Shown here piece after piece: positions 1 to 50,218 of a DNA stretch of 50,218 nucleotides. The notes under the pieces were generated by a model that did not search any database, was not told the DNA's origin, and saw only the letters and a program-made list of their open reading frames with translations. Position 1 is the stretch's first letter. Every line of letters starts with the position of its first letter. Source of the stretch: Hyphomonadaceae bacterium. GTDB lineage: Bacteria; Pseudomonadota; Alphaproteobacteria; Caulobacterales; Hyphomonadaceae. The translations under genes were made by a program, and so were the position numbers. The DNA lies in assembly GCA_030158285.1 (NCBI GenBank), contig JAOATF010000107.1, positions 1 to 50,218 on the forward strand, read 5' to 3'.

Positions 1-2
1 TC

Positions 3-1046
3 GAAGCATTTGTCGCGTGGCTCGCCAGCTTCCTCCGCACCATCGCCGGCCTGAAACGCCGCAAAGTCTTCCCACCCAACTGGAAGGACCACTGGCACGG
101 CCTCCGCGAACTCGAATGGTATCGCGACCAGATCCTCGCCTTCTCCGCGAGCCACGTCCTCTCCGGCGGATCGCTAGACGACCGCACCGGCTTCCAGCTG
201 ATCGAGACCGTGCCCGACAGCTACGGCATCTGTCCCCGCACACCCCACGCCATGAATCGCCGCTTCATCGCCATGGCGCAGTTCCGGCTCGATCCGGACA
301 AGTACATTCAACGCCACATTCGTCGCATCGCGAACAATGAAGGCATCGCTCTCACCAGCGCCCTGCAGCGAGACCCCCTCCGTCACGCGACGAAGACGTC
401 GCGCGCCACCTCCCCCGGCTACGCCGAGGGAGGCAAACAACCGTGCTCGCCGCAATCACCGGCGCCTCTTGCCTCCCTCACTTGCAACGCAAGTGGGGGA
501 GGTGGCATGCGTGTTCTTCGCGCGCATGACGGAGGGGGTCTCGCGTTCTGCGCCCGCGGACCGCCACCCTATTCCCTATTGCCTGGTCCCCATTGCCTCG
601 CGCGTTCGCGCAGCGAGAACGCCCCGTCACACCTTCAGCTGATCGCCACCGGGTTGATCACCATCTGCACCGTCCCCACGAACCGCGGGATCCCCAGCAC
701 AAACAGGAACTCGTGTCGCCGGTCGGCCGCCAGCTGGTTGGTATCAATGGTCTCCAGCACATGGATGCCCCGCTTCGCCAGGAAGGTCTGGTGCACGATG
801 AACGTCTTGCCCGGCGGCGACGGCAACGCCTCCAGCGCCACGGTATCCGATCCCACCGCCACAACGCCGAGATCGGCCAGGAAAATCGCCCCATCCTCGG
901 TCAGCCCCGGTTCCTTCGAGCGATACGTATCCTTGTCGCTCGCCATCTTCCCGGCCATCCAGCCGGTGTGGAACAGCACCACGTCGCCCTTCCCGATGGT
1001 GACGCCCTGCGCCTTCATCGCCGCCTCGATCTCGGCGCGGCTGTAA
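3..1046 (+). CDS. Unknown protein, 5'-truncated by window edge; C-terminus runs through repeats
   Basis: The reading frame is open from the window edge. About 120 codons (to roughly position 366) look like a real soluble protein: mixed hydrophobic and charged, Trp-rich near its start (W...NWKDHWHGLRELEW), with a His/Arg-rich end. I do not recognise the family. After that the frame continues without a stop through two REP-like elements (368-416 and 495-544), where the translation becomes low-complexity Arg/Pro/Ser/Gly, and then runs antisense over the cyclase gene to a TGA at 1044-1046. The last ~220 codons are therefore unlikely to be native. The probable reading is that the original stop was lost when repeats entered the 3' end. 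The true start lies outside the window. An alternative is that the gene is now a pseudogene. Confidence 0.4.
   Translation, partial: EAFVAWLASFLRTIAGLKRRKVFPPNWKDHWHGLRELEWYRDQILAFSASHVLSGGSLDDRTGFQLIETVPDSYGICPRTPHAMNRRFIAMAQFRLDPDKYIQRHIRRIANNEGIALTSALQRDPLRHATKTSRATSPGYAEGGKQPCSPQSPAPLASLTCNASGGGGMRVLRAHDGGGLAFCARGPPPYSLLPGPHCLARSRSENAPSHLQLIATGLITICTVPTNRGIPSTNRNSCRRSAASWLVSMVSSTWMPRFARKVWCTMNVLPGGDGNASSATVSDPTATTPRSARKIAPSSVSPGSFERYVSLSLAIFPAIQPVWNSTTSPFPMVTPCAFIAASISARL
368..416 (-). repeat. REP-like palindromic element, copy A
   Basis: Read on the - strand this is a 49-nt unit: a 12-nt left arm (gggggaggtggc), a central hairpin (gcgcgacg / cgtcgcg around a short loop), and an 18-nt right arm (tgacggagggggtctcgc). 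Both arms are identical to those of copy B at 495-544, which lies in opposite orientation about 80 nt away, so the two form an inverted BIME-like pair. It sits inside the open frame of the first gene. Confidence 0.75.
495..544 (+). repeat. REP-like palindromic element, copy B
   Basis: A 50-nt unit with the same 12-nt and 18-nt arms as copy A but a different central hairpin (atgcgtg / cgcgcat). Conservation of the arms with divergence of the hairpin stem, while base pairing is kept, is the pattern expected of REP elements under structural constraint. A looser third relative is at 10839-10869. Confidence 0.75.
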
Positions 1047-1594
1047 TTGTCGCCGACCTCCAGCATCGGCTTCGCATAATGCCGGGTCATGTCGATCAGC
1101 ACGCCGCGCGTCACGATCGGCGGAATATCGGCGGTCTGCAGCGCCCGGCTGGTCGCCACTTCCTTGCCGGTCACGCCATTATAATAGTGGTGATCGACGC
1201 CCAGATGCCCGAACCCGTCGATCTGCGTGCCGATCCCCATCGACGAGACGATCCGCTCGTCAAACGCCGTCACCCGCTGCGATCCGTTCGACGTATAGTC
1301 CGCATCCGGCCCCGGCTGGCGCTCCACCTGGTATTTCCGCGTCCCATAAGCCGCGCTCTCCGGCGCAGTCGGCACGCCAAGCGCATAGACCTTGCCCGTC
1401 TTCACCAGGCCGGCCGCTTTCTTCACGCCCTCAGGGGAGAGATTGTTGACGTTGCCCAGCCGGTCCGCCTCGCCCCACGGCGAGTCCCACCAGCTTTCCT
1501 TGTGTTCCGGCGGCTGTGGCGTTTCCTGCGCAATCGCGCTTTCCGAGCAGGCCGACAGGCAAGCGGCCATGAGCAAGCGCTTCAGGAAATCCAT
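635..1594 (-). CDS. Cyclase family protein (kynurenine formamidase-like), probable lipoprotein
   Basis: 319 residues. The family (PF04199) uses a metal site built from a motif of the form GTHxDxxxH; here residues 122-130 read GTQIDGFGH, followed by VDHHYYNG, so the Asp and second His are kept while the first His of the strict motif is Gln, as in many 'cyclase family' members. The N-terminus has a short basic region and a hydrophobic stretch ending in Cys (Cys12 or Cys16), suggesting a lipoprotein or exported protein. I chose ATG at 1594 rather than the longer frame from 1681 because it has a good Shine-Dalgarno (GGGAGAG) and begins the signal peptide. The gene follows pdxH on the same strand, 90 nt after the pdxH stop. 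The substrate cannot be told; likely an amide, ester or lactone hydrolase. Confidence 0.88.
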   Translation of the reverse strand: MDFLKRLLMAACLSACSESAIAQETPQPPEHKESWWDSPWGEADRLGNVNNLSPEGVKKAAGLVKTGKVYALGVPTAPESAAYGTRKYQVERQPGPDADYTSNGSQRVTAFDERIVSSMGIGTQIDGFGHLGVDHHYYNGVTGKEVATSRALQTADIPPIVTRGVLIDMTRHYAKPMLEVGDNYSRAEIEAAMKAQGVTIGKGDVVLFHTGWMAGKMASDKDTYRSKEPGLTEDGAIFLADLGVVAVGSDTVALEALPSPPGKTFIVHQTFLAKRGIHVLETIDTNQLAADRRHEFLFVLGIPRFVGTVQMVINPVAIS

Positions 1595-1684
1595 CCGACT
1601 CTCCCTGCGGTCAGCGTGGCTGACTCGTCCTTGGCGGAATCCTGCCACACGGCCCGGTTCCCCGCCAATGCGCAGCCTCACCGA

Positions 1685-2356
1685 CTAAGGGTAAAGCCTC
1701 CGTGTCATCCACGGCTGGCCACCCGCTTCCCGAGTGAACTCCAGCCGGTCATGCAGCCGGAACGGCCGGTCACGCCAGAACTCGATCCGCGTCGGCACGA
1801 TCCGCCAGCCGATCCAGTGCGGCGGACGCGGCGTCTTCACGAGGCCGTACTTCGCCGCAAACAGCGCAATCCGCTTCTCCAACTCGAACCGCCCCTCCAT
1901 CGGGCGCGACTGTTCCGAAGCCCACGCCCCGATCTGGCTGTCCTTGGCCCGCGTGGAGAAATACGCATCGGCTTCCGCACCGGAAGCCTCCACCACCCTG
2001 CCCGACACCCTCACCTGCCGCCGCAGGCTCTTCCAGTGGAAGCACAAAGCCGCCTGCGCATTCGCGGCCAGCTGCGTCCCCTTCCGGCTTTCGGCGTTGG
2101 AGTAGAAGACGAACCCGTCTCCCGAGACATCCTTCAACAGGACCATCCGCACATCCGGCGCGCCATGCGCATCGGCGGTCGCCAGCGCCATCGCATTGGC
2201 GTCGTTCGGCTCCTTCGCCTTGGCGTCCTCCAGCCACTCGCCGAACAGCACGAACGGATCCGTCTTCGCAAACCACGCCCCATCATCCGGCGACCCGGCA
2301 GCCGCCTTCGCATAATCATCCGCGGAGGGAGAGGGAGGGATAACCTTGTCGGCCAT
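1685..2356 (-). CDS. pdxH: Pyridoxamine 5'-phosphate oxidase
   Basis: FMN-dependent enzyme that oxidises pyridoxine or pyridoxamine 5'-phosphate to pyridoxal 5'-phosphate, the last step of vitamin B6 synthesis and salvage. The 223 residues match the usual family length. Hallmarks are the FMN-binding segment RMVLLKD...GFVFYSN.ESRKG, then [16 protein letters not shown], a YF.TR....QIGAWAS.QS segment, and the C-terminal RPPHW.GWRI.P..IEFW.....RLHDR typical of PdxH. It ends RRLYP where most family members end in RL.P. The start at ATG 2356 is 11 codons inside the longest frame and matches the family N-terminus. Divergent from the secreted protein at 2443. Confidence 0.97.
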
Positions 2357-2422
2357 AAACAGGGTCCTGCTGGTGTTCGGTCGAACCATGATACAGTCCG
2401 AATGCGGCGCGAGCCACCGCCG

Positions 2423-2441
2423 CTATCTATGGGGGGGATAG
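2423..2441 (+). promoter_or_regulatory. Leader hairpin holding the ribosome binding site in its loop
   Basis: CTATC (2423-2427) pairs with GATAG (2437-2441), leaving a purine-rich loop with a run of G that is the only plausible Shine-Dalgarno for the ATG at 2443. The stem ends 1 nt before the start codon. A short stem of this kind could modulate initiation; chance is not excluded. Confidence 0.35.
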
Positions 2442-2442
2442 A

Positions 2443-2994
2443 ATGAAGGCGTTCCGCATACTTCTGGCGATCTCCGCGTCCGGCCTGCTGGCCCTGCCCG
2501 CCAGCGCACAGGGCTTCTCCGGTTCCCGCGACACGGACGTCCGCGCCGAATCCGGAACCAGCGCCATGCTGTTCCTGCGCATCCCGCTCGGCGGCTCCAC
2601 CCCCGAAAGCGAAGCCCCGCGCCTCGGCTTCGGCCTGTTCTCCGGCTGCAGCTCCTCGCTCGGCATCACCTCCGAACCCGGTCGCGACGCCTGCAGCGCC
2701 CAGCCTTTCCGCTCCATCGAGCTTTCGACCAGCTTCAACACCGATGCCCCGTGGGCCCTCTCCTTCGGCAGCGCCGGTCGCCGCGCCAGCATCGCCAGCT
2801 GGTCGCCGCGTACCGGCGCTCTTTCTCTCGCTGGCGAGGGCAACACAGACGGAAACGGCTGGGTGTGGATTGGCCTTGGCGCACTCGCCGTCGTCGGCGT
2901 CGCCTCGGCGCTCGGTGGCGATGACGATCCGACGATATGCCCGGATGGTTTCGTTGCAGTCCCGCTCGGCAATGGATGCCAGCCGATCTCGTGA
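2443..2994 (+). CDS. Secreted protein of unknown function (tandem paralogue 1)
   Basis: 183 residues with a clear Sec signal peptide ending ...LPASAQG. The mature part shares a pattern with the next gene: RIPLG, then E.PR.GFGLF..CS, then a Cys and RS.E....FN...W..SF.S. Two conserved Cys in each protein could form a disulphide. This copy has an extra C-terminal extension with a hydrophobic segment (about residues 141-158, WVWIGLGALAVVGVASAL) followed by an acidic, Cys-containing tail, so it may be membrane-anchored or associate with the outer membrane. I do not recognise the family. The ATG at 2443 follows a G-rich Shine-Dalgarno. It is divergent from pdxH and in tandem with 3124. Confidence 0.82.
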   Translation: MKAFRILLAISASGLLALPASAQGFSGSRDTDVRAESGTSAMLFLRIPLGGSTPESEAPRLGFGLFSGCSSSLGITSEPGRDACSAQPFRSIELSTSFNTDAPWALSFGSAGRRASIASWSPRTGALSLAGEGNTDGNGWVWIGLGALAVVGVASALGGDDDPTICPDGFVAVPLGNGCQPIS

Positions 2995-3087
2995 CCCGCG
3001 GGCTGCGACTTTTTCAGTGACCGGCTTTGGCTTCGCCGAAGCGGTGTTACCATCGCTCAGCTGCGCGAACGACGCTCGGTTGGAGAG

Positions 3088-3107
3088 AGATGGCCTAACC
3101 GCCATCT
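3088..3107 (+). promoter_or_regulatory. Perfect hairpin in leader between tandem paralogues
   Basis: AGATGGC (3088-3094) and GCCATCT (3101-3107) form a perfect 7-bp stem with a 6-nt loop, 16 nt before the GTG of the second paralogue. There is no U-tract, so it is more likely a leader or processing structure than a terminator. Confidence 0.4.
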
Positions 3108-3123
3108 GAATAAGGGGAAATCC

Positions 3124-3576
3124 GTGAAGGTTGCTCTCACGCTGCTTGCAGCCGCAGCTTGCCTCATGTCCGCGCCTGCCCTCGCCCAGGGCTCATCGAG
3201 CCACTATGACGCAGGTTTGCGCGGCGAGCCTGACACGCAGGTCCTGGGCTTCATCCGGGTTCCGCTCGGCGACAGCAAACAAGCCAGCAGCGAACCGCGC
3301 ATCGGCTTCGGCCTGTTCCACGATTGCTCGCGCATGGCCGCCCGGCTGTCTTCGGAACAACGCGCCGCCTGTGATGCGGAACCTATCCGCTCGCTCGAGG
3401 TGACCCGCCAGTTCAACGAGCGCGACTGGCTGGTCTCCTTCACGAGCGACAAGCGCTGGGTCGGCATCGCCCGCTGGTATCCCGACGGCTTTGCCAGCGT
3501 CCGCGAATACGGCCCCGTCTTCTCCGGCCCCGGCCTCAGCGACCCCGCCGGCCGCCGCGTGGAACTGGACGACTAA
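3124..3576 (+). CDS. Secreted protein of unknown function (tandem paralogue 2)
   Basis: 150 residues with a Sec signal peptide (cleavage near ALAQG) and GTG start preceded by AAGGGGA. It aligns with the 2443-2994 product across F.R.PLGD, EPR.GFGLF.DCS, C.AEP.RSLE..RQFN and WLVSF.S, but lacks the C-terminal hydrophobic extension. Its last codons overlap the end of the convergent gene at 3573: the four bases CTAA at 3573-3576 hold both stop codons. The arrangement points to local duplication followed by divergence of the C-terminus. Function unknown. Confidence 0.82.
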   Translation: MKVALTLLAAAACLMSAPALAQGSSSHYDAGLRGEPDTQVLGFIRVPLGDSKQASSEPRIGFGLFHDCSRMAARLSSEQRAACDAEPIRSLEVTRQFNERDWLVSFTSDKRWVGIARWYPDGFASVREYGPVFSGPGLSDPAGRRVELDD

Positions 3577-3902
3577 TCCAGCAAATCGCCATGGACCCAC
3601 GAGAAGAACGTGCCGTTGCAGGCGCGCGCCAAACGCAGGGCTTCCGCGAACATTGCGATCACGGCCTCGTCCGTCAGCGCTTGAACGCGTCGGATGTAGA
3701 CGATGCCGCGTGGATCAATCCTGTCGACCGTCCATCCCGGCGGGCTGAATGCTTCCGCGACGGGCAAGTCCATGTCGAGCCGGACCTCGATGAGCTGAGG
3801 GACAGCTGGGTCTACATCTTCAAGATCGCGCATGGCCCAATAAAGGGAATCGGGAGCCGTAGCGCGGGCAATCACCTGCTCGATCGGCTCCCGTGTATCC
3901 AT
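3573..3902 (-). CDS. Small cytosolic protein of unknown function
   Basis: 109 residues, acidic, no signal peptide or membrane segment; ends in the motif FFSWVHGDLLD. It is translationally coupled to the upstream SDR gene: the SDR stop TGA and this ATG share a base (TGATG at 3900-3904). That coupling suggests the two products are made together. The general look (short alpha/beta protein with a conserved W.HGDLL end) resembles small regulatory or accessory domains, but I cannot name a family. Confidence 0.75.
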   Translation of the reverse strand: MDTREPIEQVIARATAPDSLYWAMRDLEDVDPAVPQLIEVRLDMDLPVAEAFSPPGWTVDRIDPRGIVYIRRVQALTDEAVIAMFAEALRLARACNGTFFSWVHGDLLD

Positions 3903-4657
3903 CAGACGATCATCCCGCCATCAACGCGCAGCACCTGCCCGGTGATGTAAGCCGCCTTGTCGGAAGCCAGGAACGCGACCGCGTCCGCGATCTCCTGCGA
4001 CGAGCCCCAGCGTTTCTCCAGCGGCACCAGCCGGCCCATCCGCTCCAGCGTCTTCTCGCGGTCGAGGCCCTTGTTGAAGGCGGTGGACCACATGCCATCG
4101 TCGATCACGCCCGGCGCAACTGCGTTCACGCGAACGCCGGCGCGGCCGAAATCGATCGAGGCGTTGCGGGTGAACGAGTTCACCGCGCCCTTCGAGGTTG
4201 AATAGGCGATCTGCCCCAACGCGCCGGAGAAGGACGAGACGGAGGAGATGTTCACCACATTTCCCTTCCGCTTGATCAGCGAGGCCGACAGTGCATCCGT
4301 CAGCAGGATCAGGTTGCGCACGTTGACGTTCAGCGTCTCGTCGAGACCTTCCGCCGTCACCTTGCCCATCGCCTGCGCCGCGCTGACGCCCGCATTGTTG
4401 ACGAGGATGTCGATCTCGCCCAGCGCCGCCAGCGATCCGTCCGCCGCCTTGCGCCAGCCATCGGCCGAGCCCATGTCGGCTTCAATGGCGACCGCGCCAT
4501 TGCCGATCTCCGCCGCCAGCGCCTTCAGCTTGTCCGCCGTGCGCGCCACCAGCGCCACTTTCGCGCCATCCGCCGCCAGCGTCCGCGCGATGGCCGCGCC
4601 GATGCCCCGGCTCGCGCCCGTGACGACGGCGGTCTTGCCTTTGAAGTTGTAGGTCAT
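3902..4657 (-). CDS. SDR family NAD(P)-dependent oxidoreductase
   Basis: 251 residues, the standard classical-SDR size. The cofactor motif TGASRGIG is at residues 13-20, NNAG at 87-90, and the catalytic Ser139, Tyr152 and Lys156 (YSTSK) are all present; the C-terminus ITGQVLRVDGGM is typical of FabG-like members. The annotated start is ATG 4657; the frame is open further upstream but that part has no family similarity and overlaps the permease remnant. Substrate unknown: FabG-like 3-oxoacyl or sugar/alcohol dehydrogenase are both possible. Coupled to the downstream gene at 3902. Confidence 0.93.
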   Translation of the reverse strand: MTYNFKGKTAVVTGASRGIGAAIARTLAADGAKVALVARTADKLKALAAEIGNGAVAIEADMGSADGWRKAADGSLAALGEIDILVNNAGVSAAQAMGKVTAEGLDETLNVNVRNLILLTDALSASLIKRKGNVVNISSVSSFSGALGQIAYSTSKGAVNSFTRNASIDFGRAGVRVNAVAPGVIDDGMWSTAFNKGLDREKTLERMGRLVPLEKRWGSSQEIADAVAFLASDKAAYITGQVLRVDGGMIV

Positions 4658-4698
4658 GGCGTTGGCTCCCAGTCTGTTTTCCGGGAGCCTAGCGACGC

Positions 4699-5473
4699 TC
4701 AGCTGCCTGCGCCAGTCATGGCCACCTTCGGCTGGCGGCCAAGAAAGTAGACCGGCACGCCGACAATCGTGAGCACAACGCACCAGCCGAGCACTTCCAG
4801 ACCCGAGCCGTAGATCGCGAACAGCGCATAGACCGCCGCCACCAGACCCACGAGCGCCCAGCCCTTCGCACTTTTCCACGACGCCCGGAGCTCGATCAGC
4901 CCGCAAACCAGATACGGCACCAGCGTCGTCAGCGTCGCCATCGTCAACACGAACGTGTAGGCCCCGACGAGCCCGCGCGAATAATTCATCAGCAGCAGCA
5001 GGGTGGACAGCACGCCGCCAAACGCGAGCGATATCCACGGCGCCTCCCTCCGGTTGAGCCGCCCCAGCACTTTCGGCGCCTGCCCTTCATAGGCGGCCGC
5101 CATCGGGATCTGCCCCGTGACAAAGATCGATCCGTTGAGCGCCCCCGCCACCGAGATCAGCGCGCCAACGGTGATCACCAGCGGCGCCCACTCGCCCAGT
5201 CCACGCGCCGCATCGGCAAACGGCGACGTCGATGCCACCACTGCGCGTCGTACGGGCGGCCAGCCGCCCGATTACCAGCGCGATCATGATGGAGCCCGCC
5301 GCCGTCAGCAGCCAGCCGCCAAAGCTGAGCCCGCCATAGGGCGCGAGCACAGCCGGCATCATGAAGATGCCGGAACCGATCATTGTTCCGACCGAGAACG
5401 CCCAGCATTGCCAGAAACCGATGACCTTCGCCGCGGGCTGAGCCGGCGCGGCGTCGCTGCTTGTCTCTGGCAT
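4699..5473 (-). pseudogene. APC family amino acid permease, remnant with large internal deletion
   Basis: The first ~77 codons (5473 down to about 5244) are a good APC-superfamily N-terminus: FWQCWAFSVGTMIGSGIF..P..LAPYGG and a second membrane helix ending RLAARTTRSGG, exactly where a PYAY-type segment normally follows. The next recognisable part is in another frame (5241 to 4699, 180 codons) and starts in the late middle of the family fold (STSPFADAARGLG...VGALISVAGALNGSIFVTGQIPMAAA), continuing to the C-terminus. Relative to the usual ~440 residues about 180 are missing and the junction is out of frame near 5242-5250. The product cannot be a working transporter. Confidence 0.85.
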
Positions 5474-5533
5474 TCACTGTCCCCGTGGCGCCGTCCCGTG
5501 GCTTACTCTGTCACGGCTCACTGCAATATCCAG

Positions 5534-6724
5534 ATGCAAAGCGCGGCTCTTGCGGAGTTCCGCCGGCTGGGCTCTATCCTCGGGCGGGGTCTTTCATCTG
5601 CGCGCCCGGCCTTGCCGCCGGATGCGCCCGCATGGCGGGGGAAGACGTTGGGATTGATCCGTGTAGCCCTCGCGCTGGCCGTGCTGCTCTCGCACCTGCC
5701 GCCTGCAACGTTCAAGTTCATCAGCGGCGGTCTCGCCGTGCAGGGCTTCTTCGTCGTCTCCGGTTTCTACATGTCGCTCGTGCTCTGCGGGAAGTACAAC
5801 GACACCGGCCTCTTCTATACCAACCGCCTGCTGCGCCTCCTGCCCGCTTACTTCGCGATGATGCTGATCGCGGGCGTCGCGCTCTTCGTGTTCGACGCCA
5901 GCGCGACGGCGAGCCGACAGATGTTCGCTGATGTCTACAGCCATCCGGGCACGGCCGCGTTCTTCACGCTCGAAAACCTCGGCATCGTCGGGCAGGACCT
6001 GCTCTACTGGTTCAAGATCGACAACGGCGCTGTTGTGTTTGATGCGACGGGCGCGCCACCGAGCGATGAACTGCCGGCAGGCTGGCAGGCGCTCATCGTG
6101 CCGCAGTCATGGAGCCTGTCGCTGGAGCTGATGTTCTACGCCATCGCGCCCTTCCTCGCGCGGTTGCACTGGAAGTGGCTCGCGGCGATCTGCGTGACGA
6201 GCATCGGCTTGCGGGTTGCTGGCTACTGGATGCCGGTGGATTACGGCCTCTGGCAGGGGCGCTTCTTCCCGACCGTGCTGTTCCTGTTTGTCCTCGGCAT
6301 GCTGGCCCATCGCGCCATGCCGCTGGTTGTGCGCCTGCCGTGGTGGACCGGCTATCCGGTCAACGCCGCCCTGCTCGGCGCGATCATTTTGCTGCCCCTC
6401 TCGGGCATTGATCCGGAGACAGGCCGCTGGGCGATGTATTTCGCCATCGCAGCCGCCACGCCCTTCGTCTTCACCACCTTCAAGGATTTCGCCTGGGACC
6501 GCTGGATCGGCGATCTCTCCTATCCGATCTACCTTTCCCACCTCGCCGTGATCGGCGTCGTGCTCACCTTCAACGTGCCGGAGCCCATCTGGGTCACGCT
6601 GGGGGCAACACTGGCCATTTCCATCGGGCTGAAGCTGCTGGTCGACCAACCGGTGGACCGCTGGCGGCAAAGGCGGGCGAACCGTGCGCCCGCAACGGGA
6701 GTTGTTCCCGCCATGGCGGACTGA
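5534..6724 (+). CDS. Acyltransferase 3 family membrane protein
   Basis: 396 residues with about ten predicted membrane segments. The family transfers acyl groups (acetyl, succinyl and others) to sugars or glycans, with a conserved Arg and His in the first helix; here Arg43 and His54 fit (LIRVALALAVLLSH). The block VQGFFVVSGFYMS corresponds to the usual V.FFF..SGF, and FYTNRLLRLLPAYF to the RR..R..P.YW region. Near the C-terminus WIGDLSYPIYLSHL is a strong family signature. I chose ATG 5534; the longer open frame upstream overlaps the permease remnant. The likely role is O-acylation of a surface polysaccharide or periplasmic glycan; the acceptor is unknown. Confidence 0.92.
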   Translation: MQSAALAEFRRLGSILGRGLSSARPALPPDAPAWRGKTLGLIRVALALAVLLSHLPPATFKFISGGLAVQGFFVVSGFYMSLVLCGKYNDTGLFYTNRLLRLLPAYFAMMLIAGVALFVFDASATASRQMFADVYSHPGTAAFFTLENLGIVGQDLLYWFKIDNGAVVFDATGAPPSDELPAGWQALIVPQSWSLSLELMFYAIAPFLARLHWKWLAAICVTSIGLRVAGYWMPVDYGLWQGRFFPTVLFLFVLGMLAHRAMPLVVRLPWWTGYPVNAALLGAIILLPLSGIDPETGRWAMYFAIAAATPFVFTTFKDFAWDRWIGDLSYPIYLSHLAVIGVVLTFNVPEPIWVTLGATLAISIGLKLLVDQPVDRWRQRRANRAPATGVVPAMAD

Positions 6725-6764
6725 GGCTGTTCAACCGGCCCAAATTGCGCTTTAGCCTCTGGCT

Positions 6765-7856
6765 ATGTCGCACAACACCTTTGGCCACCTCTTCCGCGTG
6801 ACGACCTGGGGCGAAAGCCATGGGCCGGCGATCGGCTGCGTGGTCGATGGCTGCCCTCCGGGGCTGCAGCTTACGCCGGAGTTCATCCAGCAATTCCTCG
6901 ACAAGCGCCGGCCGGGCACGTCGCGCTTCGTCACGCAGCGCCAGGAGGAGGACAAGGTCCGCATCCTCTCCGGCGTGTTCGAGGATGATCGCACCGGCGG
7001 ACCGGTGACGACGGGCACGCCCATCTCGCTGATGATCGAGAACACGGATCAACGTTCCAAAGATTATGGCGAGATCCGCGACAGCTATCGCCCCGGCCAT
7101 GCCGACTATGCCTACGACCAGAAATACGGCGTGCGCGATTATCGCGGCGGTGGTCGTTCATCGGCGCGCGAGACAGCAACGCGCGTGGCGGCCGGCGCGG
7201 TGGCGCGGCAGGTTCTGGGCGGCGGGATCACGCTGCGCGGGGCCGTGGTGCAGATCGGGCCGCATGCGATCGACCGCGCGAACTGGGACTGGAGCATCGT
7301 CGAGCAGAATCCGTTCTGGTGCCCGGATGCCGCCATGGTTCCGAAGTGGGAAGCGTTTCTCGACACGACGCGCAAGGCGGGCTCTTCCTGCGGCGCGATC
7401 ATTGAGGTTGTCGCCGACGGCGTGCCGCCGGGTTGGGGCGCGCCGATCTATGGCAAGCTCGATGGCGATATCGCCGCGGCGATGATGAGCATCAATGCCG
7501 TGAAGGGCGTGGAGATCGGCGCGGGCTTCGCTTCCGCTGCGCTTTCGGGCGAGGACAATGCGGACGAGATGCGCCGTTCGGGCAATGGCGTCGCGTTCCT
7601 GTCCAACAACAATGGCGGCGTGCTCGGCGGCATTTCCACGGGCCAGCCGGTTGTCGCGCGCATCGCGATCAAGCCGACCTCGTCGATCCTCACGCCGCGC
7701 AAAACGGTCAACGCGCAGGGCGAGGATGTCGATATCCGCACCAAGGGCCGCCACGACCCGTGCGTCGGCATCCGCGCCGTTCCGGTTGCGGAAGCAATGC
7801 TGGCCTGCGTGCTCGCCGATCACCTGCTGCGCCATCGCGGACAAACCGGGCGGTAG
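6765..7856 (+). CDS. aroC: Chorismate synthase
   Basis: Catalyses the FMN-dependent 1,4-elimination of phosphate from 5-enolpyruvylshikimate 3-phosphate to give chorismate, the branch point for aromatic amino acids, folate and quinones. The 363 residues cover the full family. All three signature regions are present: [11 protein letters not shown] near the N-terminus, the [24 protein letters not shown] block, and the C-terminal [15 protein letters not shown]. The KTS....PRKTVN segment is also intact. It stands alone, with no other shikimate genes nearby. Confidence 0.98.
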
Positions 7857-7964
7857 CGTCCGCGACCTGAGTTCCGGCCACTGCAAAAAGCAGCTCCGCT
7901 GAGCATCCCAACGGTTGCTTCATCGCCCGTTCAGGTGGGGAAGCAGAGGGTTGAGCCTGTACGT

Positions 7965-7980
7965 TTTCCTCCGGAGGAAA
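7965..7980 (+). promoter_or_regulatory. 16-bp perfect palindrome containing the Shine-Dalgarno
   Basis: TTTCCTCCGGAGGAAA is perfectly self-complementary and ends 2 nt before the ATG at 7983. The GGAGGA on the 3' side is the ribosome binding site, so a hairpin (6-bp stem, CCGG loop) would hide it. This may be translational control or simply an autocomplementary strong SD. Confidence 0.45.
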
Positions 7981-7982
7981 CC

Positions 7983-8669
7983 ATGAGGATCAAGGCTCTT
8001 CTCGTTCTGTCGGCGCTGGCGGCTTCGGCCACGGCGATGGCCCTGCCCGCGAGTGCGCAGGGTGCTGTGCGCAGCTGCCAGCAGGCGAAACAGGATAACC
8101 AGGTCGGCGGCATGATCCTGGGTGGCATTCTGGGTGGTGTCCTGGGCAGCAACGCCGCCGCCAGCGGCCACAAGGGCGATGGCACCGCGGTCGGCGCGGT
8201 TCTCGGCGGCATGGTCGGTTCCGGCATCGGCGGCGGTTCGACCCGCTGCGCCCCGCCGCCCTCGGGCTATGGCAACGGCTATGGCGGATCGGGCTATCCG
8301 TCCGGCTATGGCGGGTACAACGACAATCCGAATTATGGTGGGCCGTACTATGACGGCTATGGCGGCGGCGGTTATTCGCCCTCGCCGTACGGTGCGGCGC
8401 CAGTGGATGCCTATCCGTATGATCCGGGCGCACCGCAGTATCGGTATGGTCAGGACACGTATGGCGGCAGCGGCGTCAGGTCGCACGATAGCGACCGCTA
8501 CCGGCTGGACCCCGACCGTCGCGGGGCCTATAGTCAGGGCGACGATTATGCGGGGACTGATTGTTCAGAGGCGACGCAAGTTACGCGGCTGCCTGATGGC
8601 ACTGAAGTCCACCGTCCAGTTGAGGTCTGCCGGGACGCCCGCTACGGCGATTGGCGGATAAAAGACTAG
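7983..8669 (+). CDS. Glycine-zipper surface protein, secreted
   Basis: 228 residues. A Sec signal peptide (about 1-26, ending LPASAQG) is followed by Cys32 and a glycine-zipper region (residues 42-84, repeated GG.LGG pairs) like that of the 17-kDa surface antigen / SlyB-type outer-membrane proteins. Residues ~95-165 are a Gly/Tyr/Pro-rich low-complexity region (repeats of GYGG, YG.PY). The C-terminal part is folded-looking with two Cys (DCSEATQ...VEVCRD). Start at 7983 is fixed by a GGAGGA Shine-Dalgarno. Probably an outer-membrane or periplasmic protein that oligomerises through the zipper; exact role unknown. Confidence 0.85.
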   Translation: MRIKALLVLSALAASATAMALPASAQGAVRSCQQAKQDNQVGGMILGGILGGVLGSNAAASGHKGDGTAVGAVLGGMVGSGIGGGSTRCAPPPSGYGNGYGGSGYPSGYGGYNDNPNYGGPYYDGYGGGGYSPSPYGAAPVDAYPYDPGAPQYRYGQDTYGGSGVRSHDSDRYRLDPDRRGAYSQGDDYAGTDCSEATQVTRLPDGTEVHRPVEVCRDARYGDWRIKD

Positions 8670-8713
8670 GTTGCGAGCGATCTGCACGCTGCGGGATCGG
8701 GCAATCTTCAGGG

Positions 8714-8743
8714 ACAGGCCCGTCCCCCCAACCCAGGGCCTGT
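8714..8743 (+). other. Hairpin (first of two in tandem)
   Basis: ACAGGCCC at 8714-8721 pairs perfectly with GGGCCTGT at 8736-8743 around a 14-nt C-rich loop. It lies 44 nt after the glycine-zipper gene and 3 nt before a second, stronger hairpin. With it, it could form the end of the mRNA or a small structured RNA. Confidence 0.4.
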
Positions 8744-8746
8744 GAG

Positions 8747-8780
8747 GACGAGCCGTGTTGCGCAAGCAGCGCGGCTCGTC
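8747..8780 (+). terminator. Strong hairpin with GCAA tetraloop, probable terminator
   Basis: 15-bp stem (8747-8761 with 8766-8780), broken only by two positions that would be G-U pairs in RNA, capped by a GCAA (GNRA) tetraloop. It is the obvious end for the 7983-8669 transcript, although the following sequence has only a TTTT some 15 nt downstream rather than an immediate U-tract. From here to 8914 the intergenic DNA is visibly less GC-rich than its surroundings; I see no gene in it. Confidence 0.5.
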
Positions 8781-8914
8781 TGATTCCGGGCTCTGTTTTC
8801 CACTCTCATTTGCCGTAACGTAAGTCGCTGTGGAAAGCCGACGTTTTGCGTGTGTTCGGAAATCTGCATTCTCGACGGCATGAACCCATTTTCCGAAATT
8901 TGGTATGGCCTAGC

Positions 8915-9670
8915 TCAACGATCTGACGGAGCGTTCGACGCCATAAACAGTCTTTCCCGATTGCCGTCGCCGCCCGTGATGGGGCTGTCGGCCCAGGTCA
9001 GCACCCGCCAGCCGGCCTGAAGCAGCCATTGCATCAGCGCTTCTGCGGCTGCGTCTTTCGCAGCCTCATTCGAGACGATGCCGCCCTTGCCTACATGTTC
9101 GCGGCCGACTTCGAATTGTGGTTTGAATAGAGCTACCAGTTGTGCTTGTGGCGCGGCTAGTTGCAGGGGTGGTCCGAGCAGTTTGGCGAGGCCAATGAAG
9201 CTGGCGTCGCAGACGAGGATGGTTGGGGGCTCGATAACCCTTTCGGCTGTGAGGTTTCGTGCATCCGTCGATTCCAGCGAGACGACGCGGGAATCGCTCT
9301 GCAGCCTGGGGTGCAGCTGCCCCGTGCCGACATCGACGGCGACAACGCGGCGGGCGCCTCTGGCCAGCAGGACGTCCGTAAAACCGCCGGTCGAAGACCC
9401 GATATCGAGGCAGTGCTGCCCGCTGACATCGACGCCAAAGGCGGTGAGCGCGTGGTCCAGCTTCAAGCCGCCGCGGGACACCCAGGGATGCAGCGGCTCG
9501 GCCTCAATTCGGGTAGCCCCAGTGACCAGCTGGCCGGGCTTGGCAGCCACATTCCCCTCGACACGGACCTTCCCCGTCTCGATGGCCTCGCGCGCCTGGC
9601 CGCGTGAGGGCGACAGGCCCCGGCGGACCAGTTCGATATCCAGGCGTCGTGAGTCGTCTGCCTCGCTCAT
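8915..9670 (-). CDS. tlyA: TlyA family rRNA 2'-O-methyltransferase (hemolysin A family)
   Basis: 251 residues: an N-terminal S4 RNA-binding domain (about 9-70, RLD.ELVRRGLSPSRGQAREAIE.GKV.V.G) and an FtsJ-like SAM methyltransferase domain. SAM motif I reads CLDIGSSTGGFTDVLL. The family K-D-K-E catalytic set is visible: Lys in SRGGLKL, Asp in VCDASFI, Lys in LFKPQFE and Glu in GNRERLF. Characterised members 2'-O-methylate cytidines in 16S and 23S rRNA, affecting capreomycin sensitivity. Divergent from zntB. Confidence 0.93.
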   Translation of the reverse strand: MSEADDSRRLDIELVRRGLSPSRGQAREAIETGKVRVEGNVAAKPGQLVTGATRIEAEPLHPWVSRGGLKLDHALTAFGVDVSGQHCLDIGSSTGGFTDVLLARGARRVVAVDVGTGQLHPRLQSDSRVVSLESTDARNLTAERVIEPPTILVCDASFIGLAKLLGPPLQLAAPQAQLVALFKPQFEVGREHVGKGGIVSNEAAKDAAAEALMQWLLQAGWRVLTWADSPITGGDGNRERLFMASNAPSDR

Positions 9671-9758
9671 GGCCCGTCTGTAGGACCTCCAGACCCCTCT
9701 GCGCTAGGCGTGCGGGGCGGAGCAGTCTAGAAAGCCCCACCTGATTGAAGGGTCGCCG

Positions 9759-10778
9759 ATGCCGGTCTCGCCTATCGAACGCAACGATCATTCCGAGCCG
9801 AACGCCGAAGCCTTCATCTTCGGCTTCGAATTCAAGCCCGACGGCATGATCGACCGGATCGACTGGTCGAAGATCAAGCCGACCGCCGCCTGCCCCACAT
9901 CCGGGTGGCGCTGGCTGCATTTCAACCGGCTGGCGGCCGAGACGCGGGAGTGGCTGGAATCCTCCAGCGACCTCGACGAGACGGTGATCTCGGCGCTGCT
10001 GGCAACCGAGACACGGCCGCGTTGCGCCGCCTATGAGGATGGCGTGCTGCTGAACCTGCGCGGCATCAACCACAATCCGGGCGCCGAGCCTGAGGACATG
10101 ATTTCCGTCCGCATCTGGGCGACGCGGAATCTCGTGATCTCCATGCGGTCCTATCCGGTGAGGGCCGTGCATGAGGTGCGCGAAGAGGTTTCATCCGGCC
10201 AGCTCGACGCGCTGTCGCCCGGATCTCTGCTGGTCGCGATCGCGGACAAGCTGGTCGACAAGATCGAGCCGGTGGTGGAGCAGCTGAAGGACGAGGCGGA
10301 CGAGTTCGAGGAACAGCTGCTGACGTCGAAGAGGCACCTGCCGGCGATACCGCTGGCGGAATTCCGCAGCACGATCCTTGTCCTGCGCCGCTACATCCTG
10401 CCCCAGCGCGATGCGATGGTGCAGCTTCAGCGTGAGGGGCGCCCTTTGCTGGAGGAGGATCAGGGTTTGCACCTGCGCGAGACGGCGGACCGGATCACAC
10501 GCATCGCGGAAGAACTGGATTCCATCCGCGACCGCGCGGCCGTGCTGCAGGACCAGCTTTCCGGTCAACGGCAGGAGCAGTTGAACCGGCGCCTGCTGGC
10601 GCTGTCCATCATTTCAGCCTTCTTCCTGCCGATGACCTTCCTGACCGGGCTGCTTGGAATGAACCTCGCGGGCATTCCCTACAATCAGGAGCCATGGTCG
10701 TTCGGCGCGGTGGTTGGCCTGACGGCGGTGCTGGGTATCGGGCTGCTTGGCCTGCTGAAGTGGCATCGCTGGATCTAG
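9759..10778 (+). CDS. zntB: ZntB-type CorA family metal transporter
   Basis: 339 residues. A large cytosolic N-terminal domain is followed by a long coiled-coil helix (about residues 160-270, rich in E, R, L and Q) and two C-terminal membrane helices. The CorA signature GMN occurs in LTGLLGMNLAGIP just after the first helix; the GI/IP extension after GMN is usual for ZntB-type proteins. The protein forms pentameric channels in the inner membrane and moves Zn2+ or other divalent cations. Its C-terminus ends in a short basic tail (KWHRWI). A REP-like element follows. Confidence 0.93.
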   Translation: MPVSPIERNDHSEPNAEAFIFGFEFKPDGMIDRIDWSKIKPTAACPTSGWRWLHFNRLAAETREWLESSSDLDETVISALLATETRPRCAAYEDGVLLNLRGINHNPGAEPEDMISVRIWATRNLVISMRSYPVRAVHEVREEVSSGQLDALSPGSLLVAIADKLVDKIEPVVEQLKDEADEFEEQLLTSKRHLPAIPLAEFRSTILVLRRYILPQRDAMVQLQREGRPLLEEDQGLHLRETADRITRIAEELDSIRDRAAVLQDQLSGQRQEQLNRRLLALSIISAFFLPMTFLTGLLGMNLAGIPYNQEPWSFGAVVGLTAVLGIGLLGLLKWHRWI

Positions 10779-10838
10779 CGCGAGTTGCTGCTGACATGAA
10801 TCGCCGCGCCCCTCCTCCCCTGCGCAGCGGAGCGGAGC

Positions 10839-10869
10839 GGGGGAGGTGTCGCGAAGCGACGGTGGGGGC
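10839..10869 (+). repeat. REP-like palindromic element, diverged copy C
   Basis: GGGGGAGGTG, a 5-bp hairpin GTCGC-GAA-GCGAC, then GGTGGGGGC. The layout matches the copies at 368-416 and 495-544 (G-rich arm, internal stem, second G-rich arm) but the unit is shorter. The 262-nt gap between zntB and 11041 contains this element, a complementary C-rich stretch upstream (10810-10820) and the hairpin at 10958-10980; no gene is evident. Confidence 0.6.
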
Positions 10870-10957
10870 AGGCCGCAAGCGCTGGTCTATGCGCGTGGGT
10901 CCATTCCCCTTGGGGCTCGCCCGTCAACGCTGCGCGTCGACCCCACCCTTCGGGGTA

Positions 10958-10980
10958 CTTCCCCCGCTTCGCAGGGGAAG
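10958..10980 (+). other. Hairpin in repeat-rich gap after zntB
   Basis: CTTCCCC and GGGGAAG form a perfect 7-bp stem around a 9-nt loop. Just before it, ACCCC...GGGGT forms a smaller stem. Together with copy C this makes an extended inverted structure that could act as a bidirectional terminator between zntB and the convergent small gene at 11041. Confidence 0.4.
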
Positions 10981-11040
10981 ATGTCGCCGGCCCCTGTACG
11001 AGATAAACGCCAGACTGATCCAGCTCATGTGCAACTTGCT

Positions 11041-11268
11041 CTAGGTCTTGTCGTCGCCGTCCGTGGCGTTGTCGATCGTTTCCTTCACGCCCTCACCTAC
11101 GCCACCGATTGATTCCTGCAGCGGCTCGGTCGTGCGATCGAGGCCTTCAAGCTTCTGGTCCATTTCGCGGCCGGCGCTTTCCAGCGATCCGTCGCGCATC
11201 CAGTAGAAGCCCATCACGCCGATGAAGACCACGGCGATGGCGACGATGATTCCGGCAAGCACGCGCAT
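11041..11268 (-). CDS. Small single-span membrane protein (paralogue of 11309-11533 product)
   Basis: 75 residues: one N-terminal membrane helix (LAGIIVAIAVVFIGVMGFYWM), then RDGSLESAG..MD and a charged helix-forming tail that ends ATDGDDKT. The ATG at 11268 has a clear AGGAG 8 nt upstream, so the longer frame to 11349 is rejected. The same layout, the MRDGSL/IRDGSL motif and the ATDGDD end are shared with the upstream gene, so the pair arose by duplication. The family and function are unknown to me; the tail would lie in one soluble compartment and may form an amphipathic helix. Confidence 0.78.
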   Translation of the reverse strand: MRVLAGIIVAIAVVFIGVMGFYWMRDGSLESAGREMDQKLEGLDRTTEPLQESIGGVGEGVKETIDNATDGDDKT

Positions 11269-11308
11269 GGCGTTGCTCCTGTAAAGCTTTGGATCATGAA
11301 GCGAGGGA

Positions 11309-11533
11309 TCAGGTGCGGTCGTCGCCGTCGGTGGCTTTCTGCACGGCATCGCCCGTCGACGTGACGATCTCGTCGGTGGTTTCGACGATGTTGCTGCCCG
11401 TCTGGCTCAGCAGGTTGTCCATCGCGGCGCCGCCTTCACGCAGCGATCCGTCGCGGATCCAGAAGAAGATGATCATGGTGGCGAACGCGAAAACCGTGAA
11501 CACCAGGACAGACCAGACTGCGGAGCGGCTCAT
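11309..11533 (-). CDS. Small single-span membrane protein
   Basis: 74 residues with an N-terminal membrane helix (VWSVLVFTVFAFATMIIFFWI) followed by RDGSLREGG.AMDNLL and a Thr/Asp-rich helical tail ending ATDGDDRT. AGGGAA precedes the ATG. It lies 40 nt upstream of its paralogue on the same strand and the two are probably co-transcribed. Some other gene may be their partner, but nothing in the window identifies it. Confidence 0.78.
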   Translation of the reverse strand: MSRSAVWSVLVFTVFAFATMIIFFWIRDGSLREGGAAMDNLLSQTGSNIVETTDEIVTSTGDAVQKATDGDDRT

Positions 11534-11658
11534 GTGGGGTTCCCTCAGTGTGTGTCAAAGGGGGAACGCACGTCTGACTTCAGGGTTTCATTCAATGATG
11601 CGGGCGCGATGCGACCGGCATCCCCCTCATCGGGGAAATCAGGCGAATGAGGTGCGTT

Positions 11659-11817
11659 ATGGCTGTCGACCGCAAGAATATGCCCACCGACGACGTGCGG
11701 CAGGGCGAGACGGGCCACCATGTTCGCTACATCCTGGGATGGAGCCTGCTGCTTGGTGTTGTCGGGCTTGGCGCCATCATGTTGTTCATGATCGGCGGCG
11801 CAAACCCGACAACCTAG
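11659..11817 (+). CDS. Very small membrane protein (52 residues)
   Basis: 52 codons with a hydrophilic N-terminal half (MAVDRKNMPTDD...GETGHHVRY) and one hydrophobic C-terminal helix (ILGWSLLLGVVGLGAIMLFMIGG). GAGGTG sits 7 nt before the ATG. Codon use matches the neighbours and the composition is that of a real single-span protein, not random GC-rich DNA. It is divergent from the two other small membrane proteins and ends 9 nt before the convergent acyl-CoA ligase. Function unknown. Confidence 0.72.
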   Translation: MAVDRKNMPTDDVRQGETGHHVRYILGWSLLLGVVGLGAIMLFMIGGANPTT

Positions 11818-11826
11818 CATCGACGC

Positions 11827-13569
11827 TCAGTCACGCGGCTTGAAGCGAGCGCGCAGCTCGTTCTTCATGATCTTGCCGTTTGCGTTGCGCGGCAGTGGAT
11901 CACGCTGGATCTGGATTTCGACGGGAACCTTGAAGCCTGCGATCTTCTGGGCGACGAAGTTCCGCAATGCGTCCTGCGTGACGTCCATGTCGGGCTTGAT
12001 CTGCACGACCGCGCCGACTTCCTCACCGAGCACCTTGTGCGGGATGCCGACGATGGCGGCGTCCATGATGGCGGGGTGTTCGTAGAGCGCGTTCTCGACT
12101 TCGATCGAGTAGATGTTCTCGCCGCCGCGGATCAGCATGTCCTTGGCGCGATCAGTGAGGAAGACGAAGCTTTCGTCATCCATGTAGCCGACATCGCCGG
12201 TAACGACCCAACCATCGATATAGGTCTTGGCGGTGGCTTCGGGCTTGTTCCAGTAGAGCTTGCAGTTGTTGGGGCCTTTGACCCACAGCTCGCCCACCTG
12301 GTTGGGACCGAGGGACGCGCCGTTGGCGCCGACGATCTTGAAGTCCATTGCAACAGACGGCGCGCCGCAGGAATCCGGGCGGCGCTCGTAATCCTTGCCG
12401 AAGTTCACGCACGAGGCAGCGCAGGTTTCCGTCATGCCCCAGCCGTTCGATGGGATGGCTTCGGGGAAACGCTTCTTGATGGTGGCAACCAGTGCGGGCG
12501 CGGACGGCGCGCCGCCATAACCGACGACGGCGATGGAGGAGAGATCGTATTTGTCGCGATCCGGATGCTCCAGCACCTGCCACGCAATGGCGGGGACGCC
12601 GCCGATGGTGGTGATCTTTTCACGCTGGATGATCTCGAGCGCGTCGGCCGGATCCCACTTGTACATCGTGACGATCTTGTCGGCGTTCATGATCGCGGGG
12701 ACGAGGTTCGAGAAGGCGCCGGTGGCGTGGAAGAACGGAATGGCGAGCAGCGCGATACGCTGGGGATCGACCTTGGGATCGCGCACGGGCGGGGCTTCGC
12801 CCTGGCGCAGGAAGTGGCGCGCCTGGCAGGACATGCCGTTGAAGACGTTCGAGATGATGGCGCGGTGCGAGGCCAGCGCGCCTTTCGGGCGGCCGGTAGT
12901 GCCCGACGTGTACATGATGGTGGCGTCGTCATCGGGGGCGACGTCTGCCGCCGGCGCGGCGATGTCCGGCAGGCTGGCCCAGGATTTCGCGGGGCCGATG
13001 AGCTTTTCGAGCGAGACGATGGCGGGGGCGGCTTCATCATCGCCGCCACGGGCGACGATGACGGTTTTCAGTTGCGGCAGTTTCGGCAGGTAGTCGCGGA
13101 TACGCTCGAGCTTTTCCGGATCGACGATGGCGACTTTCGCGCCCGAATCCGCGAGGCCGTATTCCAGCTCCTCCCCTGTCCACCAGGAATTGAGCGGGGT
13201 GGCGACGGCGCCGATGAGCAGCGGGGCGAAAAACGCGACCGGCCATTGCGGATAGTTGCGCATGACGACAGCGACGCGGTCGCCCTTTTTCACGCCGTAC
13301 TCGTCGCGGAGCTTTTTCGCGAGATGGGCCGCAGCCTTGAAGTTGGCCCCGAACGTGATCCGCTCATCCTGATAGACGATGTATTCGCGGTTGGCCCATT
13401 CCAGCGAACCGATCACGATGTCGCGCAGGGTGGCGGGGGCATTCTTGTAGGTGTGGAGCGTGACGCCGTTGATGACTTTGTCTTCGAGCTCGAACTTCGC
13501 GCCGGGGGACGTCATCAGCGCATTGCACTGCGCGATGGACATCACCGGGAAGGCGGCTTCGCTGGTCAT
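11827..13569 (-). CDS. AMP-binding acyl-CoA synthetase (fatty-acid CoA ligase type)
   Basis: 580 residues. Activates a carboxylic acid with ATP to an acyl-adenylate and transfers it to CoA. The P-loop-like motif TSGTTGRPKG is at residues 221-230, followed by FFHATGAF, the NGWGMTET motif, VTGDVGYMDD, and DRAKDMLIRGGENIYSIEVE; the C-terminal catalytic Lys is in PRNANGKIMKNELR. All key regions are intact. The start is ATG 13569 with GGGAG upstream; the longer frame to 14148 lies under the GNAT gene. Chain-length preference cannot be read from the sequence. Divergent from the GNAT gene. Confidence 0.95.
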   Translation of the reverse strand: MTSEAAFPVMSIAQCNALMTSPGAKFELEDKVINGVTLHTYKNAPATLRDIVIGSLEWANREYIVYQDERITFGANFKAAAHLAKKLRDEYGVKKGDRVAVVMRNYPQWPVAFFAPLLIGAVATPLNSWWTGEELEYGLADSGAKVAIVDPEKLERIRDYLPKLPQLKTVIVARGGDDEAAPAIVSLEKLIGPAKSWASLPDIAAPAADVAPDDDATIMYTSGTTGRPKGALASHRAIISNVFNGMSCQARHFLRQGEAPPVRDPKVDPQRIALLAIPFFHATGAFSNLVPAIMNADKIVTMYKWDPADALEIIQREKITTIGGVPAIAWQVLEHPDRDKYDLSSIAVVGYGGAPSAPALVATIKKRFPEAIPSNGWGMTETCAASCVNFGKDYERRPDSCGAPSVAMDFKIVGANGASLGPNQVGELWVKGPNNCKLYWNKPEATAKTYIDGWVVTGDVGYMDDESFVFLTDRAKDMLIRGGENIYSIEVENALYEHPAIMDAAIVGIPHKVLGEEVGAVVQIKPDMDVTQDALRNFVAQKIAGFKVPVEIQIQRDPLPRNANGKIMKNELRARFKPRD

Positions 13570-13716
13570 CAGGCTTTGCTCCCTAGTCGCTTTTTTGGTG
13601 TCGTTTCTGGTCGTTAAACGGAGATCGCACAGCCAGCCGTTCCGGGCTAGAGGTTTGGCGCGCGTGGACCCGCAAATCGGTCCGTGCAACGCTGCGCCGC
13701 AGCAACGGAGGGACCG

Positions 13717-14220
13717 GTGGCCATCGAGATCGTGGACGCGAGCGAGCGCCACCTGCCCGGCATAACGGCGATCTTCAACCACGCCGTGCGCGAGACGTTT
13801 TCGATCTGGTCCGAGAGCGAGACCACGATCGACCTGCGCCGGACATGGATGGCGGCGCGGCGGGTGGCGGGCTTTCCGGTGATTGTCGCAATCGATCCGG
13901 CGAAACCGGATGATGTGCTGGGGTATGGCAGCTTCGGCACGTTCAGGGACTTTCCGGGCTATGTGAAGACGGTGGAGCATTCGGTCTATATCGCGCCTGC
14001 GGCACAGCGGCGGGGCATCGGCAAGCGCGTGCTGGCCGAGCTGGTGAAGCGGGCGAAGGCTAAGGGGCTGGAAGCGATGGTGGGCGGGATCGACAGCGCG
14101 AATGCCGGCTCCATAGCGCTGCATGAGCAGGCGGGGTTCGAAGTTCAAGGCAACCTCAAGGGCGTGGGCCGCAAGTTCGGCAAGCAGCTGGATCTGGTGT
14201 TCATGGTGAAGGCGCTATGA
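13717..14220 (+). CDS. GNAT N-acetyltransferase (PAT/MnaT-like)
   Basis: 167 residues. The N-terminal IFNHAVRET.S.WSES..T...R and the acetyl-CoA loop QRRGIGKRVLAELV, with a final ALHEQAGFEVQG...GRKFG..LDLVFM, are those of the phosphinothricin / methionine-sulfoximine acetyltransferase group. Such proteins acetylate free amino-acid analogues or amino acids. I chose GTG 13717 because GGAGGGA lies just upstream. Its stop overlaps the next start by ATGA (14217-14220), coupling it to the transporter. Confidence 0.9.
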   Translation: MAIEIVDASERHLPGITAIFNHAVRETFSIWSESETTIDLRRTWMAARRVAGFPVIVAIDPAKPDDVLGYGSFGTFRDFPGYVKTVEHSVYIAPAAQRRGIGKRVLAELVKRAKAKGLEAMVGGIDSANAGSIALHEQAGFEVQGNLKGVGRKFGKQLDLVFMVKAL

Positions 14221-15809
14221 GCGAGGCCAACGACACGCCATCGGAGATTGCGGGCGGCACGGGGCGCGTGGCGCGCGTGGGGCTGTGGCTGGGGCCGTTG
14301 CTGGCGGTGGGCGCTTACCTGCTGCCGACGCCGGGGTTGGCGCATGAGGCGAAGCTTGTGCTGGCGCTTCTGGTGCTGATGGCGACGTGGTGGATCACCG
14401 AGGCGATCCCGCTGGCGGCGACCGCCCTGCTCCCCATCGTGGCGATCCCGCTGATCGGCATCGATGTGACGGTGACCGCGCGCGGAACGCTGGCCTGCGC
14501 GACGGAGGGGTTGTGCCTTGCTGCGTTCGAGACAGCGCCGGGGGCGATCCGGCCGATGGGGCTGGGCGATCTGGGGACGTATTATTCGAACCCGGTGGTG
14601 CTGCTGTATATTGGCGGCTTCCTGCTGGGGATTGCGATTGAGCGCTGGGGGCTGTCGACGCGGATTGCCTACGGGCTGGTGTCGCGCGGCGGGGCGCGAC
14701 CGGGGCTGATGCTGGCGGGGTTCATCGCGGCGGCGGGCTTCATCTCGATGTGGATTTCGAACACATCGACCTCGCTGATCCTGACGCCGCTGGCGTTGTC
14801 TGTCGCGGCGGGGTCTGCGGTGAACGGGCGGGAGGATCCGAAGTTCGCGGCGGCGCTGGTGCTGGCGGTGGCGTATGCGGCGACGGTTGGCGGGCTGGCG
14901 ACGCCGATCGGCACGCCGCCGAACGGGATCGCGCTGACGCAGCTGCGGCTGCAGGGCATCGAGGTGTCGTTCGGGCAGTGGATGGCGGTGGGTGTGCCGG
15001 TGGTGATCGTGCTGTTGCCGATGGCGTGGTTCATCCTGTCGCGCGGGTTGAAGGTGGATGCCAAGGGCGCGGCGGGGGCGCAGGCGCGTGTGCGGGAGGA
15101 GCTGGCGAAGCTCGGCCCGCTGTCGCAGCCGGAAGCGCGGGTGGCGATGATCTTCTTCCTGATCGCCGGGCTCTGGATGATCTCGACGCTGGTGGCGGAC
15201 TGGATCGGGGCGGTGCTGCTGGGCGGGGCCAGGATTGATAGCGGGCATGTCGACACGATCATCGCCACGATTGGCGCGCTGTTGCTGTTCATTGTGCCGG
15301 CGGGCGGCGGGAATGGGCGGCCGCTGCTGAACTGGGCGGAGGCGCAGCGCATTCCATGGGGCATTCTCATCCTGTTCGGTGGCGGACTGGCGCTGGCGGC
15401 GGCGGCGGAGCTTTCGGGACTATCGCCCTGGCTGGCCAAGGGGCTGGAGGGGCTGACGGGCGTTCACCCGGCGCTGGTGATCCTGCTGATCGGGCTGCTG
15501 GTGATCGTGATCACGGAGTTCGCCTCCAACATCGCGACAATCTCGCTGATGGGGCCGGTGCTGCTCTCGGTTGCGGGGACGCATGAGTCACTGGGCGCGG
15601 CGAGCTTCATCGTGCCGGCGGCGATGGCGGCTTCGATGGGCTTTGCGATGCCGGTGGGATCGGCGTCGAACGCGATTGCGTACGGCACGGGCAAGGTACG
15701 CCAAGCGGACATGATACGGCGCGGCCTGATCATGAATCTCTGCGCGCTGATCGTGCTGACGATTGTGGGGCTGACGCTTGCGCCCGCGGTTCTGGGAGGC
15801 GCGGGATGA
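14217..15809 (+). CDS. SLC13/DASS family anion transporter
   Basis: 530 residues, about 11-12 membrane helices. The two SNT-type sodium/substrate motifs are visible: MWISNTSTSLIL in the first half and ITEFASNIATIS in the second. ATWWITEAIPLAATALLPI is the usual family N-terminal block. Members move di- or tricarboxylates, or sulphate, with Na+. An insertion of about 30 residues (CATEGLCLAAFETAPGAI region, near residue 90) is longer than in many homologues. It is flanked by ATGA overlaps on both sides, linking acetyltransferase, transporter and esterase in one translational unit. Confidence 0.92.
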   Translation: MSEANDTPSEIAGGTGRVARVGLWLGPLLAVGAYLLPTPGLAHEAKLVLALLVLMATWWITEAIPLAATALLPIVAIPLIGIDVTVTARGTLACATEGLCLAAFETAPGAIRPMGLGDLGTYYSNPVVLLYIGGFLLGIAIERWGLSTRIAYGLVSRGGARPGLMLAGFIAAAGFISMWISNTSTSLILTPLALSVAAGSAVNGREDPKFAAALVLAVAYAATVGGLATPIGTPPNGIALTQLRLQGIEVSFGQWMAVGVPVVIVLLPMAWFILSRGLKVDAKGAAGAQARVREELAKLGPLSQPEARVAMIFFLIAGLWMISTLVADWIGAVLLGGARIDSGHVDTIIATIGALLLFIVPAGGGNGRPLLNWAEAQRIPWGILILFGGGLALAAAAELSGLSPWLAKGLEGLTGVHPALVILLIGLLVIVITEFASNIATISLMGPVLLSVAGTHESLGAASFIVPAAMAASMGFAMPVGSASNAIAYGTGKVRQADMIRRGLIMNLCALIVLTIVGLTLAPAVLGGAG

Positions 15810-17137
15810 GGCGTGTTGTTGCGGGCCTGCTGCTGGGACTGGCGGCGTGCGCATCGGATGCGCCGGTGGCGACGATGGGACCAGCGCCGATGCCGCCCGC
15901 ATGGGCGAAGGACCAGCCGGACGAGATGCGTGGCGACCTGCCGGTGAACTACACGCAGGCGAAGGTCGGCGTGGCGGTTGCGCCGGAGTTGCTGGTGAGC
16001 GCGTCAGGCGGGAAGATCGCATCGCCGGATGCGTGGACGCGGGAGCGCCGGCCGGAGATCGAGACGCTGCTGGTCGAGAACCAGTATGGCGTGGCGCCCG
16101 GCACGGGTGGTCGTGAGGCGTCGATTGAACATGGGTATTCGGAGCGTGGCATTCCAGCCCTGAACGGTCTGGCGCTGCGCACGCAATCGACCGTGACGGT
16201 GGCGAGCGAACTCGGCGAGCAGGTGATCGACGTGCTGCTTTACACGCCGGCCAAGGCGACCGGGCCGTCACCGATCGTGCTGATGGTGAACTTCAGCCCC
16301 AACGTGGTGATGGTGGACGACACGGGCATTCGCGAGACGGATGCGTGGGTGAACGGACAGACTGTTCCCGGGCGGCAGGCGCGCGCCATCGCGAAGCAGG
16401 ACCTGAAGCCATATCTGGAACGCGGCTATGGCGTGGCGCTGGTTTATTACGGACAGATCGAGCCGGACTTTGGCACAGGCGCGAGCGACGGGCTGCGCAA
16501 GGTTTTCAAGCCGGCGAACACTTACGAGCGCGCACCGAACGAAGCCGGCGCGATTGCGACATGGGCCGAGGGGCTGTCGCTGGTGCGCGAGCAGCTGGCG
16601 GCCAATGACCTTGTCGATGGCAAGCGCATCGCGCTTTATGGCGTCTCGCGGCTGGGCAAGACGGCGCTGTGGGCCGGCGCGACCGATCCAGATTTTGCGG
16701 CGGTGATCACCGTCTGCTCGGGCGAAGGCGGCGCGGCGTTGAGCCGGCGCACCTATGGCGAGACGATCGCGCATGTAGCGGCGAGCTTCCCTTACTGGTT
16801 TGCGCCGCGCTGGAATGAGCTGGCGACCAATCCCGCTGCCTCGCCGGTCGATGCGCACATGACGCTGGCGATGATTGCGCCGCGGCCGCTGCTAGTGATT
16901 TCCGGCGAGACGGATGCGTGGGCCGATCCCTATGGCGAATTCCTCGCGGCGCGGCTGGCGACGCCGGTCTGGCGGCTGTTCGGCAAGCAGGGCGTGGATG
17001 CTGCGCCGGAGCTGGACACCGTGACGGGTGGCGAGCTGTCCTATCTCGTCCACACGGGTGGGCATGGGCCCGGGCCTGCGGATACACCTGCAATTCTGGA
17101 CTTTCTCGACAGGTATATGGCTGCGGACAGCCGTTAA
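15806..17137 (+). CDS. CE15-like glucuronoyl esterase, lipoprotein
   Basis: 443 residues with a lipoprotein signal (lipobox LAAC, Cys15). The alpha/beta-hydrolase nucleophile lies in GVSRLGKTA (Ser281), matching the CE15 motif GCSRxGK; CSGEGGAALSRR (Glu307) and a His near the end (His420 in HTGGHGPG) complete the expected triad region. APRPLLVISGETD.WADP is also typical. CE15 enzymes cut ester bonds between glucuronic acid of xylan and lignin alcohols; bacterial members also act on simpler uronate esters. The anchor would place it at the outer membrane or periplasm. It overlaps the transporter stop by ATGA, so uptake of the released product by that transporter is a reasonable inference. Confidence 0.85.
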   Translation: MRRVVAGLLLGLAACASDAPVATMGPAPMPPAWAKDQPDEMRGDLPVNYTQAKVGVAVAPELLVSASGGKIASPDAWTRERRPEIETLLVENQYGVAPGTGGREASIEHGYSERGIPALNGLALRTQSTVTVASELGEQVIDVLLYTPAKATGPSPIVLMVNFSPNVVMVDDTGIRETDAWVNGQTVPGRQARAIAKQDLKPYLERGYGVALVYYGQIEPDFGTGASDGLRKVFKPANTYERAPNEAGAIATWAEGLSLVREQLAANDLVDGKRIALYGVSRLGKTALWAGATDPDFAAVITVCSGEGGAALSRRTYGETIAHVAASFPYWFAPRWNELATNPAASPVDAHMTLAMIAPRPLLVISGETDAWADPYGEFLAARLATPVWRLFGKQGVDAAPELDTVTGGELSYLVHTGGHGPGPADTPAILDFLDRYMAADSR

Positions 17138-17162
17138 CGCTCATTAACCAAATCAGGTGCAG

Positions 17163-17180
17163 ACTCCTCGCCGGAGGAGT
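17163..17180 (+). promoter_or_regulatory. Hairpin hiding the sthA Shine-Dalgarno
   Basis: ACTCCTC (17163-17169) pairs with GAGGAGT (17174-17180) around GCCG. The 3' arm is the ribosome binding site for the ATG at 17190. It could restrict initiation, or act together with upstream sequence as an attenuator. Confidence 0.4.
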
Positions 17181-17189
17181 GTGCCCGCC

Positions 17190-18650
17190 ATGCAGGCGTT
17201 TGATCTCATCGTCATCGGGTCTGGTCCTGCGGGACGGCGCGCGGCTGTGCAGGCGGCGAAGCTGAAAAAGTCCGTGCTGGTGGTCGAGAAGGGCCGGCGG
17301 GTTGGCGGCGTGTGCGTGCACACGGGGACCATTCCGTCGAAGACACTGCGCGAGACGGTGCTGAACCTTTCCGGCTGGCGCGAGCGCGGCGTCTATGGGC
17401 GCGCGCACCGGAACAAGCAGAGCATCACGGCGGAGGATCTGCGCCGTCGTCTTGCGATCACGCTGGACCATGAGGTGGAGATCCTCGAGCACCAGTTCTC
17501 GCGCAACAGCGTGCAGTGGATACGCGGCGAGGCCAGCTTCATCGACCCGCTGCATATCGAGGTGGCGACCGAGACGGGACCGCAGCGCTTTACCGCCAAC
17601 CGCTTCATCATTGCCGTGGGCACGGAGCCCTATCGCCCGAAGCACATTCCGTTCGATGGCGACGCCATCCTCGACCCAGACGAAATCCTCGCCCTTACTC
17701 GCCTGCCCCGCACGCTGACGGTGATCGGCGGCGGCGTGATCGGCATCGAGTATGCGACGATCTTTTCCGCGCTCGATGTGAAGGTGACGGTGATCGAGCC
17801 GAACGATCACATCTTCCCGTTCATTGACCGCGAGCTTGTGGACGAGTTCATCCATGAACTGCGCGACCGGGGCATGAGCCTGCGGCTGCAGAGCAAGGTG
17901 AAGCGCGTCACCCGCCCGGCAAAAGACGGTTGCCTGATCGAGCTGGAAGACTCGCGCCAGATCTGGAGCGAGATGGTGTTGTTCGCCGCCGGCCGCAAGG
18001 GCGCGACGGACGGTCTCGAGCTGGAACGCGCGGGGCTGTATGCGGACGATCGCGGCAAGATCGGGGTGGATGCGAACACGTTCCGCACGAGCCAGCCGCA
18101 CATCCACGCCGTGGGTGACGTGATCGGCTTCCCGAGCCTGGCCTCGACCTCGATGGAGCAAGGGCGGATCGCGGCGTGCCATGCGTTCGATGCGCCGTCA
18201 CAAGCGCCGCCGGAATTCTTCCCCTATGGCATCTATTCGGTGCCGGAGATGTCGACCATCGGCATGACCGAGGAGCAGGTGCGGCAGAAATCCATTCCGT
18301 ACGAGTGCGGCGTGGCGCGCTTCCGCGAGACGGCGCGCGGGCAGATCATGGGGCTGAATGCCGGCTTCATGAAGATGATCTTCGCGCTGGAGACGCGGCG
18401 TCTGCTGGGCGTGCACATTGTCGGCGAAGGCGCGACGGAGCTGATCCATATAGGACAGGCCGTGCTGAACCTTGGCGGCACACTCGACTACTTCGTCGAG
18501 AACACGTTCAACTATCCGACGCTGGCCGAGGCGTACAAGATCGCGGCGCTGGATGCGTGGAACCGCATGCCGCGCAAGCAGCCGAGCGTCGCCGCGCATG
18601 ATGACGCGATGGCCGCGCTGGAGCGGTTTGCGAAGGCGGCGCGCAGCTAG
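17190..18650 (+). CDS. sthA: Soluble pyridine nucleotide transhydrogenase (Si-specific)
   Basis: 486 residues of the FAD-dependent pyridine nucleotide-disulphide oxidoreductase fold. FAD motif GSGPAG is at residues 10-15. The segment VGGVCVHTGTIPSKTLRE holds a single Cys (Cys42) instead of the CxxxxC redox pair of dihydrolipoamide dehydrogenases, which is diagnostic of SthA. The NAD motif is GGGVIGIEYA and the second FAD contact is HAVGDVIGFPSLAS. The C-terminal FNYPTLAEAYK...A lacks the His-Glu pair of disulphide reductases. The enzyme exchanges hydride between NADPH and NAD+. The stop shares the palindrome CTAG (18647-18650) with that of the convergent DoxX gene. Confidence 0.95.
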   Translation: MQAFDLIVIGSGPAGRRAAVQAAKLKKSVLVVEKGRRVGGVCVHTGTIPSKTLRETVLNLSGWRERGVYGRAHRNKQSITAEDLRRRLAITLDHEVEILEHQFSRNSVQWIRGEASFIDPLHIEVATETGPQRFTANRFIIAVGTEPYRPKHIPFDGDAILDPDEILALTRLPRTLTVIGGGVIGIEYATIFSALDVKVTVIEPNDHIFPFIDRELVDEFIHELRDRGMSLRLQSKVKRVTRPAKDGCLIELEDSRQIWSEMVLFAAGRKGATDGLELERAGLYADDRGKIGVDANTFRTSQPHIHAVGDVIGFPSLASTSMEQGRIAACHAFDAPSQAPPEFFPYGIYSVPEMSTIGMTEEQVRQKSIPYECGVARFRETARGQIMGLNAGFMKMIFALETRRLLGVHIVGEGATELIHIGQAVLNLGGTLDYFVENTFNYPTLAEAYKIAALDAWNRMPRKQPSVAAHDDAMAALERFAKAARS

Positions 18651-19033
18651 CGCTTTGTGCTGGCCCAGATGATCCAGATGAAGACTGGCTGGAAGAGCAG
18701 TCGCGCCCAGAGAAGGGTCAGCACGAGCGGCTTGGCGCCCTGCGCGTCGATCAGCATCTGGATGTGGACAGGCGTGACGCAGATCGCAAGGGCGATGAGG
18801 CACCAGCCAGCGATGTGGCGCAGCGGCTTGTAGAGCAGCGCGAGGCCGCCAACGATTTCGCAGACGCCGGTGACGTACACCATCTCGCGCGGGAACGGGA
18901 CGTAGGGCGGGACGATGGAGGTGAACATGTCGGTCAGCACGAAGTGACCGATGCCGCCGAGGACGAACCACACGACGACGAGGACGCGGCCGAGCATGCG
19001 CCAGAGGCTGCGGGACGTCGTGGGCGCGATCAC
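18647..19033 (-). CDS. DoxX-like membrane protein
   Basis: 128 residues, four predicted membrane helices; the first, [13 protein letters not shown], and [14 protein letters not shown] are the usual DoxX-family landmarks. I placed the start at GTG 19033 because it overlaps the fbp stop (GTGA at 19030-19033), which suggests translational coupling; an ATG twelve codons later (18997) is the alternative. Family roles are poorly defined (some members associate with redox or thiosulphate metabolism). Confidence 0.78.
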
Positions 19034-20016
19034 GCCGCGGCGTGCTTTGTCTCGAGGATTTCGATTTCCTCCTTCGAGCCCAGCATCACCGAGACGCGCT
19101 GGTGGAGGCCGGTGGGCTGGATGTCGAGGATCTGTTGCTTGCCGTCGAAGGATTTGCCGCCGGCCTGCTCGACGAGAAGGGACATCGGGTTGGCTTCGTA
19201 CATCAGGCGGAGCTTGCCGGGCTTGTTGGGTTCGCGCTTGTCCCACGGGTACATGAAGACGCCGCCGCGGCTGAGGACACGGTGGACGTCGGCGACCATG
19301 GAGGCGATCCAGCGCATGTTGAAATTCTTGGCGCGCGGGCCGGTGTCGCCGGCGAGGCAGTCGTCGATGTAGGCGCGCACGGGATCGGCCCAGTGGCGGA
19401 TGTTCGACATGTTGATCGCGAACTCTTTGGTCTTTTCCGGGATGCGGATATTGGCGCCGGTCTGCACGAACTGACCGGTGGGCGGGTCCATGGTGAAGGC
19501 GGCGACGCCATGGCCAAGTGTGAGGACGAGCGTGGTCTGCGGACCGTAGACGCAATAGCCGGCGGCGACCTGTTTGCGGCCGGGCTGGAGGAAGGGCGCG
19601 GCGCCCTCGCCTGCGATCGCGGGCAGGATCGAGAATATCGTGCCGATGGAGACGTTGACGTCGATGTTGGAGGAGCCATCGAGCGGATCGAAGGTGATGA
19701 GGTAGGGCGCGCCCGGCGTGAGCGGGCGAGCGTCGTCTTCTTCTTCGGAGGCAGCGGCGGCGACGACGCGGGAGGCCTTGGCCATCGCCATCATCTCGTC
19801 ATTGGCGAGGACGTCGAGCTGCTTCTGCTCCTCGCCCTGGACGTTGCCTGTGCCGGCCGAGCCGAGGATGTCGGCGAGCGCACCGCGGGAGACGAGGTGA
19901 GAGATGGTGCGGCAGCTATCCGAGATCGCCTCGATCAGGATGGCGAGGTCGCGCGGCGCAGGCGTTCCGGCTCCGGTGGGATCGGCGAGGAATTCGCGGA
20001 GCGTGCGCGCTGTCAT
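19030..20016 (-). CDS. fbp: Class I fructose-1,6-bisphosphatase
   Basis: 328 residues. Hydrolyses fructose 1,6-bisphosphate to fructose 6-phosphate, the committed step of gluconeogenesis. Metal ligands are in SEEED (Glu91-Glu92) and [12 protein letters not shown] (Asp110, Asp113); the sugar-phosphate region RYIDD-like ([10 protein letters not shown]), the G-rich GGVFMYP and [15 protein letters not shown] are all present. Complete and full length. Coupled through GTGA to the downstream DoxX-like gene. Confidence 0.97.
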
Positions 20017-20162
20017 GGTCGGGTCCGTGCTGATTCAGATGTGCGGGCCTTGGTAGCGAATGTGGGGGGGATTGGACAGGGCTGGTTGGACCTGTGTCTG
20101 GCATACGCGCGCTCGACGAGCGTCACCGCTCTCTCAACCCGCGTTCACCGCGCAGGCCGGCG

Positions 20163-21386
20163 TCACTCGGCGGGGGCGTTGCAGCCGGGGTGGGGATTGA
20201 CGGGGTTGCAGCGGGTGGTGGCGCCGTCCGGGAGGGTGGCGGTGTAGCCGGTGCCGAAGCGGGGGTCGGGCCAGAGGTAGTCGGTGGAGATGAACTGGGC
20301 GCCGGAGGACAGGGCGGCGTCGCGGCGAGCGGTGGCGCCGGAGCGCGCCTCCACCGTGTCGGCGTCGGCGCGGGTGCGGACGAGGAAGCCTTCGCGGACG
20401 AGCTTCTGGATCTCGGCTTGCTGGGCCTCGGGTTCGTTCATGGTGAAGTAGGCGGCTTCAGGCGCATTCGGATAGGTCGTCATGAAGGCCACGCGGCCTT
20501 TCAGCGAGGGATGGCCTTCGGCATAGGGCGCGTTGGCTTCGGGGGAGAGGTCCATCGTGAAGATGACCTTGCCCCTCGCCTGCCCCAGCTTTGGCCAGCC
20601 GCCGGAGGTGACGGCGTCGCGCAGGGTGGCGTGCGCGCCGCGCACATCGTCGGGCGTGAGGAGCTGGTCTTCGCCGAAGACGGAGCGGATTTCGACGTCC
20701 ATGCGATCGAAGGCGGCCTTGCTCCACGGGATGACTTTCGCGGCGCCGGCCCACGGGATGCCGGAGGATTTCGGATTGATCATCATCAGGATCGGCGTGT
20801 GGCGCGGATGGGCATCCGACCACGCTTTCACCTGGCGGAGGCAATCGACGAAGAGGAGACAGTGCGAGCGGTAATCGATGTCGGCGACGTGGATGACCTT
20901 GAGGCCGGGCTTCGCCATCACGGAGAGATCGTAGGGTTCGAGCGCGATGCCGCGCTCCGACAGGATCGTGCGGGCGAGCGGCGTGGAGTAGAGGCCGCCA
21001 TCGGGATCGTCGGACGGATCGAGTTCGATCTGGCGCGCGCCTTTATCCAGCTGCTCGGCGAGGGAGCGGTGTTCGTAATCGAGCGTCGGCCCGACTTTCG
21101 GAAGACGCTCGTTGATCAGCGCCATTTCGGCGGGGGCGATCTTTTCCTTGTAGGAGTTGTGCGTACCGAAGGACTGCAGCTGGTTGATGGCGACGTTGGC
21201 GTCGATCCACTGTTCGGCGCAGGCAGGCCCGGCGGCCGAGGCGCTGGGCGCGTCGAGGTTGCAGGCGGATGCGGGCGCGAGCTGGCTGCAGCTGGCGGCG
21301 GCGAGTGCGATCACCAGGATGGCAAGCGCGGGAAGCCAGACGAACAGACGGCCGACTGGCACGTGATTCAGGGGCAGCCGCATCAT
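20163..21386 (-). CDS. Calcium-dependent phosphoinositide phospholipase C-like lipoprotein
   Basis: 407 residues. The N-terminal signal ends in a lipobox (LAAASC, Cys33). The catalytic-type motif SFGTHNSYK holds His76; RQIELD and later HVADIDYRSHC, MMINPKSS and STDYLWPDP fit the Ca2+-dependent PI-PLC family (PI-PLC-C1 type), which is a TIM-barrel phosphodiesterase. Residues of the barrel appear intact. Start taken at ATG 21386 (a second ATG follows directly) because GGAGAC lies 7 nt upstream. Likely a periplasmic or outer-membrane phosphodiesterase; the natural substrate in bacteria is not known. Confidence 0.85.
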   Translation of the reverse strand: MMRLPLNHVPVGRLFVWLPALAILVIALAAASCSQLAPASACNLDAPSASAAGPACAEQWIDANVAINQLQSFGTHNSYKEKIAPAEMALINERLPKVGPTLDYEHRSLAEQLDKGARQIELDPSDDPDGGLYSTPLARTILSERGIALEPYDLSVMAKPGLKVIHVADIDYRSHCLLFVDCLRQVKAWSDAHPRHTPILMMINPKSSGIPWAGAAKVIPWSKAAFDRMDVEIRSVFGEDQLLTPDDVRGAHATLRDAVTSGGWPKLGQARGKVIFTMDLSPEANAPYAEGHPSLKGRVAFMTTYPNAPEAAYFTMNEPEAQQAEIQKLVREGFLVRTRADADTVEARSGATARRDAALSSGAQFISTDYLWPDPRFGTGYTATLPDGATTRCNPVNPHPGCNAPAE

Positions 21387-21569
21387 CGGCGAGTCTCCAC
21401 GGACGGACGCAGAGAGTGTCCCGATCACCGGCGTCAGTTCAATGACAGCAGGTGGAGCGCCTTGTCACATGCGACGAGACGGCAGGTTTTGTTGCGTTTG
21501 CGATGCTGCAGGGCGTCAGACACCGGAGGCAGGCGCGGTTTTCAGGCGGATATCGACGCCGGCGCCGGT

Positions 21570-21597
21570 TTGACATCAGGGGTCGCAACGCTAGATT
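21570..21597 (+). promoter_or_regulatory. Sigma-70-type promoter for the 21626 gene
   Basis: TTGACA (21570-21575), a 16-nt spacer, then TAGATT (21592-21597). The predicted start of transcription is about 20 nt before the ATG at 21626, leaving just room for its GGGGAG Shine-Dalgarno. The rest of the 239-nt gap to the divergent phospholipase gene shows no gene. Confidence 0.55.
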
Positions 21598-21625
21598 CGC
21601 GGCGCTTCCGGGGGAGCGTGCCACC

Positions 21626-23152
21626 ATGAAAATCGCGATGCGACTGCCTGTCAGCCTGCTGGCCGCGGGGCTTCTTGCCTGGCCCGCAACGCCGCAACCG
21701 GGCGATCCGGTGAACCCCACGCGCGCAGCGGTGAAGGCGGGATGCCAGCCGCAGCTGGATGCGGCGACGCGGATCGCGGATTTCAACGCGCCGCGCTATG
21801 GCGGCATGCAGATGCTGGACGCTTACATCGACAGCGCGATGTACATGAGCGACCGCGATGTAAAATCCCAGCTGGACGCCGAGCAGAAACGCATCACGGC
21901 GGCGGACTATCAGCAGGCGACGTATTCGGCGGCGATGGCGTGCTTCTATATCCACATTCTCGACTATCGCGCGAGCCATGCGGCGACGAAGCCTTCGCGG
22001 ACATATTACAGCGTGTGTGAGCGCAACCGCGAGAAGATCATCGAGACGCTGCGTGGGCGCGGGCTGGAGGCGTATGCGGCGACGTACGACCTGTTCAACA
22101 TCGACATGAACGAGAAGTGGATCCAGCTGTATCAGGGCTGTGTCGCCTACGACGAGACGATCAGGGACTATGACGACTTCACGCGCGACATTGTCGCCGA
22201 CGCGCGGGAGCATTGCGCGGGGCCGCACAATGCGCGGCTGGAGTGCACGCAGTGGGGCGTGGGACGGCCGGCGGACAACCAGCGTTATTACGAAGCGTTC
22301 GTGGGGGAGTTCAACAAGGCGATCTCCGACCCGACCTATTCGGCGGATCTTGGCCCGGCGAAAGGCCCGGACGGGAAGACTATTTCTGCAAGCTCTCCGC
22401 CACCACCACCGCCTCCCCCGCAGCCGCCTGTGAAGCCGCCTGCGCAGGTTGCGGCGGCTGTGCCGCCTGCGCCGGCGCCGGTTGCGGCGACACCGCCTGC
22501 GCCAGCGGCGTCATCGGCGCGGTCGGACAAGACGGGGATCTCGTTGCTGGATCGGGCGTTGGGCGGAGGCAGAGGCGGCGGGACGCCGGTTGCGGATGGG
22601 GGCGCGGCGGGCGCGGGCGCAGACAAGCAGGCGGGAAAGACGCCGGTTGTGGACAAGACGCCAGCCGCACAGGCGCAGGATCCGATCACGCCGGAGGGCC
22701 AGCGGCTGCAGATGCAGGCGGCGAATGCGTGGCCGCAACGCCAGGGCGCGGTTGCGCCGGGCAAGCAGCGCAGGGTGCACTTTGGCGACAACGACGCCAC
22801 GCCGTGCGTTCGCGTGGACGCGACAGGGAACAAGATCGAGTGGGGCGTGGAGGGACGCTACAGGATCGTCAACACGTGCAGTTATCCAGTGGACGTGTCG
22901 TGGTGCGCCAATGTGAGGGAGTGCAACGGGCCGGGCGGCAATCTGTGGACGATCCGCGCGGGCAAGGACTATCCGATCTTCTTCAGCGACGAGACCAACC
23001 CCTATATCGAGATCAGCGCGTGCCACACGGGCGCGAACGCCTTGCCGCTGCCGGGACCGAACGGATCGTTCTCGGAAGCCCATCTGCCGCCGCACCCGGC
23101 GTCAGCGCCAGTGGTACATGTGATGACGAAGAATATGTGTGGCGGCCGGTAA
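21626..23152 (+). CDS. Large secreted protein with proline-rich linker, unknown function
   Basis: 508 residues. A Sec signal peptide (about 1-23) leads into a mostly helical N-terminal domain (25-250) with scattered Cys and Trp/Tyr, then a Pro/Ala-rich linker (about 255-310, with PPPPPPPP and PAPAP) and Gly/Ala-rich spacer, and a compact C-terminal domain (about 395-508) rich in Cys (CVRVD, NTCSYPVDVSWCANVRECNG, SACHTG, MCGG). The C-terminal domain looks like a small disulphide-bonded beta domain. ATG 21626 was chosen over the longer frame by its SD and signal peptide. I do not recognise the family. It is convergent with the Sel1 gene, 5 nt apart. Confidence 0.82.
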   Translation: MKIAMRLPVSLLAAGLLAWPATPQPGDPVNPTRAAVKAGCQPQLDAATRIADFNAPRYGGMQMLDAYIDSAMYMSDRDVKSQLDAEQKRITAADYQQATYSAAMACFYIHILDYRASHAATKPSRTYYSVCERNREKIIETLRGRGLEAYAATYDLFNIDMNEKWIQLYQGCVAYDETIRDYDDFTRDIVADAREHCAGPHNARLECTQWGVGRPADNQRYYEAFVGEFNKAISDPTYSADLGPAKGPDGKTISASSPPPPPPPPQPPVKPPAQVAAAVPPAPAPVAATPPAPAASSARSDKTGISLLDRALGGGRGGGTPVADGGAAGAGADKQAGKTPVVDKTPAAQAQDPITPEGQRLQMQAANAWPQRQGAVAPGKQRRVHFGDNDATPCVRVDATGNKIEWGVEGRYRIVNTCSYPVDVSWCANVRECNGPGGNLWTIRAGKDYPIFFSDETNPYIEISACHTGANALPLPGPNGSFSEAHLPPHPASAPVVHVMTKNMCGGR

Positions 23153-23157
23153 GGCGG

Positions 23158-23652
23158 TTACGTCTTGAATTGCGCGTAGCGGAGTTGCTTCAACATCGCC
23201 CGCGCTTCGTCCGCCGTGTGATCGAAGATGAAGTCTGCGCGCAACGCAGCCTCGAGGCACCGCACGGCGAACGGCAGCGATTTCGGAACGCCGAGTCCAT
23301 CCCGGTAGCACTTGGCGAGATCAAGATAGCAGTCATGGTCGCCGACTTTCACGGCGCGGCGAAACCACTGGAACATCTGGTGGTGGTTGCCCGCTTCGCG
23401 ATGGAGGATGGCAATGTTGTTTGCAGCAACCTGCCCCGGTTCCAGTCGCCATGCCCGGAGATAGAGTCTCATCGCGTGCGTCTTGTCAGACCGTACACCG
23501 AGGCCCAGGTCGTACAGATTGGCCAGCCGGGTCAGGCATGCCGTGCCGCCGCGCGCCGCGCCCTGCTCGAACGCGTTGCGGGCGGACGCGAAATCGCCAG
23601 CGGTCTCGGCCGCGTCGCCAAGCGTACCGAAATGGAGGTCGGGATCCTGCAT
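23158..23652 (-). CDS. Sel1-like repeat protein
   Basis: 164 residues made of helix pairs of the TPR/Sel1 type: A...GDFASARNAFEQGAARGGTACLTRLANLYDLGLGV, a middle unit MRLYLRAWRLEPGQVAANNIAILHREAGN, and CYLDLAKCYRDGLGV. The GLGV repeats mark Sel1 units. No signal peptide, so probably cytosolic and a protein-binding adaptor. It sits directly after cheR (49 nt) on the same strand and may be the last gene of that operon, but no functional link is established. Confidence 0.8.
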   Translation of the reverse strand: MQDPDLHFGTLGDAAETAGDFASARNAFEQGAARGGTACLTRLANLYDLGLGVRSDKTHAMRLYLRAWRLEPGQVAANNIAILHREAGNHHQMFQWFRRAVKVGDHDCYLDLAKCYRDGLGVPKSLPFAVRCLEAALRADFIFDHTADEARAMLKQLRYAQFKT

Positions 23653-23701
23653 GACGGCAGGTTGGCCCGGCAGGCGTGGCGGATCAACCCGACGACGTGG
23701 C

Positions 23702-24529
23702 TCAGGCGACCTTGGCGGTCTTCTGGGACAGCTTGTAGAGGCCGCGGCGATCCTGCGAGTTTTCGAAGGCCTGCGTGATGCCGATGACGGATTCGGCGGC
23801 GCCGAGCATGAGGAAGCCGCCGGGATTCATGCAGCTGGCGATGCGGTTCAGCACGTCGGCCTTGGTCGGGGCATCGAAATAGATCAGCACGTTGCGGCAG
23901 AAGACGATGTCGAACTTGCCGAGCGTGAAGCTGGGATCCATCAGGTTCAGCTTCTTGAAGGTGACCATCGAGCGGATCTTTTCCGAGATGCGCCAGTGGT
24001 CGTCCTGCTGGGTGAAGTAGTGCATCAGCATCTGGATGGGCAGGCCGCGCTGCACTTCGAACTGCGTGAAGAGGCCCTGGCGGGCGCGCTCGAGGCAGCG
24101 ATCCGAGATGTCGGTGGCGACGATCTCGACGGGGACACCGCCGGCGAGCAGCGGCGACTGGTCGAGCATCATGGCGAGAGAGTACGGCTCCTGCCCTGTC
24201 GAGCAGGCGGCGTTCCAGATGCGGATGCGCTGACCACGGCGGGCGGGCGCGAGCGCCGGCATGATCGCTTCCTTGAAGTGATCGAACGGCGTCTTGTCGC
24301 GGAAGAAGAAGGTCTCGTTGGTGGTCATCACGTCGACCACCTGCGTGATGAGGCGTTCGTCGCGACGGGCGCGCACGACCTGGATGAGGTCGTCGATGGA
24401 CGGCAGGCCTTCCTTGCGGGCGAGCGGCGCGAGGCGGCTTTCCAGCAGGTACATCTTGTCGCCCGTGAGGACGATGCCCGCGCGGCGGCGGAGCAGCTGG
24501 GCCACGAAGTCGAAATCCTGGCTGTTCAC
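23702..24529 (-). CDS. cheR: Chemotaxis protein methyltransferase CheR
   Basis: 275 residues. Methylates glutamates on chemoreceptors using SAM. The N-terminal helical domain is followed by TTNETFFFRD, the SAM-binding IWNAACSTGQEPYSLAM, VATDISDRCLERAR and FDIVFCRNVLIYF; all are hallmark CheR blocks. No C-terminal pentapeptide-binding extension is obvious. The GTG start overlaps the cheB stop (GTGA at 24526-24529), so the two antagonistic enzymes are translated together. Confidence 0.96.
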   Translation of the reverse strand: MNSQDFDFVAQLLRRRAGIVLTGDKMYLLESRLAPLARKEGLPSIDDLIQVVRARRDERLITQVVDVMTTNETFFFRDKTPFDHFKEAIMPALAPARRGQRIRIWNAACSTGQEPYSLAMMLDQSPLLAGGVPVEIVATDISDRCLERARQGLFTQFEVQRGLPIQMLMHYFTQQDDHWRISEKIRSMVTFKKLNLMDPSFTLGKFDIVFCRNVLIYFDAPTKADVLNRIASCMNPGGFLMLGAAESVIGITQAFENSQDRRGLYKLSQKTAKVA

Positions 24530-25608
24530 GCAGCTTCTCCGTTCATCATACGCAACGCCAACTGGGAGAGATCCTTGAGAGGCTTGATGGCCTCGGCATG
24601 ACCGGCCTGGGCGACGGCGCCCGGCATGCCCCAGACGACGCTGGTGGATTCATCCTGAACAATCACGCGGCCGCCAGCGGCGACGATGCGGCCCGAGCCG
24701 TCGCGGCCATCATGGCCCATGCCGGTGAGAACAACGCCGAGAACGCGGTTGCCGAAGGCGGCGGCGGCGCTGTCGAAGAGCGGGTCGGCGGCGGGGCGGC
24801 AGAAGTGCACTTGTTCCGACTTGTCGAGCGTGACGATGCGGCCGACGGGCGAGCGCGCAACGCGCATGTGGAAGTCGCCCGGCGCGAGCAGCACGGTGTT
24901 CGGCGCGAGGACATCGCCATCGACGGCTTCGCGGCAACGCTTGCCGATGGAGGATTCCAGCTTCTCGGCGAAGACCGGCGTGAAGGCGGCGGGCATGTGC
25001 TGCACGATCAGGATCGGCGCGCTGATGCGGTTGGCGATCGGGCCGAGGAAAGTGGGCAGCGCGTTCGGCCCGCCGGTGGACGCGGCAATAACGAGGACGC
25101 TGGGCGGCATAGTGGTGGTCGGGCGGGCGCGCAGGCGCGGGGCGGCCGCAGGCGGCGCGCCGCGCATGGCGACGATGCGGGGCCCGAGGGCGATGATCTT
25201 GTCGACGAGCTCGCGGCGATAACCGTCAACGCCGCCCATGGCGGAGGCTTGCGGCTTGGCGATGAAGTCGGCGGCGCCGAGGGAGAGGGCTTTCACCGTC
25301 TGCTGTGCGCCGGCGGAGGTGAGCGTGGAAGCCATCACCACCTTGGCCTGCGGGGCGAGACGGCGGAGATGCGGCAGGGCCGTGAGCCCATCCATGTTCG
25401 GCATCTCGATATCGAGCACGATCACGTCGGGGCGGGCTTCGACGACTTCGGCGACGCCCTGGGCGCCATCGGAACAGACTTTCACCAGCTCGATGCGAGG
25501 CTCTTCCTCGAGCCAGCGGCGCATGAAGCCGCGCACGATCGCGCTGTCGTCCACGAGCATGACCCGGACGGTGCGTTCGCTCTCGGATTTGCGCGCTGGG
25601 ACTGTCAC
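24526..25608 (-). CDS. cheB: Chemotaxis response regulator protein-glutamate methylesterase CheB
   Basis: 360 residues: receiver domain (phospho-acceptor Asp66 in VLDIEMPNMDG) and C-terminal methylesterase domain with the Ser-His-Asp triad in AASTGGPNA, VQHMPAAF and GMGHDGRDG. A Pro/Arg-rich linker joins them. Removes methyl groups from receptors when phosphorylated by CheA. It starts at GTG 25608, 10 nt after the cheY stop. Confidence 0.96.
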   Translation of the reverse strand: MTVPARKSESERTVRVMLVDDSAIVRGFMRRWLEEEPRIELVKVCSDGAQGVAEVVEARPDVIVLDIEMPNMDGLTALPHLRRLAPQAKVVMASTLTSAGAQQTVKALSLGAADFIAKPQASAMGGVDGYRRELVDKIIALGPRIVAMRGAPPAAAPRLRARPTTTMPPSVLVIAASTGGPNALPTFLGPIANRISAPILIVQHMPAAFTPVFAEKLESSIGKRCREAVDGDVLAPNTVLLAPGDFHMRVARSPVGRIVTLDKSEQVHFCRPAADPLFDSAAAAFGNRVLGVVLTGMGHDGRDGSGRIVAAGGRVIVQDESTSVVWGMPGAVAQAGHAEAIKPLKDLSQLALRMMNGEAA

Positions 25609-25618
25609 TTCGTGCGCT

Positions 25619-25984
25619 TCAGACCAGGCCGGCTTCGGAGAACTTGGACTCGATGATCTCGCTGTCGAACGGCTTCATGATGTATTCGTTGGCGCCCGAG
25701 CGCATCGCTTCGGCGATGTGGCTCATGTCGTTTTCCGTGGTGCAGAAGACGACGGTGGGACGTTCCCCGCCCGGCTCGCGGCGGAGGGCGCGGAGGAAGT
25801 CGATCCCGTTCATGACCGGCATGTTCCAGTCGAGCAGGATGCAATCCGGCATGGTCTTGCGGCAGCTTTCGAGCGCCTGCGCGCCGTCAGCGGCTTCGTC
25901 GGCCTCGAAACGGAGGTCCTCGACGATACGGCGGGCAACTTTCCGGACGACGCGGCTGTCGTCGACGATCAGGCAACGTTTCAT
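25619..25984 (-). CDS. cheY: Single-domain response regulator, CheY-type
   Basis: 121 residues, only a receiver domain: acidic pair DD at 8-9, phospho-acceptor Asp52 (LLDWNMPVMNG), Thr in FCTTEND and Lys in YIMKPFD. Complete for phosphorylation. GGAGGG lies 5 nt before ATG 25984; the longer upstream frame overlaps cheW and is rejected. Its location between cheW and cheB supports a chemotaxis role, but in organisms with ChpT-type relays such a protein could also serve as a phosphate sink. Confidence 0.94.
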   Translation of the reverse strand: MKRCLIVDDSRVVRKVARRIVEDLRFEADEAADGAQALESCRKTMPDCILLDWNMPVMNGIDFLRALRREPGGERPTVVFCTTENDMSHIAEAMRSGANEYIMKPFDSEIIESKFSEAGLV

Positions 25985-25995
25985 GCTAACCCTCC

Positions 25996-26460
25996 CTAGG
26001 CAGCAGCGGCTGCGTCCGCACCACTCGCGCCAGCCAGCATCCGGTCGATGTCCATGATCACCAGAAGACGGTCGTCGAGACGGTAGACACCGCGCGATAC
26101 GCTCGACCATGTCGCGTCAAGGTTAACGGGGTTTTGCTCCATGTCGGCTTCTTCAAGCCGCACGACCTCGCCAATCTCGTCCACGACGAGGCCAAAACTC
26201 TCGCCGCCATACTCCACGCCGATAGCAAGCATTTGATCCTGCTTGTCTTTTACGCGGGGCGGCAGGCCGAGACGGGACCGGGCGTCGATGGCGGTGACGA
26301 TCCGTCCACGAAGATTAAGAACGCCAGCGATTTCCAGCCCCGACAGCGGGACGGGGGTCATCCTGGTGGGGCGGAAGACGTCGTGGATCTCGATGACGCT
26401 CAAGCCGAACAGCTGGTCGCTGATCCGGAAGGTGACGTACTCGCGTGTGGTGGCGGTCAA
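25996..26460 (-). CDS. cheW: Chemotaxis coupling protein CheW
   Basis: 154 residues with the SH3-like CheW fold: TFRISDQLFGL.V..I.DV, VLNLRGRIVTAIDAR.RLGL, and FGLVVDEIGEVVRL. Links receptors to CheA. The start is TTG at 26460-26458, overlapping the cheA stop as TTGA; there is no alternative ATG or GTG before the conserved core, so coupling to cheA probably compensates for the weak codon. An Ala-rich tail ends the protein. Confidence 0.94.
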   Translation of the reverse strand: MTATTREYVTFRISDQLFGLSVIEIHDVFRPTRMTPVPLSGLEIAGVLNLRGRIVTAIDARSRLGLPPRVKDKQDQMLAIGVEYGGESFGLVVDEIGEVVRLEEADMEQNPVNLDATWSSVSRGVYRLDDRLLVIMDIDRMLAGASGADAAAAA

Positions 26461-29102
26461 GCGGCTTCTCCGCGGTGGAGCGCACGCTGGATCGCGTCCA
26501 GGAGCGCATGGCGATCGGATTTGGGAACAGCTGCCGTGTCACGGCGGCTGGACATCGGGATGACCTGGGCGCCGGGGACTTCGTCCATTTCGGCGCCGTC
26601 GGCGTCAGCGAGCACGACGTCGAACATGGCGCCGGCGGCCAGACGCGCCCTCGCCTCTTCGAGGCTTGAGGCGACGGTGACGTCATAGCCGGCGGCGGTA
26701 ACGATCGGCGCGAGCAGGTTGCGGAAGAAGGGGTGGGATTCGACGAGCAGGATGCGCTTGCGATCCGACTTGACGTCCACGCGCGTGGCGGCGACGGCCC
26801 AGGTGGGATCGGCCTGGCTGAGATAGTGGCCGACATCGATGATCTCGGTGGACTTGCCCTTGAGCACGGCCGTGCCGAGGACGCCGGGGTTTTCGCCCGA
26901 GAGCTGGATGTCCAGCGCGTCTTCCACGATGTCGAGGATGGCGTCGACGGCGAGGCCGACGACAGCGGTGCCCTGCGAGAACACCAGCATGGGCTGGCGG
27001 CCTTCGCGGCGGATGTCGCCACCGGCGGCGGCGAGCGGCATCAGGCGGCCACGGTACTGGACCACAAGGCCACGGCTGGTCATCTCGAAGGTCGACGCGT
27101 CGATCTCCTCGAGGCGGGTGACCAGCGAGAGCGGGCACGCGCGCGGTTCGGCGCCGCCGGCAGAGAACAGCAGCAGGCTCATGCGGGTATCGCCCTGTTG
27201 CGCGGAGGCGGCGGCAGCAGCGGCGGCGCGGGTCTGTTCGTCGAGCAGGCGGTTCACCGAACGCTCCACATTGGCGACCGTGCGCGAGATGCCGTTGGGA
27301 TCGAGGATCATGATCACTGCGCCATCGCCGAGGATGGTGGCGCCGGAGTATTCGCCCATCGTGCCGAGGCGCTTGGCCAGCGGCTTGACCACGATTTCCT
27401 CGGTGTCGAACACTTCATCGACGATGAGGCCGAAGCGGGTTTCGCCGACCTGCATGACGACGATGCAGGCGGAGCGGTCATCCGGCCGATCATCGACCAT
27501 GAGGCCGAGAACATCCGACAGGGCGACGAGCGGCAGCAGGCGATCGCGCAGGCGCAGGACGCGCGTGGTGTTGATCATCTCGATGCGGTGCTCGAGGCGC
27601 TTGCCTGCGCGGACGAGTTCGACGACCGAGAGCTGCGGCAGGGCGAAGCGATGTTCTTCGACGCCGACGATGAGGGCCGAGATGATGGCCAGCGTCAGCG
27701 GGATCTTGATGATAAGCGTGGAGCCATGACCGAAGCGCGAGCGCAGGTCGATGGTGCCGCCGATCAGTTCGACGTTGGTTTTCACCACGTCCATGCCGAC
27801 GCCGCGGCCGGAGATGTTGGTGACTTTCGCAGCGGTGGAGAAGCCCGGCGCGAAGATCAGGCGGTGGATCTGGGAATCCGTCATCGCCATGGCTTCCATG
27901 CCGTCGATGACGCCCTTTTCGATGGCTTTCTGGCGGATCCGCTCGGTGTTGAGGCCGGCGCCGTCATCGCCCACTTCGATGATGATGTGGCCGCCTTCGT
28001 GATAGGCTTTCAGCTTGATCGTGCCATGCTCGGACTTGCCGGCGGCAAGGCGGACTTCCGGCGTTTCGACGCCGTGGTCGCACGAGTTGCGGATCATGTG
28101 GGTGAGCGGATCCTTGATCAGCTCGAGCACCTGGCGGTCGAGTTCGGTGGCCTCGCCCTCCATGACCAGTTCGATCTTCTTGTGCAGGTCCTGGCTGGCG
28201 TCGCGGACGATGCGCGGGAGCTTCTTCCAGGCCGAGCCGATGGGCTGCATGCGCGTCTTCATGACGGCTTCCTGCAGCTCGGCGGTGACGCCGGAGAGAC
28301 GCTGCAGCGGGGCCTTGAACTCGCTGTCAGTGGAGTTGCGCAGGATCTGCATCAGCTGGTTGCGGGTGAGCACCAGCTCGGAGACCATGGTCATCAGGGA
28401 TTCGAGGACGTCGACGTTGACGCGGATCGAGTTGCCCCCGATGGTGCCCTTCTTCTCGTCGTCATGGTCGGCGACGGGCGCGGCGATGGCGGCGACGGCG
28501 GCGGGCTTGTTCTCCACGACTTCGGGACCTTCGGCATCGCGGAAGGCGGCTTCGAGATCGGCCAGCGAGACTTCGCCGAGGCGGAGGAAGCGGCCCTGGT
28601 CGGCGTCCCAGGCGCCCTGCCCTTCGGCGGGCTCGGGCGCGGGTTCGGCGGCGACAACGGGCGGCGGCGGAGCGGCGACCACGACGGGGGCCGGCGCGGG
28701 AGCGGGCGCAGCAGCGCCATCCAGCTTGCCTTCAGAGGCGCGCTCGAGTTGGGCGATCAGGTCACGGTCGTCGCCGACAGGCTCGACCTGTTCGGCGGCC
28801 AGATGGGCGAGCAGTGACTTGATGCGATCGATGGAGGCGAGAACCAGCGTGACGGCGGCGGGCGTGACGGGCAGCGCGCCATCACGGAATTTGCCGAGCA
28901 GCGTCTCGCCGGCATGCGCGATGGATTCGAGGCGCGGCAGGCCGATGAAGCCGCATGTGCCTTTGATTGTGTGCACAAGGCGGAAGATGTTGTTCAGCGT
29001 CGCCTTGTCGCTCGGATTGCTTTCAAAGCGAACGAGCTCGACGTCGACGACGTCGAGGGCTTCAGCCGTTTCCGTGAGAAATTCGCTGAGAAGATCGTCC
29101 AT
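26457..29102 (-). CDS. cheA: Hybrid chemotaxis histidine kinase CheA with extra CheW-like and receiver domains
   Basis: 881 residues. Order: HPt domain with phospho-His44 (VHTIKGTCGF); Pro/Ala-rich linker (about 135-165); dimerisation helices; HATPase with N-box HMIRNSCDHGVE, DDGAGL and GRGVGMDVV; a CheW-like regulatory domain (...PQLSVVELVRAG...); then, beyond the usual end, a second CheW-like segment (about 645-770) and a C-terminal receiver-like domain (RILLVESHPFFRNLL...DVVLADADGAEMDE). In the receiver the expected acidic pair is VES and the usual MP/KP motifs are missing, though an Asp aligns with the acceptor, so it may be degenerate. ATG 29102 begins the HPt. Confidence 0.95.
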   Translation of the reverse strand: MDDLLSEFLTETAEALDVVDVELVRFESNPSDKATLNNIFRLVHTIKGTCGFIGLPRLESIAHAGETLLGKFRDGALPVTPAAVTLVLASIDRIKSLLAHLAAEQVEPVGDDRDLIAQLERASEGKLDGAAAPAPAPAPVVVAAPPPPVVAAEPAPEPAEGQGAWDADQGRFLRLGEVSLADLEAAFRDAEGPEVVENKPAAVAAIAAPVADHDDEKKGTIGGNSIRVNVDVLESLMTMVSELVLTRNQLMQILRNSTDSEFKAPLQRLSGVTAELQEAVMKTRMQPIGSAWKKLPRIVRDASQDLHKKIELVMEGEATELDRQVLELIKDPLTHMIRNSCDHGVETPEVRLAAGKSEHGTIKLKAYHEGGHIIIEVGDDGAGLNTERIRQKAIEKGVIDGMEAMAMTDSQIHRLIFAPGFSTAAKVTNISGRGVGMDVVKTNVELIGGTIDLRSRFGHGSTLIIKIPLTLAIISALIVGVEEHRFALPQLSVVELVRAGKRLEHRIEMINTTRVLRLRDRLLPLVALSDVLGLMVDDRPDDRSACIVVMQVGETRFGLIVDEVFDTEEIVVKPLAKRLGTMGEYSGATILGDGAVIMILDPNGISRTVANVERSVNRLLDEQTRAAAAAAASAQQGDTRMSLLLFSAGGAEPRACPLSLVTRLEEIDASTFEMTSRGLVVQYRGRLMPLAAAGGDIRREGRQPMLVFSQGTAVVGLAVDAILDIVEDALDIQLSGENPGVLGTAVLKGKSTEIIDVGHYLSQADPTWAVAATRVDVKSDRKRILLVESHPFFRNLLAPIVTAAGYDVTVASSLEEARARLAAGAMFDVVLADADGAEMDEVPGAQVIPMSSRRDTAAVPKSDRHALLDAIQRALHRGEAA

Positions 29103-29314
29103 GGCGGGATCCCAAGGCACAGGAAGACAAGAGTGCTTCGGGCAACTAAGCCTGCCTACAGTTAAGATTTCGCTTCAGAAAGTTTAGCTTCGACGCATGA
29201 ATTCGACCTTTGTCGGAAAGGTCGCAGCGCGCGCCTGTTGAGGCGTTGGCAAGGCGCGTTAACGCCATCGCGAATGTTGCCGTGTTTGCGCAGGTAAATC
29301 GTTACCGGGCGCGA
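29103..29314 (-). promoter_or_regulatory. cheA upstream region with palindrome
   Basis: 212 nt between chpT and cheA on the same strand. It is AT-richer than the genes and contains an interrupted palindrome GGTAA-N4-TTACC at 29293-29306 and scattered TTAA half-sites (29258, 29162). I see no gene. It may hold a separate promoter for the che genes; no convincing -35/-10 pair is visible. Confidence 0.35.
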
Positions 29315-29965
29315 TCAGGGCGTCGGGAGCTTGCCGATGGCGGTGAGGCCGGCGGCCTGGGGCACACTGCGGGCCTCGAGGCTGAAGCCGGCTTCCTCCG
29401 ACAGAACGCGGGTGAAGAAGGGCTGGATGGCGCCGCCGCCCCAGCCGCCGCCGGGCTCCTTGCCCGAGAGGGCGTCGAGCACCTCTTCCTTGAGCTTGGA
29501 AAACTGGCCCAGGGCCTCGACATCAAGGACCAGCCTGTCGCCCTCCTCGCGCGCGGTGACCACGCATTTGCCGCGTGCGGCAGGGTCGATCATGATCAGC
29601 GCCATGTTCATCAGGAGGCGCATCTGGCGGTTCGAGATGCGCTGGGTTTCGACTTGCCAGACCAGCTCGGTGCGGGAGTTGGTGGCGAACAGCTTCACGA
29701 ACAGATCCTTCGCCTCGCCGACCGAGCAGAGGTTGTCGTTGATCGAGACGATCTGGCTGCCGTGGGCATAGCGGGTGAAGCGGAGCTTGGCCTCGAGCGT
29801 GGCGAGGCCCGTGCGCAGGGCCTTCTCCCCTTCCGCCTTCATGGCCGGACCGAGGCTGTCATCGAACAGCAATTCCATGCTCTGCAGCATCGACGTCAGC
29901 GGCGAGGCGACGTCGTGGCAGATGCGCGAGGCGACATAGGACGCCAGCCTGGACGAATCCTTCAT
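29315..29965 (-). CDS. chpT: ChpT-like histidine phosphotransferase
   Basis: 216 residues. The N-terminal helix carries the phospho-acceptor His17 in SRICHDVASPLTSM, followed by ELLFDD, matching alphaproteobacterial ChpT-type phosphotransferases (a two-helix DHp plus a degenerate ATPase-like domain). The C-terminal half (QMRLLMNMALIMIDPAARG..., GGGWGGGAIQP) has lost the ATP-binding boxes, as expected. In Caulobacter ChpT moves phosphate from CckA to CtrA and CpdR. Its place just upstream of cheA could instead mean a dedicated local relay. Confidence 0.85.
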   Translation of the reverse strand: MKDSSRLASYVASRICHDVASPLTSMLQSMELLFDDSLGPAMKAEGEKALRTGLATLEAKLRFTRYAHGSQIVSINDNLCSVGEAKDLFVKLFATNSRTELVWQVETQRISNRQMRLLMNMALIMIDPAARGKCVVTAREEGDRLVLDVEALGQFSKLKEEVLDALSGKEPGGGWGGGAIQPFFTRVLSEEAGFSLEARSVPQAAGLTAIGKLPTP

Positions 29966-30050
29966 TGCAACAGCTCTCCCAGCCCCGGATGGGCCGACCC
30001 GGTTTCGAATCGGAAGCTAGCTGATTTGGACTCCGCACCCCAAGCGGGAA

Positions 30051-30305
30051 TTAGGACTCATCCGAGTCCTGTTCATTCCCGATCTGTTCGTCGTGGCCGG
30101 AGCGGGAACTGTGGAAGGACAAGGCCATGAGGCCGACCGCGAGCAAAACCGTTAACGTGGCGCCGAGGCCGAAGGCGATGACAAAATGGATGTTCGAGGC
30201 GCGGCCATCGCCGGTTTCGAATGCGATCATCGCAATCATGATGGCGACCGGCACGAGGACCAGTGCGAGGATGAGCCACGTCTTGCGCGACGGCTTTGCG
30301 AACAT
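30051..30305 (-). CDS. Small two-span membrane protein, unknown function
   Basis: 84 residues with two membrane helices (LILALVLVPVAIMIAMIAF and FVIAFGLGATLTVLLAVGLMAL) and an acidic, Ser/Asp-rich tail. The start could be ATG 30305 or GTG 30320; neither has a strong Shine-Dalgarno. It lies between a terminator (30342-30366) and chpT, and so may be transcribed into chpT. Family not recognised. Confidence 0.72.
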   Translation of the reverse strand: MFAKPSRKTWLILALVLVPVAIMIAMIAFETGDGRASNIHFVIAFGLGATLTVLLAVGLMALSFHSSRSGHDEQIGNEQDSDES

Positions 30306-30341
30306 GGGGCCAGCAAACACGAGCGGCGCCTGAAACGCAAA

Positions 30342-30366
30342 CGCCCGGCGGTTTGATCCGCCGGGC
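30342..30366 (-). terminator. Rho-independent-type terminator after ydbL
   Basis: A perfect 10-bp GC-rich stem (CGCCCGGCGG with CCGCCGGGCG) with a 6-nt loop; on the - strand it is followed by TTTGCGTTTC. It lies 24 nt after the ydbL stop and fits the end of the ydbH-ynbE-ydbL operon. Confidence 0.8.
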
Positions 30367-30390
30367 GCCGCTTTTGTCTGTCGTCTCAGC

Positions 30391-30747
30391 CTACGGCTTT
30401 TTCTGCCAGGCGTCTGACGGGCCGGGTTTCAGCATCTCGCCGGAACCGGCGCGATCGAACTGCTTGGCGGCCATCGCCTTGGCGACGGTATCGACCGGGT
30501 CGCCGGTCTTCTGCGAGATGCGGGTGTACTCGGCCAGACGGCCCGAGTTGATCTCGCTGACCTTGCGCTTCACGTCGCCCGAGGCGCGGTTGTTGTCGAT
30601 GACGCCGAGATAGCCATCGTACTGCTCGCCGATGATGCCCTGGGCTTTCGCCTGCTCGATCACGGGATCGGCCGCCCATGCGGTCATCAGGGTGGTCGCG
30701 GCGAAGATGGCGACGAACCAGGTGGCGATTTTCTTGAACATGCTCAT
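30391..30747 (-). CDS. ydbL: YdbL family periplasmic protein (DUF1318)
   Basis: 118 residues with a Sec signal peptide (ending TAWAADP) and the DUF1318 core: A.AQG.IGEQ.DGYLG......A..DVKRKVSEINSGRLAEYTRISQKTG. In E. coli YdbL is encoded with ydbH and ynbE and is thought to keep YnbE from over-assembling. It is the last gene of the operon here, preceded by AAGGAG and followed by a strong terminator. Confidence 0.92.
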   Translation of the reverse strand: MSMFKKIATWFVAIFAATTLMTAWAADPVIEQAKAQGIIGEQYDGYLGVIDNNRASGDVKRKVSEINSGRLAEYTRISQKTGDPVDTVAKAMAAKQFDRAGSGEMLKPGPSDAWQKKP

Positions 30748-30768
30748 GACAGGCTCCTTCTTCCCGTC

Positions 30769-31005
30769 TCAGAACAGATTGGGGTTGGCAGCGATCGCGT
30801 CCTCAAGGTCCTTGTCCAGGCGGTAGCGGATTTCCTGGTCAATCTTGACGTTGAGGTTGATCGTGATCGGCTTGTCCGACGCTTCGATGCGGAGCGTTGG
30901 CGTGCAGGCCGCGGCGCCGGCAGCAACCACGAGCGCGAGACCGCTGACAGCCAGCCGGCTTGCCCCCTGCAGCTTCCCGGGCGTTATGAATTTCGTCTCA
31001 GGCAT
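30769..31005 (-). CDS. ynbE: YnbE family lipoprotein
   Basis: 78 residues. A signal sequence ends at a lipobox Cys (AAGAAAC), followed by TPTLRIEASDKPITINLNVKIDQEIRY, the hallmark YnbE block that forms beta-strands. In E. coli YnbE is an outer-membrane lipoprotein that stacks against the C-terminus of YdbH to complete a lipid-conducting bridge. I chose ATG 31005 because AAGGAG lies at good distance; the frame is open to an ATG at 31089 that overlaps the ydbH stop (ATGA), which would add 28 residues. Confidence 0.88.
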   Translation of the reverse strand: MPETKFITPGKLQGASRLAVSGLALVVAAGAAACTPTLRIEASDKPITINLNVKIDQEIRYRLDKDLEDAIAANPNLF

Positions 31006-31085
31006 CGCCTGCTCCTTGACTGCGGCCGCGTGCGCAACCGTTGAACCGACCCTTGCCGCTTCGGAGGAGGCCGTCAATGTCGCTG

Positions 31086-34000
31086 TCATTTCTGGCTCTC
31101 CTTCACCTGTTCGATCGCCGTACGCACGTCCGGCCGTTGTGTCGTTGACGTCAACAGCGGCACCAGCGCGCTATCGATGCCGATATTGAGCTGGAAAGGC
31201 TGGCCGGAAAGAACGTCCGGATTGCGGCCGAGGATGCCCAGCGTGAGCAGCATTCTTCCCGTGAGGTTTCCGTCCAGGCCCACTTTCAACACCTCGTACC
31301 TGAAATCCTTCAGGGCATCGAACAGCATCTTCGAGTTCGCATCGGCATTGGCCGCAGCGTCACCGGTGGAACCTGAATACTGGATAACGCCAGGCTTCAC
31401 TGATGCGAGTGTAGCATTGTCGATCACGGCTGAACCGGTTGTGAACACCACGGGGAAGTCTCCACCGACGACGCCGGAGAGTTTCATGTCAGGCAAATTG
31501 AACTGCTCGGTGAGCTTGGCGAGATCCCAGTCGACGGCGCGTGCGACGATGCGGTTCTCGGCGTCGCCGGCGAAGCGGAAGTCGATCGGATTGATGCGGA
31601 TGAACCCGCCGCCGAACGGCCACTCGGCGTTCTGCAGGCGGATCGCGTCGTAGCCGATCAGCTGGAAGTCGATCGTGCCTTTTTCGATGGGCAGGCCGAG
31701 CGTGACCTTTTCCATCGTGATGCGCTGGTTCGGCGCGGATTTGAGTGCGAGCAGGTCTGCGACCTCGACGCGGCCGGAGACGCCTTCGAACACGCCGGCG
31801 GCGGCGAGCGCGAAGCCGAGCTTCCTGAGTTCGAGCACGCCGGAGGATTTGAAGCCGTCTGGATTCCAGCTTGCGCCGCCGCCGATATCCACCCTGCCCG
31901 TCACGTTGGCGGGACCGATGAGCAGGGGCGAGAGATCGCTCGGCTGGAACTGGCGCGGGCGGAAGATCAGCGGCGTCGGCTCGAAGGTGAGCGCGCCGGC
32001 GCCGCTGTCGAGATCATGGCGGCCGACGATGTTGGCGATCTGCATGCCGGACTTCGCCATCGTGAAGACGCCGGTGAAATCGACCTTGCTGTTGGTGAGA
32101 TGGCCTTCACCGCGGAAGTTGGCGTCTTCATAACGCCGCTCTTCGATGGGGTCATGGAAGCGCATGGAGAGGCCGGTGAGCCCGCCGGACATGTTCTTGC
32201 CCTGCCCGGCGAGATCGAACTTGCCGTTGATGTCGTTGACATCGCCTTCGGGCGCGCTGGCGGTTGCGCCGCTGAAGCCGCCGGTGACTTTCCAGCCGCG
32301 CGACAGGTCGAGCGCGCCGGAAATGTCGGCGATGCGGATGGGGAGTTTGCGCTCGCCGAGATCAATGTCGACCGAGGCGGGGTCCATGTCGAAATTGGCT
32401 TTGAAGCCGCCTTCGCTGCGCCAGCCGAGCGCGGTGGCGCCGAGGCGGACGCGCGCAGAGAAGGCTTCGCCCGTGACAGGGATGTCGATGGCGGCGAGAC
32501 GGCCCTGGCCGATGATGTCGTTGCCATTGCGCTCGGCGAGACGGCCGATGGGCGTGTAGCGAAGGGCAGCGGCGCCGAACTGCGCGCCGCCATAGGAGGC
32601 CTTGTCCCACTGGATCACTGCGCCTTGCGGGGCTTCGGCGACGAAGGTTGTGCGATCCCACTTGGCGTTGACCTCGCCTGTGGCGCGGGCGTTGACCCAC
32701 GCGCCGCCGGCGAGACCGCCATCGAGGCGAATGCCGAGCTTGCCCGCAGCACCGCCCGACGCGTCCTTGATCGCGAGATCGAGGCCGGTGAATTCAGCGG
32801 AGATGACGTCGTTGCTGACTTTCCACGGCGCGAGGACGGCCATGCCGGTCATGGCGAGGCTGTCCACGCCGCCGGAGGATTTGGCGACGGTGACGGTGAC
32901 GGGCGGCGCGCCGCCACCGTGCAGCGAGAGAATGCCGGCGCCGGACCATGTGGCGTCGGTGGCGTTGAACACGCCGACATGCTCCTGGCCGGCGGAGGCC
33001 TTCACATCGATGACGAGGCCGCTGGCGGATGTGAGCGTGGCGCCGGGACGCAGGGAGACGAGCAGCGCCTCCTGCGTCATGCGCGCGGCCCATGGCGTGG
33101 AGACGTTGAACGACTGGCCGGCGCGATTGATGGCGGCACGGAGCGCATCCGCGAAGGAGAGCAGCACAGCTTCAAGCGGACCGGCGGCGGCATCGGCGAC
33201 GGCGATGCGTTGCGGCGTGGTGAGAAGCGCTTGCGTGATGGTCGCGCCGCCATCGATGACGCTGAGAGCCTGGGCATCGACTTGCAGCTTGCCGGTGACT
33301 TCGACATGGCCGGCGGCGGCTTGCGGCGTCGAGAGGTTGTCGACGGTGAAGGTCATGTTGCCGATGGAGCGGCCGGGGGAGAGCGGCTGGACCAGCGTCT
33401 TGAGCGAGGCGTTCTTCCACGCAGCGCCGGCGAATGCGCCTTGCTGCATGCTGGCGTCGAGCTGCAGGCGGCGGACATTGGCGAGCCAGGCGCGAATATT
33501 GAAGTCTTCACCGCTGATCGCGGGCGATTCAACGCTGGCGGCGGCCTCAGCGGAGGCGAGACGCGCATCCTTCGTGGTGATGGCGCCGAGGCTGGCCGTG
33601 CCCTCGCCTTTCAACACGCCGGCGGACTGTTCGAGTTTTGCATCGACGATGATGTCGGAGAAGCTGGCGCCTTCGGCGACGAAGCGGCTGACATCGAGCT
33701 TCAGCGCGGCAGAGATTTCCTCGCCCGCAACTGTCGCGCGCAGGTTGGCGGCGGCGAGATCGATCGTTCCCCCGGCGAGGCCGAGCGAGGCGGCGGGCGC
33801 GGCGATGTCGACGATGAAACTGTTGTCGCTTGCGGCGGTGATGCGGCCTGTTGCGACGACGGGACCGGAGACTGTGTCACCGATGATGGTGAGCTTCGTG
33901 AGTTCGATGCGCGGCAGCGGGCCTGCGGGTGCATCGCTCGGTTTGGTAAATGTGGTGATGGCCTTGTCGAGATCGCCGAGCACGGAGCGCTTGCCCGTGA

Positions 34001-34352
34001 GATCGAGACGCAGCGTGAGTTCTTCGCCCTTCACTTCCGTGGGGCGCAGGGAGAAGAAACCTTCCCATGCGAAGTTGATGGCGAGCTCACGCGCGGTCAC
34101 AGCTGCGTCAGCGGCGCCAGGCGCGCGGGCATCAACACTTGTTAATGTTACGCCGCCGAGATCGAGCCGGGTTACCGAAAGGTTGCAGGCAAGACCTTGT
34201 TCCGCGCAGACATTGCGGGCGATCGCTTCTGCGATCGGCTGCCGCACGAGCCACAGGACGAGAACCAGAATCGCGAATGCGGCGAGAAATAGGCCGAGAA
34301 TGCGTCCTTTCGCGCTCTTTCGCTTTGGCTGGGCAAGGGTTTCTTCAGTCAT
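31086..34352 (-). CDS. ydbH: YdbH-like AsmA/TamB-type inter-membrane transport protein
   Basis: 1088 residues. One N-terminal membrane helix (about 17-40) anchors a long periplasmic part made of repeated beta-strands, ending in a conserved C-terminal DUF2813-like region (PDMKLSGVVGGDFPVVF...VIDNATLASVKPGVIQYSG...ALKDFRYEVLKVGLDGNLTG.MLLTLGILGRNP). This is the AsmA-like family (YdbH with TamB and YhdP) that carries phospholipids between the membranes. The order ydbH-ynbE-ydbL matches E. coli. The gene is divergent from an M23 peptidase, which cuts the wall that such a bridge must cross. Confidence 0.92.
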   Translation of the reverse strand: MTEETLAQPKRKSAKGRILGLFLAAFAILVLVLWLVRQPIAEAIARNVCAEQGLACNLSVTRLDLGGVTLTSVDARAPGAADAAVTARELAINFAWEGFFSLRPTEVKGEELTLRLDLTGKRSVLGDLDKAITTFTKPSDAPAGPLPRIELTKLTIIGDTVSGPVVATGRITAASDNSFIVDIAAPAASLGLAGGTIDLAAANLRATVAGEEISAALKLDVSRFVAEGASFSDIIVDAKLEQSAGVLKGEGTASLGAITTKDARLASAEAAASVESPAISGEDFNIRAWLANVRRLQLDASMQQGAFAGAAWKNASLKTLVQPLSPGRSIGNMTFTVDNLSTPQAAAGHVEVTGKLQVDAQALSVIDGGATITQALLTTPQRIAVADAAAGPLEAVLLSFADALRAAINRAGQSFNVSTPWAARMTQEALLVSLRPGATLTSASGLVIDVKASAGQEHVGVFNATDATWSGAGILSLHGGGAPPVTVTVAKSSGGVDSLAMTGMAVLAPWKVSNDVISAEFTGLDLAIKDASGGAAGKLGIRLDGGLAGGAWVNARATGEVNAKWDRTTFVAEAPQGAVIQWDKASYGGAQFGAAALRYTPIGRLAERNGNDIIGQGRLAAIDIPVTGEAFSARVRLGATALGWRSEGGFKANFDMDPASVDIDLGERKLPIRIADISGALDLSRGWKVTGGFSGATASAPEGDVNDINGKFDLAGQGKNMSGGLTGLSMRFHDPIEERRYEDANFRGEGHLTNSKVDFTGVFTMAKSGMQIANIVGRHDLDSGAGALTFEPTPLIFRPRQFQPSDLSPLLIGPANVTGRVDIGGGASWNPDGFKSSGVLELRKLGFALAAAGVFEGVSGRVEVADLLALKSAPNQRITMEKVTLGLPIEKGTIDFQLIGYDAIRLQNAEWPFGGGFIRINPIDFRFAGDAENRIVARAVDWDLAKLTEQFNLPDMKLSGVVGGDFPVVFTTGSAVIDNATLASVKPGVIQYSGSTGDAAANADANSKMLFDALKDFRYEVLKVGLDGNLTGRMLLTLGILGRNPDVLSGQPFQLNIGIDSALVPLLTSTTQRPDVRTAIEQVKESQK

Positions 34353-34466
34353 ATCGGTTCAGAATATGCATTGGTCCTTGTGCATTAGCACCTGAACGTT
34401 TTTATTCGCTGTTCTGGTCCGCCGCCTACAAAGATTCCCGAGGGGGCGCGGCATACCGGATAATCT

Positions 34467-34482
34467 AGTTCCGCAGGGAACT
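34467..34482 (+). promoter_or_regulatory. Small leader hairpin before the M23 peptidase gene
   Basis: AGTTCC and GGAACT form a 6-bp stem with a GCAG loop, 12 nt before ATG 34495. A TAAT-containing stretch just upstream (about 34460) may be a -10. The 142-nt gap serves two divergent genes and holds nothing else that I can identify. Confidence 0.3.
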
Positions 34483-34494
34483 TTCGGAGCACCC

Positions 34495-35886
34495 ATGAAA
34501 AACGTCTGGTTTGATTGGGGGGTGGGCGCGGCTGCGGCTGTGCTTATCGGGGCAGGACTTGCATATGTCGGCGTGAACACCCGCGCCGTTGAAGCCGACA
34601 CGATCAACGACAACGAACAGAACCCGCGCGAACTGGTCGCCTCTTTCACGAGCGCCAACGATCTCAATAGCCTGTCGAGCGAAATGAAGCGCGTATCCGT
34701 TCTGCGGAACGAGACGCTGTCTTCCGTGCTCGATCGTATCGGCGCGCCGCGCGCCGAAGCGAACAGCGCTGTGTTCGCCGCGAGCCAGTTGCTCGACCTG
34801 CGCAGCATGCGTCCCGGTGACGATGTGACGGCGTGGCTGGAGACGGGCAATGATGGCGCGGTGCGCCTCACCGGTATCTCACTGCGTCCGGAAGCGGGCA
34901 CGCAGGTGCTTGTCTCTCTCGGCGCCGATGGCACGTGGACGCCGCACGAGCTGAAGGCGAAACTTTCGCCGGGCATCAATTACGTCTCCGCAGACGTTGA
35001 CCAGTCAATCTACCAGACGGCGCTGGGTCTTGGCGCGGGCGATCAGCAGGTCGTCGATTTCGCAGAGATCTTTGGCTACGACGTCGACTTCCAGCGCGAG
35101 GTGCATCCGGGCGATCACTTCGGCATGCTGTACGAGACGTTCGAGGACGAGCGCGGGCAGCAGGTGAAAACCGGCAACGTGCTGATGGCGGAGATGGACG
35201 GCGCGGCGCTGACCAAGACGTTCTACCGCTACACGCCGAGCGACGATGGCGTGGTCGACTATTTCGACGCGACCGGACAGAGCGCGAAGAAGTTCCTGAT
35301 GAAGACGCCGATCAACGGCGCGCGTCTTTCCTCCGGCTTCGGCAACCGCAAGCATCCGATCCTCGGCTACACCAAGCTGCACAAGGGCACGGACTTCGCG
35401 GCCCCGACCGGCACGCCGATCTATGCGGCGGGTAATGGCACGGTCAAAAGCTATGGCCCGAACGGCACGTTCGGCAACTATGCCAAGATCGAGCACGCCA
35501 ACGGCTACACCACTGCGTACGCGCACATGAGCCGCTTTGCGAAGGGCCTGAAGCGCGGCAGCCATGTGAAGCAGGGCCAGGTGATCGGCTATGTCGGCAC
35601 GACCGGCCGCTCCACCGGCCCGCACCTGCACTATGAGGTGTATGTCAGCGGCAAGCCGGTGAACGCGATGACGCTGAAGCTGCCGACGGGCCGCAAGCTC
35701 GAGGGCGACCAGCTGGAGCAGTTCAAGCTGGAACAGCTGCGGATCGAGGCGCTGCGGGATCGCGAGATCTCGGAGCAGATGATTGCTTCAGCCGCGCCGG
35801 CGGCGCCGGTTGGCCCGGGCTATCAGTCCGTGCCGGTGGCTGCGCCGATTCCAACCGAAACGCGCGACGCGGCGGCCAATCCGTAG
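34495..35886 (+). CDS. M23 family peptidoglycan metalloendopeptidase
   Basis: 463 residues. An N-terminal signal/anchor helix (about 10-28) is followed by an OapA/LysM-like region (about 65-115, LRNETLSSVLDRIGAP...LRSMRPGDDV), a linker domain, and a complete LytM domain with the zinc ligands His296 and Asp300 (HKGTDF) and His379, plus catalytic His344 and His377 (GPHLHYEV). All active-site residues are present, so it should cut peptide cross-links in peptidoglycan. A Pro/Ala-rich tail ends the protein. Similar to MepM/YebA-type enzymes in layout. Confidence 0.95.
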   Translation: MKNVWFDWGVGAAAAVLIGAGLAYVGVNTRAVEADTINDNEQNPRELVASFTSANDLNSLSSEMKRVSVLRNETLSSVLDRIGAPRAEANSAVFAASQLLDLRSMRPGDDVTAWLETGNDGAVRLTGISLRPEAGTQVLVSLGADGTWTPHELKAKLSPGINYVSADVDQSIYQTALGLGAGDQQVVDFAEIFGYDVDFQREVHPGDHFGMLYETFEDERGQQVKTGNVLMAEMDGAALTKTFYRYTPSDDGVVDYFDATGQSAKKFLMKTPINGARLSSGFGNRKHPILGYTKLHKGTDFAAPTGTPIYAAGNGTVKSYGPNGTFGNYAKIEHANGYTTAYAHMSRFAKGLKRGSHVKQGQVIGYVGTTGRSTGPHLHYEVYVSGKPVNAMTLKLPTGRKLEGDQLEQFKLEQLRIEALRDREISEQMIASAAPAAPVGPGYQSVPVAAPIPTETRDAAANP

Positions 35887-35914
35887 CGAAAAGACCACAA
35901 GGACAGACGTGGCT

Positions 35915-35935
35915 GGGCCGACGCCTTGTCGGCCC
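35915..35935 (+). terminator. GC hairpin after the M23 peptidase gene
   Basis: GGGCCGAC pairs perfectly with GTCGGCCC around GCCTT, 28 nt past the stop. There is no U-tract, so termination may be inefficient or Rho-dependent. Confidence 0.5.
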
Positions 35936-35996
35936 CTGCCCGGCTGCGCTAGGTCTTGCGGCCTGACGTAGCCTGACGTTGCCCCATGGAGCCGCC

Positions 35997-36464
35997 ATGT
36001 CGCTGAAGCTTGTTTCCGCCGCCGCCGTTTGCCTCGCGCTCGCTGCGTGCGCCAGCAACCCGAAACAGGACCCGGGCCGGTTCGGCTTCATGCTGGGCTG
36101 CTGGCAGTCGGCGGATGGCGTGAACAAGGAAGTGTGGTCCTACCCCGAGGGCGGGATCATGTTCGGCTATGCCACGACGATGCGTAATGGCGCGATGACC
36201 ACGTGGGAGCAATCGCGCATCGACCTCCGCACATCGCGCGCGACCTACACCGCCTCGCCCGAGGGCCAGCGTCCGGTGACGTTCAGCGAGCGGCTGCCCG
36301 CACCCGACGCCGTTGTGCCCGCGGTGGATGTGACGTTCGAGAATGGCGACCATGACTATCCGCAGCGCATCGCCTATCGCCGCACGGAGACGGGGCTGGC
36401 GGCGACGATCTCGAAACTCGATGGCTCGCGGCCGTTCGAGTATGCGTGGGCGCGGTGCAAGTAG
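35997..36464 (+). CDS. Small lipoprotein, DUF6265-like
   Basis: 155 residues with a lipoprotein signal (LALAAC). The mature protein contains FGFMLGCWQS....KEVWSYPEGGIMFGYATTMRNG....WEQSRI, the pattern of DUF6265 beta-barrel-like proteins (F..LAGCW......E.W..P.GG.M.G). The C-terminal part holds VTFENGDHDYPQRIAYRR. ATG 35997 is favoured by GGAG upstream. Likely a lipocalin-like periplasmic binding protein; ligand unknown. Convergent with the next gene, 7 nt apart. Confidence 0.8.
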   Translation: MSLKLVSAAAVCLALAACASNPKQDPGRFGFMLGCWQSADGVNKEVWSYPEGGIMFGYATTMRNGAMTTWEQSRIDLRTSRATYTASPEGQRPVTFSERLPAPDAVVPAVDVTFENGDHDYPQRIAYRRTETGLAATISKLDGSRPFEYAWARCK

Positions 36465-36471
36465 GGCGGCG

Positions 36472-37779
36472 CTAGACCTTCGCCAGCCTTGCCTCGATCG
36501 CTTTCGCGACAGCGCGCGCAATCGGCTCCATGATTTCCGGCGTGGTCGACTCTTCGCTGTCGATGGGCGTGTGGAAGTGGGCGTTGTAGCCCCAGAAGCC
36601 GGCTGAGGAGGGATAGCCTTCTTCGGCGACGAGGCGGTATTCGCCCAGCGCCGTCTTCACGTCGCGCGGCAAGGGTTTCTCGATGACGGGCTGGCCGGCG
36701 AAGGCCGCTTCGAGATGGGGGATCATGTCGGGTGAGGCCATCAGCGTGCGCGCGAGATTGGGCGTGGACTGCGCGACGGGGTCATCGGGCGTTTCTTCAT
36801 AGGCGCGCGCGCCAAAGCCTGCGCCGAGGTGGAACCAGAGCGCGGTCTCATCCGGCTTGGGCGCCTGGCTGTGGTGGAACATCTCGGCGCCGGCATCGCC
36901 CCATTCATGGCCGGAGGTGGCGATGAAGAGCCAGCGCACGGGGAATTTCGTGGTGACCGCCCACGCGGAGAGCGCGCGCGAGATGGCGATGCCGGGGCCG
37001 CGTTCGCCGCCGCAGGTGAACCAGCCGCTCTGTGGCGTCGAGATGATGACCCACGGGCCGGACTTGCCGAAGCGCGCGACGGTGTTGCGGCCGAGGCGCG
37101 TGCCGCCGGGACCTTCCAGGATGAGCTTGCCCGGCGCCTTGGTTGCCAACGCCGTTTCGAGACGGGCGCGTTCCTTCTCGCCGATCTGCAGGAGTGGGAT
37201 GGAGGGTTGCAGCGCAAGCGGCGTGTTGATGGCGACGACTTCGCCGGTGGGACCAGACATGAGCAGCACGGCGGCCTTGGCGCCGGCCTTTACGCATTCG
37301 GCGATGGCGGCGCGGTAAGCAGGGCCGGGCGATGGCGCCTTGGGTTCGCGCGGGACATGGATGATGGCGATCCTGCCGGAGACGGAGGCGGGATCGGCCG
37401 CGTCCCACATCGCCAGCGGCGCGTTGAGCCCCCCTTCGGCCGTGAACACCAGCGGCGGCTGGGCGAAGCCATCGAACGCTTCAGCGCCGATGCGCAGCTT
37501 GGCGACATCCGTATCTGCATTGGGGCATTCGACATCGGCCTGATCAACCGCATAGCCGAGAGCGCCCCAATGATCGGCGAACCAGTCGGACGTGCCGAGA
37601 TCGCCCGTGCTGCCGGTGCGGTGTATGCCGAGGTTCACATAGTCCTCGACGTCGGCCATCAGCCTGGCGCCAGAAAAGACTTCGCTGGTGCTGGTGGACG
37701 CGGCCGGAGTTCCGGCTTCAGGCGAGCACGCGGTGATGGCGAACGCGCCTGTGCCGGCCAACATCTGACGCCTGTTCAT
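36472..37779 (-). CDS. M28-like protein with degenerate metal site, exported
   Basis: 435 residues. A twin-Arg-like start (NRRQMLAGTGAFAITAC) combines an export signal with a possible lipobox Cys. A PA-like inserted domain (about 70-220) precedes an M28-type aminopeptidase fold. The usual zinc ligands are not where expected: the GAHYD-like position reads STPQS, the D of GANDNAS is missing (CGGERGPG), and the EE pair is HE in TSGHEWGDAGAEMFHH, while a final HTPID is kept. It may be a non-catalytic relative or use other residues. Start ATG 37779 is preceded by GGGAG. It follows the EF-G-like gene by 59 nt on the same strand. Confidence 0.72.
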   Translation of the reverse strand: MNRRQMLAGTGAFAITACSPEAGTPAASTSTSEVFSGARLMADVEDYVNLGIHRTGSTGDLGTSDWFADHWGALGYAVDQADVECPNADTDVAKLRIGAEAFDGFAQPPLVFTAEGGLNAPLAMWDAADPASVSGRIAIIHVPREPKAPSPGPAYRAAIAECVKAGAKAAVLLMSGPTGEVVAINTPLALQPSIPLLQIGEKERARLETALATKAPGKLILEGPGGTRLGRNTVARFGKSGPWVIISTPQSGWFTCGGERGPGIAISRALSAWAVTTKFPVRWLFIATSGHEWGDAGAEMFHHSQAPKPDETALWFHLGAGFGARAYEETPDDPVAQSTPNLARTLMASPDMIPHLEAAFAGQPVIEKPLPRDVKTALGEYRLVAEEGYPSSAGFWGYNAHFHTPIDSEESTTPEIMEPIARAVAKAIEARLAKV

Positions 37780-37838
37780 GCCCTGCTCCCGGCTGCTGAG
37801 GCGCCATTTCAGCGACCGGGAGAGAGAACGCAAGCGGT

Positions 37839-39887
37839 CTACTTCGCGGCTGCGGCCTGCCTGGCTTCAACTGCCCGCGAGGCGGCCTTGCCGGTGACTT
37901 CGGCCATGTGGTCGAAGGCGGATTCCAGCTCGCCGAGGCCCTGCGTGGCCGAGCGGATCTCGATAATGAGATCGTGCAACTCGTCCTGCGGGATCGCGGC
38001 GCGGATGGAATCCCAACCGAACCAGCCATCGCGCGGCTCGAAGCCCAGTATCTGGCCGCGTCGTGTCGGCACGAGGCCGGTGATCCGCGCCATCTGGTCG
38101 GAGGGCGTGTGGATGATGACGAGGCTGACGGGTTCGAGCAGGACGCTCTCGCACTGTTCGAGCGCGAGGTTGACGCCGATACGGGCCGCGGTGCGGAAGG
38201 CGATCTCGGAGCTGTCGACGGCGTGATAGGAGCCATCGAGCAGCGTGACTTCCACATCGACGACCGGGAAGCCGAGCGGGCCTTTCATCAACGCGTCCTT
38301 CGCGCCTTCTTCCACCGCGCCGAAATATTGCTTCGGCACGGTGCCGCCATGGATCTTCTGGCTGAAGACAAAGCCGCTGCCGCGTTCGCCGGGACGCACG
38401 TCGAGCAGCACATCGCCGAACTGGCCGTGGCCGCCGGACTGCTTCTTGTGCTTGCCGCGTTGCGTGGAGGAGCGACGGATGGTTTCGCGATAGGGCGTCT
38501 GCGGGCGACGTGATTCAACCGCGACGCCGAATTTCCGCTTCACACGGTCGAGCGCGACGCGGAGATGCATCTCGCCCTGCCCTGATAGACGGAATTCGTG
38601 TGTCTCCGCGTCGGGGCCGAAAGTGAGCGCCGGGTCTTCATCGATGAGGCGCGCCATGGCGGTGGCGAGTTTCACATCGTCCGCCCGGTTGAGCGGCTCG
38701 ACGGCGAGTGAATAGACCGGCGTGCGTGAGACCTTCGGCGTGGCGTTGGCCTGCTTCTGGCCGTTGAGGCCGAGGAGATCGCCGGGCTTCGCCTTGTCGA
38801 TGCGGCCGAGATAGACGATGTCGCCGGGAGCGGCGCTGTCGACCTTGGACTGGCTCTCGCCATAGATCTGGAACACGCCGGCGACGCGTTCTGCGTGGCC
38901 ATCCGGGAGGGTGATGTTGTCGCCATCGACGAGGCCGCGTTGCCCGCCGGACATGACGCGCACCATGGTTTGCCGACCGGCTTGCCCGGCATAGCGCGTC
39001 TTCAGCACGGCAGCGGAGGAGCCGTCTGCGCCGAGACGTTGCGCCGCATTCGACAGCGCGGGTGTTTCGTGGCGCAGCGCTTTCAGCAGGCGGAGCACGC
39101 CGGAGCCGTTTTCGGCAGACCCCAGGAAGACCGGCACGATCTGCACGCGGCCGAGTTCGTCGGCGAGATCAGACATCACATGGTCGCGGCCGGGCGGCTG
39201 TTCGTTGATGAGCTCTTCCATCAGCTCGTCATCGAAATCGGCCATCTGCTCGAGCATGCGATAGCGCGCCTCGACCTCGCGGGACTTTTCTTCCTCGGGG
39301 ATCTGGATCAGCTTCGATGGCTTGCCGGACTCGTAGGTGTAGGCGCGCTCGAGGGCGAGATCGATGTAACCCTTGGCGCCGGAGCCATTCCAGATCGGAA
39401 TCTGGCGGGCGACCAGCGGCTCAAGACTGTAGGGCTGGATCGCGGCGATCATGTCGCGCACGCGGCCGCGCGCCTTGTCGATCTTGTTGATGAAGATGCA
39501 GTGCGGGGCTTGCAGTTCGTCGAGGCGGCGCAGGAGGGGTTGCAGCAGGCTGGCGCGCTCGGGATCCGGGTCGGCGACGACGATGGTGAGATCGACGGCG
39601 GGGAGGACGTTGTCGGCTTCGCTGAGGAAGTCGATCGAGCCGGGGCAATCGAGAACGACGTAGCGATCGTTCATGAAATCGAAGCCGACGGCGTTGAGGT
39701 CTGTCGAGAGACCTCGCGCCCTCGCCTCCTCTGTCGCGTCACCGACGGATGTGCCTTGCGACACCGATCCTTTTCGCTGGATGCGACCGGCCGCAAGCAG
39801 CATTGATTCAAGCAGGGTTGTCTTTCCGGTCCCGCAGGGTCCGCTCAAGGCGACCGCTCTGACGGTCGCCGCCTTTCCTCCGCTCAT
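37839..39887 (-). CDS. Elongation factor G-like GTPase
   Basis: 682 residues with all EF-G domains: G domain (G1 GPCGTGKT at 16-23, G3 DCPGSIDF at 80-87, G4 NKID at 134-137), domain II (about 290-380), domain III (DPALTF....E....GQGEMHL), domain IV (GGHGQFGDV...GSGFVF) and domain V (EPVSLVIIHTP...ITGLVPTRRGQILG). In canonical EF-G the G3 motif is DTPGHVDF with a catalytic His; here Ser84 takes that place, as in a class of EF-G-like paralogues. It is therefore not the housekeeping FusA, which is normally in the str operon. Start at ATG 39887 with AAGGAA. GTP hydrolysis may be slow; the cellular role is unclear. Confidence 0.9.
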   Translation of the reverse strand: MSGGKAATVRAVALSGPCGTGKTTLLESMLLAAGRIQRKGSVSQGTSVGDATEEARARGLSTDLNAVGFDFMNDRYVVLDCPGSIDFLSEADNVLPAVDLTIVVADPDPERASLLQPLLRRLDELQAPHCIFINKIDKARGRVRDMIAAIQPYSLEPLVARQIPIWNGSGAKGYIDLALERAYTYESGKPSKLIQIPEEEKSREVEARYRMLEQMADFDDELMEELINEQPPGRDHVMSDLADELGRVQIVPVFLGSAENGSGVLRLLKALRHETPALSNAAQRLGADGSSAAVLKTRYAGQAGRQTMVRVMSGGQRGLVDGDNITLPDGHAERVAGVFQIYGESQSKVDSAAPGDIVYLGRIDKAKPGDLLGLNGQKQANATPKVSRTPVYSLAVEPLNRADDVKLATAMARLIDEDPALTFGPDAETHEFRLSGQGEMHLRVALDRVKRKFGVAVESRRPQTPYRETIRRSSTQRGKHKKQSGGHGQFGDVLLDVRPGERGSGFVFSQKIHGGTVPKQYFGAVEEGAKDALMKGPLGFPVVDVEVTLLDGSYHAVDSSEIAFRTAARIGVNLALEQCESVLLEPVSLVIIHTPSDQMARITGLVPTRRGQILGFEPRDGWFGWDSIRAAIPQDELHDLIIEIRSATQGLGELESAFDHMAEVTGKAASRAVEARQAAAAK

Positions 39888-40070
39888 GTCGTGTTCCTTC
39901 ACGGCTGGTGTGAAGGGCCGCGGGCCGGTCCTTAGGGGACGCGGAAGATGGTCACGCCATCGAAGGGCCGTACCCACGGCCCGGGCATCAACATCGTGCG
40001 CCTCGTTCCGCGCGCGATCAATCCTGAGTCTCAATGAGCGCGCGAAAAAGAGCTGACGACTGCGGAAACG

Positions 40071-40547
40071 TCAGGCGGGTTCGATTGCCTTGTGCAGCTG
40101 CGCGACATCGTCGGCGAGACGGCGCATGAGACGCGTGATCTCGGCGAAGTCGCGATCTGACCATGCATCGAATGCGGGCAACACCAGCGTAGCGTGCGCT
40201 GCAGCAAGCGCGCGTGCGATGCGGCTGCCTCTCGCAGTCGCGACTGCCTGGCTGATGCGCCGGTCGTGTTCGCTGGGCTGGCGCTCGACCAGACCGAGGT
40301 CGACCAGCTTGCCGACCTGACGGGAAATAGTGGTGTGGTCGCGGCCGACAAGGTCGCCAAGTTCGACCACGCCGATGGGACCCTTTGCGTTGATCTTGAT
40401 GAGAAGCCTCGCCAACGCTGCGTCAAGCTCGACGCCCGCCTCCTCAAGAACGCGATTGTGAAGCTGGGGCTGATTCAGATTGGCGGTGAGATCGGCAAAA
40501 GCTGTTGCCAGCGCAGCGAAATCCCGGGCTCTTTGTGATCCACGCAC
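40071..40547 (-). CDS. MarR family transcriptional regulator
   Basis: 158 residues. The winged-helix core is LDAALARLLIKINAKGPIGVVELGDLVGRDHTTISRQVGKLVDLGLVERQPSEHDRR, with the DRR wing typical of MarR. N- and C-terminal helices would form the dimer. I chose GTG 40547 (GGAG 8 nt upstream); the ATG at 40586 in the longer frame lies inside the presumed -10 box TATAAT and has no SD. It is divergent from the copper monooxygenase gene, with a palindrome between them, so it probably controls that gene. Confidence 0.85.
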   Translation of the reverse strand: MRGSQRARDFAALATAFADLTANLNQPQLHNRVLEEAGVELDAALARLLIKINAKGPIGVVELGDLVGRDHTTISRQVGKLVDLGLVERQPSEHDRRISQAVATARGSRIARALAAAHATLVLPAFDAWSDRDFAEITRLMRRLADDVAQLHKAIEPA

Positions 40548-40580
40548 GTGTTGACTCCGACAGACGTCCGGGAAACATAT

Positions 40581-40593
40581 GTGCATTATACAC
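40581..40593 (-). promoter_or_regulatory. Candidate MarR operator overlapping the marR -10 box
   Basis: GTG-C-AT-T-AT-A-CAC is a 13-bp palindrome with one mismatched pair. It overlaps a consensus -10 hexamer, TATAAT on the - strand (40585-40590), which faces the marR gene, and on the other side lies a TTGACT (40551-40556) that could be a -35 for the + strand gene. Binding here would repress both genes. Confidence 0.45.
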
Positions 40594-40636
40594 GGAATGA
40601 AAGCGCCATGAGAGCGCTTCAGGAGGAGGACGCCAG

Positions 40637-42652
40637 ATGAAGACCCGTATCGCGTGGGTGAGCGTTGCTGCGCTCGCAATCGGCCTGACTGTTACAGGAT
40701 TGGCTGCAAGCGGCGTTGCGCTGGCGAACAATTCCGGTCCGCCCAGCCTGACGCCGGCGCGCGTCGACAACTTCCGCCTGACGGACAATCACGGCTTCGC
40801 GCAGGACCTGCGGCGACTGGTGGATGTGAAGGCGATCGCGGTGGTGTCCTACGTCAATGGCGACGCGGGATCGCGCAAGGCGGCGAAAGCGGTCGAGGCG
40901 CTGAAAGCGAAGTATCCGGACGTCGCCTTCATGATGCTGAACTCCAGCGCGGCGTCGCGACCGGAGATCGTGGCCGAGGCGAAGGCGCAGGGCATCAGCG
41001 TGCCGGTGCTGGACGACAACCTGCAGCTGGCGGGCGAGCAGCTGGGCGTCAGCTATGCAGGCGAGGCTTTCCTGATCGAACCGAAGACGTTGCGCGTGCT
41101 CTATCACGGGCCGGTGGATGGCGCGGGCGCCGCGACGAAAGCCAAGGGCTATCTGGCCGAGGCGCTGGCGGATATTGCCGCCGGGCGCGCGATTGCGACG
41201 GCGCAGGCGACGGGCAAAGGCACGCAGATCAAATTCCCGGAGCGCGACAACCGCGCGGCGCATGCGGCGATTTCCTACGCCAAGGATGTGGCGCCGGTGC
41301 TGGAGGCGAAGTGCGTCTCCTGTCACCAGGAGGGCGGGATCGGGCCATTTGCGATGTCGAGCTATGAGGCGGTGAAGAATTTCGCGCCGATGATCCGCGA
41401 GGCGATCCGCACGAAGACAATGCCGCCGTGGCATCCCGATCCGGCGTTCGGGAAGTTCGAGCATGATGGCGGACTGTCGGGCGACCAGATCCGCACGATC
41501 GTTCACTGGGTGGAGGCTGGCGCGCCGCGTGGCGAAGGCGCTGACCCGCTGTCGGCTGAGGCGCACGTCGCGCCGGATTGGCCGCTGGGCAAGCCGGACC
41601 TCGTGATCGAAGTGCCGGCTTACACTGTGCCGGCGTCGGGCGTGGTGGACTATCAGTATCCGGCGGCGGTGAACCCGCAGACGGAAGCGCGCTGGGTGAA
41701 AGCCGCGACGCTGTTGCCGGGCGACCGGCAGGCGACGCACCATATTCTGTCCGGCTACATGCCGAAGATGATGACGGGCGCGGCTTCCTCGCAGCTGTGG
41801 GAAGCTTCTTATGGCGAATATGCGGTGGGCGGGGAGTCGCTGACCATGCCGAAGGGCACGGGCATCCAGCTGCCGGCGGGCGGGGCCATGGGCTTCCAGA
41901 TGCACTACACGCCCTATGGCAAGGAAGCCGTCGATAAATCGAAGATCGGCTTCTACTTCTATCCGAAGGGCGAAGAGCCCGACCGCGTGATGCGCCACTT
42001 CGTGATCGCCAACAATTTCATCGAGATCCCGCCGGGCGACGACAACCACGAGGAAGTCGCCTACGCGACTTTCCCCAAGGACGCGACGCTGCATTCGGTG
42101 TTCCTGCACACGCACTATCGCGGTCGCGCGGGCAGCCTGGAAATGCTGAAACCGGACGGCACACGCGAAATGCTGATCAGCCTGCCCCGCTACGACTTCA
42201 ACTGGCAGCGGACGTATAACTTCGCCACCCCCGTAAAAGTGCCGGCCGGATCCAAGCTGATCGCGACGTACTGGTATGACAATTCCGTCCGCAATCCGGC
42301 GAACCCCGACCCGAAGCAGACCATCGTGTGGGGCCCGCAATCGTGGGAGGAGATGCACTATACCTCGCTGTACTATCAGTGGGACGCGGAGACCGTGGCG
42401 CATCCGGCGGATGCGACCAAGGAGATGAAGTCCATGCCGGTGCGCATGATGGGTGCGCTGGACAGGAACTTTGACGGCAAGGTCCAGCGTGGCGAACTGC
42501 CGGGGCGCGTGGAGAAAGTGCTGGGACCGAAGTTCGACGAGCTGGATGCGGACAAGAGCGGCGCGCTGGAAACGGCGGAGCTGGGGCCGGCGATGAAACT
42601 GCTGACGCCGCTGGTGCGGACGTCGTCCAGAAGTGAAGAGCCGACGCCGTAG
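40637..42652 (+). CDS. Secreted fusion: thioredoxin-like, cytochrome c and PHM-type dicopper monooxygenase with EF-hands
   Basis: 671 residues. A signal peptide (about 1-30) is followed by a peroxiredoxin/thioredoxin-like domain (35-190) with no redox Cys pair, a c-haem site CVSCH (226-230) with the family-typical MPPWHPDP (262-269), and a copper type II ascorbate-dependent monooxygenase core. Copper ligands of the PHM pattern are visible: His368-His369 and His423 for the first copper; His491, His493 (LHTHYRG) and Met573 (SWEEMHY) for the second. Two EF-hand loops (609-620, DRNFDGKVQRGE; 637-648, DADKSGALETAE) end the protein. The likely reaction is hydroxylation of an unknown periplasmic substrate with electrons passed through the haem. 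A MarR gene is divergent and an unknown secreted protein follows. Confidence 0.85.
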   Translation: MKTRIAWVSVAALAIGLTVTGLAASGVALANNSGPPSLTPARVDNFRLTDNHGFAQDLRRLVDVKAIAVVSYVNGDAGSRKAAKAVEALKAKYPDVAFMMLNSSAASRPEIVAEAKAQGISVPVLDDNLQLAGEQLGVSYAGEAFLIEPKTLRVLYHGPVDGAGAATKAKGYLAEALADIAAGRAIATAQATGKGTQIKFPERDNRAAHAAISYAKDVAPVLEAKCVSCHQEGGIGPFAMSSYEAVKNFAPMIREAIRTKTMPPWHPDPAFGKFEHDGGLSGDQIRTIVHWVEAGAPRGEGADPLSAEAHVAPDWPLGKPDLVIEVPAYTVPASGVVDYQYPAAVNPQTEARWVKAATLLPGDRQATHHILSGYMPKMMTGAASSQLWEASYGEYAVGGESLTMPKGTGIQLPAGGAMGFQMHYTPYGKEAVDKSKIGFYFYPKGEEPDRVMRHFVIANNFIEIPPGDDNHEEVAYATFPKDATLHSVFLHTHYRGRAGSLEMLKPDGTREMLISLPRYDFNWQRTYNFATPVKVPAGSKLIATYWYDNSVRNPANPDPKQTIVWGPQSWEEMHYTSLYYQWDAETVAHPADATKEMKSMPVRMMGALDRNFDGKVQRGELPGRVEKVLGPKFDELDADKSGALETAELGPAMKLLTPLVRTSSRSEEPTP

Positions 42653-42681
42653 CGCCAGCAACCAAGTTGAGGGAGGGTTTC

Positions 42682-43731
42682 GTGAAGACCAGCATGATCG
42701 CCGCGCTTGCCCTGGCGGGCTTTGGCCTTGCCGCTCCGGCCTTTGCGCAGAGTGAAGCAGGCAAGACGGCGCCGGGCTTCGAGACGCCACGGACAAGCTG
42801 GGGCGTGCCGGACATCGGCGGCTTCTGGACCAATACTTCACTGACCGCGATGCAGCGCCCGGCCGGCGCCGAGAAGCTGACGATGACGGCGGAGGAAGCG
42901 GAGAAGCTGACGCATCGTAATGTCTATTCCGCTGCTGAGCGCGAGGAGTCTGGCGCATCGAAAGTGGATGCGGCGTCTTCGAAAGAGCTGCTGTCGGATG
43001 GCAATGCGTCGCGCGCCTACAACCGGTTCTGGATGGACCCGGGTTCCAGCTATGCGCAGGTGAAGGGACAGTTCCGCTCGTCGTGGATCACGCAACCGGC
43101 TGACGGGAAAATTCCGTACACCGAGGCAGGCATCAAGGCGAACACGCGCTCGACCACGTTCGACGATTTCGAGATCAGGCCCCTGCCCGAGCGTTGCATC
43201 ATGAGCTTCACCGGTGGCGCGGGCCCGGTGATGAACAACGGGATGTACAACAACACCTACCAGATCGTTCAGACGCCCGGATCGGTGATGATCCTGACGG
43301 AGATGATCCACGACGTTCGCGTGATCCCGATCGGCGGCAAGCATGGCCCTAACAACATTCCGAAATGGGGCGGAGATTCCATCGGCTGGTATGAGGGCGA
43401 CACGCTGGTGGTGGAGACGATCAACTCGCATCCGAAGCAGCGCAGCTATATCTCGCCGGCGGGCAAGGTGACGGAGCGCTATACGCGCTGGTCCGCTGAC
43501 GAAATCTTCTATGAGTTCCGCGTGGAGGATCCGGTGCTTTATACGGAGTCCTGGGGCGGAGAGATGTCGCTGCGCGTGTCGGAGAAGCCGCTCTACGAAT
43601 ACGCGTGCCATGAGGGCAACCACGCGCTGCCGGGCATTCTAGCGGGCGCGCGGGAGCTGGAACGGCAGGGACGTCCGCATCCGGTGGAGCTGCCGATCTT
43701 TGCGGGCGTGGATGTTTCGGACGGGGAGTAG
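42682..43731 (+). CDS. Secreted protein of unknown family, linked to the copper monooxygenase
   Basis: 349 residues, GTG start with GGGAGGG just upstream and a Sec signal peptide (ending APAFAQS). The mature protein is Trp/Tyr-rich with features such as PRTSWGVPDIGGFWTN, RPLPERCIMSFTGGAGPVMNNGMYNNTYQIVQTPGSV (in parts), EMIHDVRVIPIGG, WGGDSIGWYEGDTLVVET, and a C-terminal YACHEGNHALPGILAGARE. Repeated beta-strand patterning suggests a beta-propeller-like or beta-rich fold. The family is common next to redox proteins in proteobacteria, but I know no function. It is 29 nt after the monooxygenase stop and almost certainly co-transcribed. Confidence 0.83.
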   Translation: MKTSMIAALALAGFGLAAPAFAQSEAGKTAPGFETPRTSWGVPDIGGFWTNTSLTAMQRPAGAEKLTMTAEEAEKLTHRNVYSAAEREESGASKVDAASSKELLSDGNASRAYNRFWMDPGSSYAQVKGQFRSSWITQPADGKIPYTEAGIKANTRSTTFDDFEIRPLPERCIMSFTGGAGPVMNNGMYNNTYQIVQTPGSVMILTEMIHDVRVIPIGGKHGPNNIPKWGGDSIGWYEGDTLVVETINSHPKQRSYISPAGKVTERYTRWSADEIFYEFRVEDPVLYTESWGGEMSLRVSEKPLYEYACHEGNHALPGILAGARELERQGRPHPVELPIFAGVDVSDGE

Positions 43732-43813
43732 CTACCTGTCAGCAGCTTGTTGAGCTTGCTGCGTCCACATGCAATTTAGCATCTACTGTCGTTGATGCTT
43801 GAGGGGGACGTGT

Positions 43814-44536
43814 ATGAGACTGGCTGCTGCCATCCTGTTTTTGTGCATGATGACAGGGCAAGCGGCGGCACAGGAATCGACGGCAGCGTCCGACGATCGT
43901 GCGCAAGCGGAGATTGCAGCCGCAAAGGCGAACAACCCGCTTATGAAAACTCAGCCCGAATGGTTGAGCGGACCGGACACTGATTTTCCTGAATCCGAGA
44001 AGGCTCTCGGCCACAATGGCGGAGTGTTTGTACAAGGCGTGCTTGGAGTGGATGGCCGCCTTACACACCTTTCGGTGGGCGACAGCAGCGGGGCGCCTGC
44101 GCTAGATGCCAGCGCATTGAAAGCCGCTTCCGGGGAAGTCTTTCGCCCGGCCCGCAATGCGAGCGGCGAACCCATCGCCGTGTACTTCGGCGAATGGTTC
44201 CGGTTTGACAATTATCGCTCAACCAAGGGCGTCGGCGCCGCTAAGTATGTTTGCCGACAATTCGTCCTCGACATGGATTGGTGGAAACAGGCCCATCCGG
44301 ATCAGAGCTTTAGCAATCATGAGTTTTATACGCTGGTCAGGGGGCTTGGTGGCGTGGCGAGAATGGCTTCGGGAATGCCTTCCGCGAAAGCGCTGACGGC
44401 AGAGTCCAATACGAGCTTCGACGCGCGTTGGGCCAAGTCTATTGAGGACTGCCGCAGAGATCCCGGCGCGCGTTTTGCTGACAAGATGAAGCCAGAGGGC
44501 GACTACATACTGCAGCTTGCTAAGAAGCTGCCCTGA
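43814..44536 (+). CDS. Secreted protein with a TonB C-terminal-like domain
   Basis: 240 residues with a signal peptide (about 1-20, ending GQAAAQE) instead of the usual TonB membrane anchor. Residues ~60-125 (FPESEKALGHNGGVFVQGVLGVDGRLTHLSVGDSSGAPALDASALKAA) match the TonB C-terminal fold, in which A.....G.V.V...V...G.......S.....LD..A..A is conserved. There is no proline-rich spacer. The C-terminal ~110 residues have no recognised similarity. It uses less extreme GC codons than its neighbours. Possibly a periplasmic partner of a receptor rather than an energy transducer. Confidence 0.75.
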   Translation: MRLAAAILFLCMMTGQAAAQESTAASDDRAQAEIAAAKANNPLMKTQPEWLSGPDTDFPESEKALGHNGGVFVQGVLGVDGRLTHLSVGDSSGAPALDASALKAASGEVFRPARNASGEPIAVYFGEWFRFDNYRSTKGVGAAKYVCRQFVLDMDWWKQAHPDQSFSNHEFYTLVRGLGGVARMASGMPSAKALTAESNTSFDARWAKSIEDCRRDPGARFADKMKPEGDYILQLAKKLP

Positions 44537-44570
44537 CGGCGGCCTCTATGCAAGAACGGCGTGGCCGCAA

Positions 44571-45533
44571 CTATCTGTACAGCGCCGCCACCCTGCCCGC
44601 CTCTTCCGCGACGGCCTTTCGCATCGCGGGCGGGCCAAGCACTTCGACTTCCGCGCCGAGCCTCAACAGCTGGCGGACGGACTGCGAGATGTCTTCCACC
44701 GGAATCTCTGCCCTCACCCATCCCGCGGGGCGCGCCTTCGTGTGTTTGGTCACGACCGCGTGTTCGGCGGCGGGATAGTTGTCGCGCAGGAGCTTGCGGC
44801 CTTCGGGCGAGATGCGGATCACGGCGCGGTCGCTGAGGAGGCGGGCTTCGAACTCTTTTGCTGACACGGACCAGTGGCGCGCGAGGTTGAAGCGGGCGGG
44901 ACGCTGGAAGGTTTTGTCGAGCAGGTCGAGCGAGCGGATGTTGGAGACGCGGTAGGTGCGCGGGCGATCCTTTGCGGCGGCGATGAGATACCAGACGCCG
45001 GCTTTCAGGACGAGGCCGAGCGGATCGAGATCGCGGGTGACGCTGTTGCTCCAGCTTTCGTAGGCGATGCGGATGCGGCGATCGCGCCAGACGGCGGAGG
45101 CGAGCGTGGGCAGCAGCTCCAGCGGTTCGATGCGGGCATACCAGGGCGCGGGATCGAGGTGGAAGCGCGTGGCGACGCGCTGGGCGTTGGCGCCCGCGTC
45201 TGGCGGGAGGGCTGCGAGCATTTTCAGCTGCGCGGCGGCGGCCTCCTGCCCCACGCCGAGATCGGCAGCCGCGCCGCCCATGCCGGCGAGCAGGAGGGCT
45301 TCGGCTTCGGTGGGCGTGAGGCCGGTGAGACGCGTGCGATAGCCTTCGTGCAGCTGGAAGCCGCCGGATCGGCCGCGCTCGGCATAGACGGGCACGCCGG
45401 CGGCGCTGAGCTGGTCCACGTCGCGATAGATGGTGCGGATGGAGACTTCGAACTCGCGCGCGAGTGCATCGGCGGGAACGCGGCCGCGGGCCTGCAGCGT
45501 CAGAAGGATGGAGAGAAGCCGGCTGGCGCGCAT
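44571..45533 (-). CDS. WYL-domain (YafY/DeoR-type) transcriptional regulator
   Basis: 320 residues: N-terminal HTH (RASRLLSILLTLQARGRVPADALAREFEVSIRTIYRDVDQLS) and a WYL domain (about 140-215, with GVWYLIAAAKDRPRTYRVSNIRSLDLLD). The C-terminal region fits the WCX extension. WYL proteins sense small or nucleic-acid ligands and act as activators or repressors. The ATG at 45533 starts the HTH; the longer frame to 45845 lies under the next gene. A perfect palindrome in the promoter (45568-45590) is the likely binding site. Confidence 0.9.
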   Translation of the reverse strand: MRASRLLSILLTLQARGRVPADALAREFEVSIRTIYRDVDQLSAAGVPVYAERGRSGGFQLHEGYRTRLTGLTPTEAEALLLAGMGGAAADLGVGQEAAAAQLKMLAALPPDAGANAQRVATRFHLDPAPWYARIEPLELLPTLASAVWRDRRIRIAYESWSNSVTRDLDPLGLVLKAGVWYLIAAAKDRPRTYRVSNIRSLDLLDKTFQRPARFNLARHWSVSAKEFEARLLSDRAVIRISPEGRKLLRDNYPAAEHAVVTKHTKARPAGWVRAEIPVEDISQSVRQLLRLGAEVEVLGPPAMRKAVAEEAGRVAALYR

Positions 45534-45567
45534 GGATGGCCCGATGGAAAAACTGCAGCGTCCACAA

Positions 45568-45590
45568 TACCTGACATGCGATGTCAGGTA
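45568..45590. promoter_or_regulatory. 23-bp palindromic operator, WYL regulator / DUF1579 gene
   Basis: TACCTGACAT-GCG-ATGTCAGGTA: 10-bp perfect arms around a 3-nt centre, lying in the 98-nt gap between the divergent WYL regulator and DUF1579 genes. A dimeric HTH protein would fit it, and the TGACA/TGTCA core is common in this regulator group. It lies 34 nt from the regulator start codon and 41 nt from the DUF1579 start. Confidence 0.7.
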
Positions 45591-45631
45591 TAGCGGTTTA
45601 GGGTTCGTTTTGAAGATCAGGGAGACGGACG

Positions 45632-46192
45632 ATGAATGCTGACAGGCGCATGGTGCTGCATGCCGGGGCTGCCCTCGGGGCGGCGGCGCTGATGGGCGAT
45701 GCCTTCGCGCAGCCGAGCGCGGACTACATGACGGCGGCGGAGCCGGGCAAACCGGGCGATTTCGACTTCCTGTCGGGCAACTGGAAGATCGCGCACCAGC
45801 GCCTGCTGAAGCCGGGCGAGTGGGACAAGTTCGAGGGCGAGGCAACGTGCTGGAGCATTCTCGGCGGCGTCGCCAGCATCGAGGAGCTGCGCATTCCGGC
45901 GCGGGATTTTTCGGGCATGGGGCTGCGCACGCTCGACATCAAGGAAAAGGTCTGGAGCGATTACTGGATGAACGCCAAGTGGGGTCTCGTGGGTTCTGAA
46001 GGCGTCAAGGGCGGGTTCGTGAAGGGCGATGGCGTGTTCCTGTCGGACGACATGGATGGCGACAAGCCGATCAAGGTGATCGGCCTGTGGGACAAGATCA
46101 GCACGAACGGATGCCGCTGGCGCCAGGGCGTGAGCCGTGATGGCGGCGCGACGTGGGACTGGAACTGGATCATGGACTGGACGCGCGTCTAG
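45632..46192 (+). CDS. DUF1579 family protein, exported
   Basis: 186 residues. A Tat-like signal (ADRRMVLHAGAALGAAALMG, then DAFAQ) precedes the DUF1579 core: DFDFLSGNWKIAHQRLLKPGEWDKFEGEATCWSILGGVASIEEL. The fold is lipocalin-like. Function unknown. Divergent from, and probably controlled by, the WYL regulator through the palindrome at 45568-45590; start ATG 45632 follows a GGGAGACGG stretch. Confidence 0.85.
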   Translation: MNADRRMVLHAGAALGAAALMGDAFAQPSADYMTAAEPGKPGDFDFLSGNWKIAHQRLLKPGEWDKFEGEATCWSILGGVASIEELRIPARDFSGMGLRTLDIKEKVWSDYWMNAKWGLVGSEGVKGGFVKGDGVFLSDDMDGDKPIKVIGLWDKISTNGCRWRQGVSRDGGATWDWNWIMDWTRV

Positions 46193-46215
46193 GAGATGCC
46201 GCTCCGGCGCGGAGG

Positions 46216-46247
46216 GCGCGTCCTGCGATCAGCGTCGCAGGGCGCGC
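46216..46247. terminator. Bidirectional GC-rich hairpin between convergent genes
   Basis: GCGCGTCCTGCGA (46216-46228) pairs with TCGCAGGGCGCGC (46235-46247): a 13-bp stem with one position that would be G-U, and a 6-nt loop. It fills the 55-nt gap between the DUF1579 gene and the convergent oxygenase gene and abuts the oxygenase stop codon. Confidence 0.65.
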
Positions 46248-47231
46248 TTACGCCTTCACGTTTGTGGCCAGATCGGGAAACACTTTGCCGACCTTGCCGA
46301 TGAGATAGTCGCCATACGTGCCGTCATAGGCGTGAACATTGGCCTTGTCCCAGCGCTGGGTGCTGTCGTCTGTGGCGGCGTGGCCGGGCAATGGCGCGAT
46401 CTGCGCGGCGAAACCGGGATCGAAGAAGAACGGGAATGACAGGCGCGACCGTCCGCTGGCGTTGAGCACGCGATGCGGCGTGGAGCGATAGGCGCCGCGC
46501 GTGAGCCTGTCGAGCATGTCGCCGATATTGCAGACGAGCGTGCCGGGAATGGGCGGCGCCTCGATCCACCCATTTGGCGTCATCACCTGCAGCCCACCGA
46601 TGTCGTCCTGCGCCAGCAGGGTGAGCAGGCCGTAGTCCGTATGCTCGCCTACGCCCCAACCTTCGTCGGCGGTGGAGGCGGGATAGTGGAAAATGCGGAA
46701 CAGGAGGGTCGGCTGCGCGGTGAGCGCGCGGCGGAAGTATTGCGCATCGAGGCCGAGGCTGAGCGCGACGCCTTCCATGATGGCGTGGGCGGAGCGTTCG
46801 GCATCGCGCATGAACTGGAGCACGAGCGGGCCCAGCTCCGGCACGGCTTCGGGAAACAGGTTCGCGCCATGCAGGGGCAAGCCCGCCTTCACGCGTGGAT
46901 CCTCCGGCCCCAGCTCCTCCCCGAAATAGAGGCCCTCCTTTATGTCGGGCTTGCCCGAGGTGAGTTCGCCACCGACCGGGAAGAAGCCGCGCCACGCCCT
47001 GCCCCCGCGCGCCATGGCGACCTTCATCTTCGCGTCAGCCGGCAGGGCAAAGAAGCGCTGGCTCGCCTCCGCCAGCTGCGTCAGCGTCTCGGGAGCGATG
47101 GCGTGGCCCGAGGCGTAGAAGAAGCCGAGATCCCGGCACGCCGCGCCGATGTCCTCCGCCGCAGCACGCCGCGCGGGCTCCGGACCCGACAGCAGGGGCG
47201 AGACATCAATGACGGGCAGACGCTGGGCCAT
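46248..47231 (-). CDS. 2-oxoglutarate-Fe(II) oxygenase (isopenicillin N synthase-like)
   Basis: 327 residues of the DIOX/IPNS family. The N-terminal half ([30 protein letters not shown]) is the DIOX_N pattern. The Fe ligands are His197 and Asp199 ([12 protein letters not shown]) and His253 (TPHRV); Arg263 and Ser265 (RLSFPFF) bind 2-oxoglutarate. All are present. Such proteins hydroxylate or oxidise small molecules; the substrate is not determined by the sequence. The gene stands alone between a terminator and the tRNA. Confidence 0.93.
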
Positions 47232-47280
47232 GCCCTACGCTGGCGCAGGGCGCGGCCGGCCTCAAGCCGTGCCGGGCTGA

Positions 47281-47329
47281 AAAGAGGGTTTCGCGGGGCT
47301 CAAGCGAGCAAGCAGCCGCGCCCCGCGAA
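47281..47329 (-). terminator. Terminator of the tRNA-Arg transcript
   Basis: TTCGCGGGGC (47290-47299) and GCCCCGCGAA (47320-47329) form a perfect 10-bp stem with a 20-nt loop. On the - strand it is followed by CCCTCTTTT, a reasonable U-tract, about 30 nt after the tRNA end. Confidence 0.75.
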
Positions 47330-47359
47330 GCGCCCATAAACCTGATTTTCAGCGAGAAA

Positions 47360-47436
47360 TGGCGCGCCCGAAGAGATTCGAACTCCTGACCCCCAGATTC
47401 GTAGTCTGGTGCTCTATCCAGCTGAGCTACGGGCGC
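47360..47436 (-). tRNA. tRNA-Arg (anticodon ACG)
   Basis: 77 nt including an encoded 3' CCA. Acceptor stem GCGCCCG pairs with CGGGCGC; D-arm GCTC/GAGC; anticodon stem CCAGA/TCTGG with loop CTACGAA, so the anticodon is ACG (read as ICG); T-loop TTCGAAT. It would decode CGU/CGC/CGA. No integrase or attachment-site duplication is seen next to it. Confidence 0.97.
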
Positions 47437-47457
47437 GGCCTGTCGTGGAGGGCGGGT

Positions 47458-47484
47458 TGTATATGCGGGTCGATCCGGGCGCAA
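47458..47484 (-). promoter_or_regulatory. Promoter for tRNA-Arg
   Basis: On the - strand TTGCGC (47484-47479), a 15-nt spacer and TATACA (47463-47458); the tRNA 5' end is 22 nt downstream of the -10. The spacer is a little short, so this is tentative. The rest of the gap up to the cytochrome gene shows no ORF of note. Confidence 0.35.
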
Positions 47485-47576
47485 GGGTGGATCGGGTGGG
47501 GCGCGGCGTCGCGGTTTTCTACTGCGATTTTAGGGCTGTGGGGCGCTTTTTGGGGCCTGCCGGGAGCCCTGCCCGG

Positions 47577-47978
47577 TCAGCTGCGGGGCGGCGGGAGGGA
47601 GGCCAGGTAGGCGATCAGGTCGGCGCGTTGCTGGGCGTCGGGAACGACTTTGACCATGAGGGTCTTGGGCGCGAACGCCTGCGGGCCTGAGAGGAAGGCG
47701 TCGAGGTTGGCGTCGGTCCAGGTTTCCGGCGACTTCGCTTTCAGGGCGTCGCTGTAGCCGGGAAAGGCCACGACGCTGGCGATGGGGCGGTTGATGACGC
47801 CGCGTAGCGTGGGGGCGATGGAAACAGCGTGGCAGCCCCGGCAATCCGTAGCGTAGATTTCCGCGCCGGCATCCGCATCGCCGGTGAGTCCGTTGAGCGT
47901 CACCTCCTGCGACTGTGCAATCGCGGTGGACGCGAGCGCAGCAAGGGCGAGCGCGGCGAGGCCGGATTTCCAGATCAT
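47577..47978 (-). CDS. Small class I cytochrome c
   Basis: 133 residues with a Sec signal peptide (ending TAIAQS). One haem-binding CRGCH at residues 46-50, and a likely axial Met108 in KTLMVKV; the pattern DADAGAEIYATDCRGCH.......PTLRGVINRP......F.GYSDALK is that of soluble cytochrome c2-type proteins. The C-terminal YLASLPP is also typical. Periplasmic electron carrier. It is divergent from the DUF1592 haem protein and probably functionally linked. GGGAG precedes ATG 47978. Confidence 0.93.
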   Translation of the reverse strand: MIWKSGLAALALAALASTAIAQSQEVTLNGLTGDADAGAEIYATDCRGCHAVSIAPTLRGVINRPIASVVAFPGYSDALKAKSPETWTDANLDAFLSGPQAFAPKTLMVKVVPDAQQRADLIAYLASLPPPRS

Positions 47979-48031
47979 TCAATCCACTCCCGCGCGTGCA
48001 ACTGCACAGTTGGCCTATGCATGCCGCTGCG

Positions 48032-48060
48032 TTGACTAACGCGCGTGGTTACGGTCTAGT
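48032..48060 (+). promoter_or_regulatory. Sigma-70-type promoter for the DUF1592 gene
   Basis: TTGACT (48032-48037), 17-nt spacer, TCTAGT (48055-48060), within the 146-nt gap between the divergent cytochrome c and DUF1592 genes. Predicted transcription start is about 60 nt before the TTG start codon. Confidence 0.45.
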
Positions 48061-48124
48061 TGGACTGTAAAAGAGGCGCAAGCCCATACGGCAGCTACGG
48101 CGGCAGCCCCGGGAGGGATCAGGC

Positions 48125-49795
48125 TTGAAGACGACGACGGGCATCATGTGCGCGTTTGCGCTGGGCGCTGGCCTGCTGGGCGCGGCAGTTATCCTGCCTG
48201 CGACGCCCTCCCCTGCCTGGGCGCAGCAGGCGCCGGTGGTCGAGCCGATCAAGGTGTCCGTGCGGCGGATCACCGAGAGCCAGTATCGCCATACGATTGC
48301 AGACGTGTTCGGGCCGGACATCGCGATCAATGCGCGGTTCGAGCCGGACAAGCGTGAGCATGGCTTGCTGGCGCTGGGCAGCGCGAACCTGTCGCTGACG
48401 TCTTCGGGGTTCGAGCAGTATTTCGCGATGGCGGGATCGATTGCCGACCAGGTTGTGGATGCCAAGCGGCGCGAGCAGACGGTGGGCTGCGCGCCGGCGG
48501 ATGCGAAGAAGGCGGATGCGGCGTGTGCGCGGGCCTTCATCATGCGTCTGGGCGAGAAGCTGTTCCGGCGTCCGCTGAGCGAGGGCGAGATTGCGTCGCG
48601 GCTGGCGGTGGCGAATGCAGGGGCAGACAAGGCGAAGGATTTCTATGCCGGGCTCGACCTTGCGCTGACCAGCACGCTGATGTCGCCAGAGTTCCTGTTC
48701 CGTATCGAGATGGCGGAGCCGGACCCTGCAAACGCCCGTGGTTACAGGCTGGATGCGTATTCCAAGGCGGGGCGGCTGGCTTACCTGTTGTGGGACACGG
48801 CGCCCGATGCAGAGCTGCTGGCGGCGGCGAAGAGCGGCGCGATCCATGATCCGGCGCAGCTGAAGGCGCAGCTGGAGCGGATGACGCAATCGCCGCGCTT
48901 CGAGGCAGGCGCGCGGGCTTTCTTCGTCGACATGCTGCAGCTCGACGGGTTCGACAACATGATCAAGGACCCGGTCGCGTATCCGAAATTCAACCAGTCG
49001 GTGGCGGACAGCGCGAAGGAACAGACGCTGCTGACGACGATCGACCTGCTGGTGACGAAGCAGCGGGATTATCGCGAGCTGTTCACCTCGAACGAGACGT
49101 TCATCAACCGCTACCTCGCGGCTGTCTACAAGGTGCCGTTCGCGTCGGATGCCGAATGGGCGCCGTATACGTTTCCGGCCAGTTCGGAGCGCGCGGGCAT
49201 TCTCACGCAGGTGAGTTTCCTGTCGCTGTTTGCGCATCCGGCGAGTTCATCGCCGACGCGGCGCGGCGTGAAGATGCACGAGATCTTCATGTGCGAGCCG
49301 ACGCCGGACCCGCCGGCCGACGTCGATTTCTCGAAGGTGCAGGCGCTGGCCAATGGCACGGTGCGGACGCGCCTGCTGGACCACATGGAGAATACAGGCT
49401 GCACGGCCTGTCACCGCCGCAGCGACCCGCCTGGACTGGCGCTGGAGCATTTCGACGGGCTGGGGCAGCTGCGCAAGACGGAGAACGGTACGCTGATTGA
49501 TGTCAGCGCGACGATGGACAGCAAGACGTTCACGGGCGCTCCGGGGCTGGCTGACTATCTGAAAGGTGACACGCGCATTCCCTCGTGCCTCGTTCGCAAT
49601 GTCTACGCGTATGGGACGGGCAAGACGCCGGACGAGCGGGATGAGGATTATCTCGCGGACCAGTCGGCGGCGTTTGCGGCGGGCGGGTATCGCCTGCCCG
49701 GCCTGATGAGGCAGATCGTTTCCAGCCCTGAGTTCTTCAAGGTTTCCATTCCCTCGGGCGCGCGGCCGGCGGCTGCGTCCTCGCCCGCCAACTAG
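48125..49795 (+). CDS. Secreted haem protein with DUF1592/DUF1588/DUF1585-type domains
   Basis: 556 residues with a signal peptide (ending PAWAQQ). The domain order is that of planctomycete-type proteins: an N-terminal R.ITESQYRHTIADVFG (DUF1587-like), FRRPLSEGE (DUF1595-like), DUF1592 in the centre, SPTRRGVKMHEIFMCEPTPDPP (DUF1588) with a c-haem site CTACH at 426-430 followed by DPPGLALEHFDGLG, and IPSCLVRNVYAYGTG (DUF1585) at the end. The start is TTG 48125 with GGGAGGG 7 nt upstream; an ATG at 48146 is the alternative. The function of these proteins is unknown; they travel with DUF1552 proteins, as here (22 nt apart). Confidence 0.9.
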   Translation: MKTTTGIMCAFALGAGLLGAAVILPATPSPAWAQQAPVVEPIKVSVRRITESQYRHTIADVFGPDIAINARFEPDKREHGLLALGSANLSLTSSGFEQYFAMAGSIADQVVDAKRREQTVGCAPADAKKADAACARAFIMRLGEKLFRRPLSEGEIASRLAVANAGADKAKDFYAGLDLALTSTLMSPEFLFRIEMAEPDPANARGYRLDAYSKAGRLAYLLWDTAPDAELLAAAKSGAIHDPAQLKAQLERMTQSPRFEAGARAFFVDMLQLDGFDNMIKDPVAYPKFNQSVADSAKEQTLLTTIDLLVTKQRDYRELFTSNETFINRYLAAVYKVPFASDAEWAPYTFPASSERAGILTQVSFLSLFAHPASSSPTRRGVKMHEIFMCEPTPDPPADVDFSKVQALANGTVRTRLLDHMENTGCTACHRRSDPPGLALEHFDGLGQLRKTENGTLIDVSATMDSKTFTGAPGLADYLKGDTRIPSCLVRNVYAYGTGKTPDERDEDYLADQSAAFAAGGYRLPGLMRQIVSSPEFFKVSIPSGARPAAASSPAN

Positions 49796-49817
49796 CTTCC
49801 AGCAGGAGACACGCGAC

Positions 49818-50218
49818 ATGAGCCTGCCTTTCAATCGTCGTTCGGTGATGCGCGGACTTCTTGCCGGCGCTGGCATCTGTGTCGGCATTCCGACGCTGGA
49901 CCAGTTCCTCAATGGCAATGGCAATGCGTGGGCCGATGGGGCCAAGCTGCCGGTGCGGTTCGGGACATACTTCTGGGGGCTTGGGCTGACCGACACGCCC
50001 GCGGGCGGCACGCGCTGGGTGCCGAAGACGGTTGGACATGGCTATGAGATCACGCCGGAGCTGGAGTCGCTGGCGAAGGTGAAGGACAAGGTGTCCGTGT
50101 TCTCCGGCTTCCGCGCGATTGGCGACGGGCGGGCGAACCTGGTGCACTGGAGCGGCAGCGCGTCGATCCTGTCGGGCGTGGCGCCGGCGGTGACGACGCG
50201 GTTCGATGCGCCGAGCTT
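49818..50218 (+). CDS. DUF1552 family protein (cut by window end)
   Basis: The first 133 codons are present with no stop before the window end. A twin-Arg signal (NRRSVMRGLLAGAGICVGIPTLD) is followed by LPVRFGTYFWGLGLT, a G..WVP block, ITPELE.L...KDKVSVFSG and VHWSGSASILSG, matching DUF1552, whose members average 400-450 residues. ATG 49818 follows AGGAG. Tat export would mean it folds, perhaps with a cofactor, before crossing the membrane. It is the standard partner of DUF1592 proteins; function unknown. Confidence 0.9.
   Translation, partial: MSLPFNRRSVMRGLLAGAGICVGIPTLDQFLNGNGNAWADGAKLPVRFGTYFWGLGLTDTPAGGTRWVPKTVGHGYEITPELESLAKVKDKVSVFSGFRAIGDGRANLVHWSGSASILSGVAPAVTTRFDAPS

Follow-up and report, generated by a model that had tools for sequence, protein, structure and literature searches.

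The locus described here raises the question of how a predicted copper monooxygenase, encoded in one chain with a haem site and a thioredoxin-like domain, obtains its electrons, and whether it belongs to a compact, MarR-controlled, undescribed unit, as the original prediction for this DNA supposed. Electron arrival at the copper CuH and its crossing to the copper CuM are a central question for the animal enzymes PHM and DBH. The features of the locus are listed in Table 1, with coordinates in the window, the whole stretch of 50,218 nucleotides that was analysed.

Table 1. Features of the monooxygenase locus, with window coordinates and basis
Feature	Coordinates	Strand	Basis and remarks
Divergent MarR-family regulator, 158 aa from proposed GTG start 40547	40071..40547	-	PF01047, 3.3e-10
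25-nt block, core GTGCATTATACAC, candidate MarR operator	40574..40598	.	Identical in L040 (MarR present)
Thioredoxin-like / haem c / dicopper monooxygenase / EF-hand protein (P0001), 671 aa, probably exported	40637..42652	+	ORF, Pfam, Foldseek, alignment
Putative signal peptide, residues 1-30	40637..40726	+	By eye; ends ALA before NNSG
Thioredoxin-like (AhpC-TSA/redoxin) domain, residues ~42-201, Cys-free	40760..41239	+	Profile matches 3u5r, 2ywi, 2cvb; Foldseek 3u5r
Mono-haem cytochrome c domain, residues ~212-297	41270..41527	+	Cytochrome_CBB3 match below cut-off; invariant CxxCH and M262
Haem attachment site C226-V-S-C229-H230	41312..41326	+	Kept in 88/88 relatives
M262 (MPP), probable distal haem ligand	41420..41422	+	88/88 relatives; role inferred
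PHM/DBM-type copper core, residues ~318-590	41588..42406	+	Foldseek 1phm, 4zel; hmmsearch 4zel; PF03712
H368-H369, predicted CuH ligands	41738..41743	+	88/88 relatives
H423, predicted CuH ligand	41903..41905	+	88/88 relatives; aligned with HYH of 4zel
H491-x-H493, predicted CuM ligands	42107..42115	+	88/88 relatives; aligned with HTH of 4zel
M573, predicted CuM ligand	42353..42355	+	88/88 relatives
EF-hand loop 1, residues 609-620	42461..42496	+	D609 and E620 in 87/88, one gap
EF-hand loop 2, residues 637-648	42545..42580	+	D637 in 87/88, one gap
Probably secreted protein P0002, 349 aa, GTG start, possible calycin-like (FABP/lipocalin) barrel	42682..43731	+	29 nt past monooxygenase stop

A predicted dicopper core with fused haem and thioredoxin-like domains

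The 671-residue open reading frame, its length, and every residue quoted in the original prediction were correct on recheck. By its sequence, this bacterial protein is related to the copper enzymes with which animals make noradrenaline and amidated peptides, and it has a predicted cytochrome of its own. It is probably exported from the cytoplasm, with a putative signal peptide at its start; several relatives in an 88-row alignment have a lipobox-like cysteine near residue 20 instead. Members of the PHM/DBM superfamily use HH and H as CuH ligands and HxH and M as CuM ligands, and all of the residues predicted for such a core (HH 368-369, H423, H491, H493, and M573) are present. None of the ten predicted metal ligands varies among the 88 aligned relatives, so the pattern is not a product of chance, and the copper ligands were not selected for by the scan that collected the relatives, since its peptide patterns are located within the haem domain or next to it. 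Smaller alignments comprise seven of the eight copies in the host genome (A1), 55 of the 88 rows (A4), and 23 of the 88 rows (A5). Fifty-six columns are invariant in the 55-row alignment, and among the 18 histidines of the window protein only six, the haem histidine and the five copper histidines, fall in them.

The predicted structure was built from 7 sequences and has a mean pLDDT of 68, with values below 50 in stretches that include residues 227-239 and 258-279, by the haem. Its top Foldseek matches are 1phm (PHM; E 4.3e-10, TM by target 0.63) and 4zel (human DBH; E 6.0e-10). A 23-member profile of the core has one PDB match at E <= 10, again 4zel (E 4.7e-5), which sets HYT over HYH and HAH over HTH and so aligns H423 and H491/H493 with copper histidines of DBH; the HH and M ligands fall outside the aligned stretch. 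The two matched places on 4zel are 79 apart, the same spacing as the DBH ligands H333 and H412. Cu2_monoox_C (PF03712) is over its cut-off in the window protein (25.3 versus 23 bits) and at 6 of 8 places in a search of the host genome, and is matched at E <= 0.001 in 31 of 55 members. Cu2_monooxygen (PF01082) is absent from the Pfam matches of the window protein and of the 55 members, which we attribute to divergence. The predicted fold, the ligands, and PF03712, although not PF01082, thus point to membership in the copper type II ascorbate-dependent monooxygenase (PHM/DBM) superfamily, and the proposed fusion of such a core to haem c and thioredoxin-like domains is supported.

PHM, which PAM combines with a lyase, shares the ligand set and the predicted core fold with the window protein but has none of its fused haem, thioredoxin-like, and EF-hand domains. 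DBH has an N-terminal DOMON domain where the window protein has its thioredoxin-like and haem c domains. The only cysteines among the 671 residues are C226 and C229, both within CVSCH 226-230, and the core can therefore have no disulfide, unlike that of PHM.

A constant haem site and a switching cysteine pair

The presence of a thioredoxin-like domain devoid of cysteines and of a single CxxCH haem site was confirmed in the sequence. Cytochrome_CBB3 scores below its cut-off in the window protein (21.1 versus 27) and is matched at E <= 0.001 in 18 of 55 members, and CxxCH and M262 are found in all 88 relatives; the haem site never changes. The two anticipated EF-hands are also there, as loops at residues 609-620 and 637-648 with Pfam scores below cut-off, and EF-hand_5 is matched at E <= 0.001 in 33 of the 55 members.

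The N-terminal domain resembles SMc02350 (3u5r), 2ywi, and 2cvb, and some relatives keep the matching cysteine pair (GCPI, GCLI), whereas both cysteines are missing from the window protein and from the 7 other full-length copies in its genome. Of the 88 rows, 28 have both cysteines and 59 have neither, and one cut row carries the second cysteine only. On a tree of 87 rows (L105 was left out) the state of the pair changes at least six times, with four changes forced by starred branches. Immediately downstream, 9 of the 28 Cys-bearing members have a gene of one redoxin cluster, as do none of the 59 Cys-less members, a count that covers one gene cluster as found by our own gene caller, includes some loci that end at a contig end, and ignores kinship. 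Two apparent cases of members naturally free of the thioredoxin-like domain (G014:C59 and G002:C74) were rejected, as the contigs end there and the genes are cut.

Having no cysteine, the thioredoxin-like domain cannot be a thiol donor in the window protein, and that candidate was dropped. The haem is the only candidate electron donor within the chain, and we count in its favor that the haem site is constant in all rows while the cysteine pair switches. The fused cytochrome is likely the electron supply of the copper core.

A multicopy family with local neighbors

The scan identified 369 related loci, and the host genome alone has 8 full-length copies of the monooxygenase. No neighboring gene is common to the 88 loci, at which genes were called by codon-usage scoring; this caller misses some, including the MarR genes of the window and of the orthologous locus L040. 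Plasmid carriage was considered and rejected, with no match to the monooxygenase and one partial match to P0002 in the plasmid collection. A literature search, with most subscription journals and all preprints outside it, found no description of this architecture or of any family member. Given the copy number, the related loci, and the inconstant membership of the unit, the description as a compact undescribed unit does not hold.

The protein encoded downstream, P0002, was said to be of unknown family, and in keeping with this it is without a Pfam match, and NCBIfam gives nothing meaningful. Its fold search returned none at E <= 0.001; among the matches listed, 49 of 50 are of FABP/CRBP type and one is streptavidin, all weak (best E 1.8e-3). 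A P0002 orthologue follows the monooxygenase in all three close orthologues, cut by the contig end in L039, and others at 80-82% lie away from any monooxygenase-family match in G004, G007, G010, and G013, so the pairing is local. In 80 collection loci, the 440 kb examined within 3 kb contain 10 P0002-like ORFs and the 617 kb farther away contain 1, giving p values of 0.001 when ORFs are counted singly and 0.011 once orthologues and tandem copies are merged, although the profile was built with most of the near ORFs included and the count leans towards these. When five genomes were examined, 3 of the 35 places occupied by the monooxygenase family had one of the P0002 family no more than 1.5 kb away, compared with 0.9 expected (p 0.06), using 135 P0002 places from among the matches listed, with short or fragmentary rows left out by hand and the split gene of G023 entered as one place. 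Linkage between the two families is thus suggestive only.

Pfam confirmed the MarR winged-helix domain in the product of the divergent gene (PF01047, 40.1 versus 24.6 bits), and its proposed GTG start lines up with an ATG of the L040 orthologue. The gene adjoins two of the three monooxygenase orthologues. Searched at E <= 1e-8 in 25 genomes, the MarR protein was matched once in its own genome, once among the 14 other genus genomes (in G009), and once, at 41%, in G033, a genome of the order; G005, which carries the window orthologue L039, has none. Together with the eight copies in the genome, this weakens the idea of a MarR-controlled unit. Likewise, the proposed operator over the -10 was borne out in part: the 25-nt block is identical in L040, the only orthologue to carry the MarR gene as well, but a sigma-70 scan found no promoter, and the palindrome is unremarkable. 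In L039, where there is no MarR gene, the 301 nt ahead of the gene hold no better match to the core GTGCATTATACAC than 8/14. Among palindromes within 40550-40636 the highest score, 5.0, belongs to 40601-40619 and was reached by 202 of 500 shuffles, and GTGCATTATACAC scores lower still (4.6), so neither stands out, and a significant palindrome in this region was rejected. So was a regulon of the 14-nt core, which has one copy in the genome within 2 mismatches compared with two for the reversed control pattern.

Electron supply and its alternatives

We consider it fairly probable that the protein is an O2-dependent extracytoplasmic PHM/DBM-type dicopper hydroxylase that draws its electrons from its own cytochrome c. 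The domain order, the PHM/DBM-like predicted fold, the invariant copper and haem ligands, and the repeated change of the cysteine pair are the computed basis for this. The exported protein would work outside the cytoplasm, its c-type haem, presumably ligated by the haem histidine and M262, would pass single electrons to CuH in place of a thiol or free ascorbate alone, and CuM would activate O2 for hydroxylation of a substrate C-H bond. The thioredoxin-like domain, redox-dead here, would serve for structure or docking, and calcium is the probable ligand of the EF-hands. MarR probably represses the monooxygenase/P0002 pair via the 25-nt block in the host and one other species, and P0002 may, as the weakest step, bind a hydrophobic substrate or product, or present it. 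A cytochrome feeding a copper monooxygenase recalls the logic of cellobiose dehydrogenase and LPMO, although these have unrelated folds, separate chains, and a b-type haem.

It is conceivable, if unlikely, that the core draws on ascorbate or another small donor, as do the animal enzymes it resembles, and that the haem, around which the structure model is poor, lies off the catalytic path as a sensor, structural element, or partner link. However, the haem cysteines, histidine, and M262 show the same invariance as the copper ligands, whereas the thiol site has changed repeatedly. A PHM-fold cuproprotein that does not hydroxylate, with an extracytoplasmic role in copper binding, sensing, or reductase chemistry, would fit the want of a common neighbor, which would suit a general role, but we regard it as improbable given that both copper sites, including the CuM methionine, are complete in all 88 relatives.

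The dedicated three-gene system under MarR control, with a specialised function of its own, draws on the joint occurrence of MarR, monooxygenase, and P0002 in the window and in L040 of G009, with a shared intergenic block. Yet G005 has the monooxygenase and P0002 with no MarR match, the other copies and relatives are not so arranged, and four other genus genomes have P0002 orthologues elsewhere. We rejected it on this evidence, and it is, in our view, rather unlikely.

For the hydroxylase fed by its own cytochrome, a broader history can be proposed tentatively, and we rate it as possible rather than probable: a branch of the superfamily may have swapped diffusible ascorbate for a covalently attached cytochrome c, extracytoplasmic electron flow then driving the dicopper hydroxylase, with an ancestral thiol relay repeatedly turned off, and may have become multicopy, acting on hydrophobic compounds via a much larger set of secreted calycin-like binders. 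The natural haem fusion would give a spectroscopic handle, with haem oxidation as the readout of electron entry, and sister clades, between which the thiol site changes as a pair, let two wiring schemes be compared within the family. At least two long matches are present in each of the 15 genomes searched in this genus, and the family therefore probably matters to what these bacteria oxidise.

Domain architecture and the predicted dicopper core

The original prediction, which read one protein as a thioredoxin-like domain, a CxxCH haem site, a core of the peptidylglycine alpha-hydroxylating monooxygenase (PHM) type, and two EF-hands, was right and can now be sharpened. Residues 1 to 30 look like a signal peptide when judged by eye. 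The Pfam domain Cu2_monoox_C scores over its cut-off at residues 484 to 580, whereas its N-terminal partner, Cu2_monooxygen, is unmatched in this protein and in the 55 family members searched. The Pfam cytochrome match is below cut-off here, and 18 of 55 members match it at E <= 0.001.

Features of the monooxygenase locus and associated genes
Feature	Position	Strand	Remarks
EF-G-like gene	37839-39674		beside the monooxygenase locus
MarR gene	40071-40547	-	upstream of the monooxygenase gene, divergent
Monooxygenase ORF	40637-42652	+	671 residues; AGGAGG stretch precedes start
Thioredoxin-like domain	residues about 42-201		match to structures 3u5r, 2ywi, 2cvb
Predicted mono-haem c domain	CVSCH 226-230, M262
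Two EF-hand loops			C-terminal to Cu2_monoox_C region
P0002	42682-43731	+	29 nt after the monooxygenase gene
DUF1587/1592/1588/1585/1595 gene and start of DUF1552 gene	48125-50218		contig end cuts the latter
Stand-alone thioredoxin-like gene	4042-4950 (locus L154, contig C8 of the same genome)		retains Cys pair
Split family member	6765-8698 (locus L156, genome G023)		two overlapping frames

Foldseek with an AlphaFold2 model built from seven sequences (mean pLDDT, 68) ranked rat PHM (1phm) first and human dopamine beta-hydroxylase (DBH; 4zel) second, and 3u5r is the top thioredoxin-like structure among the best 50 of 217 matches at E <= 0.001. A core-only profile of 23 members has a single match among PDB sequences, DBH 4zel (E = 4.7e-5), placing H423 on HYH and H491/H493 on HTH; the aligned DBH positions are spaced by 79, equal to the spacing of the DBH copper ligands H333 and H412. 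HH 368-369 and M573, both outside the 4zel alignment, are assigned as putative ligands by their order and invariance. All 88 aligned rows (8 copies from the source genome and 80 from a contig scan, the best 80 of 369 loci) are identical at C226, C229, H230, M262, H368, H369, H423, H491, H493, and M573, with the rows being non-independent and including near-copies. Because the two peptide patterns used in the scan sit inside or beside the haem domain, the copper ligands were not selected for, but M252 was. Among the 56 invariant columns of a 55-row alignment, the histidines are exactly the six proposed ligands. We note that in the copy on contig C181 of the source genome, two extra cysteines flank the second copper His motif.

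Family size and distribution

The source genome (4.19 Mb, 271 contigs) codes for eight full-length copies, seven of them 44 to 52% identical to the window protein, together with two thioredoxin-like-only relatives. We searched 41 genomes including this one, the others being 14 of the genus, 10 of the family, and 16 of the order. All 14 genus genomes match, with 3 to 17 matches each (fragments and thioredoxin-only matches counted), and one (G011) has two full-length members. Full-length members are present in three of the 10 family genomes (G016, G020, and G023), with weak matches only in G018 and G021, and in the order G029 and G037 alone match, weakly. One G023 member, at L156, is split by a frameshift in the gene or the assembly. 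In a phylum-wide sample of 249 genomes, the source genome is the sole match at E <= 1e-30 in the matches listed, for which at most four candidates per genome were scored. The contig scan returned 369 related loci, the best 80 of which are labelled as Hyphomonadaceae, Caulobacteraceae/Phenylobacterium, Parvularculaceae, Alphaproteobacteria, and some Gammaproteobacteria (e.g., HTCC2143). At loci L106, L113, L115, and L117, two gene clusters are represented downstream of the family member; their representatives at L115 code for a subtilase and for a TPR histidine kinase. No described homologue with this architecture turned up in PDB sequences, NCBIfam, or the open papers searched; proteins that combine similar domains are present in public databases for other phyla.

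Neighboring genes

The locus had been proposed to form a compact MarR-controlled unit, a view that is not upheld. The MarR gene is present at two of three orthologous loci, those of the window and of L040 (genome G009), and is absent from L039, with no MarR match found elsewhere in its genome, G005. Within the 89-nt intergenic stretch, a block of 25 nt is identical between the window and L040. Over 40550-40636, so long a run has a probability of 4e-4 if the identity outside the block is assumed, or 9e-3 if the pooled identity is used. A scan for sigma-70 promoters gave no match, and no palindrome in 40550-40636 is outstanding by score. The EF-G-like gene has an 83% identical counterpart in the same place in L040, and none was found in L039. 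At the contig end, DUF1587/1592/1588/1585/1595 and DUF1552 genes adjoin; such pairs are common in planctomycetes.

An 83% identical P0002 orthologue lies downstream of the window-protein orthologues in L040 and in L039, where the contig end cuts the gene, and a 75% orthologue at another locus (L046) is in convergent orientation. P0002 has no Pfam match, and 25 family members give chance-level matches only. Its family, with 31 matches in the source genome and 24, 30, 32, 34, and 51 in five more genomes from the same bacterial family (some genes being counted twice, as two pieces), is a large unannotated group of probably secreted proteins with conserved motifs RC and YEYACHEGN. The P0002 model (pLDDT, 73) weakly resembles FABP/CRBP barrels. 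Outside the clade of these orthologues, the P0002 and monooxygenase families may be linked, although this is suggestive only.

Thiols, haem, and electron entry

Positions 76 (GCPI) and 196 (GCLI) of the thioredoxin-like domain are both Cys in 28 of the 88 rows and neither in 59, including all eight copies of the source genome; the remaining row, N-terminally cut, has the second Cys only. A tree built from the haem and copper region of 87 rows, with the cut row scored as Cys-bearing, requires at least six changes of Cys state, four of these forced by starred branches. We infer loss from a Cys-bearing ancestor, since stand-alone relatives (3u5r and the C8 gene) bear the Cys. That C8 gene, about 0.4 kb downstream of a gene coding for a 1072-aa protein that is TonB-dependent-receptor-like by eye, codes for a possible thiol partner. 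A redoxin-cluster gene (AhpC-TSA by Pfam, for one representative) is directly downstream of 9/28 Cys-bearing members versus 0/59 Cys-less members (Fisher, 1.3e-5, kinship disregarded). Because the haem site is constant while the thiol pair varies among members, the haem is the better candidate for electron entry.
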